Origin: Bordetella genomosp. 7
GTDB taxonomy: Bacteria > Pseudomonadota > Gammaproteobacteria > Burkholderiales > Burkholderiaceae_B
DNA length: 64,000 bases
NCBI RefSeq assembly: GCF_002261265.1
Contig: NZ_NEVK01000003.1
Span: 806,001 to 870,000 of the forward strand
Direction: 5' to 3'
The notes under the pieces were generated by a model, which worked only from the letters and a program-made list of their open reading frames with translations, made no database searches and was not told where the DNA came from. Position 1 is the first letter of the stretch; each line of letters starts with the position of its first letter. Position numbers and translations under genes: made by a program. Below, piece by piece: positions 1 through 64,000 of the stretch.

Positions 1-1
1 G

Positions 2-211
2 GGCGGCGATGGCGCCAGCGCCGTATTGGCCGCACTGCAGGCCGGCGGCATCGCACTGGTGGACGAGGTGATGGGCGGCGTGCCCCTGGGCACGCTTACC
101 GGCGGCAGGGCCGCCGGGCTACCCATTGTGACCAAGGCCGGCGGCTTTGGCACTGACGATGTATTGATCCGGGCCGCGCGTGCGGTCCGCGAACGGAGGT
201 TTCCCGCATGA
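2..211 (+). CDS. C-terminal end of a four-carbon acid sugar kinase (DUF1537 family), cut by the window edge
   Basis: Only the last 69 codons are present; the frame is open from base 2 with no start. The residues resemble the nucleotide-binding C-terminal domain of DUF1537 kinases (OtnK/DtnK type), which phosphorylate D-threonate, D-erythronate or related four-carbon acids: a glycine-rich GGDGAS turn, a VPLGTLTGG strand and a TKAGGFG segment before the end. The stop codon overlaps the ATG of the next gene (ATGA), which implies translational coupling. Family knowledge: these kinases normally sit beside a PdxA-like dehydrogenase acting on their product, and that is the arrangement here. The substrate cannot be read from this fragment. 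Confidence 0.75.
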   Translation, partial: GGDGASAVLAALQAGGIALVDEVMGGVPLGTLTGGRAAGLPIVTKAGGFGTDDVLIRAARAVRERRFPA

Positions 212-1263
212 CACAAGACGCAACGCCTGTCCGCATTCCTACTCTGGCCGTTACGCTGGGCGACGTCGCCGGCATCGGGCCGGAAATCACCGCAAAGATG
301 CTGCTGGGCCATGACGACCTGCGGCAGAAGGCCCGCCTGGTGGTGGTAGGCGATGCGGGCGCGATGCGCAAGGCTGCGCTGGCCCTGGGCGCCGACGCAT
401 CGCGCGTGCGGGTGGTCGAAGGGCCCGAGCAGGTGCAGAACACACCGGGCACGATCGAGATCATCCAGGCTGGTCCGACGCTCGAGCATGTGCCGCCAGG
501 CGAACTCAGCGCCGACGCCGGCGACGGTTCGGTGCGCTTTGTCACCACCGCCTGCGCGCTGGCCCGCGCGGGACGCATCGACGGCATCGTCACCGCGCCC
601 CTGAACAAGGCGGCCATGCACCTGGCGGGCCACAAGTGGCCCGGCCATACCGAGTTGCTGGCACACGAGTTCGGCGTCAAGACATTTTCATTGGTGCTTT
701 CGGCGGGCGACCTGTACATCTTCCATGCCACGACCCACGTGTCGTTGCGGCAGGCCATCGAAGACGTCAACCCGCAGCGCATGCGCGCCGTGCTGCGGCT
801 GGCCGGATCGTTCGCTCGCGCGCTCGGGCGCGGCGACGAGCCCGTGGCCGTGGCAGGCCTGAACCCCCACGCAGGGGAAAACGGCATTTTCGGCACCGAA
901 GACGCCGACATCCTGGCCCCTGCCGTGGCCGAGGCCAACGCGGCGGGCATCCGCGCCGCCGGCCCCATCCCCGCAGACGCCTTGTTCCCGCAGGCCGTGC
1001 GCGGCAAATGGAAATTCGTCATCGCCTGCTATCACGACCAGGGCCATGCGCCGTTCAAGTCGGTGTATGGCGATGACGGCGTCAACATCACCGTGGGGCT
1101 GCCGGTGGTGCGCGTGTCGGTCGACCACGGCACGGCGTTCGACATCGCCGGCAAGGGCATCGCCCGCGAAGAAAGCCTGGTGCTGGCTGCCGAACGCGCC
1201 GCCCATCTGGCCCCGGGCTGGTCGCATGTATGGGAAACTGCGCGCTCCACCACCGGAGACTGA
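208..1263 (+). CDS. pdxA2: PdxA-family dehydrogenase, probably 4-phospho-D-threonate/D-erythronate dehydrogenase
   Basis: 351 residues, full length for PdxA-type NAD-dependent dehydrogenases. Seen: GDVAGIGPEI at about 18-27 and the three family metal-binding histidines in TTHVSL (H177), NPHAGE (H221) and YHDQGHA (H276), followed by VDHGTAFDIAGKG. The ATG overlaps the stop of the upstream DUF1537 kinase and a GntR regulator follows 4 bases later, so the three look like one operon. Known: PdxA of vitamin B6 synthesis oxidises 4-phosphohydroxythreonine, while PdxA2 paralogues paired with DUF1537 kinases oxidise and decarboxylate four-carbon acid phosphates toward dihydroxyacetone phosphate. The context favours the catabolic role; the biosynthetic role is not excluded because the sequence motifs are shared. 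Confidence 0.85.
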   Translation: MTQDATPVRIPTLAVTLGDVAGIGPEITAKMLLGHDDLRQKARLVVVGDAGAMRKAALALGADASRVRVVEGPEQVQNTPGTIEIIQAGPTLEHVPPGELSADAGDGSVRFVTTACALARAGRIDGIVTAPLNKAAMHLAGHKWPGHTELLAHEFGVKTFSLVLSAGDLYIFHATTHVSLRQAIEDVNPQRMRAVLRLAGSFARALGRGDEPVAVAGLNPHAGENGIFGTEDADILAPAVAEANAAGIRAAGPIPADALFPQAVRGKWKFVIACYHDQGHAPFKSVYGDDGVNITVGLPVVRVSVDHGTAFDIAGKGIAREESLVLAAERAAHLAPGWSHVWETARSTTGD

Positions 1264-1267
1264 TTCC

Positions 1268-2173
1268 ATGGCGTTTGCCGCCGAACCCGAGGGGCCGGTT
1301 GACCGGTCCAGCACTCAACCCCTGCACGTCCAGGTGGCTCAGGCCTTGCGCCGCGACATCCGCGAACTGCAGTGGGCGCCGGGCACCGTCCTGCCCAGCG
1401 AGGCGGCATTGTGCAGGCAATTCGGGGTGGCGCGCAGCGTAGTCCGGCAGGCGCTCGCGGCGCTGGTGGCCGAAGGCCTGATCCACCGCGAGCCCGGCCG
1501 CGCACCCACGGTGGCCCCGGCACGCGAGCACCACCGCATGGTGCAGCGTTCCACAGGGCTGTTTGAGCAGTTCGCCCACACAGGCACCACGCTTCTCACA
1601 CGCGTGCTGCGTTTCGAACCGGCCGAGCCGCCTGCCGAGGTCGCGGCATTCTTCAATACCCCCGAGACTCTGGTGCTCGAGCGGCTGCGGCGCGTCGACG
1701 ATGAGCCTCTGGCGTTCGTGCGCACATGGCTGCCGCGCGCCCGCCTGCCGGGGCTGTCCGCCGGGCACCTGCAGGATGCATCGCTGCATCGTACGCTGGC
1801 GCTGCGGTACGGCCTGCATCCCGGCCGCGGCCGCAACCGCATACGCGCCGTGGCGGCCGATGCCGCCCTTGCGGCCGAATTGCAGGTGCCCGCCGGCAGC
1901 CCGCTGTTGATGCTGGAAGGGCAGGGGTACGACCAGCACGGCCAGCCCCTCGAGTGGTTTACTACCTGGCATCGCGCCGAAAAACTGGTGTTCGATGTCG
2001 ACGTGGGCCCGGCCGGCGAACAGATCCATGCCGCGCTTCCCGGGGCGTCCGGCGGCAATGCGGCGGGCGATGCCGCGGCGCAGAGTCCACAGGGGCTCGA
2101 ATCGCTCGAGGCCAACCTGCGCTCGGCGCTGGATACGGTACGCAGGCTGCGCGCCCAGACGGCCGGGGGCTGA
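1268..2173 (+). CDS. GntR-family (HutC/UTRA type) transcriptional regulator
   Basis: 301 residues from the ATG four bases after the dehydrogenase stop; an upstream in-frame extension overlaps that gene and is rejected. An N-terminal winged helix (about 15-85) carries the typical LPSEAALCRQFGVARSVVRQ segment, and the rest (about 100-250) fits the UTRA ligand-binding fold (FEQFAHTGTTL, ARLPGLS, LLMLEGQGYD). Inference: it senses a four-carbon acid or its phosphate and controls the kinase-dehydrogenase genes in front of it. The C-terminal 50 residues are alanine- and glycine-rich and unlike the family core. Confidence 0.85.
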   Translation: MAFAAEPEGPVDRSSTQPLHVQVAQALRRDIRELQWAPGTVLPSEAALCRQFGVARSVVRQALAALVAEGLIHREPGRAPTVAPAREHHRMVQRSTGLFEQFAHTGTTLLTRVLRFEPAEPPAEVAAFFNTPETLVLERLRRVDDEPLAFVRTWLPRARLPGLSAGHLQDASLHRTLALRYGLHPGRGRNRIRAVAADAALAAELQVPAGSPLLMLEGQGYDQHGQPLEWFTTWHRAEKLVFDVDVGPAGEQIHAALPGASGGNAAGDAAAQSPQGLESLEANLRSALDTVRRLRAQTAGG

Positions 2174-2230
2174 TGCGCCGACGCGCAGTGGTATGCTTTG
2201 CGACCACATGTCCGACTGCCATCTGCCGCC

Positions 2231-3103
2231 ATGACCGCACGCATTGCCAGCCTGCACATCTACCCCATCAAATCGTGCGCCGCCATTGATCTGGCCGAAT
2301 CTCCGATCGACCGCGCCGGCCTGGCCGGCGACCGGCGCTGGATGATTCTGACCGCGCAGGGGCAATTCATGACGCAGCGCCAATGGCCGGCCATGGCCCT
2401 GATCCGGCCTGCCATCACCGCCGACAGTCTTGAACTGCGCGCGCCCGGCATGCCGGCGCTCAGTATTGCGCTCGACGGCTCGCAACTGGGCGAGGCCGTG
2501 CGTCCCGTCACGGTCTGGAAAGACACCGTCCCGGCGCGCCAGGAAAGCCCCCAGGCGGCGGCGTGGCTCAGCGAGGTGCTGGGCCAGAACTGCATACTGG
2601 TGAAGATCGACGCGCAGGCCCAGCGGCCCGCACGCGCCGAATGGGTCGACCGCTGGCGGGCCGCGCATCCGGACCTCGCGGCCGCCTTTGACGGAGACCA
2701 CGATTTCGGGTTTGCCGACGGCTTCCCGCTGCTGATCGCCAACCAGGCTTCGCTCGATGAGCTGAATCAACGGCTGGCGGCCCAGGGGCATCCCGCCGTG
2801 CCCATGAACCGCTTCCGGCCCAATATCGTGATTCAGGGCGGATGGGAAGCCTACGACGAAGACCACACCGCCCTGGTGTCGGCCAACGGCGTCGACATGG
2901 CGCTGGTCAAGCCGTGCACGCGTTGCCCCATGCCCAATATCGACCAGCAGACTGCTCAGCGCTACGACGAACCCGGGCGCACGCTGGCCACATACCGCAA
3001 GTTCGACATCGGTGTCGTGTTCGGGCAGAACGCCATCGTCAGCGCAGCGCCGGGCGCCCGCCTGCGGGTAGGCGACCCGGTCGAGATCGAACTGGATTTC
3101 TAG
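2231..3103 (+). CDS. MOSC-domain protein (YcbX-like)
   Basis: 290 residues from the ATG at 2231; an 11-residue upstream extension is possible but less like the family. The N-terminal MOSC beta-barrel domain starts at once (IASLHIYPIKSC, then GLAGDRRWMILT), and the C-terminal MOSC domain carries the family motif CTRCPMPNIDQQT, whose cysteine is the proposed molybdenum-cofactor sulfur ligand. Family members such as YcbX reduce N-hydroxylated compounds in the cytosol with molybdenum cofactor and an electron donor. No donor domain is fused here. The iron-sulfur flavin reductase gene at 3650 lies close by, but the pairing is only a suggestion. The gene is convergent with the exporter gene that follows. 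Confidence 0.85.
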   Translation: MTARIASLHIYPIKSCAAIDLAESPIDRAGLAGDRRWMILTAQGQFMTQRQWPAMALIRPAITADSLELRAPGMPALSIALDGSQLGEAVRPVTVWKDTVPARQESPQAAAWLSEVLGQNCILVKIDAQAQRPARAEWVDRWRAAHPDLAAAFDGDHDFGFADGFPLLIANQASLDELNQRLAAQGHPAVPMNRFRPNIVIQGGWEAYDEDHTALVSANGVDMALVKPCTRCPMPNIDQQTAQRYDEPGRTLATYRKFDIGVVFGQNAIVSAAPGARLRVGDPVEIELDF

Positions 3104-3125
3104 CGCTGACGCGCGGGCGTCCTGC

Positions 3126-3440
3126 TCAGGTCGAGAGCTTCAGCCCCACCAGGCCGGCTGCAATCAGCAGCACGCTGACCACCCGCATGGTCGACACGGC
3201 TTCGCCGAACAGCACGATGCCCGAGATGAATGCCCCCAGCGCGCCTATCCCCACCCATACCGCGTACGCCGTGCCCAGGGGCAGGCTCTTCATCGCGACG
3301 GACAACAGCCAGACGCTGACCACCATGCTGACGAGTGTGATGGCCGAAGGAATCAGGCGGGTGAATCCATGCGTGTATTTCAGGCCGACCGCCCACACTA
3401 CTTCAAACAGCCCCGCCAAAACGAGAATGACCCAGGTCAT
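3126..3440 (-). CDS. gdx: Guanidinium exporter of the SMR family (Gdx, formerly SugE)
   Basis: 104 residues from the ATG at 3440. That start matches the usual SugE beginning ([10 protein letters not shown]) and has a GGGG ribosome-binding site six bases upstream; an ATG at 3452 lacks one. Four hydrophobic helices fill the protein. Helix 1 holds the conserved glutamate and tryptophan ([15 protein letters not shown]), and [14 protein letters not shown] follows, the signature separating SugE/Gdx from EmrE-type drug pumps. Known: Gdx proteins export guanidinium by proton antiport as dual-topology dimers in the inner membrane. The upstream guanidine-II riboswitch supports this function independently. 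The gene is monocistronic and convergent with the MOSC gene. Confidence 0.95.
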
Positions 3441-3480
3441 GCTTAACCCCATTTGAAAGCTGCCGGCTGGCGCCGGCGGT

Positions 3481-3544
3481 GGGGTCGTCCCCGGGAAAGA
3501 TGCCGCCAGCCGTGGCCGGGGGCGGCGCCGGGCCGTCCCGGCGC
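3481..3544 (-). promoter_or_regulatory. Guanidine-II (mini-ykkC) riboswitch controlling gdx
   Basis: On the minus strand there are two GC-rich hairpins with the diagnostic ACGR tetraloops. The first (3544-3525) is GCGCCGGG-ACGG-CCCGGCGC, a perfect 8-bp stem. The second (3492-3481) is GGGG-ACGA-CCCC. A 32-base linker separates them. This is the known guanidine-II architecture, in which each loop contributes to guanidinium binding. The CCCC arm of the second hairpin could alternatively pair with the GGGG ribosome-binding site (3450-3447), giving an on-switch of translation; that mechanism is inferred. Confidence 0.88.
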
Positions 3545-3551
3545 GCTAAAA

Positions 3552-3557
3552 ATTATA
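3552..3557 (-). promoter_or_regulatory. Probable -10 element (TATAAT) for gdx
   Basis: The minus strand reads TATAAT eight bases before the first riboswitch hairpin, placing the transcript start at the edge of the riboswitch. No good -35 hexamer lies 17 bases further upstream. Confidence 0.5.
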
Positions 3558-3649
3558 GAATACCCAATTGACCGCCGGTTGCGGGCAGGCGCGCCCGCGC
3601 CCGAATGCAACGCCGGGCGCCGCGCATTGGATTTTTACAGATGGTCCCC

Positions 3650-4693
3650 ATGAGTTTCCAGGTCACCGTACAACCCAGCCAGCATCAGTTTTCCGCCGAG
3701 CCCGGCCAGACCGTGCTCGATGCCGCCCTGGCCGCCGGGATCGTGCTGCCCTACAGCTGCCGCAACGGCGCTTGTTCGACCTGCAAGGGCAAGGTTATTT
3801 CGGGCCAGGCCGATGCGGGCGAGTATCCCGCGCAGATTCTGTCGCCCGAAGAACTGGCGCAGGGCTACACCTTGTTTTGCCAGGCCCGGCCGCAGTCGGA
3901 CCTGGTCATCGAATCCACGGAAGTCCGGCTGGCCAGCGACATCCAGATCCGCAAACTGCCGGCGCGCGTGCAGGCCATGGAACTGGCCGCGCCCGATGTC
4001 ACCGTGCTGCGCCTGCAACTGCCGGCGGCCGAACCATTCCGTTATTACGCCGGGCAGTACATCGAGGTCATTCTCAAAGACGGCAAGCGCCGCAGCTATT
4101 CCATGGCCAGCCCGCCGCACGCAGGCAGTCCGATCGAACTGCACCTGCGCCACATGCCGGGGGGCGTCTTCACCGACCACGTGTTCGGCGCCGGCGACAC
4201 CCAGATGAAGGTACGGGAAATCCTGCGTCTGGAAGGCCCGTTCGGTTCTTTCTTCCTGCGCGAAGACAGCGACAAGCCCATTATCCTGCTGGCCAGCGGC
4301 ACCGGCTTTGCGCCCGTGAAGGCGATTGTCGAGCACATGGCTCACCATGGCATACGTCGTCCCGTGGCGCTGTACTGGGGCGGGCGCCGCCCGCGCGACC
4401 TGTACATGCACGAGCTGGCGCAGTCCTGGGCCCGGACACTGCCCGATTTTCAATATGTGCCAGTGGTGTCCGATGGTCTTCCGGAAGACGGCTGGACGGG
4501 CCGCACCGGCTTCGTGCACCAGGCCGTGCTGCAGGATCATCCCGATCTGTCCGGATACCAGGTATATGCGTGCGGCGCGCCGGTCATGGTCGATGCCGCG
4601 CGGCGCGAATTTTCCGCCCAATGCGGCCTACCGGAAGACGAGTTCTACGCCGATGCATTTACGTCCGAGGCCGACCTGGCCCGCGCCGGCTGA
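3650..4693 (+). CDS. Ferredoxin-flavin oxidoreductase (CDP-6-deoxy-3,4-glucoseen reductase type)
   Basis: 347 residues from the ATG at 3650; upstream in-frame ATGs at 3605 and 3641 are less like the family. Three domains appear in order. A plant-type [2Fe-2S] ferredoxin domain has C37, C42, C45 and C77 (SCRNGACSTCKG, then LFCQARP). An FAD domain has RRSYSMAS at 147-154. An NAD(P) domain has LLASGTGFAPVKA at about 213-225 and a C-terminal YACGAPVMV. Such reductases pass electrons from NAD(P)H to a partner oxygenase, deoxysugar enzyme or similar. Annotation as the deoxysugar (AscD) type is conventional, but no deoxysugar genes lie nearby, so the partner is unknown. Cytosolic. Confidence 0.85.
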   Translation: MSFQVTVQPSQHQFSAEPGQTVLDAALAAGIVLPYSCRNGACSTCKGKVISGQADAGEYPAQILSPEELAQGYTLFCQARPQSDLVIESTEVRLASDIQIRKLPARVQAMELAAPDVTVLRLQLPAAEPFRYYAGQYIEVILKDGKRRSYSMASPPHAGSPIELHLRHMPGGVFTDHVFGAGDTQMKVREILRLEGPFGSFFLREDSDKPIILLASGTGFAPVKAIVEHMAHHGIRRPVALYWGGRRPRDLYMHELAQSWARTLPDFQYVPVVSDGLPEDGWTGRTGFVHQAVLQDHPDLSGYQVYACGAPVMVDAARREFSAQCGLPEDEFYADAFTSEADLARAG

Positions 4694-4737
4694 AGCCGAC
4701 GGCGCAGGCCGGTCGGAAACGTCCGGCTGCAACTGGA

Positions 4738-4773
4738 TACGCCCCCTTTGTTTATGTTGTAGGCGGGGGCGTA
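4738..4773. repeat. 9-bp inverted repeat between the reductase gene and dadA
   Basis: TACGCCCCC (4738-4746) and GGGGGCGTA (4765-4773) are perfect inverted repeats separated by 18 bases. No T-run follows, so it is not a canonical terminator; it could be an operator or an mRNA hairpin. Confidence 0.4.
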
Positions 4774-4873
4774 CCGACGCAGTACACTGCCGCACCGGCA
4801 TTCCTACAGGATCGAGCCGTGGCCGCAGGGAGATCGTCTCTTTGCGGCGCGCGGGGCAAGGAGCAAGTCGCGC

Positions 4874-6130
4874 ATGAAAGTAGCGGTATTGGGTAGCGGC
4901 ATCATCGGCATTTCCAGCGCATGGTGGCTGCGCCAGGCGGGTCACGACGTCGTGGTCGTTGAACGCCGCAGCGGCCCCGCCCAGGAAACCAGCCTGGCCA
5001 ACGGAGGCCAGATTTCCGTGTCCTATGCCGAACCCTGGGCCAATCCGCAGGCGCCACTGAAGCTCCTCAAGTGGCTGTTCCAGGACGACGCACCCCTGCT
5101 GTTCCGTCCGCAACTGGATTGGCGCCAATGGATGTGGGGCCTGGCGTTTCTGCGTGAATGCATGCCGGGCCGGCTCGCGCCCAACATCCGGGCGATGGTC
5201 CGGCTTGCCGAATACAGCCGCGCCACGCTTCAGGCCATGCGTGCCGAACTGGCCATTCCGTACGATCACCTCGAACGCGGCATTCTCAATTTCTACCGCG
5301 ACCCCCACGAGTTCGAAATTTCGCAGAAAGCCGCCGGCCTGATGCGCGATTTCGGCGTCGAGCGCCGCGTCGTCACGGCCGACGAAGTGGTTGCCATCGA
5401 ACCGGCGCTGGCGGCTCACCGGGCCACCATCGTCGGCGGCGACTACACCCCCGAAGACGAAAGCGGCGACGTGCATCTGTTTACGGCCGGCCTGGCGCAG
5501 CGATGCGAGGCTGCCGGCGTCGAGTTCCGCTACGGCACCAGCGTCACGCGCCTGGTGACCGGGGGCGGCCAGGTCGAGGCCATCGAAGTCATTCAGCCCG
5601 ACGGCAGCTACGGCCGCATCGCGGCCGACGCCTACGTGGTGGCGCTGGGCAGTTTCAGCCCCAGGCTGGTCAGGCCCCTGGGCGTGCCATGCAATGTATA
5701 CCCGGCCAAGGGTTACTCGGCCACTTTCGATATCCGCGATCCGGCGCGCGCGCCGGTGGTCAGCCTTACCGACAGCAGTCACAAGGTCGTGTTCACGCGC
5801 CTGGGCAACCGCCTGCGCATGGCCGGCACGGCAGAACTGTCGGGCTATTCGCGCGAATTGAACACCGGCCGTTGCCAGGCCATGGCGCGCCTGGCGCGCG
5901 AACTGTTTCCCGACGCGCTCGACTTCGAGAGCGTCAGCTATTGGTCGGGCCTGCGCCCGTCCACTCCTTCGAACGTGCCCCTGGTCGGCCGCACCCGCAT
6001 CCCCAACCTGTACCTGAATACAGGCCACGGTACGCTGGGCTGGACCATGGGCGTCGGTTCGGGCCGGGCGCTGGCCGATCTGCTCAGCGGACGCCGGCCC
6101 GAGCCCGAATTTCCTTTTCTTGGTTCGTAA
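4874..6130 (+). CDS. dadA: D-amino acid dehydrogenase (DadA family)
   Basis: 418 residues, normal for the DadA flavoprotein, with an AGGAG ribosome-binding site about eight bases before the ATG. The N-terminus has the dinucleotide-binding GSGIIG (7-12) and the characteristic QETSLANGGQISVSYAEPW; the C-terminus has SYWSGLRPSTPSNVPLVG and NTGHGTLGWTMG. Known: DadA oxidatively deaminates D-alanine and other D-amino acids to 2-oxo acids, passing electrons to the membrane quinone pool. No alanine racemase or Lrp-type regulator is adjacent. The gene is followed after only three bases by a periplasmic binding protein, so the two are probably cotranscribed. Confidence 0.9.
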   Translation: MKVAVLGSGIIGISSAWWLRQAGHDVVVVERRSGPAQETSLANGGQISVSYAEPWANPQAPLKLLKWLFQDDAPLLFRPQLDWRQWMWGLAFLRECMPGRLAPNIRAMVRLAEYSRATLQAMRAELAIPYDHLERGILNFYRDPHEFEISQKAAGLMRDFGVERRVVTADEVVAIEPALAAHRATIVGGDYTPEDESGDVHLFTAGLAQRCEAAGVEFRYGTSVTRLVTGGGQVEAIEVIQPDGSYGRIAADAYVVALGSFSPRLVRPLGVPCNVYPAKGYSATFDIRDPARAPVVSLTDSSHKVVFTRLGNRLRMAGTAELSGYSRELNTGRCQAMARLARELFPDALDFESVSYWSGLRPSTPSNVPLVGRTRIPNLYLNTGHGTLGWTMGVGSGRALADLLSGRRPEPEFPFLGS

Positions 6131-6133
6131 CCT

Positions 6134-7465
6134 ATGAAGACATTGCAACTGGCGGGCCTGGCCCGCGCACTGGTGGCCAGTCGGCGTACCTGGGTATTCG
6201 GCGCGGCGCTGGCCGTCGCGGGCGCAGCGCACGGCGCCGACGTCGAGATCGAGGTCTGGCACACGCTGTCCGGCCCCAACAAGGCCGAGTTCGAAAAGCT
6301 TGCCAAGAAATACAACAAAGAACAAAAAGAAGTCAGCGTCGAATTGCGCGACTTCCCCACCGAACAGGCGCTGCAGCAAGCGGCGGCCGATGCGCTGAAG
6401 AAAAAGAAGGGGCCCAACCTGATTCAGCTGTCCGATAACCGTTCACCCGAAGTGGTATCGGACCACAAGGCCATCCTGCCGCTGCATCAGTTGCTGGCGC
6501 GCTACCCCATCAAAGACCTCAACTGGTTCCTGCCGTCTACGTCGAGCTTCACGCGGGATGCCAAGGGGCGCTTGCTGGCCTTTCCCTGGATGGCCGAAGT
6601 GCCCATGATGTTCTACAACCTGTCGTACTACAAAAAGGCGGGGCTCGACCCCAACCGCCCGCCGCGCACCTGGGCCGACTTGCAGGGCGACCTTCTCAAG
6701 CTGCGCGACGTGGCCAATATCGAATGCCCGTATGCATCCAGCAACCAGGTCAAGGTGCACCTGGAAAACCTCGCGCCGGTGAACAAGCAGGCGTTCACCA
6801 GCAACGACAACGGCCTGGCCTCCTCCAAGGCTGCTCCCACGCTGCGTTTCGACACCTTGTACATGCGCCATGTGTCGCTCATGGTCAGCTGGAAGCGATC
6901 GCTGCTCTTCACGGCCCATTCCGACGATAACGAAAGCGACAAGCTGTTCGCCAAGGGCGAATGCGCCGTGCTGACGTCGGGATCGGGCGCCGCAGGCCTG
7001 TTCATGAATACGCGTTCGCTGTCCTTCGGCGTTGCACCGTTGCCGTATTACGACCAGGTCACCAAAGAAGCCGGCGCGCCGTTCATCAGCGGTTCGGCAC
7101 TGTGGGCGATCGAAGGCCATTCGCAGGCCCAGGAAAAGGCCACGGCCCAATTCCTGGCATGGCTCGCCAAGCCGGTCATCGCCGCCGAATGGCATCAGCG
7201 CACAGGCTATCTGCCGCTGACCGACGCGGCCTTCCGCGCCGCCGATGTGTCGTTCTACAACAAGGTGCCGGGCGCGCAGGCCATCGTGCAATCCATGGTC
7301 GGGAAAGCGCCCCAGACCAGCCGCGGCTTCCGCATGGCCAATTACGACCGCGTCGAAGTCGTGCTCAACCAGGAACTGAACGAAGCCCTCGAAGGCAAGA
7401 CCCCGCCTGTGGCGGCATTGAACCGCGCCGCCGATCAGGCGCGCAAGCTGGCGCAGCAGCGCTAG
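6134..7465 (+). CDS. Periplasmic solute-binding protein, UgpB-like (ABC family 1)
   Basis: 443 residues with a Sec signal peptide: positive start, hydrophobic core near 21-31, probable cleavage near 34 (AAHG/AD). The mature start EIEVWHTLSGPNKAEFEKL and the GRLLAFPWMAEVPMMFYN segment are typical of family-1 extracellular solute-binding proteins of the UgpB (glycerol-3-phosphate) type. No permease or ATPase gene is nearby, so it must work with a transporter encoded elsewhere, or its membrane genes have been lost. It starts three bases after dadA and is followed by a strong terminator, which suggests a two-gene operon. The ligand is unknown. Confidence 0.8.
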   Translation: MKTLQLAGLARALVASRRTWVFGAALAVAGAAHGADVEIEVWHTLSGPNKAEFEKLAKKYNKEQKEVSVELRDFPTEQALQQAAADALKKKKGPNLIQLSDNRSPEVVSDHKAILPLHQLLARYPIKDLNWFLPSTSSFTRDAKGRLLAFPWMAEVPMMFYNLSYYKKAGLDPNRPPRTWADLQGDLLKLRDVANIECPYASSNQVKVHLENLAPVNKQAFTSNDNGLASSKAAPTLRFDTLYMRHVSLMVSWKRSLLFTAHSDDNESDKLFAKGECAVLTSGSGAAGLFMNTRSLSFGVAPLPYYDQVTKEAGAPFISGSALWAIEGHSQAQEKATAQFLAWLAKPVIAAEWHQRTGYLPLTDAAFRAADVSFYNKVPGAQAIVQSMVGKAPQTSRGFRMANYDRVEVVLNQELNEALEGKTPPVAALNRAADQARKLAQQR

Positions 7466-7514
7466 CCGGCGGCGGGCCGGGCGGCCGCGTCCGCCACGGT
7501 CCGTCGTACGCATG

Positions 7515-7542
7515 CAACCGGCCTGCAGGGCCGGTTTTTTTT
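7515..7542 (+). terminator. Rho-independent terminator after the dadA-binding protein operon
   Basis: The stem ACCGGCC / GGGCCGGT with a short TGCA loop is followed by a run of eight T. It lies 50 bases past the stop. Confidence 0.85.
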
Positions 7543-7681
7543 GGGGGGGCTGCAATGGTTCCTGCGTGTCGAGTGAGCAAAAAGCTCCGTTCGTATATGT
7601 CTGTCTAGGCGCCTTCTGCAAGGCGCGCCACCATGCCGTCTACGCGCTCCAACCCGAAGCGCGATTCCGATCAGGACGAGC

Positions 7682-8533
7682 ATGGTTCGACTCTTTCTAC
7701 TGGGCGTGCTGCCGCTGGGGCTGGCGGCTTGCGCGCAATGGTCCGGCCCGCCGGCCTGGCGCAGTGACGCGCCGGCAGCGCACTATGACTTCGACTGGCA
7801 ATTGTCGGGCGATCCTGCCGTCGCGCCGCTTCAGGTCTTCAGCGGCGCCGGGCATACCTGGCTGCAATACGCGCCGGGGCGCACGCCGCCGGCCGTGTTT
7901 GCGCAGACGCCAGCCGGGCTCAAACCTTTACCGCACGTGCGCCGCGACCCCTACATTGTTGTCGAGGGCATCTGGCCCGCGCTGGTGCTTCAGGGCGGAC
8001 AGCATGCGGCAAGAGTCGAGCGGCGGCAATCCTCGGGCATTCCGGGGCCGCGCCCCGCGCCGCCAGGCCTGCCGGATCCCGATCCGCCTGCCAGCGCATC
8101 CGTCGATGAGGCCCCCGCGCCGACACGGCTTGCGTCCGAGGCAGCGAAAATCCGCGCCGCATCGTCCGTGCCGCCCGCCGACACGCGGCCTTCTGACCCA
8201 CCGCCCGCTGACGCTGCGTCGCCTGAAGCGTCGTTGGCACAGTCCTTTCACGCCGGCCCATCCGACACCACGCTCAGGGCTGTGTTGGCCCGCTGGGCAG
8301 CCCATTCCGGCTGGACGTTCGAGCCCCAGCACTGGTCGGTCGATGTCGATATACCCCTGGCGGGCCACGCGACCTTCGCCGCCGATTTCAAGACCGCCGT
8401 GCGTCAGTTGCTGGCTTCTACCGAACTGGGCGAGCGGCCCGTTCAACCGTGTTTCTACACAAACAAGGTGTTGCGCGTCGTGCCGTTCACACAGGCATGC
8501 GACCGCTCCGCCGCGTCGGAGGCCCGCCCATGA
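7682..8533 (+). CDS. pilL: PilL/TcpQ-like lipoprotein of the type IVb pilus operon
   Basis: 283 residues. It begins with a lipoprotein signal ending in LAAC (C17). A proline-rich low-complexity linker occupies about 130-190, and the last 85 residues (DTTLRAVLARWAAHSGWTF, then QLLAST and CFYTNKVLRV) resemble the TcpQ domain that in Vibrio cholerae stabilises the outer-membrane secretin. First gene of the pilus operon; its stop overlaps the secretin ATG. Likely role: outer-membrane pilotin or secretin partner. The N-terminal half has no family I recognise. R64 PilL shares the C-terminal domain, hence the name. Confidence 0.7.
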   Translation: MVRLFLLGVLPLGLAACAQWSGPPAWRSDAPAAHYDFDWQLSGDPAVAPLQVFSGAGHTWLQYAPGRTPPAVFAQTPAGLKPLPHVRRDPYIVVEGIWPALVLQGGQHAARVERRQSSGIPGPRPAPPGLPDPDPPASASVDEAPAPTRLASEAAKIRAASSVPPADTRPSDPPPADAASPEASLAQSFHAGPSDTTLRAVLARWAAHSGWTFEPQHWSVDVDIPLAGHATFAADFKTAVRQLLASTELGERPVQPCFYTNKVLRVVPFTQACDRSAASEARP

Positions 8534-10119
8534 TTTTGCGCTTTTTGCCTTGCAGCCTTGCATTATTGACATTGGGCGGATGCGCCGCCCAACAGTCCTT
8601 GCAGGCTCTGCGCGACGCGATTGCCGGCGCGCATACGCAGCTCGAGTCCGGCCAACGCCAGTTCGCCGCAGCGGCATCCGACCGCGCCGCGCGCATCGCC
8701 GCGCAAGATGTCGATAAACCCTGGCTGGCGGGCCGCCCACAGCCGTTGGCGCGCGATGCCGTACTGCCGCCGGCCTTGCGGGGCGAAATCGACACGACCT
8801 TGCTGTTCGCCGGCAAACTCGACCTGCCTGCGCTGGCCGAGCGCCTGACGCGCACGACCGGCATTGCGGTACGCGTCGCGCCCGATGCGTTACTGCCGCA
8901 GTCGCTGTTCCTGCCCAGGCTCGGCAATGCCGTGCCCGCCGATCTGGCCACCACGCTGCGGGTGCCGGTGCAGGCGGGGCCCCGGCCGCTGCCCGATACG
9001 CTGGACATGCTCGCTGCGAGCTTCGGCGTGAACTGGCGCTACCATCGTCACGCCATCGAGTTCTATCGCATGCAGACGCGCGTGTTCGATGTGCGCGCAC
9101 TGACACTTTCCAGCCGCGCCGACGCGCGCCTGGGACGCTCGGGCTCGGCCGAAGCAGGCGGCTTTGACAATACATCCAGTACCGCGCTGTCGTCGGGCGA
9201 CCAGCATGCCCTGCAAGCCGTCCGGGCTCGCATTCTTCCTTTCCTGACACAGGCCGGCACCGTCGCAGAGCTCGACGGCGGGGGCAGCACGCTGGTCATT
9301 ACCGACACGCCCGAAGTCCTCGATCGCATCGCCCAGTTCATCGACGGAGAGAATCAGGCCCTGACCCGGCGAGTGCGCCTGCTGTTCGAAGAACTCACCG
9401 TGGTGGCCAACGACGGCGCCGAAGGCGGTGTCGACTGGAAAGCCGTCTACGAAAGCGCGCGAACGGCCGTCACCGCCACGATTCCTGCCGTGGCAGGCAG
9501 TACCGCGGCGGCCCTGGGGGCTACGGTCGAGTCAGGCGGCTTTCAGCGCTCGCAGGCCATTGTTTCCGCGCTCAGCCAGTCTGGCGCTGTCCTGCGTCAT
9601 AGCAGCGTACCGGTGCTGACGCTGAACCGTCGCCCGGTCACGCATGCGGTGCGCACCACATTCTCGTATATCGACCAGGTGCAGAGCATGGCCGTCGCCG
9701 GGGTCGACGCATCACTCGGGGGCGTTGCGCTGCCTTCGGTGTCCATCAGCCAGAAGCAGGAAACGGTCGGCACCTTCCTGACGCTCGTGCCCGACGCGCA
9801 GGCCGACGGACGCATTCTCCTGTCGATCGCATATGACAACACGGTGGCCCAGCCGATCAAGAGCGTCACGTTCGGTGAGCGCGGCAACCAGATCCAGATC
9901 CAGCAAGTCACCATCGATGGCAACGGCACGGTGCAGCAGGTGGCGCTCAGTCCCGGCGAGCCCGTGATCCTGTCAGGCTTCGACCGCCGCCAGGACGAGT
10001 ACGACCGGCGCCGCCTGACTCCCGACGCACCCCTGTTGGCCGGCGGGCAAGACCGCGTCTCGCGCGACCGGCTCACCACCATCGTCATCGTCACGGCGAT
10101 GGTAGAGGAGGGCATCTGA
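8530..10119 (+). CDS. pilN: Type IVb pilus secretin PilN
   Basis: 529 residues from the ATG at 8530, which overlaps the previous stop (ATGA); the longer frame from 8449 would bury the signal peptide. A lipoprotein signal ends LTLGGC (C18), as in PilN/BfpB lipoprotein secretins. An N-domain (LLFAGKLDLPALAERL, then VAPDALLPQ) resembles secretin/TonB short N-terminal repeats. A STALSSGDQ-like beta region follows, and the C-terminal secretin domain has VPVLTLNRRPV, KQETVGTFLTLVPDA and VALSPGEPVILSGF. It should form the gated outer-membrane ring through which the pilus leaves. The next gene starts on the following base. Confidence 0.88.
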   Translation: MILRFLPCSLALLTLGGCAAQQSLQALRDAIAGAHTQLESGQRQFAAAASDRAARIAAQDVDKPWLAGRPQPLARDAVLPPALRGEIDTTLLFAGKLDLPALAERLTRTTGIAVRVAPDALLPQSLFLPRLGNAVPADLATTLRVPVQAGPRPLPDTLDMLAASFGVNWRYHRHAIEFYRMQTRVFDVRALTLSSRADARLGRSGSAEAGGFDNTSSTALSSGDQHALQAVRARILPFLTQAGTVAELDGGGSTLVITDTPEVLDRIAQFIDGENQALTRRVRLLFEELTVVANDGAEGGVDWKAVYESARTAVTATIPAVAGSTAAALGATVESGGFQRSQAIVSALSQSGAVLRHSSVPVLTLNRRPVTHAVRTTFSYIDQVQSMAVAGVDASLGGVALPSVSISQKQETVGTFLTLVPDAQADGRILLSIAYDNTVAQPIKSVTFGERGNQIQIQQVTIDGNGTVQQVALSPGEPVILSGFDRRQDEYDRRRLTPDAPLLAGGQDRVSRDRLTTIVIVTAMVEEGI

Positions 10120-11430
10120 ATGGCTGCCATACCGGCTCCCGGCCAGCTGCTGCTGATAGATACCCCGGACGGCTCGGCCAGCCTGGCGTTCGGCCTGTCT
10201 TGGTTCGCCGTGGTGGGCAGCCACGCCCGGAGCATGGCGCGTTCCCGCGCCAGGCGCATGCGCGCCACGCACTTCGTTACGGGCGGACAGGGGGCCATGG
10301 CCGGCGGGTGCGCGCGGCTGGCTGCGCATCAGCAGCGTCGTCCGGTGCACGCAGCGGCCCAGGCGTTCGCGCAGCTGTATCCGGAAGGCGCTGTCGCGTG
10401 TGTAGTTCCATTGCCGGACGGCCAATGCTGGCTGGCAGCGTCGCAGGACGGCGCCGTGGCGGCACGGGGCGACACGCTCTATGCCGATGCGCATCAGGCG
10501 TCGATGGCGCTGCAAGCGTTGGCCGACCAGTACCCCTCCTTGCGGCGGCAGGACGGCGCCCTGTCGCTGCGGGCCATGCAGGCGGCCCTTGGCCCCGCCA
10601 CGTTGATGCAGCCAGTAGGCAATCGCTGGTCATGGCTGCCGCTGCCGGTGCGAGTGTTCCTGTGCACGCTGGCGTTCGCCGCGTCGATTCCGTTGATCCG
10701 CCAGCTGTGGCCGGTGCCGCCGCCGGCGCCGGCGCAGGCCATGCCGGCCAGCGCAGAAGACGCGTGGCGCCAGGCGGTCGACGGGTTTCTCAGGAAGCAG
10801 CGCGTACACCCCTTGCCCGAGCTTGCGCGCGTACTGGGTTCGCTGCATCGGCTGCCGCTGAACGTGCAAGGTTGGCTGCTGCGCGAAGCACGCTGCCAAC
10901 CGGGGCAGGGGGCCTGGAGGTGCAGGGCGGCCTATGCGCGCGTGCAGGCCGATGCCACCAACCTGGCATTTTTGCAGTCTTTGCCCCCGCACTGGCAGTT
11001 CCGGCTTCACCCGCTCGATGACGCCGAGCTGGTGTGGACGGTGCCCGGCAACGATACCTCGCTCGAGCGGGTCGACGTGCCCACGTCCGCCCACGTCGAC
11101 CGCGTGCTGGCCAGCGCGTTGCAGCAGGCGCGCCCGGCCTTCCAGCAGATGAAGCTGGGCCCGTCCATGGCCGTGCCTATCACCGCGCCGCGCGATTCCG
11201 CCGGGCAGGCCTTCGCAGCGCCAGTGCCACTGCCGGCGCTGCGCCAGCGTTCCGTGGCGCTGTACGGGCCGCTGCGCTCTGTCGCGGTGCTGGCGGGGCA
11301 GCAGTCGCTGGCCGTGGCGTGGTCCTCGCTGGTACTGCGGTTGGCGCAGGGGCGTGAACCCGGCACGGCGGTCAGCGCCCTTACAGCCGAGCTTCAAGGA
11401 GTTCTCTATGAAAACGATGCACAGCCATAG
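10120..11430 (+). CDS. pilO: Type IVb pilus accessory protein PilO (PilO2 family)
   Basis: 436 residues starting directly after the secretin stop. It has a cytoplasmic N-terminal half of about 170 residues (FGLSWFAVVGSHARSMAR, VACVVPLPDGQCWLAA), one transmembrane segment at about 177-195, a short proline-rich stretch and a periplasmic C-terminal half. This one-pass layout with an actin-like cytoplasmic part fits PilO2 of R64-type pili, an inner-membrane alignment protein linking the ATPase platform to the secretin. Sequence conservation in this family is low, so the call leans on gene order. The end overlaps the pilP start by 23 bases. Confidence 0.75.
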   Translation: MAAIPAPGQLLLIDTPDGSASLAFGLSWFAVVGSHARSMARSRARRMRATHFVTGGQGAMAGGCARLAAHQQRRPVHAAAQAFAQLYPEGAVACVVPLPDGQCWLAASQDGAVAARGDTLYADAHQASMALQALADQYPSLRRQDGALSLRAMQAALGPATLMQPVGNRWSWLPLPVRVFLCTLAFAASIPLIRQLWPVPPPAPAQAMPASAEDAWRQAVDGFLRKQRVHPLPELARVLGSLHRLPLNVQGWLLREARCQPGQGAWRCRAAYARVQADATNLAFLQSLPPHWQFRLHPLDDAELVWTVPGNDTSLERVDVPTSAHVDRVLASALQQARPAFQQMKLGPSMAVPITAPRDSAGQAFAAPVPLPALRQRSVALYGPLRSVAVLAGQQSLAVAWSSLVLRLAQGREPGTAVSALTAELQGVLYENDAQP

Positions 11431-11992
11431 CCTCACAGACCTGCATGCGCTTCGTGTCCACAGGTTCGCAGCACTGCTTGCGAGCGTGATAACGGCCTGC
11501 GGCCTGGCCACGTCCGGACGCGCGAGCCCGGCCGCCACTGCGTCCGGGCCTGTGGACGACGCTGGCGGATATGCCGCTGCCGAAGATCAGGGCTGGCCAG
11601 AAGGGGATACGGTACGCGAGCTGCTGCACATCGACGCGCAGGCGGCACGCGCCGCGTCCGGGCTGCCCCGGCGGGCCTCGGATTGGCTGCGCCAGCCGGA
11701 TGCGCCGCAAGCGGCCTTGCGGCCAGCCGGGCATGACGCCGCATCACACGAAGGCCCCGACCGCATTCGGGTGCTTGCCATCTACGGCGTCGGCAAAGCA
11801 CTGCGTGCCCATGTGTCGGTCAACGGCACGGTGTTGCTCTACCGGGCGGGCCGTCCCGCTCCGATGGGCGGCAATGCCGGCGATTCGAATCCCTACACGC
11901 TGCAGGCCATCGATACCCCTTGCGTGCGCCTGGGCCGGGCCGGCCGGTCATATACCGCTTGCCTGGCATCGGAAGAGCCCGGCCATGAATGA
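11408..11992 (+). CDS. pilP: Type IVb pilus biogenesis protein PilP
   Basis: 194 residues from the ATG at 11408, chosen because an AAGGAG site lies six bases upstream inside the pilO end; the in-frame start at 11354 has none. A signal sequence covers roughly the first 40 residues. The conserved C-terminal part has RIRVLAIYGVGKALRAHV and GDSNPYTLQAID. R64 PilP-like proteins are periplasmic, needed for pilus assembly, and thought to contact the secretin. Its end overlaps pilQ by 8 bases. Confidence 0.75.
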   Translation: MKTMHSHSLTDLHALRVHRFAALLASVITACGLATSGRASPAATASGPVDDAGGYAAAEDQGWPEGDTVRELLHIDAQAARAASGLPRRASDWLRQPDAPQAALRPAGHDAASHEGPDRIRVLAIYGVGKALRAHVSVNGTVLLYRAGRPAPMGGNAGDSNPYTLQAIDTPCVRLGRAGRSYTACLASEEPGHE

Positions 11993-13703
11993 CACGTCCA
12001 CGCTTGCGCAGCCCGCTGCAGCGGGCGCCACGGCGCCCTGGCTGCATACGCATGACGATCTGGCCCGCCTGACGCCGGCGTTCGTGCGCCCCCTGGACGA
12101 AATCGATCTCGCACTGCTGGCCGGCAGGTTGTGTCCGGTCTTGCTCGAAGGGCAGCAGGTCGCCATCTTCGCGCTGCACGACTACGTGCATGGCGACGCC
12201 ATTGCCGAAGTCGAGCGGCTGGTACGCGCCCGCGGGCATCGGCTGGCCGCGGTGCCGCGTTATGCGCTGCCGCCCGCATTGCTGCTGCCGGTGGCCCGGG
12301 GGCAGCTGACGGCGGCATCGCTGCGCGAAATTCGCGGCACGCCGGCTCATGCCCGACGATCGACCCTGGCCGCCATCTTTCTCGATATTGTGCGCTGGGG
12401 GCTGCAGCATCGTGCCAGCGACGTGCATATCAACGTCTGCCATCCTCCGGCGCGATCCGAAGTCCGGTACAGCATCGACGGCGCCTATGTGCTGCCCGGC
12501 TGCTTTCTCGACATGTCCGCGGCCACGCTGCTGGAAGTGCTGGCGGTGGCCTGGATGGATGTGCGTGGGGGCAATGGCGCGGTATTCGATCCCCTGGTCG
12601 AGCAGCAGGGGCGCATCGCGCTCGACGTCGACGGTCGTCCGGTCACCGTGCGCTGGGCTTCACTGGCGACCGATGCCGGCCCTTCGGTTTGCCTGCGGCT
12701 GCTGCGCCTGGACGCCGCCGAAGGCGGCTCCAGCCTGCAAGAGCTGGGCTATCTGCCGTCCCAGGTGGCCATGCTCGAGCGCGCTCGCGAGCAGGCCGGC
12801 GGGGCCATTGTGCTGGCCGGCATCGTCGGCTCGGGCAAGTCCACATCCATTGCCACACTGATGCGCGGCATCGCCGCGACGCGCAAGGTCATCACGCTGG
12901 AAGATCCGGTCGAATACCGCATCGTCAACGCGCTGCAGAACACCGTGGGGCGCCAGCTCGACGCGTCGGCGTCCCCCGTGTTCGACGCGAAGCTCAAGAC
13001 GATCAAGCGGTCGGCCATGCACGACCTGCTCATCGGCGAAGTCCGCGACCGCGATACCGGCCGCGCCTTCACGGACCTTGCGGGTTCGGGCGTCAACATC
13101 TACACCACCACACATACAGGCGCGGCGCACATGATTCCCGAGCGCCTGGCTTCCGACTTCATCGGCATATCGCGCGATTTTCTTGCGACCCCTGGGGTGC
13201 TCAAGCTGCTTGTCTACCAGGCGCTCATGCCGCAGCTGTGTTCCTCGTGTGCGTTGCCGTTCAGCGCAGCGGCGCGGGGTGATTGCGGCTACGACTGGGG
13301 CAAGTGGGCGGCGGCCTTCGCCCGCGCTCACCAGCTCGAACCCGGATCTCTGCGCGCTCGCAACCCGCAGGGTTGTGCGGCTTGCAGGCGTGCAGGCCTG
13401 CCACAGTTAAACGGCCTGACGGGGCGCACCGTAGTGGCCGAGATGATCGAGCCGGGCCAGGATGACGGCTTGCTCATCCATGTGCGGCGCAGAGACAACC
13501 TTGGCCTGCTGCGTTATGTACGTTCGCGGCCGCGCACGCCCTTGCAACACGCTGACATGACAGGAAAGTCGGCGGCCGAGTGCGCGCTTTACAAGGTTGC
13601 GCTCGGGCTACTGGATCCGCGTCCGGTCGCATCGCACTTTCGTCTGCCGGGGGCTCCCACCGGCATGCGGGCCATGCCGCAAGCGGAGGCTCTTGATGCT
13701 TGA
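11985..13703 (+). CDS. pilQ: Type IVb pilus assembly ATPase PilQ (GspE/PilB superfamily)
   Basis: 572 residues from the ATG at 11985, which overlaps pilP by 8 bases; the upstream extension is rejected. Motifs in order: ASDVHINV early in the core, Walker A GIVGSGKST (279-287), Asp box LEDPVEYRI, Walker B region HDLLIGEVRDRDTG, His box TTTHTGAAH (374-382). A tetracysteine zinc-type pair follows: C419/C422 and C464/C467. It is the cytoplasmic motor for pilus polymerisation. This is the only ATPase in the cluster; no PilT-type retraction ATPase accompanies it, as in R64. Confidence 0.9.
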   Translation: MNDTSTLAQPAAAGATAPWLHTHDDLARLTPAFVRPLDEIDLALLAGRLCPVLLEGQQVAIFALHDYVHGDAIAEVERLVRARGHRLAAVPRYALPPALLLPVARGQLTAASLREIRGTPAHARRSTLAAIFLDIVRWGLQHRASDVHINVCHPPARSEVRYSIDGAYVLPGCFLDMSAATLLEVLAVAWMDVRGGNGAVFDPLVEQQGRIALDVDGRPVTVRWASLATDAGPSVCLRLLRLDAAEGGSSLQELGYLPSQVAMLERAREQAGGAIVLAGIVGSGKSTSIATLMRGIAATRKVITLEDPVEYRIVNALQNTVGRQLDASASPVFDAKLKTIKRSAMHDLLIGEVRDRDTGRAFTDLAGSGVNIYTTTHTGAAHMIPERLASDFIGISRDFLATPGVLKLLVYQALMPQLCSSCALPFSAAARGDCGYDWGKWAAAFARAHQLEPGSLRARNPQGCAACRRAGLPQLNGLTGRTVVAEMIEPGQDDGLLIHVRRRDNLGLLRYVRSRPRTPLQHADMTGKSAAECALYKVALGLLDPRPVASHFRLPGAPTGMRAMPQAEALDA

Positions 13704-14826
13704 TCGCCTGGCTGTGAGCTTTTCCGTCTGGGCGCGTCGCATTGGCGCGTGCTGGGACGCCGGCCGTTTCCAGGCCCGGCGCGCCGATTACTACGAATAT
13801 CTGGCCGATCTCATCGTCAGCCTGGATGGGCGCAAGACGCTGCGTGACGTATTCGCTGATGACGCAAGGCGCTATGGCAGCCGCACGGTGCGAGGCCGAC
13901 TGGCGCTGCATTGGCTGCATCGCTACCAAGAATCCGGCGGAGACCTCGCGGCGACGTTCTCACGCAGTATCCCCCATGACGAAGCGCAACTGATAGGCAC
14001 GGCACAGCGGGCGGGTGGAGACGCATTGCCGCATGCGCTGCGCGGGCTGGCCGATGCGGTGCGTCTCGTCCAACAGGCGCGTCAGGTGCTGGCGGGCGCA
14101 ACGGCCGCTGGCGTCGTGGCACTGGCAGTGGCCGTGGGCGTGCTGACGGCCGTTCCTTTTTTCACCGTGCCGCGCCTGCAGCAGGTCTTCCAGGCTGTAC
14201 CCGCCGATTATTACGGCGGACTCACGCGCGGGTTGTTCGGCTTGGCCCGCGCGCTGCAGAGTTGGCTGCCTTTCTGGGCCGTACTGCTGGCCGGTGGCGC
14301 AGGCCTGGCGGTGTGGGCCGCGCCCATGGCCGTGGGGCCATGGCGCGTACGGCTTGACCGCTGGTTTCCCTGGCGGCTGTATCGCGATGCGCATGCGATC
14401 CGGTTCCTTGCCATGCTGGCAATCATGCTGCGGCAGCGCGGCAACCTGGATACTCGGCTGCGCGAGGCGCTCGCGGCGCTGGCTCGGCGCGCCCGGCCAT
14501 GGCTGGCCTGGCATGTAAACGCAATGCTGTCGCGCGTCGAGCACGGCATTGTGGGGGCCGGTACGTTCGAAACAGGCCTGTTTGATCGCGAAACCGCCTG
14601 GTTCATGGGCGACGTCATTGCCGCGCGCGGGCTCGAAGCCGGCGTGGAGCAGGCACGCTTGCGGGCCGAGTCGCGGGCGCTGCGTCGCATACGGCGCGAA
14701 GCACAGGCATTGCGCTGGGGGCTTTTGCTGCTGTCGGTCGCCGCCGTGCTCGCGTTGACGCTATGGCACTACGCCGTCATCGACGAGCTGCGGCGCGCGC
14801 TGACCAATTTCTACGCCAGCCAGTAA
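13696..14826 (+). CDS. pilR: Type IVb pilus inner-membrane platform protein PilR (GspF family)
   Basis: 376 residues from the ATG at 13696 with a GGAGG site six bases upstream; it overlaps pilQ by 8 bases. Hydrophobic segments lie at about 130-155 (AAGVVALAVAVGVLTAVPFF), 190-215 and 342-362 (WGLLLLSVAAVLALTLW), in the three-helix GspF arrangement with two cytoplasmic T2SSF domains. The first domain has the usual pattern of an acidic cluster and an RGRLALHWLHRYQESGGDLA helix. It should be the rotating inner-membrane platform driven by PilQ. Confidence 0.82.
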   Translation: MLDRLAVSFSVWARRIGACWDAGRFQARRADYYEYLADLIVSLDGRKTLRDVFADDARRYGSRTVRGRLALHWLHRYQESGGDLAATFSRSIPHDEAQLIGTAQRAGGDALPHALRGLADAVRLVQQARQVLAGATAAGVVALAVAVGVLTAVPFFTVPRLQQVFQAVPADYYGGLTRGLFGLARALQSWLPFWAVLLAGGAGLAVWAAPMAVGPWRVRLDRWFPWRLYRDAHAIRFLAMLAIMLRQRGNLDTRLREALAALARRARPWLAWHVNAMLSRVEHGIVGAGTFETGLFDRETAWFMGDVIAARGLEAGVEQARLRAESRALRRIRREAQALRWGLLLLSVAAVLALTLWHYAVIDELRRALTNFYASQ

Positions 14827-14867
14827 ATGGCGCGGCCTTTCCTGTTCTATCTCAACCGGAGTCATTC

Positions 14868-15482
14868 ATGTCTCGTACATTTTCCGTTCCTGCCCGGCGC
14901 CGCCAGTCCGGCTTCTCACTGGTCGAGGTGTCCATCGTCACGGCCATCGTGCTGCTGATTGCCATCATCGGCATACCTGCCATCGGAGCCTACGTCATCG
15001 AGAACAAGGTGCCCAAGGTAGGCGAAGAGCTGCAGCGCTACGTGGCGCGCATCAAGACCAACGCGCAAGGCTCGGGCGCCGTTCCCTATGCCGATCTCGA
15101 TACCGGGTCGCTGGCCAATGCGTTGCGCGATTCCAGCGTGGTGTCAGTTTCAGGCACGGGGGCGGCCGCCGTAGTTGCCCATGGGCTTGGCGGCAGCGGC
15201 ACGGGCAGCAATGGTGTCATCAGCATCGCGCCTGCCTCGATCGCCGCGGCGGGCGCAGGGTCGGGTTTTTCCATCACCCTCACCAACGTCAACAACGCCG
15301 CATGTCCGGGACTGGCGTCGGTCATGCAGCGCATGTCTGACATCATCAGCATCGAGGGCCGAGGCGGCGCCGCAATCGTGAAAGACAATATCGCCGTGCC
15401 GCGAGTCCCGTACAGCGCCTCCGCCGCCGAGGCGCAGTGCGCCGAAGGCGACAGCAATACGTTTGTATTCACTGTGCGCTGA
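14868..15482 (+). CDS. pilS: Type IVb major prepilin PilS
   Basis: 204 residues from the ATG at 14868 (CGGAG site six bases upstream). The 15-residue leader ends RRRQSG and the mature start FSLVEVSIVTAIVLLIAII has Glu at position 5 and a long hydrophobic helix: a type IV prepilin. The long leader and non-methionine mature start fit the IVb class. The rest is rich in Ala/Gly/Ser/Thr. A cysteine pair near the C-terminus (NNAACPG and AEAQCAEG) could form the D-region disulfide. Cleavage needs a prepilin peptidase not encoded here. Confidence 0.88.
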   Translation: MSRTFSVPARRRQSGFSLVEVSIVTAIVLLIAIIGIPAIGAYVIENKVPKVGEELQRYVARIKTNAQGSGAVPYADLDTGSLANALRDSSVVSVSGTGAAAVVAHGLGGSGTGSNGVISIAPASIAAAGAGSGFSITLTNVNNAACPGLASVMQRMSDIISIEGRGGAAIVKDNIAVPRVPYSASAAEAQCAEGDSNTFVFTVR

Positions 15483-15492
15483 AGGGCGGTAT

Positions 15493-16560
15493 ATGGAAGC
15501 GGCTTTACTCCCAGCCCGGCGACGGGGCGCACGGCAGGCCCGCGCCGGGCAGTCAGGCTTTGCCTTGCTGGAACTGGCCATCGCGCTCGCCCTGGCCAGC
15601 ATGGTCCTTATCTGGACGGCCAACCGGCTGGTGCATCAGGCCGATGATGCGGCCGGCCGCGCCACGGGTGTCTGGCTGCTGGAACTCAAGCGCGGCCTGG
15701 ACAGGATGCTGGAGCGGCATTTCGACAGCCTCGCGGAAGGCACGCCGGCGCTCGGCGAAGACGGGTTGCCGCTGTACGGCGACCTGTTCGCCCCGCGCCT
15801 GTCCGAGCTCAAGGCCCAGGGGCACCTGCCGGCCGGATTTCCGGAAACCGGCGCCTTCGGACAGGACGTCGTCATTCGCGTCCTGCGCGACGGCCGCTGC
15901 CCGGGCGAGGCCTGCCGCATCGACGTGCTGGCGTATACCAGCCAGCCGTTGCTGGCCGCCGACGGGTTGCCCGACATGATGCGCCTGGGCGCGGCTGTCG
16001 AGGCCACGCACGGGTACGGGGGCTGGGCCGTCGAGTCGCGAATCAGGGGCGCCAACTTTGACTTTCCCAATCCGCCGGCTGCCGGCGCGCCCGCCGTGGC
16101 GCCGGGCACGCTGGCGGTCTGGACGGGATATGGCGCAAGCGACTACGACCTGTATGTGCGCAGGCATGATGTCCGCGACCCGGAACTGGAAGCGTCGCTT
16201 ACGGTAGGCGGCAGCATATCGGCGCAGGGCGACTTGTCCGCCGGCGGCTATCTGTCTGTCGGAACTGCGGCCACCGCCGGCAGCACCTGCTCGGCGGCCC
16301 TGGCCGGGCTGTTCGCCCGCGGGGCCGATGGCGGCTTGCTCCAGTGCCGGGGCGGGCGCTGGAAAGCTCCGCCCGGCGCCGGCTTCGGCGGCGCCTATGC
16401 CGTCGCCGGGGCGGATGGCTGCGGAGCCTATTCCAGCGTCAATCCCATTACGGGCAAGTGCTCGTGTCCCAAGGGGTATACGCCGGTTCGCGTCTCGTCC
16501 GACCTGTGGGGGCCGGATGGCTTGCGCACCAACGCATACGTATGTGTCGGCGCGGGATAG
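15493..16560 (+). CDS. pilV: Type IVb minor pilin / tip adhesin PilV
   Basis: 355 residues from the ATG at 15493 (AAGGGCGG upstream); an in-frame start at 15463 overlaps pilS. The leader ends GQSG (22) and the mature start FALLELAIALALASMVLIW again has Glu5. A long PilV-type body follows (DYDLYVRRHDV, TVGGSISAQGDLSAGG). The last 60 residues form a cysteine-rich domain (CGAYSSVN, then CSCPKGYTP). In R64, PilV C-termini are switched by a shufflon to choose the recipient surface bound during mating. Here there is one fixed C-terminus and no recombinase. Likely a fixed adhesin. Confidence 0.8.
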   Translation: MEAALLPARRRGARQARAGQSGFALLELAIALALASMVLIWTANRLVHQADDAAGRATGVWLLELKRGLDRMLERHFDSLAEGTPALGEDGLPLYGDLFAPRLSELKAQGHLPAGFPETGAFGQDVVIRVLRDGRCPGEACRIDVLAYTSQPLLAADGLPDMMRLGAAVEATHGYGGWAVESRIRGANFDFPNPPAAGAPAVAPGTLAVWTGYGASDYDLYVRRHDVRDPELEASLTVGGSISAQGDLSAGGYLSVGTAATAGSTCSAALAGLFARGADGGLLQCRGGRWKAPPGAGFGGAYAVAGADGCGAYSSVNPITGKCSCPKGYTPVRVSSDLWGPDGLRTNAYVCVGAG

Positions 16561-16612
16561 CCGTCCGGGCAGGCCGGCAGGCGGCGGCTGTAGCGCCGGA
16601 CTGCCGAGCCTC

Positions 16613-16618
16613 TATAAT
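16613..16618 (+). promoter_or_regulatory. Probable -10 element (TATAAT) for alaS
   Basis: A consensus TATAAT lies 33 bases before the alaS ATG in the 91-base gap after pilV. No convincing -35 hexamer is seen 17 bases upstream. Confidence 0.55.
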
Positions 16619-16651
16619 CAAAGATTCGCCTAAAACCCCGGTTCGTCCAGC

Positions 16652-19273
16652 ATGAAATCCTCAGAGATTCGCCAGAAATTCCTGCAGTTCTTCCAGTCGA
16701 AGGGGCACACCATCGTTCCTTCGGCCTCGCTTGTGCCGGGCAACGACCCCACGCTGCTCTTTACCAACTCGGGCATGGTGCAATTCAAGGACGTATTCAC
16801 CGGCAAAGAAGCCCGGTCATATACGCGCGCCACGTCATCGCAGCGCAGCGTGCGGGCAGGGGGCAAGCACAACGACCTGGAAAACGTCGGTTATACCGCC
16901 CGGCACCATACGTTCTTCGAAATGCTGGGCAACTTCAGCTTCGGCGATTACTTCAAGCGCGACGCCATCCAGTACGCCTGGGAACTGCTCACCACGGTAT
17001 ATAAGCTGCCCGCGGAAAAGCTCTGGGTGACCGTCTACCAGGAAGACGACGAAGCCTACGACATCTGGGCCAACGAAATCGGCGTGCCGCGCGAGCGCAT
17101 CGTGCGCATTGGCGACAACAAGGGCGCACGCTATGCGTCCGACAACTTCTGGCAAATGGCCGACACCGGTCCGTGCGGCCCGTGCTCCGAAATTTTCTAC
17201 GACCACGGCCCCGACGTGTGGGGCGGCCCTCCGGGTTCGCCCGAAGAAGACGGCGATCGCTACATCGAAATCTGGAACCTCGTTTTCATGCAGTTCGAGC
17301 GCGATGCCGCCGGCAACATGGAGCCGCTGCCCAAGCCCTGTGTCGACACCGGCATGGGCCTCGAGCGCATTGCCGCCGTGCTGCAGGGCGTGCATTCCAA
17401 CTACGAAATCGACCTGTTCCAGAACCTGATCCGCGCGGCGGCGCGCGAAACCGGGGTCAGCGATCTGGAAGACAACTCCCTGAAGGTCATCGCCGACCAC
17501 ATCCGTGCGTGTTCCTTCCTGATCGTGGACGGTGTCATCCCCAGCAACGAAGGTCGCGGGTACGTATTGCGCCGCATTGTGCGCCGGGCGTTGCGCCACG
17601 GCTACAAGCTGGGCCAGACCAAGCCGTTCTTCTACAAGCTGGTGCCTGACCTCGTGGCCGAAATGGGGCAGGCCTATCCCGAGCTCGCGCAAGCCGCCGA
17701 GCGCGTCGCACAGGTGCTCAAGCAAGAAGAAGAGCGCTTCGGCGAAACGCTCGAGCATGGCATGAAGATCCTCGATGGTGCGTTGGCGGGCGTCCCCGCC
17801 GGCGGTCAGCTCGACGGCACTACCTTGTTCACGCTGTACGACACCTACGGCTTTCCCGTGGATCTCACAGCCGATATCTGCCGCGAACGCCAGGTTGACG
17901 TCGACATGGCGGGTTTCGACGCCGCCATGGCTCGCCAGCGTGAGCAGGCGCGTGCCGCCGGCAAGTTCAAGATGGCCGAAGGCCTCAGCTACGAGGGCGC
18001 CGACACGCGCTTCGAAGGCTACGAGAAGCTCGAGCTCGACGCCGTGAAGGTCGCCGCCTTGTATGTCGACGGCACGTCCGTGCAGCAGGTCCAGGCTGGC
18101 CAGAACGCCATCGTGGTGCTCGATGCCACGCCGTTCTACGCCGAATCGGGCGGGCAGGTCGGCGACACCGGCCTGCTCGAAGGCGGCGGCGCCCGCTTTG
18201 CGGTGGCCGATACGCAAAAGATACAGCCCGGCGTGTCCGGCCACCATGGCACCCTGGAGTCCGGCACGCTGTCGGTGGGCGACACCCTGGTGGCGCGCGT
18301 CGATGCCGTGCGCCGTGCGCGCACCGTGCGCAACCACTCGGCCACCCATCTCATGCACAAGGCGCTGCGCCAGGTGCTGGGCGCTCACGTACAGCAGCGC
18401 GGTTCGCTGGTCGATCCCGACAAGACCCGCTTCGACTTCGCCCATGACGCCCCGCTTTCGGCCGAGCAGATCGCGCAGGTCGAGGCCATCGTCAACGCCG
18501 AGATCCTGGCCAACCATCCCACCCAGGCACGCGTCATGGCTTACGACGACGCGGTCCAGGGCGGCGCCATGGCGCTGTTCGGCGAAAAATACGGCGACAC
18601 CGTGCGGGTGCTCGACATCGGTTTCTCGCGCGAACTGTGTGGCGGCACGCACGTCGTCCGCACGGGCGACATCGGTCTGTTCAAGATCGTGGCCGAAGGC
18701 GGCGTGGCCGCCGGCGTGCGCCGTGTCGAAGCCATCACCGGCGACAACGCGCTCGCATGGGTGCAGAACAACAATGCCATCCTGTTGCGCGCTGCCGGCC
18801 TGCTGCGCAGTACGCCGGCCGACGTACCGGACCGCATCGTGCAAGTGCAGGAACAGTTGCGCGCGCTCGAAAAAGATCTCGAACAGGCCCGCAGCAAGCT
18901 GGCGGCCAGCGCGGGTAACGACCTCGCGGCCAAGGCCGCCGAGATCAAGGGGGTCAAGGTACTCTCGGCCAGCCTGGGCGATGTCGATCCCAAAGCCTTG
19001 CGCGGCATGGTCGACAACCTCAAAGACCGCCTCAAGCCGGCTGTCGTCCTGCTTGCCAGCGCCGGCGGCGAAGGCAAGATCAGCCTGGTGGCGGGGGTCA
19101 CGGCCGACCTCACCGGCAAGGTGAAGGCGGGCGACCTGGTCGGCTTTGTCGCCAGCCAGGTTGGCGGCAAGGGCGGTGGCCGCCCCGACATGGCCATGGG
19201 CGGCGGCACGGACGCCCAAGCATTGCCGGCAGCAGTGGCCAGCGTGCAGGAGTGGGTCCATGAGCGCCTCTGA
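16652..19273 (+). CDS. alaS: Alanyl-tRNA synthetase
   Basis: 873 residues, full length. The N-terminus is the class II catalytic domain ([42 protein letters not shown]-type motif as [13 protein letters not shown]). The editing domain has [14 protein letters not shown] and the zinc motif ELCGGTHV; the C-terminal C-Ala domain ends RPDMAMGGG. It charges tRNA-Ala in the cytosol and clears mischarged Ser/Gly. Its end overlaps the following tusA-like gene by 14 bases, so the two are translationally coupled. Confidence 0.97.
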
Positions 19274-19517
19274 GTCCGTGGCCGACCTGCCGGCGTTCCA
19301 GCACGAAGTCGACGCCAGCGGGCTGACCTGCCCGCTGCCCATCCTGCGTGCCAAAAAGGCGCTGGCGCAGATGGAAAGCGGCCAGGTCCTGCGGGTCACC
19401 ACTACCGACCCCAAGGCAGTGCGCGACTTCCAGGCCTTTGCGAAGCAAAGCGGCAACGCCCTGCTGGCGCAGCAGGAGTCCCCAGAGGCCGTATTGCACT
19501 TCCTCAGACGCCGATAG
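19260..19517 (+). CDS. TusA/SirA-family sulfur carrier protein
   Basis: 85 residues from the ATG at 19260, inside the end of alaS. It contains the family motif [14 protein letters not shown], whose cysteine is the persulfide-carrying residue, followed by the typical [15 protein letters not shown]. Family roles are sulfur relay for tRNA 2-thiouridine, molybdenum cofactor or other sulfur transfer. Coupling to alaS is a common betaproteobacterial arrangement; no other tus genes are nearby, so the exact acceptor is unknown. A probable terminator follows. Confidence 0.9.
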
Positions 19518-19570
19518 GTGGTTGCTGCCGCAGGGGTCGCCGCGGGTGTATGCTTGCGTCTGCAGCAACG

Positions 19571-19600
19571 AAAGAAGGCTTTCTTGCCAGGGCCTTCTTT
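19571..19600 (+). terminator. Terminator of alaS-tusA overlapping the rpsP promoter
   Basis: AAAGAAGGC (19571-19579) pairs with GCCTTCTTT (19592-19600), followed by TC and a short T-rich edge. The loop contains the TTGCCA that serves as the -35 of the next promoter. Confidence 0.6.
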
Positions 19601-19613
19601 TCAATGCTAGAAT
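19584..19613 (+). promoter_or_regulatory. rpsP operon promoter
   Basis: -35 TTGCCA (19584-19589), 18-base spacer, -10 TAGAAT (19608-19613) preceded by GC. It lies 35 bases before the rpsP ATG, suiting a short leader for the ribosomal operon. Confidence 0.7.
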
Positions 19614-19648
19614 CTTCCGTTTTTCACAACTAATTCAAGGGATTACCT

Positions 19649-19909
19649 ATGGTGGTGATTCGCATGGCCCGCGGTGGGTCGAAGAAGCGTCCGTTTTACA
19701 ATTTGGTAGCCACCGATTCGCGCAACCGCCGCGATGGTCGTTTCATCGAACGCGTGGGTTTCTACAACCCGGTTGCCAGCGAAGGCACCGAAAACCTGCG
19801 TATCGCGATGGACCGCGTGCAACACTGGACCGACAACGGCGCGCTGCTGTCGCCCGCCGTCGAGCGCCTGGTCAAAGAATATTCGGCCAAGGTTTCCGCC
19901 GCCGCCTGA
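19649..19909 (+). CDS. rpsP: 30S ribosomal protein S16
   Basis: 86 residues, standard size. The start [20 protein letters not shown] and the [14 protein letters not shown] motif are characteristic. It is the first gene of the rpsP-rimM-trmD operon and binds 16S rRNA during early 30S assembly. An extra in-frame ATG at position 6 (MARGGSKKR) is possible as a start, but the longer form is normal. Confidence 0.97.
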
Positions 19910-19950
19910 TGGCGCGCCAGGCGTAACCCCACGCCGTATCGGCCGGCTGC

Positions 19951-20574
19951 ATGCCTGATACTGCAACGTCAAGCGCGGTACCCGGCGACCTGGTCGAGCT
20001 GGGCCGCATCGTTGGGGCCTATGGCATCAAGGGCTGGGTCAAGGTGCAGCCGCATTCAGCCCAGTCTGATGTGCTGCTCCGGTCGTCTACCTGGTGGCTG
20101 ACTCGCCTCGCTCCTGAATCGGCGCGAGGCGTTGTTGCGTCTGCGCCTGCTGCATACAAGGTGGAGCAGGCGCGCGCACATGGCGCTACCGTTGTCGCCC
20201 AACTGCAAGGCATCGCCGACCGCGACCAGGCCGAATCCTTGCGCGGATACGCGGTCAAGGTGTCGCGCAGCCTGTTCCCCGCTGCTGGCGAAGACGAATA
20301 CTACTGGGTCGATCTCATCGGCTGCGCGTTCTATACCAATGCCGAAGGCGAGCCCGCACGCGTGGGCACGGTCGAAGAAGTCTTCGATAACGGCGCTCAC
20401 GCCATCCTGCGCGTCTTGCTGCAGCGCGCGCCCGCGCCGGGCGGCGAGCCCGAGCCTCGTCTCGACGCCAAGGGGCGTCCACTCGAAATGCTGGTGCCTT
20501 TCGTCGGCGCGCATATCTTGTCGGTGGACCTCGCCACGCGCCGTATCGACAGCAACTGGCCCACGGAATTCTGA
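19951..20574 (+). CDS. rimM: Ribosome maturation factor RimM
   Basis: 207 residues. The N-terminal RimM beta-barrel ([19 protein letters not shown]) is followed by the PRC-barrel domain starting at [11 protein letters not shown] and ending in [18 protein letters not shown]. It binds S19 and the 30S head during 16S rRNA maturation. The insert rich in Ala/Pro before the PRC end ([11 protein letters not shown]) is longer than in E. coli. Its stop overlaps trmD by one base (TGATG). Confidence 0.95.
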
Positions 20575-21338
20575 TGCGTTTCGACGTCGTCACGCTCTTT
20601 CCGGACATGTTCGGAACCGTGCGCGACCTCGGCGTCACCGGCCGGGCACATGTGCAGGGCCTGTGGGCCCTGCACACCTGGAATCCCCGCGACTACACCC
20701 ACGACGTGCATCGCACCGTCGACGACCGCCCCTACGGCGGCGGCCCTGGCATGGTCATGATGGCCGAGCCGCTCGAAGCCGCCGTAACGGCGGCGCAAGC
20801 GGCCCGCGCAGGCCAGGGCCTGGACAGGGCGCCCGTGGTGCTGCTGTCGCCCACCGGGCGGCGTTACGACCAGCAAGCCGCCCAATCCCTGGCGTCGGGT
20901 CAGGGTGCCGTGCTGATCTGCGGCCGCTACGAAGGTATCGACCAGCGCTTCATCGATCGGTGCGTCACGGACGAGATCTCGCTTGGCGACTTCGTCCTTT
21001 CAGGCGGCGAGATCGCGGCGCTGGCCGTCATGGATGCCGCCATCCGCTTGCTGCCGGGCGTCCTCAACGACGGCGACTCGGCGCTGCAGGATTCCTTCAA
21101 CGACAACTTGTCGGGCCTGCTCGACAGTCCTCACTACACCCGCCCCGAAATCTACGACGGCCACGCGGTGCCCTCCGAACTGCTCAGTGGGCACCACGCC
21201 AACATCGCGCGCTGGCGGCGCGAGCAGTCGTTGCGCCTGACAGCCGCCCGCCGGCCCGAACTCATCGAGCGCGCTCGCCGTAATGGCTGGCTGAGCAAGG
21301 CCGACGAACGGTTCCTGGCCTCTCTGAATAGCGGGTAG
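20574..21338 (+). CDS. trmD: tRNA (guanine-37 N1)-methyltransferase TrmD
   Basis: 254 residues, normal length. SPOUT-fold knot motifs are visible: [26 protein letters not shown] and [15 protein letters not shown]. It methylates G37 of tRNAs reading CNN codons using S-adenosylmethionine, preventing frameshifts. It overlaps rimM by one base. The usual fourth operon gene, rplS, does not follow; an unrelated regulator comes next. Confidence 0.97.
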
Positions 21339-21343
21339 ATTTT

Positions 21344-21367
21344 CCGCCGGCCTTCCCTTGCCGGCGG
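21344..21367. other. GC-rich hairpin after trmD
   Basis: CCGCCGGC (21344-21351) pairs with GCCGGCGG (21360-21367) over an 8-base loop, 5 bases past the trmD stop. No T-run follows, so intrinsic termination is uncertain; it may protect the 3' end of the transcript. Confidence 0.4.
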
Positions 21368-21447
21368 GGCGCCGCCCGCAATATTGTTTCATTTCCGCTG
21401 CTAGGGAAGTCCCCATGGCCGGCCGCTGCGTGCCCTGCTAGCATTTT

Positions 21448-21473
21448 GAAAATTATTTCCCTGTGAAATTTTC
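21448..21473. promoter_or_regulatory. Inverted repeat at the start of the XRE-cupin gene, possible operator
   Basis: GAAAATT (21448-21454) and AATTTTC (21467-21473) form an AT-rich inverted repeat ending 2 bases before the ATG at 21476, in a GC-rich background. Autoregulation is inferred from position only. Confidence 0.4.
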
Positions 21474-21475
21474 AT

Positions 21476-22126
21476 ATGCCCAAGTTGGCCGCCAGCATGC
21501 CGGACCCGTCAGCCCCTGTGCCTGACGCGCCGCAGCCTGCGTCGGTTATCGATTTCTGGCTGGGCCAGCAGTTGCGCCAGCTGCGCAAGCAGCATGGCCT
21601 GTCGCTGGTACAGGTGGCCAAGGCCTGCGGCATGTCCGTGGGATTGCTCAGCCAGGTCGAGCGCGGGCTGAGTTCGCCGTCGGTCAAGCTGCTCAGTCTG
21701 TTGGCCGACCAGTTCGGCGTACCCGTAGATTCCTTGTTGCGCGGGGCCGATCTGGCCGATGGCGAAGCGGCGGGCCACGTGGCGCGAGCCGGCTCGCATC
21801 GGCGCATCGAATTGCACGACAAGGGCATCTGGAAAGAGATGTACACGCCGCCCACGGGCCGCTCGCTGGACCTATGCCGGGCGCGCATCGCGCCAGGTGG
21901 CTCGACCGGGGACGACCTGTTTTTCACCAGCATGGGCGAACAGATCGGCCTGGTGCTGCGAGGCACGCTTGAGCTCTGGCTCGAAGACCGGGCCTTGCTG
22001 CTGCACGCGGGCGACAGCTTCCGTTATGCCAGCCGCACGCCGCGGCGGTGGCGCAATCCCGGCCCGGAGGTGACGGACGTCATCTGGGCGATCAGCCGCA
22101 TCGACCTCAAGGAGGACACTTCATAA
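21476..22126 (+). CDS. XRE-family regulator with C-terminal cupin domain
   Basis: 216 residues. An N-terminal helix-turn-helix (about 28-85: LRQLRKQHGLSLVQVAKACG, SVGLLSQVERGLSSPSVKLL) is joined to a C-terminal cupin (about 135-205: RARIAPGGSTGDDLF, GEQIGLVLRGTLELWL, AGDSFRYASRTPRRW). This architecture is typical of PuuR-like and amino acid catabolic regulators, whose cupin binds a small ligand. It precedes a polar amino acid ABC transporter and a PuuB-like oxidase, so it probably controls them in response to their substrate. The leader before the HTH is proline- and alanine-rich. Confidence 0.85.
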   Translation: MPKLAASMPDPSAPVPDAPQPASVIDFWLGQQLRQLRKQHGLSLVQVAKACGMSVGLLSQVERGLSSPSVKLLSLLADQFGVPVDSLLRGADLADGEAAGHVARAGSHRRIELHDKGIWKEMYTPPTGRSLDLCRARIAPGGSTGDDLFFTSMGEQIGLVLRGTLELWLEDRALLLHAGDSFRYASRTPRRWRNPGPEVTDVIWAISRIDLKEDTS

Positions 22127-22201
22127 TCCGCGCGCGTGCGCCAGGCCCGGCGCACGCGCGGCGCGCTTTGACTTTCACAACAGCACCGTAGGGGAACACA
22201 C

Positions 22202-22954
22202 ATGAAACTGAAAATCCTGCTGGCCGCTCTGGCCGCCACCCTGGCTCTGGGCAGCGCAGCCCAGGCGCAAACCGTGCTCAAGGTCGGCTCTACGCCTACC
22301 GGCAGCCCATTCACCTTCCTGGACACCAAAACCAACACCATTGAAGGTGTCATGGTGGACATCATCCGTGCCGTGGGCAAAGAGGCCGGGTTCGAGGTGC
22401 AGATCGAGCCCATGGCGTTCTCGGCGCTGATCGGCTCGCTGACATCCAAGCGCATCGACCTGATCTCGGCGGCCATGTTCATTACCGAGCCCCGCAAGAA
22501 GGTTGTCAGTTTCTCCGAGCCTGTATACCGCTATGGCGAAGGGTTCATGGTGCCCAAGGACGACGACAAGGAATACAAGTCGTTCGCCGACATGAAAGGC
22601 ATGACCGTAGGCGTGCAGGTGGGCACTGCGTTTGTCGAGCCCATCCAGAAAAGCGGTGTCTTCAAAGAGGTCAAGCTCTACGACAATCCGCCCGACATGA
22701 TGCGCGATGCCAACGCGGGCCGCATACAGGGCGGTTTCATGGACTATCCCATCGCGGCCAGCATCATCGCCAAGGGCGCGTATCCCAACCTGAAGATGGC
22801 CAAGAGCTATGAGCCCACGGTCGTGGGCAGCCTGGGCATTGCCACGCGCCAGGACGACACTGAGCTGCTGGCGAAGATCAACAAGGCGCTCGAGAAACTG
22901 AAGTCCGACGGCACCATCGACGGCATCTTGAAAAAGTGGAACCTGGCGGATTGA
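22202..22954 (+). CDS. Periplasmic polar amino acid-binding protein of an ABC transporter
   Basis: 250 residues with a clear signal peptide (cleavage after SAAQAQ, about residue 23). The mature part is a family-3 solute-binding protein (VGSTPTGSPFTFLDTKTN, then IDLISAAMFITEPRKKVVSF, DMKGMTVGVQVGTA). It captures a polar amino acid or amino-acid-like amine in the periplasm and delivers it to the permease encoded next. An AGGGGA site precedes the ATG. A GC hairpin follows the gene, as is common where the binding protein must be made in excess. Confidence 0.9.
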   Translation: MKLKILLAALAATLALGSAAQAQTVLKVGSTPTGSPFTFLDTKTNTIEGVMVDIIRAVGKEAGFEVQIEPMAFSALIGSLTSKRIDLISAAMFITEPRKKVVSFSEPVYRYGEGFMVPKDDDKEYKSFADMKGMTVGVQVGTAFVEPIQKSGVFKEVKLYDNPPDMMRDANAGRIQGGFMDYPIAASIIAKGAYPNLKMAKSYEPTVVGSLGIATRQDDTELLAKINKALEKLKSDGTIDGILKKWNLAD

Positions 22955-22973
22955 ACCCTCTACGCCAGCGCCC

Positions 22974-22999
22974 GCCGGCGGCCGTAACCGGCCGCCGGC
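22974..22999 (+). other. Intercistronic hairpin after the binding-protein gene
   Basis: GCCGGCGGCC (22974-22983) and GGCCGCCGGC (22990-22999) form a perfect 10-bp stem with loop GTAACC. No T-run follows. Family precedent: such hairpins stabilise the upstream mRNA segment and give more binding protein than permease. That role here is inferred. Confidence 0.55.
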
Positions 23000-23021
23000 T
23001 TGATTCAGGCTACCGAATTGG

Positions 23022-23687
23022 ATGGACCCAACGATGATGGAATTTTTTAACGATGCGCGCGAGTTCCTGCCGATCCTGCTGCAAGGGGCCAAGCTGACCA
23101 TACTGGTTACCCTGGGCTCGCTTTTACTGTCTACCGTGCTGGGCTTGGTGTGGGCGCTGATGCGGGTGTCCGGAATCAAGCCGCTGGCCAAGTTCAGTGC
23201 GGGCATGATCAACGTGCTGCGCGGCATCCCCATCATCGTGCTGCTTTTCTATATTTACTTTGTGATGCCCGACATGGGCATCGCCATGACCGCCGTGCAG
23301 GCAGCCATCATCGGCCTGGGCATCGCATATTCGGCTTACCAGGCCGAGAACTTCCGGGCCGGCATCGAAGCCATCGACCGCGGCCAGATCGAGGCGGCCA
23401 TGGCCATGGGCATGAGCTGGAGCATGACTATGCGCCGCGTCGTGCTCCCACAGGCGGTGAAGATCGTGCTGCCGCCGTACGGCAACATCATGATCATGAT
23501 GCTGAAGGACTCGTCTCAGGCGTCCACCATCACGGTGGCCGAGCTGGCTCTGCAGGGCAAGCTGATCGCGGTGTCTACCTTCAAGAATGCCACCGTATTT
23601 TCGCTGGTGGCGCTGATGTACCTGGTGATGTGCGTGCCGCTTATTCTGTTGGTCCGGCACCTCGAAAAAAGGAGCACTGCCAAATGA
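23022..23687 (+). CDS. Polar amino acid ABC transporter permease (HisMQ family)
   Basis: 221 residues, single permease type. Hydrophobic segments are visible at about 20-42, 58-80, 86-105 and 185-210. The EAA-type loop reads [22 protein letters not shown], and the family start [20 protein letters not shown] is present. Start uncertain: ATG at 23022, 23034 or 23037 are all in frame, and the GGATGG upstream fits the later ones best. The stop overlaps the ATPase ATG (ATGA). It probably works as a homodimer because only one permease gene is present. Confidence 0.9.
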
Positions 23688-24415
23688 TTCTGCTCAAAGA
23701 CGTACGCAAGAGCTTTGGCAAGCTCGAAGTGCTCAAAGGTATCGATGCCGAAGTCAGCAAGGGTGAAGTCGTCTGCATCATCGGGCCTTCGGGTTCCGGC
23801 AAGTCGACGATACTGCGTTGCATCAACGGGCTGGAGCGCTACGACGGCGGCAGCATCACCATCGACGGCGAGAAGGTCGACTGCGACGCGCCGTCCATCG
23901 TCTCCATCCGCACGCAGGTTTCCATGGTGTTCCAGCGGTTCAATCTGTTTCCCCACCGTACCGCGCTGGAAAACGTGATTGAAGGCCCCGTATATGTCAA
24001 GAAAGAGCCGCGTTCGCAGGCTGTCGAGCGTGGTCGCGAACTGTTGGCCAGCGTGGGGCTGGCGGACAAGGAGCATACGCATCCGCCGCAGCTGTCGGGT
24101 GGCCAGCAGCAGCGCGTCGCGATCGCGCGCGCCCTGGCCATGCAGCCCAAGGCGATCCTGTTCGACGAGCCTACCTCCGCCCTCGATCCCGAACTGGTGG
24201 GAGATGTGTTGGGCGTGATGCGCAAGCTTGCCGAAGAGGGCATGACCATGGTCGTGGTGACTCACGAAATGAGTTTTGCGCGTGAAGTCGCCGATCGCGT
24301 GCTGTTCATTGATGGCGGCGTGGTGGTAGAGCAGGGCGCCGCGCGCGATGTATTGAACCAACCGCAGCATCCGCGCACGCAGGATTTCCTGCATCGCGTC
24401 CTGCATCCCATGTAA
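23684..24415 (+). CDS. Polar amino acid ABC transporter ATPase
   Basis: 243 residues from the ATG at 23684, overlapping the permease stop, with GGAG upstream. Walker [11 protein letters not shown]-loop [10 protein letters not shown], signature [15 protein letters not shown], Walker [15 protein letters not shown] and switch histidine VTHEMSF are all present. It is close to the GlnQ/HisP type and energises uptake of the amino acid bound by the upstream binding protein. Fourteen bases later the flavin oxidase begins, so import and oxidation appear linked in one operon. Confidence 0.93.
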
Positions 24416-24428
24416 GGAGCCTCGCATC

Positions 24429-25718
24429 ATGGCGCAAGCGCCATATCCGCTGTCACATTCGCTATGGGCCGCCACCGCCGCCGAGCCGCCCGAAACCGCG
24501 CCACTGCAAGGCTCTGCGCGCGCCGACGTACTGGTCATCGGAGGCGGGTATGCCGGGCTCAGCACGGCGCTGCACCTGGCCGAACGCGGCGTCGACACCG
24601 TGCTGCTCGAAGCCCGGGAAATCGGCTTTGGCGGGTCGGGGCGCAATGGCGGGCAGGTGATTCCCGGACTCAAGCACGATCCCGATGATCTCCTCAAGAT
24701 GTACGGGCCCGAACACGGCGAGCGCCTGATCCGCTTTGCCGGCGGCACTGCCGACATGGTGTTCGGGCTGATCGAGCGCCATGGCATGGACGTGCCGCGG
24801 CGGCGGGCCGGATGGATACAGGGCGCGCATACCGGCGAGGCGCTGCAGCTCGCGCAGCGGCGCGCCGAACAGTGGGCGCGCCACGGCGTCCAGGCGCAGA
24901 TGCTGGACCGTCAGCAAGTGGCGCAACTGCTGGGCACCGACCGCTACCTGGGCGGGTGGCTCGACCCGCGCGCCGGCTCTATCCAGCCGCTGAGCTATGT
25001 GCGCGGCCTGGCGCGGGCCGCGCAGGCGGCCGGCGCGCGCCTGCATACCGATACGCCCGTGACGGGCCTGCAGCGCGACGGCGGCCAATGGACGGCCACC
25101 ACGGCCGGCGGCGGCAGCGTGCAGGCGCAGCGGGTGGTCATGTGCACGAATGCGTATGGCGCGAGCCTGTGGCCGGGGCTGCAGCAGTCGATCATCGACG
25201 CCAACACCTTCCAGGTGGCCACGCGGCCGTTGCCCGAGGCAGCGCGGGCCGCCATACTGCCGCAAGGGCAGGTATGTTCCGACACGCGCAACCTGCTGCT
25301 CTATTTCCGGCTCGACCACCAGGGCCGCCTGCTCATGGGCGGGCGCGGCCCGTTCCGTGAGCCGAAGGGCCAGCAGGACTGGGCCCATCTCGAGCGGGTG
25401 GTTGGCAAGCTTTTCCCCCAGGCGGCCGGTGTGCCGTTTGAATATCGCTGGTGCGGGCGGGTCGCCGTCACGCGCGATTATCTGCCCCACCTGCACGAGC
25501 CCCAGCCGGGCCTGCTTATCGATATTGGGTGCCAGGGGCGCGGCGTAGGCCTGCAGACGGCCATGGGCAAGGCCCTCGCCGCCTACACGGCGGGCGAGGG
25601 CGCCGACGCCTTGCCGGTGCCGATCACGCCGATCAAGGGTTTTCCGCTGTACCCGTTGCGGCGCGTCTATGTGAACGCCGTGGTGGCTTGGTATCGCATG
25701 AACGACGGCGGGGTATAG
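24429..25718 (+). CDS. FAD-dependent amine/amino acid oxidase, PuuB-like
   Basis: 429 residues, DAO superfamily. The Rossmann motif ADVLVIGGGYAGLSTALHLAE (about 35-55) and GFGGSGRNGGQVIPGL match the PuuB (gamma-glutamylputrescine oxidase) subgroup, as does the early HSLWAATAAE. The end has GCQGRGVGLQTAMGKALA. It follows a complete polar amino acid importer and an XRE-cupin regulator. Inference: the imported compound is oxidised at a secondary or primary amine. No puuA, puuC or puuD gene is adjacent, so the substrate need not be gamma-glutamylputrescine. Convergent with valS. Confidence 0.82.
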   Translation: MAQAPYPLSHSLWAATAAEPPETAPLQGSARADVLVIGGGYAGLSTALHLAERGVDTVLLEAREIGFGGSGRNGGQVIPGLKHDPDDLLKMYGPEHGERLIRFAGGTADMVFGLIERHGMDVPRRRAGWIQGAHTGEALQLAQRRAEQWARHGVQAQMLDRQQVAQLLGTDRYLGGWLDPRAGSIQPLSYVRGLARAAQAAGARLHTDTPVTGLQRDGGQWTATTAGGGSVQAQRVVMCTNAYGASLWPGLQQSIIDANTFQVATRPLPEAARAAILPQGQVCSDTRNLLLYFRLDHQGRLLMGGRGPFREPKGQQDWAHLERVVGKLFPQAAGVPFEYRWCGRVAVTRDYLPHLHEPQPGLLIDIGCQGRGVGLQTAMGKALAAYTAGEGADALPVPITPIKGFPLYPLRRVYVNAVVAWYRMNDGGV

Positions 25719-25757
25719 GGCGCCAGCCGGCGCGCGCCGGGGCGCGCGGCTATTTGC

Positions 25758-25782
25758 GCGCCGCCGCATGCAACGGCGGCGC
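25758..25782. other. Hairpin between convergent oxidase and valS genes
   Basis: GCGCCGCCG (25758-25766) and CGGCGGCGC (25774-25782) form a perfect 9-bp stem over CATGCAA, in the 75-base gap where two genes converge. No T-run on either side; a bidirectional end signal is likely but unproven. Confidence 0.4.
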
Positions 25783-25793
25783 GGCCGGCCGTC

Positions 25794-28679
25794 TCAGCCG
25801 AGCTTGGCGCGCTGCTCGCGCACCCGGGCCAGGGTTTCATTGAACTGCGCGAGCCGGGCCTTTTCCTGTTCGACCACGGCCGCCGGGGCGCGCTCGACGA
25901 AACTGGCATTGCCCAGTTTGCCGCTGGCCTTTGCAACCTCGGCCTGCAGGCGCGCGATTTCCTTGTCGAGCCGGGCCTGCTCGGCAGCCACGTCGATTTC
26001 CACGTGCAGCATCAGGCGTGCGTCGCCCACTACCTGAACCGGCGCCCCGGCGTCGGGCAAGGCGGACACCACGTCGACCTGGCTCAGCTTGGCCAGCGCG
26101 GCCAGGTACGGGCCGTTGCGGCTCAGCACGGCCGCGTTGCCTTGCGCCACCAGCGGCACCCGCTGGGCCGGAGAAAGGCCCATTTCGCCGCGCAAGGCGC
26201 GCACGGCTTCGACCTGCGCCTTCAGTTCGGCCACGTCGGCCTCGGCGGCCGGGTCGATGGCGTCCGGGTTGCTCTGGGGGTACGGCTGGACGCTGACGCT
26301 GTCGGCCGCGCCGGGCTGGCGTTTGCCAGCCACCACCGACACCTTCTGCCACAGCGCTTCGGTAATGAACGGAATGATCGGATGCGCCAGCCGCAGCACG
26401 GCTTCCAGCACGCGAATCAGCGTGCGGCGGGTGCCCAGCTGCTGCGCCGGCGTTCCCTGCTGGATCTGTACCTTGGCCAGCTCGACGTACCAATCGCAGT
26501 ATTCGTCCCACACATAGCGGTACAGGGCGTTGGCCACGTTGTCGAACCGGTAGTCGGCAAAGCCGCGAGCCACGTCGGCCTCCAGGCGCTGCAACTGGCT
26601 GACGATCCAGCGGTCCGCGAACGACAGCTCGACGGGTTGATCGCCGCCCAGTTCGTGGCCTTCGGTGTTCATCAGCACATAGCGGGTGGCGTTCCACAGC
26701 TTGTTGCAGAAGTTGCGGTATCCCTCGCAGCGCTTCAGGTCGAAGTTGATGTTGCGTCCCAGCGTGGCGTAGGCTGCCATCGTGAAGCGCAGCGCGTCGG
26801 TGCCGAAGGCGGGAATGCCATCGGGGTACTGGCGGCGCGTTGCCTTTTCAATGGACCCGGCCTGCTTGGGATTCATCAGGCCATAGGTGCGCTTGGCCAC
26901 CAGGCCTTCCAGGTCGATGCCGTCGATCAGGTCTACCGGGTCCAGCGTGTTGCCCTTGGACTTGCTCATCTTCTGGCCGTCCGCATCGCGGATCAGGCCG
27001 TGCACATACACGTGCTTGAACGGAATCTGGCCGGTCAGGTGCGTGGTCATCATGACCATGCGCGCCACCCAGAAAAAGATGATGTCGAAACCGGTGACCA
27101 GCACGCTGGACGGCAGGTAGCGCTGCAGCTCGGCGGTCTGTTCGGGCCAGCCCAGGGTCGTGAACGGCACCAGCGCCGACGAGAACCAGGTATCCAGCAC
27201 GTCGGGGTCCCGCGTCAGCGGCCCCGTCACGCCCGCGGCACGGGCCTGCTCCTGCGCTTCGGCTTCGGAATGCGCCACGAACACCTGGCCGTCTTCCGAG
27301 TACCAGGCGGGGATCTGGTGGCCCCACCACAGTTGCCGCGAAATACACCAGTCCTGGATGTTATTGAGCCACTGGTTGTAGATGGTGGTCCAGTTCTCCG
27401 GGTAGAACGTAATGCGGCCGTCGGCCACGACGTCCAGCGCCACCTGGGTAATGCTCTTGCCGGGATGCAGGGTGCCCTCGGGCGCCGGCTTGCTCATGGC
27501 CACGAACCATTGGTCGGTCAGCATGGGTTCTAGCACCACGCCGGTTCGATCGCCCTTGGGCTGCATCATCTTGTGGGGCTCGACCTTCACCAGGTAATTC
27601 TGTGCCTCGAGTTCGGCCACCACCGCCTTGCGCGCCTCGTAGCGTTCCAGCCCCCGGAACTGCGCGGGGCCGTTCTCGTTGATGTGGGCGTCCGGCGTGA
27701 AGATCACGATCATGGGCAGATCGTGGCGCAGGGCGCAGGCGTAGTCGTTGAAATCGTGGGCGCCGGTGATCTTCACGCAGCCGGTGCCGAACTCGGGGTC
27801 GACGAAATCGTCCGCGATGATGGGGATATTGCGGTCGCACAGCGGCAGTTCGACCATCTTGCCCACCAGGTGGGCGTAGCGCGGGTCGTCAGGGTGCACG
27901 CACAGCGCGCCGTCGGCCAGCATCGTCTCGGGCCGGGTGGTGGCAATGGTCATGCCGCGCAGCGTGACCGCCTGGCCGTCCTTGTCGACGATAGTCTGCG
28001 GCCCGTCCACAAACGGGTACAGGATATGCCACATATGGCCGTCGACCTCTTCGGATTGCACCTCCAGGTCGGAAACGGCGGTCAGCAGCTTCGGGTCCCA
28101 GTTGACCAGGCGCTTGCCGCGATAGATCAGGCCCTGCTGGTACAGGCGCACGAAAGTCTCGACCACGCCGCGCGACATGCGCTCGTCCATGGTGAAATAT
28201 TCGCGGGGCCAGTCGGCCGAGGCGCCCAGCCGCCGCACCTGGCTGGTAATGGTGCTGCCCGATTGCTCTTTCCATTCCCAGACCTTCTCGATGAACTTCT
28301 CGCGGCCCAGGTCGTGGCGCGACAGGTTCTCGGCGTCCAGCCGGCGTTCCACGACGATCTGGGTGGCGATGCCGGCATGGTCGGTGCCCGGCACGAACAC
28401 CGTGTCGTCGCCGCGCATGCGATGGTAGCGGATCAGCCCGTCCATGATGGTCTGGTTGAACGCATGGCCCATGTGCAGGGTGCCCGTGACGTTGGGCGGA
28501 GGAAACTGGATCACGTAAGGCTGGGGGTCGGTCCCTGTTTTTACGTGCTGGCCTGCGGCGAAATAGCCGCGCCGCTCCCATTCGGCATACCACTGCGCCT
28601 CGAGCGCGGCGGGCTCGAAGCTTTTCGACAGTTCGGTGGAGTCGGTATCGGGCGAGGGTTGGGCTGCTGCTTCGGTCAT
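25794..28679 (-). CDS. valS: Valyl-tRNA synthetase
   Basis: 961 residues, normal for the bacterial enzyme. The class I HIGH motif reads HMGH (69-72, in [13 protein letters not shown]); the KMSKS motif is [11 protein letters not shown] near 565. The CP1 editing domain lies between, and the C-terminal 70 residues form the coiled-coil arm ([19 protein letters not shown]) that contacts the tRNA. It charges tRNA-Val and edits threonine. The gene faces away from ndk across a 299-base gap and converges on the flavin oxidase. Confidence 0.97.
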
Positions 28680-28978
28680 TACGGGTTCCGGCGAAAACGG
28701 GGGCAGGCCAATATGCGGCCAGGCAAACCAGCAATTTTAAGATGTATTGCTGACTTGACGGCGTGTTAGAATGCCGGGTTACTGTAAACCTTTCAGAAGT
28801 CCCTGTTTTTATTAAGAAAACGGCGGTCGCCGGAACCATCCGGCAAGGTCCAGTCTCGAATCCAGTCCCGGAACGCAGCGCCGGGGGCGGCCCGCGTGCA
28901 GTTCGTCACGATGCGGCGCGCCGCGGCGGCGTGCATCCACCTACTGCAATACAGTCATATCCAAAGTTTGGAGCATCC
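28680..28978. other. Divergent intergenic region between valS and ndk
   Basis: 299 bases without a supported gene. The frame upstream of ndk stays open from 28763 but does not look like protein. It holds the ndk promoter (below). The remainder is a GC-rich leader of about 200 bases with short complementary segments but no RNA family I recognise. Confidence 0.5.
28754..28792 (+). promoter_or_regulatory. ndk promoter / start-site element shared with rpsU
   Basis: -10 TAGAAT (28767-28772) within CTTGACGGCGTGTTAGAAT, then GGGTTACTGTAAACC, an imperfect inverted repeat at the expected transcript start. Almost the same arrangement precedes rpsU at 45158-45198. No ideal -35 is seen at 17 bases. Confidence 0.55.
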
Positions 28979-29404
28979 ATGTCCGTCGAACGCACTCTCT
29001 CGATCATCAAGCCCGACGCCGTCGCCAAGAACGTCATCGGCCAGATCGTCGCACGCTTTGAAAACGCCGGCCTGAAGGTCATCGCCGCGCGCCTGCAGCA
29101 ACTGTCGCGCACCGACGCCGAACGCTTCTATGCCGTGCACAAAGAACGCCCCTTCTTCAAGGATCTGGTCGACTTCATGGTTTCGGGCCCCGTGTTCGTG
29201 CAAGTGCTCGAAGGCGAAGGCGCCATCCAGAAAAACCGCGACCTGATGGGCGCCACCGATCCCAAGAAGGCTGCTCCCGGCACGATCCGCGCCGACTTCG
29301 CCGACAGCATCGACGCCAACGCCGTGCACGGCTCCGATGCGCCCGAAACGGCTGCCGTCGAAGTGGCGTTCTTCTTCCCCGAAATCAACATCCACAGCCG
29401 TTGA
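28979..29404 (+). CDS. ndk: Nucleoside diphosphate kinase
   Basis: 141 residues, standard size, from the ATG at 28979 with a TTGGAG site. The start [20 protein letters not shown] and the active-site histidine in [14 protein letters not shown] are diagnostic. It transfers gamma-phosphate between nucleoside tri- and diphosphates. It opens a conserved run: ndk, rlmN, RodZ-like, ispG, hisS, yfgM, bamB, der. Confidence 0.97.
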
Positions 29405-29431
29405 TCCGGGCCGTTGCGCCGGATGCTTGTC

Positions 29432-30570
<1,139 letters not shown>

Positions 30571-30574
<4 letters not shown>

Positions 30575-31065
30575 CGCAGCAGGCTGATTCGGCTGTTCTC
30601 GCAAGCGAGTCCCCCGTCCAGGCGCAGGCCCAGGCTCCCACGGTGGGCCAGGCCCTGCAGGCGCTTCGCCTGGCCAAGGGTTGGTCGCTCGACGAAGTGT
30701 CCAGCCGCATCAAGTTCTCCTCGCGCCAGATCCAGGCGCTGGAAAACGAGCAATGGGACAAGCTGCCCGGCGGTGTGTCGCTGCGCGGGCTCATCCGCAG
30801 CTACGCCCGGCTGCTGGGCGCCGACGCGACCGCCATCGTGGCCTCGCTCGAAGCCCAGATAGGGCCGCCGCCCGCGCCCAGTCCTCGTACGCGCCCCATG
30901 GCCGTGCCGGTCCATCCGCACGATGACGACCGCGCGGGCATGTCGTGGGGCTGGCTGCTGATCATCCTGGCGCTGCTGGCGGCGTTGCTGGCCTACGCAT
31001 TCTGGCAGGGTTGGTTGCCCGCCGATTGGTTGCCCGGCTCCTGGTCCTCGCCGGCAAACACGTAA
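30571..31065 (+). CDS. RodZ-like helix-turn-helix membrane protein, short form
   Basis: 164 residues. An N-terminal HTH domain of the RodZ type (about 25-90: [20 protein letters not shown], then [17 protein letters not shown] and IRSYARLLG) is followed by a linker and one transmembrane helix (about 125-145: [19 protein letters not shown]). It ends 20 residues after the helix; the large periplasmic C-terminal domain of E. coli RodZ is absent. RodZ links MreB to the envelope in rod-shape control. Position between rlmN and ispG is the conserved rodZ position. Confidence 0.85.
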
Positions 31066-31076
31066 CCCGTACTCGC

Positions 31077-32363
31077 ATGCAAGAGTTGTCTCCGCCCTGC
31101 CAAGATGCCCCGCCGCCCGCAGTGGGCGCCGCGCCGCGCCGGCCTACGCGCCCGGTAACGGTCAAGTGGGGCGAGCGTCAGGTGGTCATCGGCGGCGCGG
31201 CGCCGGTCGTGGTGCAATCCATGACCAACACCGACACCGCCGATGCCATCGCCACCGCCATCCAGGTCAAAGAGCTCGCGCAGGCCGGGTCCGAGCTGGT
31301 GCGCATCACGGTCAACACGCCCGAGGCCGCGCGCGAAGTCATCGCAATCCGCGAACAGCTCGACCGCATGGGAGTGTCCGTGCCGCTGGTCGGCGACTTT
31401 CACTACAACGGGCACAAGCTGCTCACCCAGTTTCCCGATTGCGCCCGTGCGCTTTCCAAGTACCGCATCAACCCCGGCAATATGGGCGGCGGTAAACGGC
31501 GCGACGATAACTTCGCGCAAATGATCGAAGTGGCCTGCCGGTACGACAAACCGGTGCGCATCGGTGTCAACTGGGGCAGCCTGGACCACGAGCTCATGGC
31601 GCGCAAAATGGACGAGAACAGCCGGCGCGCGCAGCCCTGGGAAGCGCAGGCGGTTATGCGCGATGCCCTGGTGGTGTCGGCCATCAGCAATGCACGGCGC
31701 GCCGAAGAACTCGGGCTGCGCGGCGACGCCATCATCCTGTCGTGCAAGGTCAGCCACGTGCAAGACCTTATCGCCGTGTATCGCGACTTGTCTGCGCGCT
31801 GCGACTACCCCTTGCATCTCGGGCTCACCGAAGCCGGCATGGGCAGCAAGGGCATCGTCGCATCCACGGCCGCGCTTGCGGTGCTGTTGCAGCAGGGCAT
31901 AGGCGACACCATCCGGATTTCCCTCACCCCCGAGCCCGGCGGCGACCGCGCCCGCGAGGTCATCGTGGCCCAGGAAATCCTGCAGACCATGAACCTGCGC
32001 GCGTTCACGCCCATGGTGGTCGCCTGCCCGGGGTGCGGCCGCACCAGCAGCACCTTCTTCCAGGAGCTCGCCGACAGCATCCAGTCGTACCTGCGGCGCC
32101 AGATGCCGGTGTGGCGCGCCCGCTACCCCGGCGTCGAATCCATGAACGTCGCGGTCATGGGCTGCGTGGTCAACGGTCCCGGCGAGAGCCGGCATGCCGA
32201 TATCGGCATCAGCCTGCCGGGTACCGGCGAGGTTCCCGCAGCGCCGGTGTTCATCGATGGCGAGCGCACGGTTACCCTCAAGGGCGACCGCATAGCCGAA
32301 GAGTTCCAGAACATTGTCGAAGACTACGTCGCGCGCCGTTACGGTGCGCAGGCCACCCACTGA
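31077..32363 (+). CDS. ispG: 4-hydroxy-3-methylbut-2-enyl diphosphate synthase IspG
   Basis: 428 residues from the ATG at 31077; the frame extends upstream over the RodZ-like gene and that part is rejected. A barrel domain ([42 protein letters not shown]) is followed by the [4Fe-4S] domain with [15 protein letters not shown] and [17 protein letters not shown]. It performs the penultimate step of the MEP isoprenoid pathway. Twelve bases separate it from the RodZ-like gene. Confidence 0.96.
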
Positions 32364-32413
32364 AAACAAAGGCTGAACCGCAAGGCGCGCGCCATGGCGC
32401 GAGCCATTGCGGC

Positions 32414-33715
32414 ATGAAGAAAATGACGCAAGCTTTCCAGAAGGTCGCCGCGATACGCGGCATGAACGACATACTGCCCGGCGACGGCGCACGCTGGGAA
32501 AAATTCGAAGAACTCGTGCGCGGGTGGCTGCATGGCTACGGTTATCGCAACCTGCGCACCCCCGTGCTCGAGCATACCCGCCTGTTCGCGCGCGGCATCG
32601 GCGAAGTCACCGACATCGTCGAAAAAGAGATGTACACCTTCACCGACGCGCTCAATGGCGACTCGCTGACCATGCGGCCCGAAATGACCGCTGGCGTGGT
32701 GCGCGCCGCCATCGAACACAATTTGCTGTACGACCGGCCGCAACGCGTCTACAGCATCGGCCCGGTGTTTCGCCACGAGCGCCCCCAGCGCGGCCGCTAT
32801 CGCCAGTTTCATCAGATCGACGTCGAGGCGCTGGGTTTTGCCGGGCCCGACGTCGACGCCGAACTTATCGTCATGCTGGCCCGCCTCTGGAAGCTGCTGG
32901 GCCTGACCGATATTCGTCTGGAACTGAATTCACTGGGGCAGGCCAGCGAACGCGCCGCCCATCGCGCGGCGCTGATCGAACACCTGGAGCGCCACCGCGA
33001 CATTCTCGACGACGACGGGCAGCGGCGCATGTACTCCAATCCGTTGCGCGTTCTCGACACCAAGAACCCCGCCATGCAGGAAATGGCCGATAGTGCGCCG
33101 CGCCTGTTCGACTTCCTTGGAGACGAATCGCGGGCGCATTTCGATGGCCTGTGCCAGTTGCTGGCCGACGCCGGCATCGAATACCGTCTCAACCCCCGGC
33201 TGGTGCGCGGTCTCGATTACTACAACCTTACGGTTTTCGAATGGGTCACCGACCGCCTGGGCGCGCAGGGCACGGTGTGCGGCGGCGGCCGCTACGACGG
33301 ACTGGTCGAACTGCTGGGCGGCAAGCCCGCGCCTGCCGTGGGCTTCGCCATCGGCATGGAACGGCTGCTCGACCTCTGGCAGCAGGTCTGCCCGTCCGCG
33401 TCGGCGTCTGCGCCCGAGTGCGATGTCTATGTGGTGCACCAGGGCGACCAGGCGCAACGGGCCGCCGCGCGCGTGGGCGAGCAACTGCGCGACGCCGGCT
33501 TGTCGGTCATCGTGCATGCCGGCTCGTCGGGCTTCAAGTCGCAATTCAAGCGCGCCGACGCCAGCGGGGCCCGGGTTGCGGTTATTCTTGGCACCGATGA
33601 ATTGGCCGCCGGCGCCGCGAGCGTGAAGTTCCTGCGCGCCGATGCAGCGGGCGAGGGCTCCCAGCAACAGGTCCCGCTGGACCAACTGGCCGACGTTTTG
33701 AAATCCAAGGGTTAG
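32414..33715 (+). CDS. hisS: Histidyl-tRNA synthetase
   Basis: 433 residues from the ATG at 32414; the ATG at 32423 ([20 protein letters not shown]) is an equally good start. Class II motif 2 reads [16 protein letters not shown], the histidine-binding motif [12 protein letters not shown], and motif 3 lies around [13 protein letters not shown]. The C-terminal anticodon domain follows. It charges tRNA-His. One base separates it from yfgM. Confidence 0.96.
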
Positions 33716-33716
33716 C

Positions 33717-34355
33717 ATGGCATACGATCTCGAAGAACAGGAAAAACTCGACGCAATCAAGGCCTGGTGGGCGCGCTACGGGACGCTGGTGCTTACGCTG
33801 GCAACCGTCGTCCTGGTTGCCTGGGGCGGCTGGACGGGCTGGAAGGCCTACCAGGCGCACCGGGCCAATCAGGCAATGGGCTACTTCGAAGCCCTTGAAG
33901 ATGCCGCTCGCCTGGGGGGCGCAGATTCCGTGGTGCGCATCAAGGCGGCTGCCGCCACGCTGCGCAGCGATTACGCCGCCACGGGCTACGCTGCCCGCGG
34001 CGCGCTGGTGGCCGCCCGCGCGCTTGATCAACAGGGCGACGTCGCGGCCGCGCGCGAGCAACTCGAATGGCTTGCCGCGCAGTCCGGCCATGCCGCCTTG
34101 CAGCCCGTCGCGCGCGTGCGCCTGGCCGGCCTGTTGCTCGACCAGAAGCAGTACGACGCCGCCCTGGCGCAGCTCGATAATCCGCCGGCGGCGTTTGCGG
34201 CGCTGTTTGCCGATCGCCGCGGCGATGTCCTGGCCGCCCAGGGCAAGCACGAAGAGGCCCGCAAGGCATGGACGGCCGCGCTCGACGGGTTCTCCGCCGC
34301 CGATCCTCTGCGGCAAGTCGTGCAATTGAAACTGGACGCCCTCAGCGGAGCCTGA
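33717..34355 (+). CDS. yfgM: YfgM-family membrane-anchored TPR protein
   Basis: 212 residues. A short cytoplasmic N-terminus (YDLEEQEKLDAIKAWWARYG) precedes one transmembrane helix (about 22-42) and a periplasmic helical repeat region (KAYQAHRANQAMGYFEALE, then repeated AxxxLxxLA patterns) of the TPR_21 type. In E. coli YfgM associates with the Sec translocon and PpiD as a periplasmic chaperone partner. Its place between hisS and bamB is the conserved one. Confidence 0.9.
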   Translation: MAYDLEEQEKLDAIKAWWARYGTLVLTLATVVLVAWGGWTGWKAYQAHRANQAMGYFEALEDAARLGGADSVVRIKAAAATLRSDYAATGYAARGALVAARALDQQGDVAAAREQLEWLAAQSGHAALQPVARVRLAGLLLDQKQYDAALAQLDNPPAAFAALFADRRGDVLAAQGKHEEARKAWTAALDGFSAADPLRQVVQLKLDALSGA

Positions 34356-34359
34356 ACGT

Positions 34360-35517
34360 ATGCGTAAATTCCGCCCCGGCCGCGTGTTGCGCGGCATAGC
34401 CCTGGCAGCCAGCGTTTTCGCGCTGGCCGGTTGCTCGATGTTCTCCAGCGACGACGACCGCTACGATCCGGCGCCGCTTACCGACTACGCCCCAGGCATG
34501 TCGGTGCGCACCATCTGGTCCACGTCGGTCGGCAGCGGCTCGGGGTACGGATTTGTGCCGGCCGTGGTCGGCGACGCGGTATATGCGGCAACGCCCAACG
34601 GCTCGGTCGCCAAGCTCGATCTGGCCAGCGGCCGCGCCCTCTGGAAAGCATCAGCCGACACCCGGCTGTCGGCCGGCGTCGGCAGCGACGGCACCACCAG
34701 CGTGGTTGCCTCGCCCCTGGGCGAAGTCATCGCCTTCGACGACACGGGCAAAGTCAAATGGAAGGCGCAGGCATCCAGCGACGTATCCATTCCCCCGGTA
34801 GTGGGTTATGGCGCGGTGGTCGTACGTAGCGGCGACTATCGTATCCAGGCCTTCAATGTCGAAACCGGCGAGCGTCTCTGGAGCCTGCAGCGCCCGGGCC
34901 CGGCGCTGGCACTGCACGGCAATGCGCAGATGATCATGGCCGAGGGCCTGGTCATTACGGGCCTGCCGGGAGGCAAGCTGCTCGCCATCAACGTCGGCAG
35001 CGGCAACGTGCAATGGGAAGGCACCGTGGCCACGCCGCGCGGCGCCAGCGACCTCGAACGCCTGACCGATGTCGTGGGCGCACCTCGCGTGGCCGGCAAT
35101 CTGCTGTGCGCGGTCGCGTACCAGGGCCGCATCGTCTGCTTCGATGTCACGCAGGGCGGACGCCCGCTGTGGGCCAAGGATTTCTCCAGCGCCAGCGGCA
35201 TGGCGCTCGACAATCAATTCGCGTATGCCCCCGACCAGCACGGGGTCGTCAGCGCCTTTGCGCTGGACAGCGGCGTAAACGTCTGGAAGCAGGCCGCCCT
35301 AAAGAATCGTCGGTTGACGTCGCCCGCGCCGTTGGGCGAAGCCATCGCGGTCGGTGATTTCGACGGCTATGTGCATTTCCTGTCGCGCAGCGATGGCAGC
35401 CTGCTGGCTCGCCTGTCGGTGGGCGGCGACGCCATTGTCTCGCCTTTGCAAAGTACGCCGCAGGGCGTGCTGGTGCAGACCGGCAATGGCAATATCGTGC
35501 TGATCGGCACTAATTAA
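34360..35517 (+). CDS. bamB: Outer-membrane assembly lipoprotein BamB
   Basis: 385 residues with a lipoprotein signal ending LAGC (C25). The body is a PQQ-type beta-propeller with repeated strands such as [24 protein letters not shown] and [12 protein letters not shown]. BamB is an outer-membrane-anchored partner of BamA that helps insert beta-barrel proteins. It lies 4 bases after yfgM and 26 before der. Confidence 0.95.
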
Positions 35518-35543
35518 CAACTTTTCTACTGCCCGTCCCCACC

Positions 35544-36902
35544 GTGTCTTTCAAGCCTGTCGTTGCTCTGGTCGGTCGCCCCAATGTGGGCAAGTCGACG
35601 CTCTTCAACCGCCTGACGCGTTCGCGCGCAGCGTTGGTTGCCGACTACTCCGGCCTGACGCGCGACCGCCACTACGGCGAGGGCCGCGTGGGCGAAACGC
35701 CGTTCATCGTCATCGATACGGGCGGTTTCGAGCCGGTGGCCAAGACGGGCATCCTGCGCGAAATGGCAAGGCAGACCCGCCAGGCCATTGCCGAGGCCGA
35801 CGTTGTGGTGTTCCTGGTGGATGCCCGGGCCGGCGTCAACGCGCACGACCACGAAATTGCCCAGCTGTTGCGCAAAACCGGCCAGCAGCGCGTGGTGCTC
35901 GCGGTCAACAAGGCCGAAGGCATGGGCGTGGGCAGCGCCACCGGCGAATTCCACGAACTCGGGCTGGGCACCCCGCATCCCATTTCGGCCGCGCACGGCG
36001 ACGGCATTGTCAGTCTCATCGAAACCGCGCTGCAAGGCCTGGGCGAGCCGGCCCAGGCGCCCGACCAGGACGCCGACCCCGATCAGCCGGTGGACCACCG
36101 CATCAAGCTCGCCATCGTGGGGCGCCCCAACGTGGGCAAGTCCACGCTCATCAATACCTTGATGGGCGAAGAGCGCGTCATTGCGTTCGACCTGCCCGGC
36201 ACGACGCGCGACGCCATCGAAATCGATTTCGAGCGCGACGGCCGCAAGTACACGCTCATCGACACGGCCGGGCTGCGCCGCCGCGGCAAGGTCTTCGAGG
36301 CGGTCGAGAAATTTTCGGTCATCAAGACCCTGCAGGCCATCGAGGCCAGCAACGTCGTGCTGCTGATGCTTGATGCCCAGGCAGAAGTGTCCGAGCAGGA
36401 TGCGCATATTGCCGGTTTCGTGCTCGAAACCGGGCGCGCGGTCGTCGTCGCCATCAACAAGTGGGACGGGCTCGACGCCGACCAGCGCGAGCGCATCGAA
36501 CGCGAGTTCCAGCGCAAGCTGAGGTTCCTGTCGTTCGCCCCGGTGCACACGATCTCGGCGCTCAAGGGGCAGGGGGTCAAGCCGTTGCTCAAGTCGGTGG
36601 TCGCGGCGCATGCCGCAGCCTTCGCCAAGCTGTCCACTCCGCGCCTGACCCGCGAACTGCAGGCCGCCGTCGAGCAGCAGCCGCCTCCCCGCAAGGGTAT
36701 TTTCAGGCCCAAGATGCGCTACGCGCACCAGGGCGGCCAGAACCCGCCGCTGGTGGTCATTCACGGCAATGCGCTCGACGCCATTCCCGATTCATACCGC
36801 CGCTATCTCGAAACGCGTTTCCGCGCGGCTTTCAAGCTGGCCGGCACGCCGCTGCGCATCGAATTCAAATCATCGCGCAATCCTTACGCGCAGGAAAACT
36901 GA
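35544..36902 (+). CDS. der: Ribosome-assembly GTPase Der (EngA)
   Basis: 452 residues with a GTG start at 35544, the only start giving the normal beginning [19 protein letters not shown]. Two tandem G domains are seen, each with GRPNVGKST (near 11-19 and again near 193), DTAG/DTGG switch motifs and NKxx specificity motifs (NKAEG, NKWDG). A KH-like C-terminal domain ends in [12 protein letters not shown]. It acts in 50S subunit assembly. Confidence 0.96.
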
Positions 36903-36905
36903 TCC

Positions 36906-37976
36906 ATGAGCCGCTACTGGAGTCCCATCGTCGGGACACTCAGTCCCTATGTGCCGGGCGAACAGCCCAAGCTGCAAGACCTGGTCAAGCTGAACACCAA
37001 CGAGCATCCGTTCGGTCCCTCGCCCAAAGTGCTGCAGGCGCTGCGGGCAGCCTGCGACGATTCGCTCAAGCTGTATCCGGATCCATCCTCCGACCGCCTG
37101 CGCCAGGCCATCGCCGCCAACTTCAAGGTCCAGCCCGAACAGGTGTTCGTTGGCAACGGCTCCGACGAAGTGCTGGCGCATGCCTTTCAGGCGCTGCTCA
37201 AGCACGACGGCCCGCTGCTCTATCCCGACATCACCTATAGTTTCTATCCGGTGTATTGCGGGCTGTACCAGATCACGGGGCAAGCCGTGCCCCTGACCGA
37301 AGATTTCGACATCAACGTGCAAGACTACCTGCCGGAATCCGGGCGCCAGGCCGGCGGCATCATCTTCCCGAATCCCAACGCGCCTACCGGACGGGCGTTG
37401 CCGCTGGCCGATGTCGAACGCGTCGTGGCCGGCAACCCCGACATCGTCGTGGTCGTGGACGAAGCCTACGTCGATTTCGGCGCCGAGTCGGCGGTGGGGC
37501 TGGTTTCTCGCTACGACAACCTGCTGGTTATCCAGACATTGTCCAAATCGCGTGCGCTGGCGGGCCTGCGCGTCGGTTTCGCGATCGGCAGCCGGGTTCT
37601 CATCGAGGCCCTCGAGCGGGTCAAGAACAGCTTCAATTCCTATCCCATCGACCGCCTCGCCGAGGCAGGCGCGGTGGCGGCCATCGAAGATACGGCCTAT
37701 TTCGAGCGCACGCGCCAGGCCGTCATTGCCATACGCAAAAAGCTGGCGGGGCAACTGCAGGAACTGGGCTTCCAGGTGCTGCCGTCTGCCGCCAACTTCG
37801 TATTCGCGCGCCATCCCGGCCATGACGGGGCCGGGTTGGCCGCCGCGCTGCGCGACCGCAATATCATCGTGCGCCATTTCTCGCACCCGCGCATCGACCA
37901 GTTCCTGCGCATTACGGTCGGCACCGAAACGCAATGCTCGCGCCTGGTCGAGGCCCTGCGGGCCATCCTTGCCTGA
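36906..37976 (+). CDS. hisC: Histidinol-phosphate aminotransferase
   Basis: 356 residues, fold-type I PLP enzyme of the HisC family. [46 protein letters not shown] and the PLP-lysine segment [14 protein letters not shown] are visible. It makes histidinol phosphate from imidazole-acetol phosphate. It starts 3 bases after der and is separate from any his operon; hisZ lies 4 kb downstream. This is probably one of several hisC copies. Confidence 0.93.
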
Positions 37977-38176
37977 GCATGCCGGCAATCCCGCGTGCAT
38001 CCCGTCAGCGGCCGGCCATACAGCAGCCACGGCGGGCGCGGCATTGCGCCATGTCTTGCCAGACACCTTATGAAAGAATTTGCCCGGCAGGGCAAGTGGC
38101 ACAGGGCGGGAAAACCCTGTAGAGTACATATCTCGGCGTCTGCCACCACTCAAAACAAACAATTGGAGCCTGGCCA

Positions 38177-38413
38177 ATGAGCAATAAAGGGCAAACTCTG
38201 CAAGATCCGTTTTTGAACACGCTGCGTAAAGAACACGTGCCTGTGTCCATCTATCTGGTAAACGGCATCAAGCTGCAAGGGCAAATCGAATCTTTCGATC
38301 AATACGTAGTGCTGCTGCGCAACACCGTCACGCAGATGGTCTACAAGCATGCCATTTCTACCGTCGTTCCGGCGCGCGCCGTCAATTTCCAGGTGGATGT
38401 TCCCGCTGAATAA
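38177..38413 (+). CDS. hfq: RNA chaperone Hfq
   Basis: 78 residues. Sm1 and Sm2 motifs are clear: [38 protein letters not shown] and [12 protein letters not shown]. It lacks the long C-terminal tail of the E. coli protein, as in other betaproteobacteria. The hexamer pairs small RNAs with mRNAs. It has its own 200-base upstream gap, containing ACAGGG...CCCTGT (38101-38119) as a small hairpin, and is followed by hflX. Confidence 0.97.
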
Positions 38414-38494
38414 CTTCCAGGCTCCGGCTGTACCATTTTCTGCCCGCCGCACGGCACGTGTCGGCGGGCATTTTCGCTGTAAAGGGGTGCTCGC

Positions 38495-39601
38495 ATGCGT
38501 GCGCTGATCATCAGTGTCGACCTGGGCAATCCCGATTTCACGGCGCACGCCGAAGAATTCGCCATGCTGGCGCGGGGCGCCGGCGCCGAGATCGTGGGCA
38601 CCGTCACCGCCCGCCGTGACCGTCCCGACGCCAAGTTCTTCATCGGTTCGGGCAAGGTCCAGGAAGCCGTGGCCATGGCCGGCGCTCTGCTGGCCGACAT
38701 CATCCTGTTCGACCAGCCGTTGTCACCCGCCCAGCAGCGCAACCTCGAACGCGAGTTCAACCTGCGTGTCGTTGACCGCGTGGCGCTCATCCTCGATATT
38801 TTCGCCCTGCGGGCCAAGAGCCACGAGGGCAAGCTGCAGATCGAGCTGGCCCAGTTGCAGCATCTGGTTACGCGACTGACCCGCCTCTGGACCCACCTTG
38901 AACGTCAGCGTGGCGGCATCGGCATGCGCGGGCCGGGCGAGTCGCAGCTCGAAATGGACCGCCGCATGATCGGCGCCAAGGTCAGGGTGCTGCGCGAGCG
39001 GCTGGACCGCGTCGAACGGCAGCGGGTCACCCAGCGGCGCGCCCGTGCGCGCGGCGGTGCGCTGTCGGTGTCCCTGGTCGGGTACACCAACGCCGGCAAA
39101 TCCACGTTGTTCAACGCCCTGACGCGCTCGGGCGCGTATGCGGCCGACCAGTTGTTCGCCACGCTGGACACCACCACCCGGCGCATCTGGATCGAGGGCA
39201 CCGGCTCCGTGGTGTTGTCCGACACGGTGGGGTTCATCCGCGACCTGCCTCCCAACCTGATCGCCGCATTCCGGGCCACGCTCGAAGAAACCATCCATGC
39301 AGATCTGCTGCTGCACGTGGTCGACGCAGCCAGCCCGCAGCGCGACGAACAGATCGCCGAAGTCAATAAAGTGCTGGCCGAGATCGGGGCGGGCTCCATC
39401 CCCACGATTCTGGTGCACAACAAGATCGACCGGGCGGGCCTGGCCCCCCGGGTAGAACGTAACGCGCATGGTACGATTGCGCGAGTATTCGTAAGCGCTA
39501 CCGAGCGCGCCGGTCTGGATGCGTTGCGCGGGGCAATTGCAGAGATCGGCCAGATTGTGGGAAACAATGCCTCGAATCACCAAACTCTTCAATCTGAATG
39601 A
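38495..39601 (+). CDS. hflX: Ribosome-splitting GTPase HflX
   Basis: 368 residues. The N-terminal HflX domain (FIGSGKVQEA, LFDQPLSPAQQRNLER), the GPGESQLEMDRR signature and the G domain (GYTNAGKSTLFNAL, SDTVGFIRDLP, HNKID) are present. It splits stalled 70S ribosomes during stress. The conserved hfq-hflX-hflK-hflC order holds. Its end overlaps the annotated hflK start by 35 bases. Confidence 0.96.
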   Translation: MRALIISVDLGNPDFTAHAEEFAMLARGAGAEIVGTVTARRDRPDAKFFIGSGKVQEAVAMAGALLADIILFDQPLSPAQQRNLEREFNLRVVDRVALILDIFALRAKSHEGKLQIELAQLQHLVTRLTRLWTHLERQRGGIGMRGPGESQLEMDRRMIGAKVRVLRERLDRVERQRVTQRRARARGGALSVSLVGYTNAGKSTLFNALTRSGAYAADQLFATLDTTTRRIWIEGTGSVVLSDTVGFIRDLPPNLIAAFRATLEETIHADLLLHVVDAASPQRDEQIAEVNKVLAEIGAGSIPTILVHNKIDRAGLAPRVERNAHGTIARVFVSATERAGLDALRGAIAEIGQIVGNNASNHQTLQSE

Positions 39602-40856
39602 CCCGGGCTGGGGTCGCGGCAACAATAATGGTTCCGAGCCGCCCAGACGCCCCCGGGGCAACAACGACGGCCCTCCCGATCTCGACGAGGTCTGGCGCGA
39701 CTTCAACAACCGCATCGGGTCCCTTTTCGGACGCAAGGGCGGGGGCGGCAACGGCCGGCCCGGCAATCGCGGCGGAATGACTCCGCCGTCGCCACGCGGT
39801 ACCCGCATCGGGATGGGCGTGGTGGCGCTGGTGCTGGTGCTGCTGTGGCTGGCCAGCGGCTTCTACATCGTCCAGGAAGGCCAGGTTGCCGTCGTCACGC
39901 AATTCGGCAAGTACCAAAGCACCAAGCCCCCAGGCTTCCAGTGGCGCCTGCCGTACCCCATCCAGAACGCCGAGACGGTCAACATTTCGCAGCTGCGTAC
40001 CTTCGAAGTGGGTTTCCGTGGCGGCTCGCGCAACAAGGTGTTGCCCGAAGCGCTCATGCTGACCACCGACGAAAACATCGTCGACATGCAATTCGTCGTG
40101 CAGTATCGCCTGCGCGCCGAAGGCGCCCCGGACTACCTGTTCAATATGCGCGATCCCGACGAATCCGTGCGCCAGGCCGCCGAAACGGCCATGCGCGAAA
40201 TCGTTGGCAAGAAGCCCATGGACTTCGTCCTGTACGAAGGCCGTACCGAGGTCGCCATCGAGGTCCAGAACCTGATGCAGCAGATTCTCGACCGCTATAA
40301 GTCCGGCATCCAGGTCAGCACCGTGGCCATCCAGAACGTGCAGCCGCCCGAACAGGTGCAGGCCGCGTTCGACGACGCCGTCAAGGCAGGCCAGGATCGC
40401 GAACGCCAGATCAACGAAGGGCAGGCCTATGCCAACCAGGTCATCCCCATGGCGGGCGGGCAGGCTTCCCGCATGACCGAACAAGCCGAAGGCTACAAGG
40501 CCAAGGTCCTGGGCGACGCCCGCGGTGACGCCGCGCGCTTCACCAGCATCCTGGCCGAATACCAGAAGGCTCCCGATATCATGCGCGAACGCATGTATCT
40601 CGAGACCATGCAGCAGATCTTCTCGCGAGCCAGCAAGGTCATGGTCGACACCAAGGACAGCAACAACCTGCTGTACCTGCCGCTCGACAAGATCATGCAG
40701 CAAACCGCCCGTGACGTGCAGGTCAAGCCCACCGCGCTGCCTGGCGCAAGCCAGCCCGCCGTTCCGCAACCGCCCGCACGCAATACCGGCTCCAGCTCGT
40801 CCGGCAACAATGGCAGCGGCAGCAACGTGCTGTCTCGCGACCGCCTGTCGCGCTAA
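39567..40856 (+). CDS. hflK: FtsH modulator HflK
   Basis: 429 residues from the ATG at 39567 (MPRITKLFNLNDPGWGRG), which overlaps hflX by 35 bases. A glycine- and asparagine-rich cytoplasmic start precedes one transmembrane helix (about 82-101) and the SPFH/band-7 domain (GFYIVQEGQVAVVTQFGKY). With HflC it forms the large periplasmic cage around FtsH, controlling membrane protein turnover. The proline- and serine-rich C-terminal tail is typical. Confidence 0.95.
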   Translation: MPRITKLFNLNDPGWGRGNNNGSEPPRRPRGNNDGPPDLDEVWRDFNNRIGSLFGRKGGGGNGRPGNRGGMTPPSPRGTRIGMGVVALVLVLLWLASGFYIVQEGQVAVVTQFGKYQSTKPPGFQWRLPYPIQNAETVNISQLRTFEVGFRGGSRNKVLPEALMLTTDENIVDMQFVVQYRLRAEGAPDYLFNMRDPDESVRQAAETAMREIVGKKPMDFVLYEGRTEVAIEVQNLMQQILDRYKSGIQVSTVAIQNVQPPEQVQAAFDDAVKAGQDRERQINEGQAYANQVIPMAGGQASRMTEQAEGYKAKVLGDARGDAARFTSILAEYQKAPDIMRERMYLETMQQIFSRASKVMVDTKDSNNLLYLPLDKIMQQTARDVQVKPTALPGASQPAVPQPPARNTGSSSSGNNGSGSNVLSRDRLSR

Positions 40857-40873
40857 CCGGAGAAGCCCAGATC

Positions 40874-41764
40874 ATGCAACGTTTCATGCCTATCCTGGTC
40901 GGCCTCCTGCTGGTGGTCGCCGCTTTGTCATCCATGGTGTTCATCGTGCGCGAGCGCGATTACGCACTGGTGTTCTCGCTGGGCGAGGTCCGCAAGGTCA
41001 TCGGCGAGCCCGGCCTGTATTTCAAGGCGCCGCCGCCTTTCCAGAACGTCGTCACGCTCGACAAGCGCATCCTCACCATCGAGTCCAGCGACGCCGAGCG
41101 CATCCAGACGTCCGAAAAGAAAAACCTGCTCATCGACTCGTACGTCAAATGGCGCATCGCCGACCCGCGTCTGTACTATGTCACTTTCGGCGGCAACGAG
41201 CGCGCTGCCCAAGAGCGGCTGCAGGCCCAGATCCGCGACGCGCTCAATGCCTCGGTCAACGTGCGCACCGTCAAGGAAGTCGTGTCGGCCGAGCGCGACA
41301 AAATCATGAGCGAGATCCTCACCACGGTGGCCAAGCGAGCCGAACCGCTGGGTGTCGAGGTGGTCGACGTGCGCCTGCGCCGTATCGAGTTCGCGCCCGA
41401 GATCTCCGAATCCGTCTACCGGCGCATGGAGGCCGAGCGCACCCGCGTGGCCAACGAACTGCGTTCGATCGGTGCGGCCGAAAGCGAGAAAATCCGTGCC
41501 GAGGCCGACCGCCAGCGCGAGGTCATCCTTGCCGAGGCCTACGCAAAGGCCCAGGCCATCATGGGGCAGGGCGATGCCGAGGCCAGCGCCCTGTATGCCG
41601 AGGCCTTTGGAAAAGACCCCGACTTCTACTCGTTCTACAAGAGCCTCGAAGCCTATCGGTCCACGTTCTCGAATTCCGGCGACGTGCTGGTTGTCGACCC
41701 CAGTTCCGAATACTTCCAGTTCATGAAGAACTCCACCGGACCAAAGGCAGCGCCGGCCCAGTAA
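40874..41764 (+). CDS. hflC: FtsH modulator HflC
   Basis: 296 residues. One N-terminal transmembrane helix (about 5-25) and an SPFH domain (FIVRERDYALVFSLGEVRKV, YVKWRIADPRLYY) followed by a long helical region (AEREVILAEAYAKAQAI-like). It partners HflK, encoded 17 bases upstream. The C-terminal EASALYAEAFGKDPDFYSFY is the conserved HflC end. Confidence 0.95.
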   Translation: MQRFMPILVGLLLVVAALSSMVFIVRERDYALVFSLGEVRKVIGEPGLYFKAPPPFQNVVTLDKRILTIESSDAERIQTSEKKNLLIDSYVKWRIADPRLYYVTFGGNERAAQERLQAQIRDALNASVNVRTVKEVVSAERDKIMSEILTTVAKRAEPLGVEVVDVRLRRIEFAPEISESVYRRMEAERTRVANELRSIGAAESEKIRAEADRQREVILAEAYAKAQAIMGQGDAEASALYAEAFGKDPDFYSFYKSLEAYRSTFSNSGDVLVVDPSSEYFQFMKNSTGPKAAPAQ

Positions 41765-41854
41765 GGCCCACCGGCAGGGCGGGCGCCGGCGCGGGCGCCC
41801 CTGCAACGGTCCATAAACCATGTACAATACCGCGTAAGCTAGAAAACATTCCGC

Positions 41855-41895
41855 AGCGGCTGAGCGGGCTTACGCCCCTTCAGCCGCTTTTGTTT
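41855..41895 (+). terminator. Terminator between hflC and hisZ, possibly an attenuator
   Basis: AGCGGCTGA (41855-41863) pairs with TCAGCCGCT (41880-41888); an inner GGGC/GCCC stem extends it, and TTTTGTTTT follows. It lies 90 bases past hflC. A TACAAT at 41823-41828 could be a -10 just before it, in which case it would be in the hisZ leader. Confidence 0.8.
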
Positions 41896-41938
41896 TGGGC
41901 GTTGCCCACGCATTTCAGGTGTAAGTCAGGTAAAACCC

Positions 41939-43096
41939 ATGGGTAACTGGTTGCTGCCCGAGAGCCTCGCCGACGTGCTTCCCGCCGAGGCCCGGCGTAT
42001 CGAGGAACTGCGGCGCGAGCTTCTCGATCTGTACCGCACATATGGCTTCGAGTTGGTGGCGCCGCCCCTGGTCGAACATATAGATTCGTTGCTGTCGGGC
42101 ACCGGCAGCGACCTCGACCTGCTCACCTGTAAGCTCATCGACCAACTGTCCGGCCGCACCCTTGGCGTACGCGCCGACATGACCCCCCAGGTTACGCGCA
42201 TCGACGCGCACCTGCTAAACCGGGCGGGCGTGACGCGGCTGTGCTACTGCGGCAACGTGCTGCATGCCCAGCCGGCCGACCTGCTGTCCAGTCGCGAGCT
42301 GCTGCAGATCGGCGCCGAAATCTACGGCCATGCCGGCTTCGAGGCCGATCTCGAAATTCTTGCGCTGGTGCTTGATACCGTGGCGACGGCAGGTGTCCGG
42401 CATCCGCGCCTGGATCTCTGCCACCCCGGCGTGGTGCGCGCCATCCTGGATGCCGATCCCGCCGCTGCGGCATGCGCAGGGCAGATCGTCCTGCGGCTGC
42501 GCGAAAAAGACGTTCCCGGGCTGGCCGAGCTCGCGCGCACTGATTGCGCCATCCGTCCGGATACGCTGCAGGCGCTGCAGAAGCTGGCAGGCCTGTACGG
42601 CGGCCCGGGCATCATCGATCAGGCTCGTCGCGAATTGCCGGGCCTGTCCGGGGTGGCACAAGCCCTGGATGCGCTGCAGGCCATCGTCGATGCCATGCCT
42701 GGCGTGGCGCTGAGCGTCGACCTCGCCGACATCGGCGGCTATGGCTACCATTCTGGCGTCACGTTTGCGCTGTACGCCGAGGGCTGGCACGACGCGCTGG
42801 TCAGTGGCGGGCGCTACGACGATGTCAGCCGTGCATTCGGCCGGGCGCGGCCGGCAACCGGTTTCAGCCTGGACCTGCGCAAGCTGGCCAGGGGACTGCC
42901 GCCGGCCGGCCCCGCCTGCGCCATCCGCGCGCCCTGGGGGCAGGATGCCGGGCTGGTGGACGCTGTGCGCAAATTGCGCAAGGCAGGCGAAATCGTGGTC
43001 CAGGTGCTTCCTGGTCACGAGCAAAGCCAGGACGAATTCGTCTGTGATCGTGAACTCGCGCTGCAAGACGGCGCCTGGACGGTCCGAAAGCTGTAA
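41939..43096 (+). CDS. hisZ: ATP phosphoribosyltransferase regulatory subunit HisZ
   Basis: 385 residues. It resembles histidyl-tRNA synthetase ([42 protein letters not shown]) but lacks the anticodon-binding domain and class II motif 2 consensus, as HisZ does. It partners the short-form HisG in the first step of histidine synthesis. The partner hisG is not in the window. It precedes purA, the usual betaproteobacterial order. Confidence 0.94.
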
Positions 43097-43102
43097 AACT
43101 GA

Positions 43103-44467
<1,365 letters not shown>

Positions 44468-44517
44468 CGCCATCGACGACGCCCGCTGCAGGCCTGGCGC
44501 CGCGCGGGTTATCATTG

Positions 44518-44554
44518 AAAGGCCGCCGCCGGCCACACCGGTGGGCGGCCTTTT
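44518..44554 (+). terminator. Rho-independent terminator after purA
   Basis: AAAGGCCGCC (44518-44527) pairs with GGCGGCCTTT (44544-44553) and T-rich sequence follows. It lies 50 bases past purA and 25 before the next ATG, so some transcription must read through or start here. Confidence 0.75.
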
Positions 44555-44579
44555 CGTATTTTCCGGAGACCCCGCCACC

Positions 44580-45137
44580 ATGAGCGCGCCCACCAACGAC
44601 GATAGCCACCTGTGGATCACCTGGGACGGATACAACCGCCTTATCGAGCGCTTGACGCTGCAGGTGTACCAGTCAGGGTGGACGTTCGACCTGATTCTCT
44701 GCCTGGCGCGAGGCGGCATGCGTGTCGGCGATGTCATGTCGCGCATCTTCGATGTGCCGCTGGGCATCCTGGCGACCAGCAGCTACCGCGAAGCGGCCGG
44801 CACCAAGCAGGGCGAACTCGATATTGCGCAGTTCATCACCATTACCCGCGGCGCGCCGGCCGGGCGGGTGTTGCTGGTCGACGACATGGTCGACACCGGC
44901 CTGACGTTCAACCGGGTTCAGGAGCACCTGCGTCGCCAGTTCCCCGAAATCACCGAACTGCGCAGCGCAGTGTTGTGGTGGAAAGGCCATTCGCAGGCCA
45001 CTCCCGATTACTACGTTGACAAACTCCCCACCAATCCCTGGATACATCAACCATTCGAGGAGTACGACAGCCTGCGTCCGCACCAGCTCGAGGCCTGGAT
45101 CCGCAAGGGTTCGCAATCGCCCCGCCAGCCCTCCTGA
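44580..45137 (+). CDS. Phosphoribosyltransferase (type I PRTase)
   Basis: 185 residues from the ATG at 44580; the frame extending upstream over purA is rejected. The PRPP-binding motif VLLVDDMVDTGLTF (about 100-113) and the LCLARGGMRVGDVMSR segment place it with xanthine-guanine/hypoxanthine-type PRTases. Tail DKLPTNPWIHQPFEEYD is typical of this subgroup. Likely purine salvage, in keeping with purA upstream; the base used is not known. Confidence 0.85.
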   Translation: MSAPTNDDSHLWITWDGYNRLIERLTLQVYQSGWTFDLILCLARGGMRVGDVMSRIFDVPLGILATSSYREAAGTKQGELDIAQFITITRGAPAGRVLLVDDMVDTGLTFNRVQEHLRRQFPEITELRSAVLWWKGHSQATPDYYVDKLPTNPWIHQPFEEYDSLRPHQLEAWIRKGSQSPRQPS

Positions 45138-45157
45138 CCCACTTCTATGGCTAAATT

Positions 45158-45198
45158 CTTGTTCGCATGTTAGAATCTTGGGTTACCAGTAAACCCTT
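45158..45198 (+). promoter_or_regulatory. rpsU promoter / start-site element shared with ndk
   Basis: -10 TAGAAT (45171-45176) in CTTGTTCGCATGTTAGAAT, then GGGTTACCAGTAAACCC, an imperfect inverted repeat at the transcript start. It matches the ndk element at 28754-28792. A leader of about 200 bases follows before rpsU. Confidence 0.6.
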
Positions 45199-45386
45199 GA
45201 CTGCGTGCGAATGCCGGCAGGGGTTTCCGGGGCGCACAGGCGTGGCTTGTTGAAGGGTTTTCGGTCTGGCGGTTGCCGTTTTCGCCGTTTAGAACAAAAA
45301 TCACCCAATAAGCCATGCCGGGCTTGCAGTCGAAGCGCCCTGTGTGATCAACCATTTTGTTTACCCCAAAGCAGGCCTGCCACTTT

Positions 45387-45599
45387 ATGCCTATTGTCCG
45401 ACTGAAGGAAAACGAACCGTTCGAAGCTGCTCTGCGCCGCTTCAAGCGCACCATCGAAAAGACCGGTTTGCTCACCGAGCTGCGTTCGCGCGAGTTCTAC
45501 GAGAAGCCCACGGCCGAGCGCAAGCGCAAGCACGCCGCCGCCGTCAAGCGCCACTACAAGCGGATTCGTAGCCAGCAGCTGCCTCCCCGCCTGTACTGA
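45387..45599 (+). CDS. rpsU: 30S ribosomal protein S21
   Basis: 70 residues from the ATG at 45387 ([20 protein letters not shown]), the normal S21 start; the in-frame ATG at 45357 would add ten unrelated residues. The basic C-terminus ([20 protein letters not shown]) is typical. It is the first gene of the rpsU-dnaG-rpoD macromolecular synthesis operon. No strong ribosome-binding site precedes it, as is usual for S21. Confidence 0.96.
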
Positions 45600-45606
45600 T
45601 CCGTCT

Positions 45607-45634
45607 GATTCCAGAATCTATTGATTCCAGAATC
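45607..45634. repeat. Twin palindromes GATTCCAGAATC around the dnaG start
   Basis: Two identical 12-base palindromes (GATTC-CA-GAATC) at 45607-45618 and 45623-45634, 16 bases apart, flank and overlap the TTG start codon of dnaG (45621). They could be a paired protein-binding site or form alternative mRNA hairpins that hide the start. Confidence 0.7.
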
Positions 45635-47684
45635 ATTCATCCAGGATCTTCTCGCCCGGGTCGACGTCGTCGACGTGGTCGGGCGATATGTACAGCTGAG
45701 AAAGGGCGGCGCCAACCTGCTTGGCCTTTGTCCTTTCCATAACGAAAAAAGCCCGTCGTTCACTGTCAGCCCCACCAAGCAGTTTTATCACTGCTTCGGT
45801 TGCGGGGCTCATGGCAGTGCCATCACTTTCCTGATGGAGCACACGGGCGCCAGTTTCCCCGAGGCCGTGCGCACGCTTGCCGGCTCGGTCGGAATGGCCG
45901 TCCCCGAAGAACCGCGCAGCCCGCGCCAGCAGGCCGAATCGGCTCGCCGCAAGGCCGAAGAGTCGCGGCATACCCAGGTGCTTGACGCTGCCCAGGCGCA
46001 CTATCTGCGCCAGCTGCGTGCGTCGCCGGCAGCCATCCAGTATCTGAAGCAGCGCGGTCTTACCGGCGAGATCGCCGCACACTTCGGGCTGGGCTGGTCC
46101 GGCACCGACCGCCATGGCCTTGCCAAAGTCTTCGACAAATACGATGACCCCGTGCTGGTCGAGGCGGGGCTGGTCATCGAATCCGAAGACGGCCGCCGCT
46201 ACGATCGCTTCCGCGAACGGGTGATGTTCCCCATTCGCAATGCGCGGGGCAGCCTGATTGGTTTCGGCGGCCGCATTATCGGCAAGGGCGAACCCAAATA
46301 CCTGAACTCGCCGGAGACCCCCTTGTTCTCCAAGGGGCAGGAACTCTATGGCCTCTGGGAAGCCCGCCAGGCCATCCGCCAGGAAGGCCAGGTTGTCGTG
46401 GTGGAAGGGTACATGGACGTGGTGGGGCTGGCGCAGCAGGGCATCGGCAATGCCGTGGCCACGCTGGGCACGGCCACCACGCCCGACCACGTCAAGAAGC
46501 TGCTGCGCGCCAGCGACCGCATCGTCTTCAGCTTTGATGGCGACGCGGCAGGGCGCCGCGCCGCCTGGCGGGCCTTGCAGGCCTGCCTGCCGGTACTGCG
46601 CGACGACATTTCCATTCGCTTTCTGTTCCTGCCCGCCGAACACGATCCGGACTCGTACGTACGCGAACTCGGCGCCGAGGCTTTCCGCGCAAAGTTGGGC
46701 GAGGCCATGGCATTGTCGCGGTTCTTGCTCGACGAGCTGGGCGCGCGCCACAATCTGGCCGAAGCCGAAGGGCGCGCCAGTTGCCTGCACGAGGCCCGCC
46801 CGCTGCTGGCTGCAATGCCCGAATGTGCGCTGCGCCTTCAGATAGAGCGCGAAATGGCGCGCCAGGTGCTGCTGACGCCCGAAGAAATGGCGAAGCTGAT
46901 GGCGCAGGCGCCAGCGCGGCCGTATGGGGCGGCCCCCGCTGGGGCGGCCCCGGCTGGGGCTGCCCCCGCTGTCCAGCCGGTTTCGACGCCGGCCGGCCGG
47001 GGGGCAGACGTAGGCACTGAGGGTGGCCCCGATTTCCACGATGTGCCGCCGCCGGACTTCGATTACGAGCCGGTTGGGTTCGACTATGACGGCGAGCCCG
47101 CCGGTTCGGGGCACTCGCCGCCCGGGGGGCGCCCCGGCGCCCCCCGGCGCCAGGGCGACTGGCAGGGGCGGCAGTCCGGCTGGAAGGGCGGCAAGCAAGG
47201 CAAGGGCGAATGGCGCGGGCGTCGTGACGATGAGGTGGGTGGTTATCAAGGCCGCCGATCCATGCCATCGCTGGCCAAGCGGCTGCTCGCGTTGCTGCTG
47301 GCGCATCCGGAACTCGTCGACGGGATGGGCGACCAGCAGCTTGAAGTTCTGGACAAGGGGCCCCATCTAGGTTTGGTCAGGGATCTGGTTCTGCTGGCGC
47401 AGGCTTCGGGCGCGCGTCATGTGGGCGCGCTGTTGCAGGCGGCAGATCCGGATTCGGACCTGGCGGCGGTGCTGAAAGGGTTGCGGGCCGATCTGCTCGC
47501 CCAGGAAGACCTGCCCGAGCCCCAGGCCGAATGGGACGACGCCCTGCGCCGTATCGAGTTTGAGTCGGCGCGAGCCGAAATGGCGCAGCTTGCCGCGAGC
47601 GGCCTCGATTCCGACGACGCCCGGCAGCGCTACCAGGAACTGTCTGCGCGCATGGCGGTCTTAAAAAGTGGTGGGCTACGCTAA
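45621..47684 (+). CDS. dnaG: DNA primase
   Basis: 687 residues with a probable TTG start at 45621, giving the expected MIPESFIQDLLARVDVVDVV; no ATG or GTG nearby fits. Zinc ligands C37, H40, C58 and C61 (CPFH and CFGC), the RNA polymerase-like core, the TOPRIM motif VVVEGYMDVVGLAQQ and a C-terminal DnaB-binding domain are present. Between core and C-terminal domain is a long low-complexity linker (PAGAAPAGAAP, then Gly/Arg/Gln-rich). It makes replication primers. Its start sits inside twin palindromes with no clear ribosome-binding site, suggesting weak, controlled translation. Confidence 0.94.
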   Translation: MIPESFIQDLLARVDVVDVVGRYVQLRKGGANLLGLCPFHNEKSPSFTVSPTKQFYHCFGCGAHGSAITFLMEHTGASFPEAVRTLAGSVGMAVPEEPRSPRQQAESARRKAEESRHTQVLDAAQAHYLRQLRASPAAIQYLKQRGLTGEIAAHFGLGWSGTDRHGLAKVFDKYDDPVLVEAGLVIESEDGRRYDRFRERVMFPIRNARGSLIGFGGRIIGKGEPKYLNSPETPLFSKGQELYGLWEARQAIRQEGQVVVVEGYMDVVGLAQQGIGNAVATLGTATTPDHVKKLLRASDRIVFSFDGDAAGRRAAWRALQACLPVLRDDISIRFLFLPAEHDPDSYVRELGAEAFRAKLGEAMALSRFLLDELGARHNLAEAEGRASCLHEARPLLAAMPECALRLQIEREMARQVLLTPEEMAKLMAQAPARPYGAAPAGAAPAGAAPAVQPVSTPAGRGADVGTEGGPDFHDVPPPDFDYEPVGFDYDGEPAGSGHSPPGGRPGAPRRQGDWQGRQSGWKGGKQGKGEWRGRRDDEVGGYQGRRSMPSLAKRLLALLLAHPELVDGMGDQQLEVLDKGPHLGLVRDLVLLAQASGARHVGALLQAADPDSDLAAVLKGLRADLLAQEDLPEPQAEWDDALRRIEFESARAEMAQLAASGLDSDDARQRYQELSARMAVLKSGGLR

Positions 47685-48205
47685 ATGCGGTAGAATCAAG
47701 GGTTTTCCGGTAGTTTTTCCCTTACACATTCGGACAAATACCGACAATACATTTTTACGGCTGGTCGGCCCGCAGGCGCGGCGTGTCAGGCATGCAACAT
47801 GCCGACGCGGTATGCGGCGGCCGGCCGTTTGTTACAATTAGGTGGCAAGTTGCGCAGTTCGGCGGTTGTTCAGCCGGTGGCGTTTGTATGTGGAGCTGCG
47901 ACTATCGCAGCAGCTTGGGGCAGGGGCCCTTCAAGCTGGCAGAGCCTGTCGCAGGCAAGGCAGCTTCCGCAACGCCCGGGAAACCCGTCGCAACGAACCC
48001 GCGATACCCGGTGCTTTTGGGCGACGCAGCCAGAAGAAGCACCGGTGGGGCCCGACCGGGTCCGCGCCGCGACCAACGCGGCGCACGCGGCTTCAGCCTG
48101 CTTGCCGGTTTTACCCGCATTGCCAAGTTGCGGCGCCAAGGCGTACGCAAACGCGATTGCGGTGCAAGTGCCCCATTACGGGTTGCGACGACCACGGAAG
48201 CGACT
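47685..48205. other. 521-base region between dnaG and rpoD
   Basis: Contains a probable promoter and a long rpoD leader. The rpoD frame is open back to 47783, but that stretch (Cys-, Trp- and Arg-rich) does not look like sigma factor, so I treat it as untranslated. No known RNA family is recognised. TACAAT at 47833-47838 is a possible second -10. Confidence 0.5.
47691..47696 (+). promoter_or_regulatory. Probable -10 (TAGAAT) of rpoD
   Basis: TAGAAT preceded by GCGG, then CAAGGGTT, resembling the TAGAAT-nnn-GGGTT layout before ndk and rpsU. It lies 7 bases after the dnaG stop. No clear -35 is seen. Confidence 0.5.
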
Positions 48206-50485
48206 ATGACCAGAAACTCAGGCAAAACCTCCCCTGCGGACGATACGGTAGACACGCCGATCAAGGCGGCCAAGCGTGTTGTCAGCAAGGCGGCGGAAAA
48301 GGCGCCTGCCAAGGCGGCAGTGAAGGTCTCGAAGACGGCGGCAAAAACGGCCACGAAAACGGCCGCCAAGAAGGCAGCGAAGTCGGCCGCGGCCGCCGAC
48401 AAGCCTGAAAAGGTCAAGGCCGCACGCGCCAAGAAGGCCGAGGACAAGCTGGCCGACCTGGTCGGCGGTGGTGCGCGTCCGTCCAGCGGGCGCCGTCCGG
48501 GCCGCCCGGCCAAGAACGCCAACAACGACAACGACGCCTTCGACGATTCGATGGACGGCGAAGGCGAAGTGCTGCCCGATCTCAAGCCGCCCAAGCGCGG
48601 CGGCAAGCGGGGCAAGGCCGATCCCAAGGACCTGATCGCGCGCGGCCCCGTTACGCCCGAAGAGTACGAAGCCCGCCGCAACCGCCTCAAGCAGCTCATC
48701 AAGCTCGGCAAAGACCGCGGCTACCTGACCTACGGCGAAATCAACGACCATCTGCCCGACGACCTGGTCGATGCCGAAGCTATCGACGGCATCATCAGCA
48801 CGTTCAGCGACATGGGCATCTCGGTCTACGACCAGGCGCCTGATGCCGAAACGCTCCTGATGAGCGAAAACGCGCCGGTGGCCTCCAACGACGACGACGT
48901 CGAGGACGAAGCCGAAGCCGCGCTCACTACCGTCGATTCCGACTTCGGCCGCACCACCGACCCCGTCCGCATGTACATGCGCGAGATGGGCTCGGTTGAG
49001 CTGCTTACGCGCGAAGGTGAAATCGAAATTGCCAAGCGCATCGAAGATGGCCTGAAGCACATGGTGATGGCGATTTCGGCATGCCCGACCACCATCAACG
49101 AGATCCTGGCGCACATTACCCGGGTACGCGAAGGTCAGGCCCAGATCGACGAAGTCGTCGATGGCCTGGTCGATCCGGAAGACGGCGAAGAGTACGCCGG
49201 CGCGGGCGTGGCAGCCGACGATGACGAAAACGACGACGGCCCGGCCGGCGGCATGTCCAGCAAGCAGCTGGAAGACCTGCGCGTCAAGGCGCTTGCGAAG
49301 TTCGACATCGTCACCAAGCAGTTCGAAAAAATGCGCCAGTCGTATGAGCGCGACGGATACAAGTCCGACGCTTACATCCAGGCGCAGGAAACCATCCTGA
49401 ACGAACTGATGGGCATCCGCTTCACGGCCAAGATGGTCGAGAAGCTGGCCGATACACTGCGTGCGCAGGTCGAAGAGGTGCGTCAGCTCGAGCGCGCCGT
49501 GCTGCATACCTGCGTCGATCGCGCCGGCATGCCGCGCAGCCATTTCATCAAGGCGTTTCCGGGCAACGAGACGAATCTCGACTGGGTGCTGCAGGAAGTC
49601 GCCGGCGGCCACCCGTATTCCGAGACGCTCGAGCGCCACGTGCCTGCCGTACAAGAGCTGCAGCAGAAGCTCATCGACCTGCAGACGCGCGTTGTGCTTC
49701 CGTTGAAAGACCTCAAAGATGTCAACAAGCGCATGGCCACCGGCGAGGCCAAGGCCCGCAAGGCCAAGCGTGAAATGACCGAGGCCAACCTGCGTCTGGT
49801 GATCTCCATTGCCAAGAAGTACACGAACCGGGGCCTGCAGTTCCTCGATCTGATCCAGGAAGGCAACATCGGCCTGATGAAGGCCGTCGACAAGTTCGAA
49901 TACCGCCGCGGCTATAAGTTCTCTACGTACGCCACGTGGTGGATTCGCCAGGCCATTACGCGTTCCATCGCCGACCAGGCGCGTACCATCCGCATCCCGG
50001 TCCACATGATCGAAACGATCAATAAGATGAACCGGATCAGCCGTCAGATCCTGCAGGAAACCGGCGCCGAGCCCGATCCCGCGACCCTGGCGCAAAAGAT
50101 GGACATGCCGGAAGACAAGATCCGCAAGATCCTGAAGATCGCCAAAGAGCCGATCTCAATGGAAACGCCCATTGGTGACGACGACGATTCGCACCTGGGC
50201 GATTTCATCGAAGACACGTCCACGCTGGCGCCTTCGGATGCGGCGCTGCACGGCTCCATGCGCGACGTCGTCAAGGAAGTGCTCGACTCCCTCACGCCGC
50301 GCGAAGCCAAGGTGCTGCGCATGCGTTTCGGTATCGAAATGAGCACCGACCAGACGCTCGAAGAAGTCGGCAAGCAGTTCGATGTCACTCGCGAGCGCAT
50401 TCGCCAGATAGAAGCCAAGGCACTGCGCAAGTTGCGTCACCCGAGCCGAGCAGATAAGCTTAAGAGTTTCCTGGAAGGGCAGTAG
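48206..50485 (+). CDS. rpoD: Primary sigma factor RpoD (sigma-70)
   Basis: 759 residues from the ATG at 48206 ([13 protein letters not shown]). Region 1.1 ([20 protein letters not shown]), region 1.2 ([20 protein letters not shown]), the long non-conserved insert, region 2 ([20 protein letters not shown]), region 3 and region 4 ([19 protein letters not shown]) are all present. Residues about 19-80 are a lysine/alanine-rich tail ([20 protein letters not shown]) resembling histone H1-like proteins, placed before region 1.1. It directs housekeeping transcription. Third gene of the rpsU-dnaG-rpoD operon, with its own upstream promoter. Six bases after its stop a tRNA gene begins. Confidence 0.96.
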
Positions 50486-50491
50486 TTTTCA

Positions 50492-50570
<79 letters not shown>

Positions 50571-50578
50571 CCATGGTG

Positions 50579-50610
50579 CGGGTTGCGGAATTTTCCGCAA
50601 CCCGTTTTTT
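50579..50610 (+). terminator. Rho-independent terminator of rpoD-tRNA
   Basis: CGGGTTGCGGAA (50579-50590) and TTCCGCAACCCG (50593-50604) form a perfect 12-bp stem followed by six T. Confidence 0.92.
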
Positions 50611-50689
50611 ATTGCCCGTATGTTCTTGGCTGGATCCGGCGCTTGGCATCCAAGCGCGTCCAGAGTGCGATCGGCGGACGTCCGACCGT

Positions 50690-50702
50690 ATACATTGTGT
50701 AT
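50690..50702. promoter_or_regulatory. Small palindrome ATACA-TTG-TGTAT
   Basis: A 5-bp inverted repeat 66 bases before the next small gene, in an AT-richer stretch. Possible operator; nothing else supports it. Confidence 0.3.
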
Positions 50703-50767
50703 CTTCTGGTACTATTTGAAATTTTTTGCGCACACGTTTGCGAAATTGATCAAGTTGGAGGTTTGTC

Positions 50768-51133
50768 ATGGTCATAGTCGCCAAGCTGCGTAATGCCTGG
50801 CGCGGGTGGGGTGAGCGTGGATTCGTCGGCCTGGGTGTGTACTGGCTGCTCTATCAGGTGTGCGCTGCATGGGATGCCTGTGAGCTGCTCGGCCAGTTAA
50901 TGGAGCCGTTCGAACACGTGGAGCTCGACGAACTGTTGTTGTCGACGGCCCTGGTGTTTCCGGTGTTGTGTGTAGCGCTGTGGTGCCGTACCCGCAAGTT
51001 GCAACGGGAATTGTTTCGCCGGGCAGTGGCAGATACGGTAGCCAACATGGTGGCGAGCCGGTATCAGCAAGGGGGTGGGTCAGCAGAGCGACATGGCGCC
51101 TGCCCGAAGCCTCGGTGTGGTAATTCCCGGTAA
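50768..51133 (+). CDS. Hypothetical small membrane protein
   Basis: 121 residues, not recognised. A strong GGAGG site lies six bases before the ATG, so it is probably translated. Two hydrophobic stretches are seen (about 19-38, GFVGLGVYWLLYQVCAAWDA; and 57-74, LLLSTALVFPVLCVALW) around an acidic segment (EPFEHVELDE), then a basic amphipathic stretch. The C-terminal 25 residues are low-complexity. It sits alone between the rpoD-tRNA terminator and the lipocalin gene. Confidence 0.6.
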   Translation: MVIVAKLRNAWRGWGERGFVGLGVYWLLYQVCAAWDACELLGQLMEPFEHVELDELLLSTALVFPVLCVALWCRTRKLQRELFRRAVADTVANMVASRYQQGGGSAERHGACPKPRCGNSR

Positions 51134-51208
51134 TATTCGGTGGCCCAGCGCATACTATGCGCGAAGATTCCCCGGTATTCTGAAACTGACTCCACTTGGA
51201 ATATCGCC

Positions 51209-51739
51209 ATGAAAAGGATCTTCGCGCTTTCGCTGGTCTCGGTATTGGCAGGGTGCAGCACCACGCCCGATAGCCTGCCCACACAATCCGGCGTCGATCT
51301 CAACAAGTACGCCGGCACTTGGTACGAGCAATCCCGCCTGCCGAATCGTTTCCAGGACGACTGTGTGTCGGACGTGCAGGCCGACTACGCCGTGCAGCCG
51401 GACGGCACGCTTAGCGTCACCAATCAGTGCAAGACGGCCAGCAACGGCACTAAGGTGGCGCATGCCGAAGGGCGGTTGAACCCGTCGATAGAGCCACGGG
51501 ATCCGGCCCGGCTCGAGGTGCGTTTCGCACCGGAATGGACGTCCTGGATACCCTGGGTGTGGGGGGACTACTGGATCATCAAGCTCGACGATAACTACCA
51601 GTATTCGTTGGTAGGCACGCCGGATCGCAATTACCTGTGGGTGCTGTCACGCGACAAGCAGGCCGACCCAGCAAAAGTGCAACAGCTGCTAGACCATGCC
51701 GGGTCGCTGGGCTTTCCGGTGGAAAAAGCCATTCGGTAA
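51209..51739 (+). CDS. blc: Outer-membrane lipocalin lipoprotein (Blc)
   Basis: 176 residues from the ATG at 51209, with a lipoprotein signal ending LAGC (C16); the upstream in-frame extension from 51140 is rejected. The lipocalin motif KYAGTWYEQSRLPNRFQDDC is followed by ADYAVQPDGTLSVTNQC and the terminal WVLSRDK segment. Bacterial lipocalins bind lysophospholipids or fatty acids at the outer membrane and are often stress-induced. Monocistronic. Confidence 0.93.
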   Translation: MKRIFALSLVSVLAGCSTTPDSLPTQSGVDLNKYAGTWYEQSRLPNRFQDDCVSDVQADYAVQPDGTLSVTNQCKTASNGTKVAHAEGRLNPSIEPRDPARLEVRFAPEWTSWIPWVWGDYWIIKLDDNYQYSLVGTPDRNYLWVLSRDKQADPAKVQQLLDHAGSLGFPVEKAIR

Positions 51740-51758
51740 CTCACCGTCTATAGCGCGC

Positions 51759-51804
51759 CCGCCGTCCGCGTTGGCGCAAGCCTGCTCGCAGACGGCGGTT
51801 CTTT
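51759..51804 (+). terminator. Probable terminator after blc
   Basis: CCGCCGTC (51759-51766) pairs with GACGGCGG (51791-51798), followed by TTCTTT. The loop is long (24 bases) but contains inner pairs. Confidence 0.5.
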
Positions 51805-51805
51805 A

Positions 51806-51955
51806 CTAGCAGTTGCCTTTTTTGGCCTGCCCGGGCGGACAGAAGCCTCCGCCGCCGCCGCCATGCGGATCCACAATCACCGCACCATCGGGCGTGTACA
51901 CCGCGCACCCGGCCAGCGCGCCCAACAATACCAATAACGTACAGATTTTCTTCAT
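51806..51955 (-). CDS. Very small lipoprotein (49 residues)
   Basis: Read directly from the minus strand. The ATG at 51955 has a GAAGGG site eight bases upstream. The protein starts MKKICTLLVLLGALAGC (lipobox LAGC, C17), continues AVYTPDGAVIVDPHGG, has a run of six glycines and ends FCPPGQAKKGNC with two more cysteines. Signal and lipobox make it a credible outer-membrane or periplasmic lipoprotein. No family is recognised; similar small Gly-rich lipoproteins exist in relatives. Convergent with blc. Confidence 0.7.
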   Translation of the reverse strand: MKKICTLLVLLGALAGCAVYTPDGAVIVDPHGGGGGGFCPPGQAKKGNC

Positions 51956-52245
51956 CTACGACCCTTCGACAGTAAAACCGGCGCCAGTGTAGGACGGCGG
52001 AACGCGCCTGAGTCGACAAGGTTGTAACTATTCGAATGGCGCGGCGCACCCGTGCGTTCTATAGCGTTGGCGTGGCAGCTATGCAACGCCAACGCGCCGT
52101 TGCGCTCATCGCTTCATCCCCCAAGCGTAATGCGTTGCCATCTACGCCCCTCCGTTTAATAATTGTCATTGAAATGAAACATTTATATTCGCCATGATTC
52201 GAGATGTCCTGCGGATCGGCGAACGCAGAGCGGGAGGGGACGCGC
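51956..52245. other. Intergenic region before the InaA-like gene
   Basis: About 290 bases without a supported gene. It contains the promoter region of the small lipoprotein (minus strand) and, near 52155-52195, an AT-rich stretch likely to hold the promoter of the next gene. A weak resemblance to a Fur box there was judged insufficient. Confidence 0.4.
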
Positions 52246-53028
52246 GTGTTGACCTGGGAAACGATGGCAGTCGCGCCTGCCGGGTGTACTTGGTGGGACG
52301 CCGAAGGCGAATGGGTCGAGCCGCCCAACGTACGGCGCAACGGCTTCAGCGGCGTTCATCGCGTAACCGATGCGCGCACCGGCACGGCCTATTACGTCAA
52401 ACGCCAGACAAATCACCTTTATCGCAGCTTGCGCTACCCGACGGGGCGGCCGACTTTGTTGCGCGAATGGTTGAATCTGAGGCGCTGTGCTGCACTGGGC
52501 ATCCCCGTGGCCGCCCCGGTGTTCTTTGACATGCGCCGGGGCCAGGAAGGTTGGGAAGCGGTGCTGGTAACGCGCGCGCTCGAGAACTACGCCAGTCTCG
52601 AGCATCATCTGCGTCATGCGGGGTGGACCGCCGCACAGCGTCGCACCGTGTTGCTGGCGCTGGCCGCAATGCTTGCTCCCCTGCACATGGCGGGACGCAA
52701 GCACGGGCATCTGTATCCTAAAGAGATCTTCGTGCGCACCGCGCCATCGGTGGATGTGATCCTGCTGGACTGGGAGGTTTCCCGTTATGCAGGGTCGGTG
52801 CGATGGGCGGCGCAGTCTGACCTGGGGCGTCTGTGGCGCTCATTGATCGACATGGGCGTGCCGGAATCGGAGCGGGCAGAGTTCCTGCGGTACTACCAGG
52901 GATTGACCGGGCTGGCCAACCTGCGGTTGCGGGGTGTGCCGGCGCTGCGCGAGCCGGGGGCGGCCGGCGCGTCGGTGCCGACGCAAGCGTCAACCGAGGG
53001 CCGCGGAACACCCCGCGCGTCGTCCTAG
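52246..53028 (+). CDS. InaA-like protein kinase-fold protein (Kdo/WaaP kinase family)
   Basis: 260 residues from a GTG at 52246, chosen for the GGGAGGGG site seven bases upstream; ATGs at 52204 and 52264 are alternatives. The kinase-like fold is visible: an AYYVKRQTNHLYRSL strand with the ATP-binding lysine, PTLLREWLNLRRC helix, ALENYASLEHHL hinge, KHGHLYPKEIFV catalytic loop and VILLDWEVSR metal-binding strand. In the catalytic loop the usual Asp position is His. Family members include the low-pH-induced InaA and lipopolysaccharide heptose kinases. The substrate is unknown. The tail past residue 230 is low-complexity. Confidence 0.75.
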   Translation: MLTWETMAVAPAGCTWWDAEGEWVEPPNVRRNGFSGVHRVTDARTGTAYYVKRQTNHLYRSLRYPTGRPTLLREWLNLRRCAALGIPVAAPVFFDMRRGQEGWEAVLVTRALENYASLEHHLRHAGWTAAQRRTVLLALAAMLAPLHMAGRKHGHLYPKEIFVRTAPSVDVILLDWEVSRYAGSVRWAAQSDLGRLWRSLIDMGVPESERAEFLRYYQGLTGLANLRLRGVPALREPGAAGASVPTQASTEGRGTPRASS

Positions 53029-53261
53029 CGCGAGCGGTCCGGCAAATCTGCTGGCGCTGCAGGTTCCGGGAGTTCGGGATTGTTCCTGCCATCGGCCACG
53101 GCGTGCCAGCCCGCTTCCCACGCCTGTACCTTGGCTTGCCACACACGTATGGATTCACCGGTATGCCCGGGCAGGTTGGCGGCCCGGTAATAGGGGCAAT
53201 CCAGCAAGTCCAGGCCGGCGCGGGCCGCTTGTGCACCCAGTTGCCAGATTTCGGTATTCAT
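53025..53261 (-). CDS. Rmf/CrpP-like small protein
   Basis: 78 residues. The pattern A-x2-A-x3-G-x6-CPY followed by R-x-W and W-x2-GW (LGAQAARAGLDLLDCPYY, IRVWQAKVQAWEAGWHA) matches the ribosome modulation factor / CrpP family. Rmf dimerises 70S ribosomes in stationary phase; CrpP was described in ciprofloxacin resistance. Which applies here is unknown. It converges on the InaA-like gene, with the two stops overlapping by 4 bases. Confidence 0.6.
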   Translation of the reverse strand: MNTEIWQLGAQAARAGLDLLDCPYYRAANLPGHTGESIRVWQAKVQAWEAGWHAVADGRNNPELPEPAAPADLPDRSR

Positions 53262-53401
53262 GAATAACGCCTGGTTAACCAGGCTCGAGTTGAGCAGGCG
53301 TGAGCATGCCCCTGCGCCGCCGCATTGGGAAGGCGCCAGGATACTAGTGCGGATGACGACGTTTTACTAAGGCCGCAGCCGATGCCGTGCAACCGGCCCC
53401 G

Positions 53402-53872
53402 TCAGGCGGGCGGCTTCCAGGCTTCCAGATGGCCGTAGAGCGCATCCCGCAGTTGACGGATCTGCTGATTCAGGTCGGCCAGCTGCGCCGGCGACTGCCC
53501 CGAGGCGCCCAGCAGCGATTCGCCCAGGCAGCCGGCCGTGTTGCGCAATTGCCTGCCTTGCTCTGTCAGCGCCACGACTACCTGGCGTTCGTTGGCCGGG
53601 TTGCGCTGGCGCCTGAGCAGGCCGGCGGCTTCCAGGCGCTTGAGCAGGGGCGTGATTGTGCTGGATTCCAACGCCAGACCCTGGGCGATGTCGCCCACCG
53701 TCTGCTCGTCTTGTCGCCACAGCACATTCAGCACCAGATATTGCGGATAGGTCAGCCCCATCTGGTCGAGCAGGGGCTTATAGATGCGCTGGATGGCAAT
53801 GCCGGCGGAATAGACGGCGTAGCAAAGCTGATCGTCCAGCGGTGGCGGCGCCTGTACTTTAGCGTGTGTCAT
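53402..53872 (-). CDS. ohrR: MarR-family regulator, OhrR type
   Basis: 156 residues. Start DDQLCYAVYSAGIAIQRIYK with a reactive-type cysteine (C17) in the OhrR position and a second cysteine (C115), which fits 2-Cys OhrR peroxide sensors. The winged helix (TVGDIAQGLALESSTITPLL, LLRRQRNPANERQVVVALT) is MarR-typical. OhrR represses peroxide defence genes and is released by oxidised organic hydroperoxides. It is divergent from a secreted hydrolase, not from ohr, with TTATCGCGA palindromes between. Confidence 0.82.
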   Translation of the reverse strand: MTHAKVQAPPPLDDQLCYAVYSAGIAIQRIYKPLLDQMGLTYPQYLVLNVLWRQDEQTVGDIAQGLALESSTITPLLKRLEAAGLLRRQRNPANERQVVVALTEQGRQLRNTAGCLGESLLGASGQSPAQLADLNQQIRQLRDALYGHLEAWKPPA

Positions 53873-53917
53873 TGCGTAACTCCGAGATCAAATCAGCATA
53901 GCACGACGGCAGAATAT

Positions 53918-53925
53918 TTATCGCG
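53918..53925. promoter_or_regulatory. TTATCGCG half-site near the ohrR start
   Basis: The same sequence as one arm of the palindrome at 53975-53995, 46 bases upstream of the ohrR ATG; a plausible autoregulatory site. Confidence 0.45.
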
Positions 53926-53974
53926 GCAAAATTTATGCTTTACATGTATGGGCGCCAGCGGTAGTATTCACATA

Positions 53975-53995
53975 TCGCGATAACAATTATCGCGA
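53975..53995. promoter_or_regulatory. Perfect palindrome TCGCGATAA-CAA-TTATCGCGA, probable OhrR operator
   Basis: A 9-bp perfect inverted repeat with a 3-base spacer, 20 bases before the hydrolase ATG, in the divergent gap between regulator and hydrolase. The spacing and symmetry fit a MarR dimer. Confidence 0.65.
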
Positions 53996-54015
53996 ATTCA
54001 CAAGGAACCTACCCC

Positions 54016-54801
54016 ATGAAGATCAAATCTGTTATCGCCGCCAGCGCGGCAGTCGCCAGCCTCTCGGCCGTGGGCGCGACGCAAGCCGGCGAAGTTATTC
54101 CCGACACCCAGGCCGTCCGCCATGTTGTGCTGGTGCACGGAGCCTTTGCCGATGGCTCCGGCTGGCGCAGCGTGCACGCCATTCTGACGGCGCGTGGCTA
54201 CCGCGTAAGCATTGTGCAAAACCCCCTGACTTCGCTGGCCGATGACGTAGCCGCCACGACGCGCATACTGGATCGCCAGTCAGGCCCTGCCATCCTGGTG
54301 GGTCATTCTTATGGCGGCACCGTGATCACCGAAGCGGGCAACAGCCCCAAGGTGGCCGGCCTGGTATACGTGTCGGCCCTGGCCCCCGATGTGGGCGAAT
54401 CCACTGGCGCGCAGTTCAAGGATATTCCCGCGCCCCCCGAGTTCGTCATCGAGACGGGGAAAGACGGGTATGGCTTTGTCAATCTCGAGAAGTTCAAGCT
54501 GGGGTTCGCCAACGACACCACCGATGCCGATGCGGCATTTCTGCGCGATTCGCAGGTGCCCATCAATATGGAAATCTTTGACACGCCTGTAACCCAGGCC
54601 GCCTGGAGGCACAAGCCCAGCTGGGCCGTGGTGGCCACGCAGGACAAGGCCATCGATCCAAAACTTCTGCGACAGACCGCCCTGCGCATTGGTGCGGAAA
54701 TCACCGAGGTCGACGCCAGCCATGTGCCATTCCTGACGCAACCGCTGGCGGTGGCTGACACCATCGATCGTGCGGCGCGCAGCGTGTCGTCCAAGCGCTA
54801 G
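54016..54801 (+). CDS. Secreted alpha/beta hydrolase
   Basis: 261 residues with a Sec signal (cleavage near 24, GATQA/GE). The hydrolase core has VVLVHGAFADGSGW (oxyanion segment), the nucleophile elbow GHSYGGTVI, a late acid region DKAIDP and histidine in DASHVPFL. This esterase-like subgroup (EstC/methylesterase-like) is widespread and its substrate is unknown. Divergent from an OhrR-type regulator behind a shared palindrome, so induction by organic peroxides or electrophiles is likely. Confidence 0.85.
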   Translation: MKIKSVIAASAAVASLSAVGATQAGEVIPDTQAVRHVVLVHGAFADGSGWRSVHAILTARGYRVSIVQNPLTSLADDVAATTRILDRQSGPAILVGHSYGGTVITEAGNSPKVAGLVYVSALAPDVGESTGAQFKDIPAPPEFVIETGKDGYGFVNLEKFKLGFANDTTDADAAFLRDSQVPINMEIFDTPVTQAAWRHKPSWAVVATQDKAIDPKLLRQTALRIGAEITEVDASHVPFLTQPLAVADTIDRAARSVSSKR

Positions 54802-54821
54802 ACATGTGGTTGTCCTGGCGT

Positions 54822-54855
54822 AAAAAACGCCCCGCGCGGCAAGCCGGGCGGGGCG
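54822..54855 (-). terminator. Terminator on the minus strand after the IclR gene
   Basis: On the minus strand CGCCCCGC and GCGGGGCG form an 8-bp stem followed by six T (54827-54822). It lies 128 bases past the IclR stop. Confidence 0.65.
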
Positions 54856-54983
54856 AAAAGCATTACCAAGATGTGTGCGTAGTACCTGGAGAGAGAAGGT
54901 GCTTCACACAGGAGCTAAGATAAACGAACCGTTGGCGCTGTGTTCGTTGGGCCGCCAGATTCGTCGGCTTTCATTGCGGCAGA

Positions 54984-55748
54984 TCAATTAGCGTTTTTGC
55001 TGATCGCCCGCGCCGCGCGCGCCACCAGCGGTCCCAGGTCCTGACGTGCGCGTTCGACCGTCCATCGTGGCTTGGGCACCGAAATGTTGATGGCGGCCAT
55101 GGGCCTGCCGTCCTGGTCCAGCACCGCGGCCGCCACATTGACGTCGCCCTGGAAAAATTCCTCGTCTGCGTATGCGTACCGGTTCTCGCGCGCTTCGTCG
55201 ATAAGTTGCCGCACGGCGGTCAGGTCGGTGGTCGTGTGTGGTGTGTGTTTTTGCATGGTCGCGCCGGCCAAGGTGCGATCGAGCTCATCCGGTGGCAAGT
55301 GCGCCAGTATCGCGCGCCCCGAGGCGGATGCGTGCATGGGAATGCGGCTGCCTACCGGCATATACACCGGGATATGTTTCGAGGTGGGCACGCGCATGAC
55401 GAACACCATATGGCCGTCATCGCCAGGCACCGAAAGGTTGACGATTTCGCCACATTCCTGGTTCAGTTGGTGGAGCACGGCGTGGGCATTCTGGAACAAC
55501 GGTTCACGCGCCAGATAGCTGTAGCTCAGGTCCACCGCCTTCACTGTGACGCGGTAGCGCTTGCTGTGCGGGTCTTTCTTCAAATAGCCGCATTGTTCCA
55601 GGGTATATGCCACCCGCTGCGCCGACCCGCTGGTAATGCCGCACGCCTGGGCGATCTCGCGCAGGTTCAGCGTCTCGCTGCTGCGGAAAGCCTGCAAAAC
55701 GTCCAGGCCCTTTTCCAGGGATTGGATGAAGAGGGAGGATTCGGCCAT
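54984..55748 (-). CDS. IclR-family transcriptional regulator
   Basis: 254 residues from the ATG at 55748 (MAESSLFIQSLEKGLDVLQ); a TTG at 55775 would add nine residues. N-terminal winged helix (LNLREIAQACGITSGSAQRV, EQCGYLKKD) and C-terminal effector domain (GDDGHMVFVMRVP, HASASGRAILAHL, FFQGDVNVAAAVLDQDG) are typical. No metabolic target lies next to it, so its regulon is elsewhere or divergent. Its upstream gap has repeats (below). Confidence 0.88.
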   Translation of the reverse strand: MAESSLFIQSLEKGLDVLQAFRSSETLNLREIAQACGITSGSAQRVAYTLEQCGYLKKDPHSKRYRVTVKAVDLSYSYLAREPLFQNAHAVLHQLNQECGEIVNLSVPGDDGHMVFVMRVPTSKHIPVYMPVGSRIPMHASASGRAILAHLPPDELDRTLAGATMQKHTPHTTTDLTAVRQLIDEARENRYAYADEEFFQGDVNVAAAVLDQDGRPMAAINISVPKPRWTVERARQDLGPLVARAARAISKNAN

Positions 55749-56107
55749 AAGCGTGGGTCCAGTATGCGCGGGCAAGGCGGAAGGTGCCCGAAACGTGGCG
55801 CGATGTTAGCACTACGAAAGAGGCGTTCGCCGTTCGATCACTATGCAGTTGCGATACATGATAATCGTAATTCAATGAATTTTATCGATGTTCGATCACA
55901 CGGCATTGATATGGGAACGGCCGCACCCATACGCCGTCGCTCGTCCACCCGGACGCCTCAACGTAACGACAGGCAACGTGGGTGGCGCTACCAGGCGCCC
56001 GCGCATTGCCTGGTTGCAATTGGCAGATTTGTATTGCTTGTGTGCACGGTTTGTAGCGAAGGGGGCAGGTACAGTGGACTCACCGTGAATAACAATAGGA
56101 GCGTCCC
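55749..56107. other. Gap between IclR and SYLF genes with repeats
   Basis: 359 bases without a gene. It holds the direct repeat GTTCGATCAC (55832-55841 and 55890-55899) and the inverted repeat AATTC-AAT-GAATT (55869-55881) in an AT-rich core. Both could be IclR-type operators; the binding is not shown. Confidence 0.45.
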
Positions 56108-56701
56108 ATGGTTTCTACACAACGCAAACTGCGCCGCACCGCCCTGGCGGCAATGACCCTCGCCTTTGCGGGGGTGGCTTTTACTGGCTGCACGGTGACC
56201 TCGCCCCACACTGCCGCCAGTGCGGCAGAGCAGCGCGACGAAATCAACAGCGGCGCCGACGCGACGCTGACCCGTTTGTATGAAACCTCGCCGCAGGCCA
56301 AGGATCTGGTTGCGCGTGCCAAGGGTGTGCTGATTTTCCCGTCGGTGTTGAGCGCCAGCTTCGTCGTGGGGGCAGAACACGGCAAGGGTGTGTTGCGGGT
56401 GGGCGGTTCGAATGCCGGCTACTTCAGCACCACCGGTGGATCCATCGGCTTTCAGGCCGGCGCGCAATCCAAGGCGATCGTCCTGTTGTTCATGACCGAC
56501 GACGCGCTGCAGAAATTCCGCAACAGCAATGGCTGGACGGTAGGGGCGGACGCCACGGTGGCCGTCGCCAACATCGGCGCCAACGGCAATATCGACAGCA
56601 ATACGGTGCGCCAGCCTATTGTCGGCTTCGTCATGAACAACGCGGGCCTCATGGCCGGCGTGTCCATTGATGGCACGAAGATCGCCAAGCTGGATCTCTG
56701 A
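56108..56701 (+). CDS. SYLF-domain (Ysc84-like) lipoprotein
   Basis: 197 residues with a lipoprotein signal ending FTGC (C28) and an AGGAG site upstream. The SYLF/DUF4136-like core (AKGVLIFPSVLSASFVVGAE, GKGVLRVGGSNAGYF, STTGGSIGFQAGAQSKAIV) is clear. SYLF proteins bind lipids; bacterial versions are periplasmic or outer-membrane and stress-associated. Monocistronic; convergent with the next lipoprotein. Confidence 0.88.
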   Translation: MVSTQRKLRRTALAAMTLAFAGVAFTGCTVTSPHTAASAAEQRDEINSGADATLTRLYETSPQAKDLVARAKGVLIFPSVLSASFVVGAEHGKGVLRVGGSNAGYFSTTGGSIGFQAGAQSKAIVLLFMTDDALQKFRNSNGWTVGADATVAVANIGANGNIDSNTVRQPIVGFVMNNAGLMAGVSIDGTKIAKLDL

Positions 56702-56737
56702 CGCCCGCCGGCACGCAATCGCGTGCTGTTGTTCAGT

Positions 56738-56765
56738 CCGCATCCGGCCAGCCTGCCGGATGCGG
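56738..56765. terminator. Hairpin between convergent SYLF and lipoprotein genes
   Basis: CCGCATCCGGC and GCCGGATGCGG, a perfect 11-bp stem with a 6-base loop, lie centrally between two convergent stops. No T-run; bidirectional termination is likely. Confidence 0.5.
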
Positions 56766-56797
56766 GAATGCGCCGCGCCGGCGGCGGCGCAATCGCC

Positions 56798-57112
56798 CTA
56801 AGACCCGCTCGTATTGCCCTGGGGAGCCGCCTTGTCTATACAGGTGAAGTCTATCGTGGCTTCTTTGGGCAACAGGCCAGTAGCGTGGTTGGACGTGACA
56901 CGAGGCTGCGACAGACGCCTGCCCATCGACTCGCAATGCGCTTCGGCCTGCTGCCGCGCGATATTCTTGACTTCAACCCACGTTTGCCACTTGGCGCCGG
57001 CGTTATAGGTGACGCGGTAAGTATCGTTGCCCGTGGCAACCGTCTGGCTCATGCTGGCGCAGGCGCCAAGCAGGCTCAGCGCGAATGCACCAGGTAAATA
57101 ACGTAGCAGCAT
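56798..57112 (-). CDS. Small lipoprotein of unknown function
   Basis: 104 residues from the ATG at 57112 (MLLRYLPGAFALSLLGAC, lipobox LGAC, C18); the longer frame would bury the signal. The mature part has GNDTYRVTYNAGAKWQTWVE, an EAHCESMGR cysteine and IDFTCIDK, suggesting a small two-cysteine periplasmic domain. No family recognised. Its neighbours on both sides are unrelated. Confidence 0.65.
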   Translation of the reverse strand: MLLRYLPGAFALSLLGACASMSQTVATGNDTYRVTYNAGAKWQTWVEVKNIARQQAEAHCESMGRRLSQPRVTSNHATGLLPKEATIDFTCIDKAAPQGNTSGS

Positions 57113-57189
57113 GCGAATTCCGGATGTGTGTTCAGCGCTATTACAAAGCAGCCAGGGTCCGTTGCGCAAGCCTGGCGCCCTTTGTGGTT

Positions 57190-57648
57190 TCAATCCGGCG
57201 CGATGGCGTTGCGGCGGTCGAGTTTGCGGCTGAGCACGATAGACGTCTGCGTCTGCTTGACGCCCTCGATCAGGCCGATGTGATCCAATAGATCGTCAAG
57301 CTGCTCGTGTGTCTCGCAGCGCAAGAACACCAGATAATCAAACGGCCCGCTCACCGATGAGACTTCCTCGACCTCCGGGATACGAGCCAGCTCGCGGATG
57401 ACCGCCGCCGGCGTTTTGGGCAGCACGCTGATAAAGCAATACGCTCGCACGGCGGCGTCTTCGAGCCGGCGGCCCAGCCGCACGCCGTAGCCGGCAATGA
57501 CGCCATCCCGTTCCAGGCGTGCCAGCCGGCCCACGACGGTGCTGCGGGCAAGTTTCAGCTTGCGCGCCAGTATGGCTGCCGGTTCGCGGGCGTTGGCCTG
57601 CAGCAGGCTGAGCAACTTTCGGTCGGTGGCGTCCAGTTTATCGATCAT
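57190..57648 (-). CDS. Lrp/AsnC-family transcriptional regulator
   Basis: 152 residues from the ATG at 57648 (MIDKLDATDRKLLSLLQANA). The HTH (AREPAAILARKLKLARSTVV) and AsnC/RAM ligand domain (YCFISVLPKTPAAVIREL, GPFDYLVFLRCET) are typical. It is the short-type amino acid-responsive regulator; its target is not apparent. A divergent small gene at 57720 shares the gap. Confidence 0.85.
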   Translation of the reverse strand: MIDKLDATDRKLLSLLQANAREPAAILARKLKLARSTVVGRLARLERDGVIAGYGVRLGRRLEDAAVRAYCFISVLPKTPAAVIRELARIPEVEEVSSVSGPFDYLVFLRCETHEQLDDLLDHIGLIEGVKQTQTSIVLSRKLDRRNAIAPD

Positions 57649-57719
57649 CAGGGCAGGGCAGTGTCGCGCTTTCGCGCATGCTAGCATGCGCCGCAATAGT
57701 GAAATTTGCGAGGTGCTAT

Positions 57720-57965
57720 ATGGACATTCAGGAACAAATTGCCGTCATCGTGCATACGATTTCCCACCAGGGCGGGCGGATCGACGCGCTCAATGGCGTG
57801 TTGGCTTCGGTGCTGCAAGTGGCCAAGGCGTCGCCCGGCCTGCGCGAAGCCATCGAGGGGCAGCTCGAGCAGCAATATTCCAGCTTGCTGGCCAGGTCCG
57901 AGAACCCGCAATATGTGGCCGGTTTCGAGAGCGTGCGCGAAGCCGTGCTGGGCGCCCTGAAGTAG
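57720..57965 (+). CDS. Hypothetical small protein, divergent from the Lrp-family gene
   Basis: 81 residues, not recognised. A GAGG site precedes the ATG at 57720. The sequence is a single amphipathic helical protein (IAVIVHTISHQGGRIDALNG, then LREAIEGQLEQQYSSLLA), acidic and without signal or membrane segment. Probably cytosolic. Shares a 71-base divergent gap with the Lrp regulator and may be its target. Confidence 0.55.
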   Translation: MDIQEQIAVIVHTISHQGGRIDALNGVLASVLQVAKASPGLREAIEGQLEQQYSSLLARSENPQYVAGFESVREAVLGALK

Positions 57966-58105
57966 CGCAGCCGCTACCAGGGCGACCCGCATACTTTACT
58001 CACAACTTCTGTGGACAAGTCTTGGGATAGCTTGGGCAAAGCCAAGAATTATCCTTTTGTGACAAGCCCTTGGTTAAACCGGTCAAATCGTGACTGGCGC
58101 GTCCA

Positions 58106-59542
58106 TCAGCGCGCCGCCGCCACGATGGCGCCCAGGGTACGCATGGCCGCGTCCATGCGCGACGTATAGTCCGAGCCGCAGCTCAGCCGCAGGAAATGCC
58201 CATAGCGGCCGGAGTTCGAAAACATCGTCCCGGGCGCGGTGCGTATCCCCTGTGCCAACGCCAGCTCGAATATTTGGTCGCTGCTGCGCCTGCCGGGCAG
58301 TTCCACCCAGAGCAGCATGCCGCCTACCGGCAGGCTCATGCGCGTGCCGGGCGGGAAATAATCTCCGATGGCTTCGGCAACCCTGGTGCGTTGCCGCTTC
58401 AGCTGCAGGCGTAGCCGGTTCATGTGGCGGTCGTACGCCTTCGAGCCCATATATTCGGCCACGGCCGCCTGCGCCAGCGGTTCGTTGGGGCGGCTTTGGG
58501 CGAACTTCAGCATGGCGACCCGGGAGCTCCAGCGGCCGCCGCTCATCCACCCCAGGCGCATGCCGGGGGCGAGCGTCTTGTGCATGGACGCGCAGTAGAT
58601 GACGTTGCCGGTTCGGTCCCACGCCTTGACGGCCGGCCGCAGTTGGCCGTCGTCGCACAGCGATCCGTACGTGTCGTCTTCTATGACGGCCACCTGCTGC
58701 CGCTCGCAAAGCGCCGCCAGGCGCGCTTTCTCATTGTCGGGCATGACGCAGCCCAACGGATTCTGGAAGTTGGGAACGACCACCACGGCGCGCAACCGGG
58801 GGTGCGTCTGCAAGGCCAGCTCAAGCGCGTCGACCGAGATGCCGTGCTGCGGGCTGGTAGGAATCTCAAGCGCCCGCAGGCCCAGGCTTTCGAGCACTTG
58901 CAGCAAGCCAAAATACACCGGGGATTCCACCGCGATGGTGTCGCCGGGCCGGGCTACTGCCCGCAGAGCAAGGTTCAGGGCTTCGATGCAGCCGTGCGTG
59001 ATGACGATTTCGTCCGGGTCCAGGTTCATGCCGACTTCCAGGGCGCGACGGGCCAGTACGGCGCGCAAGTCGGGATGCCCCAGCGGCGGCACCCGCTTGA
59101 CCAGCATCTCGGGGTGTTGGCGCAGCGCCCGCATCATTGCCTGCTTCAGTGCGTCAGCGGGGTAGTGCGCGGGCGATGCGGCGGCCAGCGCGAAGTCGAA
59201 TGGCGTGGCGTGGCGCTCGCATTTGGCGATGAAGTCGGAAACACGATCGTGAATGCCCACAAAACTGGCGGGATCCAGCGGGCGATTGGGGTCGGGTTCT
59301 TTGGCGGGCAGGGTGGCCGCGCGATGCCGTGGCCGCACGAAATATCCCGACCGGGGACGCGCCTCGATCAGGCCGTCACTTTCAAGTTGCCGGCACGCCT
59401 GCAACGCCGTGGAAAGGCTGACCCGATGGGTGCGCACGAGACTGCGCACGGAAGGAATGCGTTCGGCGGGGGCGAGCACACCGCTCTGGATGGCGCGCCG
59501 GTAATGGTCGGCCAGGCGCTGATATAAAGGTTGGGCGTCCAT
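58106..59542 (-). CDS. MocR-type regulator (GntR HTH + aminotransferase fold)
   Basis: 478 residues from the ATG at 59542 (MDAQPLYQRLADHYRRAIQS); an upstream frame to 59677 is rejected. The GntR winged helix (IPSVRSLVRTHRVSLSTALQ) is joined to a fold-type I PLP domain with HGCIEALNLALRA, NFQNPLGCVMP and the PLP-lysine segment ASMHKTLAPGMRLGW. MocR proteins use PLP as a sensor. Divergent from a small gene at 59720, its most likely target, with inverted repeats in the gap. Confidence 0.85.
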   Translation of the reverse strand: MDAQPLYQRLADHYRRAIQSGVLAPAERIPSVRSLVRTHRVSLSTALQACRQLESDGLIEARPRSGYFVRPRHRAATLPAKEPDPNRPLDPASFVGIHDRVSDFIAKCERHATPFDFALAAASPAHYPADALKQAMMRALRQHPEMLVKRVPPLGHPDLRAVLARRALEVGMNLDPDEIVITHGCIEALNLALRAVARPGDTIAVESPVYFGLLQVLESLGLRALEIPTSPQHGISVDALELALQTHPRLRAVVVVPNFQNPLGCVMPDNEKARLAALCERQQVAVIEDDTYGSLCDDGQLRPAVKAWDRTGNVIYCASMHKTLAPGMRLGWMSGGRWSSRVAMLKFAQSRPNEPLAQAAVAEYMGSKAYDRHMNRLRLQLKRQRTRVAEAIGDYFPPGTRMSLPVGGMLLWVELPGRRSSDQIFELALAQGIRTAPGTMFSNSGRYGHFLRLSCGSDYTSRMDAAMRTLGAIVAAAR

Positions 59543-59605
59543 GCGCGTATCTTGCGCCCGGGCTGGGGGCCGTATAAGGCACAGTTTCCACAAAAAGGCA
59601 CCATA

Positions 59606-59693
59606 ACAGATGGGGTTTCCGCTGTCTGTTGCGATACAGAAAGGCGTGGCGTGTGTCTGGTTGGGCGTGCATTCCATACGTAAGCTGAATGCA
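59606..59693. promoter_or_regulatory. Inverted repeats in the MocR divergent gap
   Basis: AACAGA (59606-59611) / TCTGTT (59626-59631) and TGCATTC (59668-59674) / GAATGCA (59687-59693). These are candidate MocR sites; MocR regulators often use repeats of such size. Confidence 0.35.
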
Positions 59694-59719
59694 TGTCATC
59701 AACTCATGTGGAGCGCCTC

Positions 59720-60132
<413 letters not shown>

Positions 60133-60138
60133 GTTTTT

Positions 60139-60176
60139 CATACAAAAACCCCGCCATGCAGCGGGGTTTTTGTATG
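60139..60176 (+). terminator. Terminator after tRNA-fMet
   Basis: CATACAAAAACCCCGC (60139-60154) and GCGGGGTTTTTGTATG (60161-60176) form a perfect 16-bp stem with loop CATGCA; the T-run is inside the descending arm. Confidence 0.85.
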
Positions 60177-60300
60177 GTGCGCCCGCATTGGTGCGCAACC
60201 GTTGTGTCCAGGATCCCGACGGCTCGCCGCCCATCTTCCGCAGACCGATCGCATCGGATACCATGCCTGAGCCGATCGATGGATCTCCAGGAGACGCGCC

Positions 60301-60648
60301 ATGGGCACTGCCAAATATGATCACCCAGGCTATATCGCCGATATCGGACCGCAAGGCAGGTATTACGTGGCGGTGTGGTGCCCGCACGGTTATCCGGCGC
60401 ACGTGCATATCGGTCACGCCGGCGAGCCGCAGCCAGTGCCCAATTTGCGGCTACGCATACCCGACGGCGCGTTTCAGTCATTGGCCGACGATTTCGAAAC
60501 CCTGTGCCGGCGTGCGGTAGGGCAGGCGTTGCAAAGCGGCTTGCTGCGGCAAGGCCTGGACGGCTTCCAGGAAACGCGTCTGTCGCTCGAAGCCGCGCCC
60601 TGGAACGGCCCGATGCAGCCGGCGGCCCAGCATGGCGCAAACATCTGA
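60301..60648 (+). CDS. Hypothetical protein, 115 residues
   Basis: Not recognised. An AGGAG site seven bases before the ATG supports translation. The first half (YDHPGYIADIGPQGRYYVAV, WCPHGYPAHVHIGHAG) is rich in Gly/His/Tyr and looks beta-rich; the second half (LADDFETLCRRAVGQALQSG) is helical. No signal or membrane segment. Lies alone after the tRNA terminator, convergent with the next gene. Confidence 0.6.
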   Translation: MGTAKYDHPGYIADIGPQGRYYVAVWCPHGYPAHVHIGHAGEPQPVPNLRLRIPDGAFQSLADDFETLCRRAVGQALQSGLLRQGLDGFQETRLSLEAAPWNGPMQPAAQHGANI

Positions 60649-60662
60649 AATGCCCTAGGCAG

Positions 60663-61031
60663 CTACGACGCGCTGCTGCCGGGGCGATGCAGCATTGCCA
60701 GCAGCGCCTTTTTCAGGTGTGCAGAGAAAATCGGCACAATATGCGATACGCCGTCGCGGTCGACACCTTCTTTCAGCGTGACAGTCTGGCCGTTGAAAAT
60801 GTCGGGCGCTTTACCCGAGGCGATATAGTTGGCCAGCAAAGCGTCCACTTGTTCCTGTGCCGCCGCCAGCGGCGTGGTCGCCACCATTTGCTGGGCTGCG
60901 TGGGCCTGCAACACCCGGTGCAGATCATCAATAAACAAAGCCAGTGCGGCCTGGCCGCGGCAGTCAGGCTGCTGCCAGCCCCAGGTCGGGTTGGCGCCAG
61001 AGGCGGGCCCAGGCGGTGATTTCTTGTGCAT
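60663..61031 (-). CDS. Hypothetical protein, 122 residues
   Basis: Not recognised. The ATG at 61031 has GGATGGGG upstream; an in-frame start at 61151 adds 40 low-complexity residues and is disfavoured. Predominantly helical: ALALFIDDLHRVLQAHAAQQ, AAAQEQVDALLANYIASGK and IVPIFSAHLKKALLAMLHR. Probably cytosolic. Divergent from the entericidin gene, convergent with the 115-residue gene. Confidence 0.5.
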   Translation of the reverse strand: MHKKSPPGPASGANPTWGWQQPDCRGQAALALFIDDLHRVLQAHAAQQMVATTPLAAAQEQVDALLANYIASGKAPDIFNGQTVTLKEGVDRDGVSHIVPIFSAHLKKALLAMLHRPGSSAS

Positions 61032-61209
61032 GCCCCATCCTATACCATCGCGGCGTCCAGGTGTGGGGCGGCCGGCCCGCGCCCGGCGCGCCGGCTGCCA
61101 GCCCAATTGGCAGTTTGCCCGGAAACGGTGCATGATTACTGCGGCCGGCATACTGCAGTCCGGCCGCGGCGTGCCTGGTCACATCGCCCACTTTGCCAAG
61201 GAGAAAACC

Positions 61210-61338
61210 ATGAGGAACAGAATTCTGCTTGCTGTCCTGCTCGCCATTACAGCCGTTTCGGCGGGGTGCAATACGATTGCGGGCGCCGGCAAAGACATCG
61301 AACGTGGCGGGGAGAACATCCAGAAAGCCGCCGAGTAG
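61210..61338 (+). CDS. ecnB: Entericidin-type small lipoprotein
   Basis: 42 residues from the ATG at 61210 with AAGGAG six bases upstream; the longer frame is rejected. Lipobox VSAGC (C20) and the diagnostic mature part NTIAGAGKDIERGGENIQKA. Entericidins A/B form an antidote/toxin lipoprotein pair in enterobacteria; a single copy here is usual outside them, and whether it kills cells is not known. Confidence 0.9.
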   Translation: MRNRILLAVLLAITAVSAGCNTIAGAGKDIERGGENIQKAAE

Positions 61339-61448
61339 GGTGCCGCGCATGTCCGTCGCCCCGGCGGAGCGGCGGGCATGCCGGTTCCGGCCAGCGCTTC
61401 GTGTGTGATGCATAATGCCGACATTGCACCAATACGGCAGGAACACCC

Positions 61449-61880
61449 ATGCGCATCTTGACCCTGGCAGGACTGACTATCGCAGTTGTGTTGAGCGGCT
61501 GCGCCAGCAAGGGGCTATTGTCAGGCGACCCGCCAGGGGCCACCGCAACGTTCCCGGTGCGCGCCGACTTTGAGGCGGCATATCGCCGTGCCGGCGAATT
61601 CGTCCGTGTGTGCCACGAACAGCGGCGTCATCCCTACGGCGTGGTCTACCAATCGCACCACAGCCTGGGCCAGAAGGGTGCGCCAAACGAAATCCGGGTC
61701 TACAAAAAGACTGAGCCCGCGAAAATTCTCGAAATCATCCGTGCGCAGGCCGACGGGCCGGCTACTTCGCAGGTGACTGTGCTGGTGTTGGGCGGCGCGC
61801 CCTGGGACGCGGCAGAGGTCGAGGCCGCCAAAGCGTCAATTCAAAGTGCCACCCCTGTATGCCGGCCGCTGGAGAACTAG
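61449..61880 (+). CDS. Lipoprotein of unknown function, 143 residues
   Basis: Signal ends VVLSGC (C18). The mature part (FPVRADFEAAYRRAGEFVRV, CHEQRRHPYGVVYQ, TSQVTVLVLGGAPWDAAEVE) has two further cysteines and looks like a small alpha/beta domain. The family is not known to me; similar unnamed lipoproteins occur in Bordetella relatives. Overlaps the next gene by 22 bases. Confidence 0.7.
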   Translation: MRILTLAGLTIAVVLSGCASKGLLSGDPPGATATFPVRADFEAAYRRAGEFVRVCHEQRRHPYGVVYQSHHSLGQKGAPNEIRVYKKTEPAKILEIIRAQADGPATSQVTVLVLGGAPWDAAEVEAAKASIQSATPVCRPLEN

Positions 61881-62287
61881 CGTCGGCGTCGGTCAGGCCC
61901 TGCGGTACAGCTTATGCGCTGCTAAGCTCTGCGACGCGTTGGCTTGGCGGCCTGAACGCCATCGGCGCACTGGCCGAAGTGGGATTCAGCCTGGGGGTGT
62001 TGGGGGCCGACGTGGCGCCTCCGGACCTGAGCATGCCGCTCGCCATGTTTCTTTCGGGTGTCCTGGCTTGCGGCCTGGCTTTGCTGTGCTGGGCGGGCGC
62101 CCAGCTGGCCTGCTGTGGCGGGCGCACGCGGCGGGGCATACGCATGGCCGCAGGCGTCGGCGGCCTGTTCTATGTCATGGGGCTCTTGGCCTTCGCAGCA
62201 GGGTGCTGGTGGTCTGCGGCGCTGGGCCTGGATATGGGCGGCGACTCCATGGGCGCCGTTTTTGCTGCAAGCGCCACAGTTCTATGA
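61859..62287 (+). CDS. Hypothetical membrane protein, 142 residues
   Basis: Three hydrophobic segments (about 30-50, LGGLNAIGALAEVGFSLGVL; 58-82, LAMFLSGVLACGLALLCWAG; 97-118, AGVGGLFYVMGLLAFAAGCW) with an RRG-rich loop between the last two. No family recognised. Overlaps the lipoprotein gene by 22 bases, so coupling is possible. Start codon uncertain; no strong ribosome-binding site. Confidence 0.5.
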   Translation: MPAAGELASASVRPCGTAYALLSSATRWLGGLNAIGALAEVGFSLGVLGADVAPPDLSMPLAMFLSGVLACGLALLCWAGAQLACCGGRTRRGIRMAAGVGGLFYVMGLLAFAAGCWWSAALGLDMGGDSMGAVFAASATVL

Positions 62288-62317
62288 AAATTGCTTGCCG
62301 GCGGTAAAACAGCAGGA

Positions 62318-62342
62318 TTAATATGCGCATTGCGTATATTAA
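62318..62342. promoter_or_regulatory. 25-bp near-perfect palindrome before the aspartate carbamoyltransferase gene
   Basis: TTAATATGCGCA (62318-62329), T, TGCGTATATTAA (62331-62342): 12-bp arms with one mismatch. It ends 18 bases before the ATG, covering the region where a promoter or ribosome-binding site would be. AT-rich in a GC-rich genome. Confidence 0.75.
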
Positions 62343-62360
62343 CCAGCCCCGGGGCCAGCA

Positions 62361-63653
62361 ATGTCCATCTCCCAGCAAGCTTTTCTGCGCGACGCCATGC
62401 GCAGGTTGAACCTTACGCGCGACGTGTTCGCGACGCGCATCGGCGTCAAGCGCCGCGCGCTCGATACCTGGTTGCTGCCTGAAGGGTCGCAGGAATACCG
62501 TGCGATGCCCGACGTGGTGGAACGCTTCGTCAGCGAAATCGTACAAAATGATGCCCTGCTGCAAAAATATACGCAAAGCGTACAAGGGGGGCCGCTGCGG
62601 GAGCGCATTGCCGTAGACGGCAAGCATCAGCTGTTGTCCGTGGACCAGTTCTCGCGGGAATCAGTCGAAGATCTGTTCCGTGTGGCCGACATGATGCAAC
62701 CTATTGCCCGCCGACAGAAGGTGTCGCGGGTGCTCGAAGGGGCAGTGCTGGGCAACCTGTTCTTCGAAGCGAGTACCCGTACCCGTGTCAGCTTCGGCTC
62801 GGCCTTTTGCCGCCTGGGTGGCTCCGTGTGCGACACGACGGGTTTTACCTTCTCGTCCATGGCCAAGGGCGAATCGATCTACGACACGAGCCGCGTGATG
62901 AGCGGCTACGTAGACGTCATGGTGGTGCGCCACCCCGACCAGGGGTCGGTTGCCGAGTTCGCGCGCGCGACGAACATACCAGTGGTCAATGGCGGCGACG
63001 GCCCCGGCGAGCATCCCAGCCAGGCGCTGCTCGACCTGTACACGATCCTTACCGAATTTTCACGGCTCGGAAAGCTGCTGGATGGCGCACACATCGCGGT
63101 GGTCGGCGACCTGAAATACGGCCGCACCGTGCATTCGCTGATCAAGCTGCTGTCACTGTACAAAGGCCTGAAGATCACGCTGATTTCCCCGCCGGGCCTG
63201 GAGATGCCCGCCTATATCATCGAGAAGGCCACACGCAATGGCAATGTGATCGAGCAGAAGAGCTCCCTTGCTGAAGGCCTGCCCGGCGCCGACGTCATTT
63301 ATGCCACGCGGGTGCAGAAAGAGCGCTTTGCCAACGAAGAAAGCGAAGGCTATACGCCGGACTTCCAGATCAGCCGCGCCACCATCGATACGTATTGCGG
63401 GCCCGATACGATCGTCATGCATCCGTTGCCGCGCGACAGCCGCCCCGGCGCCAACGATTTGAGTGTGGACCTGAATGTGGACTCGCGGCTGGCCATTTTC
63501 CGCCAGACAGACAATGGCATTCCCGTCCGTATGGCGATTTTTGCGGTGCTGCTGGGGGTAGAGGGGCTGGTGCAGCATTCAATGCGCGACGTCACCTGGA
63601 AGCATCCGTCGCACGTCGGCCCCGACGATTCGGCCTTTCACGGCCTGGAATGA
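62361..63653 (+). CDS. pyrB: Aspartate carbamoyltransferase with N-terminal HTH-like extension
   Basis: 430 residues, about 120 longer than E. coli PyrB. Carbamoyl-phosphate loop FFEASTRTRVSFGSAF (about 134-149), HPDQGSVAEFA, NGGDGPGEHPSQALLDLYTI and HPLPRDSRPG (about 354-363) show a complete catalytic chain. The first 80 residues are extra; residues 8-60 (LRDAMRRLNLTRDVFATRIG, then VKRRALDTWL) look like an XRE-type helix-turn-helix. A further 30 residues extend the C-terminus. No pyrI regulatory gene is nearby. It commits aspartate to pyrimidine synthesis. The adjacent palindrome suggests autoregulation. Confidence 0.88.
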   Translation: MSISQQAFLRDAMRRLNLTRDVFATRIGVKRRALDTWLLPEGSQEYRAMPDVVERFVSEIVQNDALLQKYTQSVQGGPLRERIAVDGKHQLLSVDQFSRESVEDLFRVADMMQPIARRQKVSRVLEGAVLGNLFFEASTRTRVSFGSAFCRLGGSVCDTTGFTFSSMAKGESIYDTSRVMSGYVDVMVVRHPDQGSVAEFARATNIPVVNGGDGPGEHPSQALLDLYTILTEFSRLGKLLDGAHIAVVGDLKYGRTVHSLIKLLSLYKGLKITLISPPGLEMPAYIIEKATRNGNVIEQKSSLAEGLPGADVIYATRVQKERFANEESEGYTPDFQISRATIDTYCGPDTIVMHPLPRDSRPGANDLSVDLNVDSRLAIFRQTDNGIPVRMAIFAVLLGVEGLVQHSMRDVTWKHPSHVGPDDSAFHGLE

Positions 63654-63666
63654 ACCCATCACACTA

Positions 63667-63688
63667 GCGGCAGGCTGCGGCCTGCCGC
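63667..63688. other. Hairpin between convergent pyrB and rdgC
   Basis: GCGGCAGGC and GCCTGCCGC form a perfect 9-bp stem over TGCG, centred between two convergent stops. No T-run. Confidence 0.4.
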
Positions 63689-63697
63689 CAGTGCGTG

Positions 63698-64000
63698 TCA
63701 GATGCGTTTTTCGCCGCCCAGCGCTTGCGTCAGGTCGGCCAGCAGCTTGGCCAGCTCGCCTGTCATGAGCGCCATGTCGGAATCGAATTTCTCATCGTCA
63801 TTTTGCATGACGGTGTCGGATCCTTCCTTGAGTACGTCAAGCGGCGCCACGCGCTTGATATCCAGCGATTCGGTCAGCACGAACGACACGCGGTCGGCCC
63901 ACGTCATGGCCAGCCGGGTGCACTGCTTGCCAGCCTGGATATGGCGCCGTACGTCGTCGGTATCGATGGTGTGCTTCACGTAGCGGATGGCTGCGCGGCT
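63698..64000 (-). CDS. rdgC: Recombination-associated protein RdgC, C-terminal part
   Basis: The last 100 codons of RdgC, running off the window; no start is included. [38 protein letters not shown] and [20 protein letters not shown] are characteristic of the C-terminal segment. RdgC is a nucleoid-associated ring protein that limits RecA. Convergent with pyrB. Confidence 0.92.

Follow-up and report, generated by a model that had tools for sequence, protein, structure and literature searches.

The aspartate carbamoyltransferase (ATCase) encoded in this DNA very probably binds a palindrome, O1, through an N-terminal XRE-like helix-turn-helix (HTH) domain and represses its own promoter. A second site inside the gene, O2, probably adds to the effect, perhaps through one oligomer that holds both. 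The view of a self-repressing ATCase is well supported by comparison of homologous loci, and on our best reading the HTH-ATCase would be a trigger enzyme, perhaps one that loops DNA between its two sites. Table 1 lists the features in the window, that is, the whole 64-kb stretch of DNA analysed.

Table 1. Features of the long pyrB locus and its surroundings (window coordinates)
Feature	Position	Strand	Basis or detail
Putative sigma-70 promoter	62295..62324	+	TTGCCG 62295-62300, 18-nt spacer, TAATAT 62319-62324; by eye
Candidate promoter operator O1, 25-bp palindrome TTAATATGCGCATTGCGTATATTAA	62318..62342	.	Footprint across homologues, genome specificity
HTH-ATCase gene, pyrB long form	62361..63653	+	430 aa; NF008853, 841.4 bits, residues 1-430
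N-terminal XRE-like HTH domain (predicted), residues 1-62	62361..62546	+	
Predicted recognition helix, residues 31-37, RRALDTW	62451..62471	+	Third helix of structure model; W37, L34 conserved
Linker, residues 63-88, poorly conserved, holds KYTQSVQ stretch	62547..62624	+	Identity, pLDDT
Candidate intragenic site O2, ATATACGCAAAGCGTACAA	62567..62585	.	Genome rank, position in homologues, synonymous-codon test
ATCase catalytic core, residues 89-400	62625..63560	+	Pfam PF02729 and PF00185; active-site motifs present
RdgC-type gene, C-terminal part, convergent with pyrB, cut by window end	63698-64000	-	Pfam RdgC

The match to NCBIfam NF008853 (PRK11891, long aspartate carbamoyltransferase; cut-off 560 bits) runs from end to end of the protein, so the long ATCase belongs to a named family. 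Pfam recognises two carbamoyltransferase domains, at residues 90–229 and 242–396, and therefore about 88 residues stand N-terminal of the catalytic part, close to the extension of some 80 residues that the first-pass annotation had described. That annotation had also called the catalytic motifs intact, and this was borne out: the active-site motifs STRTR, the mobile-loop K, RHP, HPxQ, GRTVHS, RVQKER and HPLP are all present, line up with three solved sequences (CAD, a PyrB entry and 2rgw) and occupy invariant columns in an alignment of 38 family sequences. The host genome has two OTCace_N matches, corresponding to two carbamoyltransferase genes, and only the window gene passes the TIGR00670 ATCase cut-off; the other we take to be argF, with an argG-like ORF behind it (by eye). 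As the only ATCase gene found in its genome, the window pyrB is probably needed for pyrimidine synthesis. Its closest named loci are from Bordetella, at 93% protein identity, followed by Achromobacter, which makes Bordetella or a near relative the most likely origin of the window.

Structure prediction gives the extension a fold like that of XRE DNA-binding domains. Residues 1–90 match HTH_31 at E 0.11 and HTH_3 at E 0.2 (13.3 bits against a gathering cut-off of 27, and 12.2 against 23), and because both scores fall short we call the extension XRE-like and assign it to no Pfam family; HTH_3 is matched at E<=10 by 22 of 38 family members, with a best value of 8.1e-4. A profile search against PDB sequences returned seven rows up to E 10 (best E 0.0073), which were mostly designed proteins, so the extension is not placed by sequence alone. 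The resemblance to an XRE HTH proposed at first pass is thus weak in its Pfam scores; in the structural comparison that the annotation had suggested, the predicted fold matches XRE-type DNA-binding domains. In the predicted recognition helix, W37 is invariant (38/38 aligned sequences) and L34 occurs in 90% or more. The linker has 12–81% identity to the window among 37 homologues, compared with 76–94% for the core, and the pLDDT of the structure model lies under 50 from residue 76 on. One chain would combine the two parts of a trigger enzyme, a catalytic part that is intact and a DNA-binding part that is assigned by prediction only.

Upstream of the gene, the 25-bp palindrome was confirmed as first described, with one of its 12 pairs mismatched and 18 bases between its end and the ATG. 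No other 25-mer in the window has one mismatched pair or fewer; nine have two, and three 24-mers have at most one. Taken alone such a palindrome is unremarkable in 64 kb, and it is conservation that makes O1 striking. The putative promoter matches the consensus at 8 of 12 bases, and the promoter scan reports none at this position because its threshold is 9. Its putative −10 hexamer falls within O1, the usual place for a repressor to act, and from this overlap we infer repression as the sign of the effect.

Among 80 named homologues the palindrome is found upstream in nearly all, and the surroundings differ. Together with a family sample these gave 163 extended loci, of which 127, including 81 that are the window and named loci, differ from one another when 60 nt upstream and 300 nt of gene are compared, and each was scored against ATATACGCAnTGCGTATAT, out of 18, within 100 nt 5′ of the gene. 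The palindrome, ATATRCGCAnTGCGTAYAT, scores at least 15/18 upstream of 124 of the 127, a level reached by none of 2540 shuffled upstream regions; the loci below it are L078 (8), L214 (14) and L215 (13). Four decayed loci, L217–L220, are left out of the 127 because the script did not tag them as extended, and L228–L233, fetched later, also stand outside this set and have an altered site. In the site alignment 18 of the 19 core positions carry 0.82–2.00 bits (the centre 0.28), and conservation extends four bases to the left (0.64–1.77 bits) and one to the right (0.69); farther away the highest values are those of an A-rich stretch 31–33 bases upstream (0.52–0.70 bits) and of position −19 (0.48), and most positions have less than 0.3. 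A second, weaker copy scoring 11–13/18 is seen upstream in L010 (−37), L030 (−104), L037 (−38), L048 (−133), and L059 and L063 (−82/−83).

The site follows the HTH domain rather than the enzyme. The first-pass annotation had suggested looking for the palindrome beside extended homologues and beside short pyrB genes, and it was absent from all nine loci with unextended core homologues (L091/L223, which are one gene, L092–L096, L221 and L222), whose upstream scores are 8–11/18. Of the outcomes that the annotation named as refuting its idea, two were checked and neither came about: the predicted fold of the extension is that of a DNA-binding domain, and the palindrome is kept beside extended homologues. 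In L217–L220, from 0.8-Mb genomes, the HTH region has only 28–42% identity to the window and the core 76–79%, whereas in all of the other 33 homologues aligned (37 in total) HTH identity lies within 12 points of the core; a search upstream of the same four genes found no palindrome. By this comparison candidate operator and HTH have been lost together in four genomes, with the core kept. In L214–L216 (core 76–77%, HTH 67–68% identity to the window) the recognition region reads GCRRRTLDSWL where the window has GVKRRALDTWL, and the site is altered as well, one of its halves containing TGTGTAT or TGCATAT. The counter-case is L078/L213, in which the HTH is kept at 73% identity and the upstream site is absent; in this metagenome-derived relative (L078 and L213 are the same) the best match, ATATTCGCATCGCGTATAG, scores 15/18 and lies at +63 within the HTH coding region. 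In L229–L233, from genus g247, an identical half-site-like sequence, CTTTTGTGTATAGGTGA, stands right before the start codon, in addition to the altered operator about 59 nt upstream.

Judged by its distribution, the palindrome is specific to the HTH-ATCase gene. In the 4.13-Mb host genome TATRCGCANTGCGTAYA is matched best by O1 (no mismatches) and then by the intragenic O2 (one); the sites that follow have two. Without mismatches, the strict pattern TRTRCGCNNNGCGYAYA is present in 36 of 51 genomes: in the 35 with an extended gene it lies upstream of that gene in 31, inside it in 21 and at both places in 20, and it gives nine matches elsewhere, compared with seven for a backward control. A wider regulon was rejected on these off-gene counts. 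Of the four genomes lacking a strict upstream match, G280 is decayed, G299 and G369 have variant sites, and the site of G302 (17/18) departs from the pattern by a single base. Four matches occur in the 16 genomes that lack the extension: those of G307, G323 and G272 lie away from the ATCase gene, and G338 has no ATCase over the cut-off. One of the two-mismatch sites of the host genome (C4:305491) lies between two divergent ORFs, which by eye we take to encode an IclR-like regulator and a solute receptor.

We take O2 to be a real but secondary operator. The first-pass annotation had not noted it. O2 is formed by the codons of KYTQSVQ in the linker, its centre following the centre of O1 by 246 bp, and the homologous codons (+206) match the site in most loci: among the 127 distinct loci all 14 defined positions match in 72, leaving 55 below 14/14, and at least 12 match in 107. 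The mean match is 12.9, where synonymous resampling with the family codon usage predicts 10.2, and in individual tests p<=0.01 was obtained for 85 loci, p<=0.05 for 96 and p>0.5 for 7. The centre-to-centre distance from O1 is 236–277 bp in 106 loci, and no helical phasing of the spacing was found among these.

The mechanism we propose runs as follows. Two HTH domains of the HTH-ATCase would bind O1, whose occupancy over the putative −10 region would block RNA polymerase, so that the protein would act as a negative feedback regulator of its own gene, with no other target visible in the genome. O2, about 240 bp downstream, would strengthen repression, probably with one oligomer holding both sites; a DNA loop between them is a guess. 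The promoter would most likely be shut when ATCase is plentiful or below full load, and occupation of the active site by substrates or pyrimidine nucleotides may switch the protein from enzyme to repressor and back, in the way that proline acts on PutA. A more specific version, which we think rather unlikely, has trimers pairing via three HTH dimers in the places of the PyrI dimers, and the resulting hexamer looping O1 to O2, with carbamoyl phosphate and aspartate or UTP and CTP at the active sites opening and closing it; if it were true, enzyme saturation itself would set pyrB transcription.

Could the palindrome instead serve another, unlinked transcription factor as its operator, with the XRE-like extension used for something else? 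O1 has the form of a normal repressor-type site, to which binding by the HTH-ATCase is our proposal, and L078/L213 has an HTH without the site. Such a factor would nonetheless be a dedicated regulator with a single target, because elsewhere in the genomes matches are about as frequent as those to the control pattern; no regulator-like ORF is common next to pyrB (by eye, among 20 loci), and the site tracks the extension, being missing beside the nine unextended loci and gone where the HTH decays. We consider this explanation improbable. Still less probable, to the point of being very hard to credit, is an extension that was once an HTH and is left with no task but holding the oligomer together or tuning the enzyme, the palindrome working via RNA or promoter strength. 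N-terminal or partner segments are used for assembly in other ATCase classes, and the weak HTH scores of the single sequence would also fit, but the sequence of the site is conserved and not its pairing alone, its left part lies within the putative −10 region, and the HTH is conserved nearly as well as the core (within 12 points in 33 of 37 aligned homologues) except in L217–L220, which have lost the site. An attenuator or RNA element at pyrB was dropped as a candidate, as the only Rfam matches above gathering score in the window are two tRNAs.

That O2 is a coincidence of coding for KYTQS/KYAQS, leaving one operator and no loop, is quite possible, although we lean against it, and it would be compatible with the core of the self-repression reading. 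The degeneration or loss of O2 in part of the family (the 55 loci noted above) and the unphased spacing point in this direction, whereas its rank as second-best site in its own genome, the fit of the codons to the site beyond codon usage in 85 of 127 loci and the otherwise poor conservation of the surrounding linker point to an operator.

Long ATCases of this type are concentrated in one family: the NF008853 cut-off was passed by 1 of 274 genomes in a class-wide sample, the host genome itself, and by 89 of 121 genomes of its own family, including G312, which lacks the extension, and G366, where a contig end truncates the gene. PyrI was found in none of 42 genomes searched, the host included, and in 7 of 14 control genomes, E. 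coli among them. A search of the host genome for PyrR (NF003545) gave no match. In a chosen subset of 75 genomes (repeats counted once), PyrR passed the cut-off in none of 35 with the fusion (among which we count G280 despite its decayed HTH) and in 37 of 40 without it, the exceptions being G287, G296 and G312; two fusion genomes, G278 and G301, have matches below the cut-off. Within genus g247 the fusion occurs in 6 of 32 genomes, and PyrR in none of these and in all 26 others, so that G299, G333, G381, G415, G418 and G432 present a clean swap of HTH-ATCase for PyrR; g264 shows the same split, with two genomes of each kind tested. A strict anti-correlation as a general rule was rejected because, among 11 named-locus genomes with the fusion, all seven from Paraburkholderia or Burkholderia sp. 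also carry PyrR, those of L010, L014, L045 and L078 being without it. Co-occurrence in these seven agrees with section 11 of a review (PMC4581275), which records two ATCases for Burkholderia. In the 10 genomes for which both genes were mapped, pyrR sits immediately 5′ of short pyrB on the same strand, and since the two travel as one locus the absence of PyrR is weakened as an independent witness and may be a simple consequence of losing that locus. By these counts the fusion replaces the pyrR-pyrB locus in some lineages and stands alongside it in others.

Allosteric feedback acting on a protein is classically illustrated by ATCase, and here the same protein seems to extend feedback to the level of the gene, across many genera of one family and, in the genomes tested, without PyrI and mostly without PyrR. 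The catalytic core is homologous to that of the E. coli PyrI/PyrB holoenzyme, from which the long form differs in the absence of PyrI. PyrR, a separate PRTase-type regulator of pyr genes, is present beside a short pyrB in most tested relatives without the fusion, and the exchange of one arrangement for the other within single genera offers a natural experiment in swapping regulatory principles. A trimeric ATCase of about 47 kDa from Burkholderia cepacia has reportedly been described in thesis work. Databases have a name for the family, and its unusual length has been published: the window protein fits the long Burkholderia ATCase (about 430 residues, HPLP motif) of section 11 of the 2015 review, where its role is left open and a catabolic one raised (PMC4581275). 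In the host genome it is the only ATCase found. The main text of that review makes no mention of a helix-turn-helix, DNA binding or an N-terminal extension, and the operator turns the question of the role of the long ATCase into a testable one. Precedent comes from trigger enzymes such as PutA, as passages of two papers describe (PMC8249747; PMC6245113); according to the former, PutA, a proline dehydrogenase with a DNA-binding domain, has the region separating its own gene from putP as its sole binding place, and the five E. coli trigger enzymes listed there do not include ATCase. Like PutA, BirA, NadR, PepA and PyrH, the HTH-ATCase would be a metabolic enzyme that also regulates genes, by prediction in this case, and it differs from them in its carbamoyltransferase fold, its XRE-like HTH and its place at a biosynthetic committed step. 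XRE regulators are described as mostly autoregulatory (PMC12565409), and autorepressors of that family such as Aca1/Aca2 and ImmR resemble the present case in predicted fold and palindromic sites; unlike them, the XRE-like domain here is the N-terminus of a metabolic enzyme. Among the matches listed from the open-licence PMC literature, there was no earlier account of a role for the extension, of the operator or its intragenic copy, or of a self-repressor reading.

At 20 loci we clustered the ORFs around the gene that start at ATG, encode at least 70 aa and lie within about 2.5 kb. No regulator-like ORF common to these loci was seen by eye; besides pyrB and antisense frames, the common neighbours are a downstream convergent RdgC-like ORF (by eye; 12/20 loci) and two upstream ORFs (7/20 each), and the two upstream ORFs of the window matched no Pfam family. 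Of the tRNA genes in the window, one (60056–60129) lies upstream of the pyrB region, and 12 bases after the other (50492–50567) comes an inverted repeat of 24 bp, mismatched in no more than one pair (50580–50603), which is perhaps its terminator.
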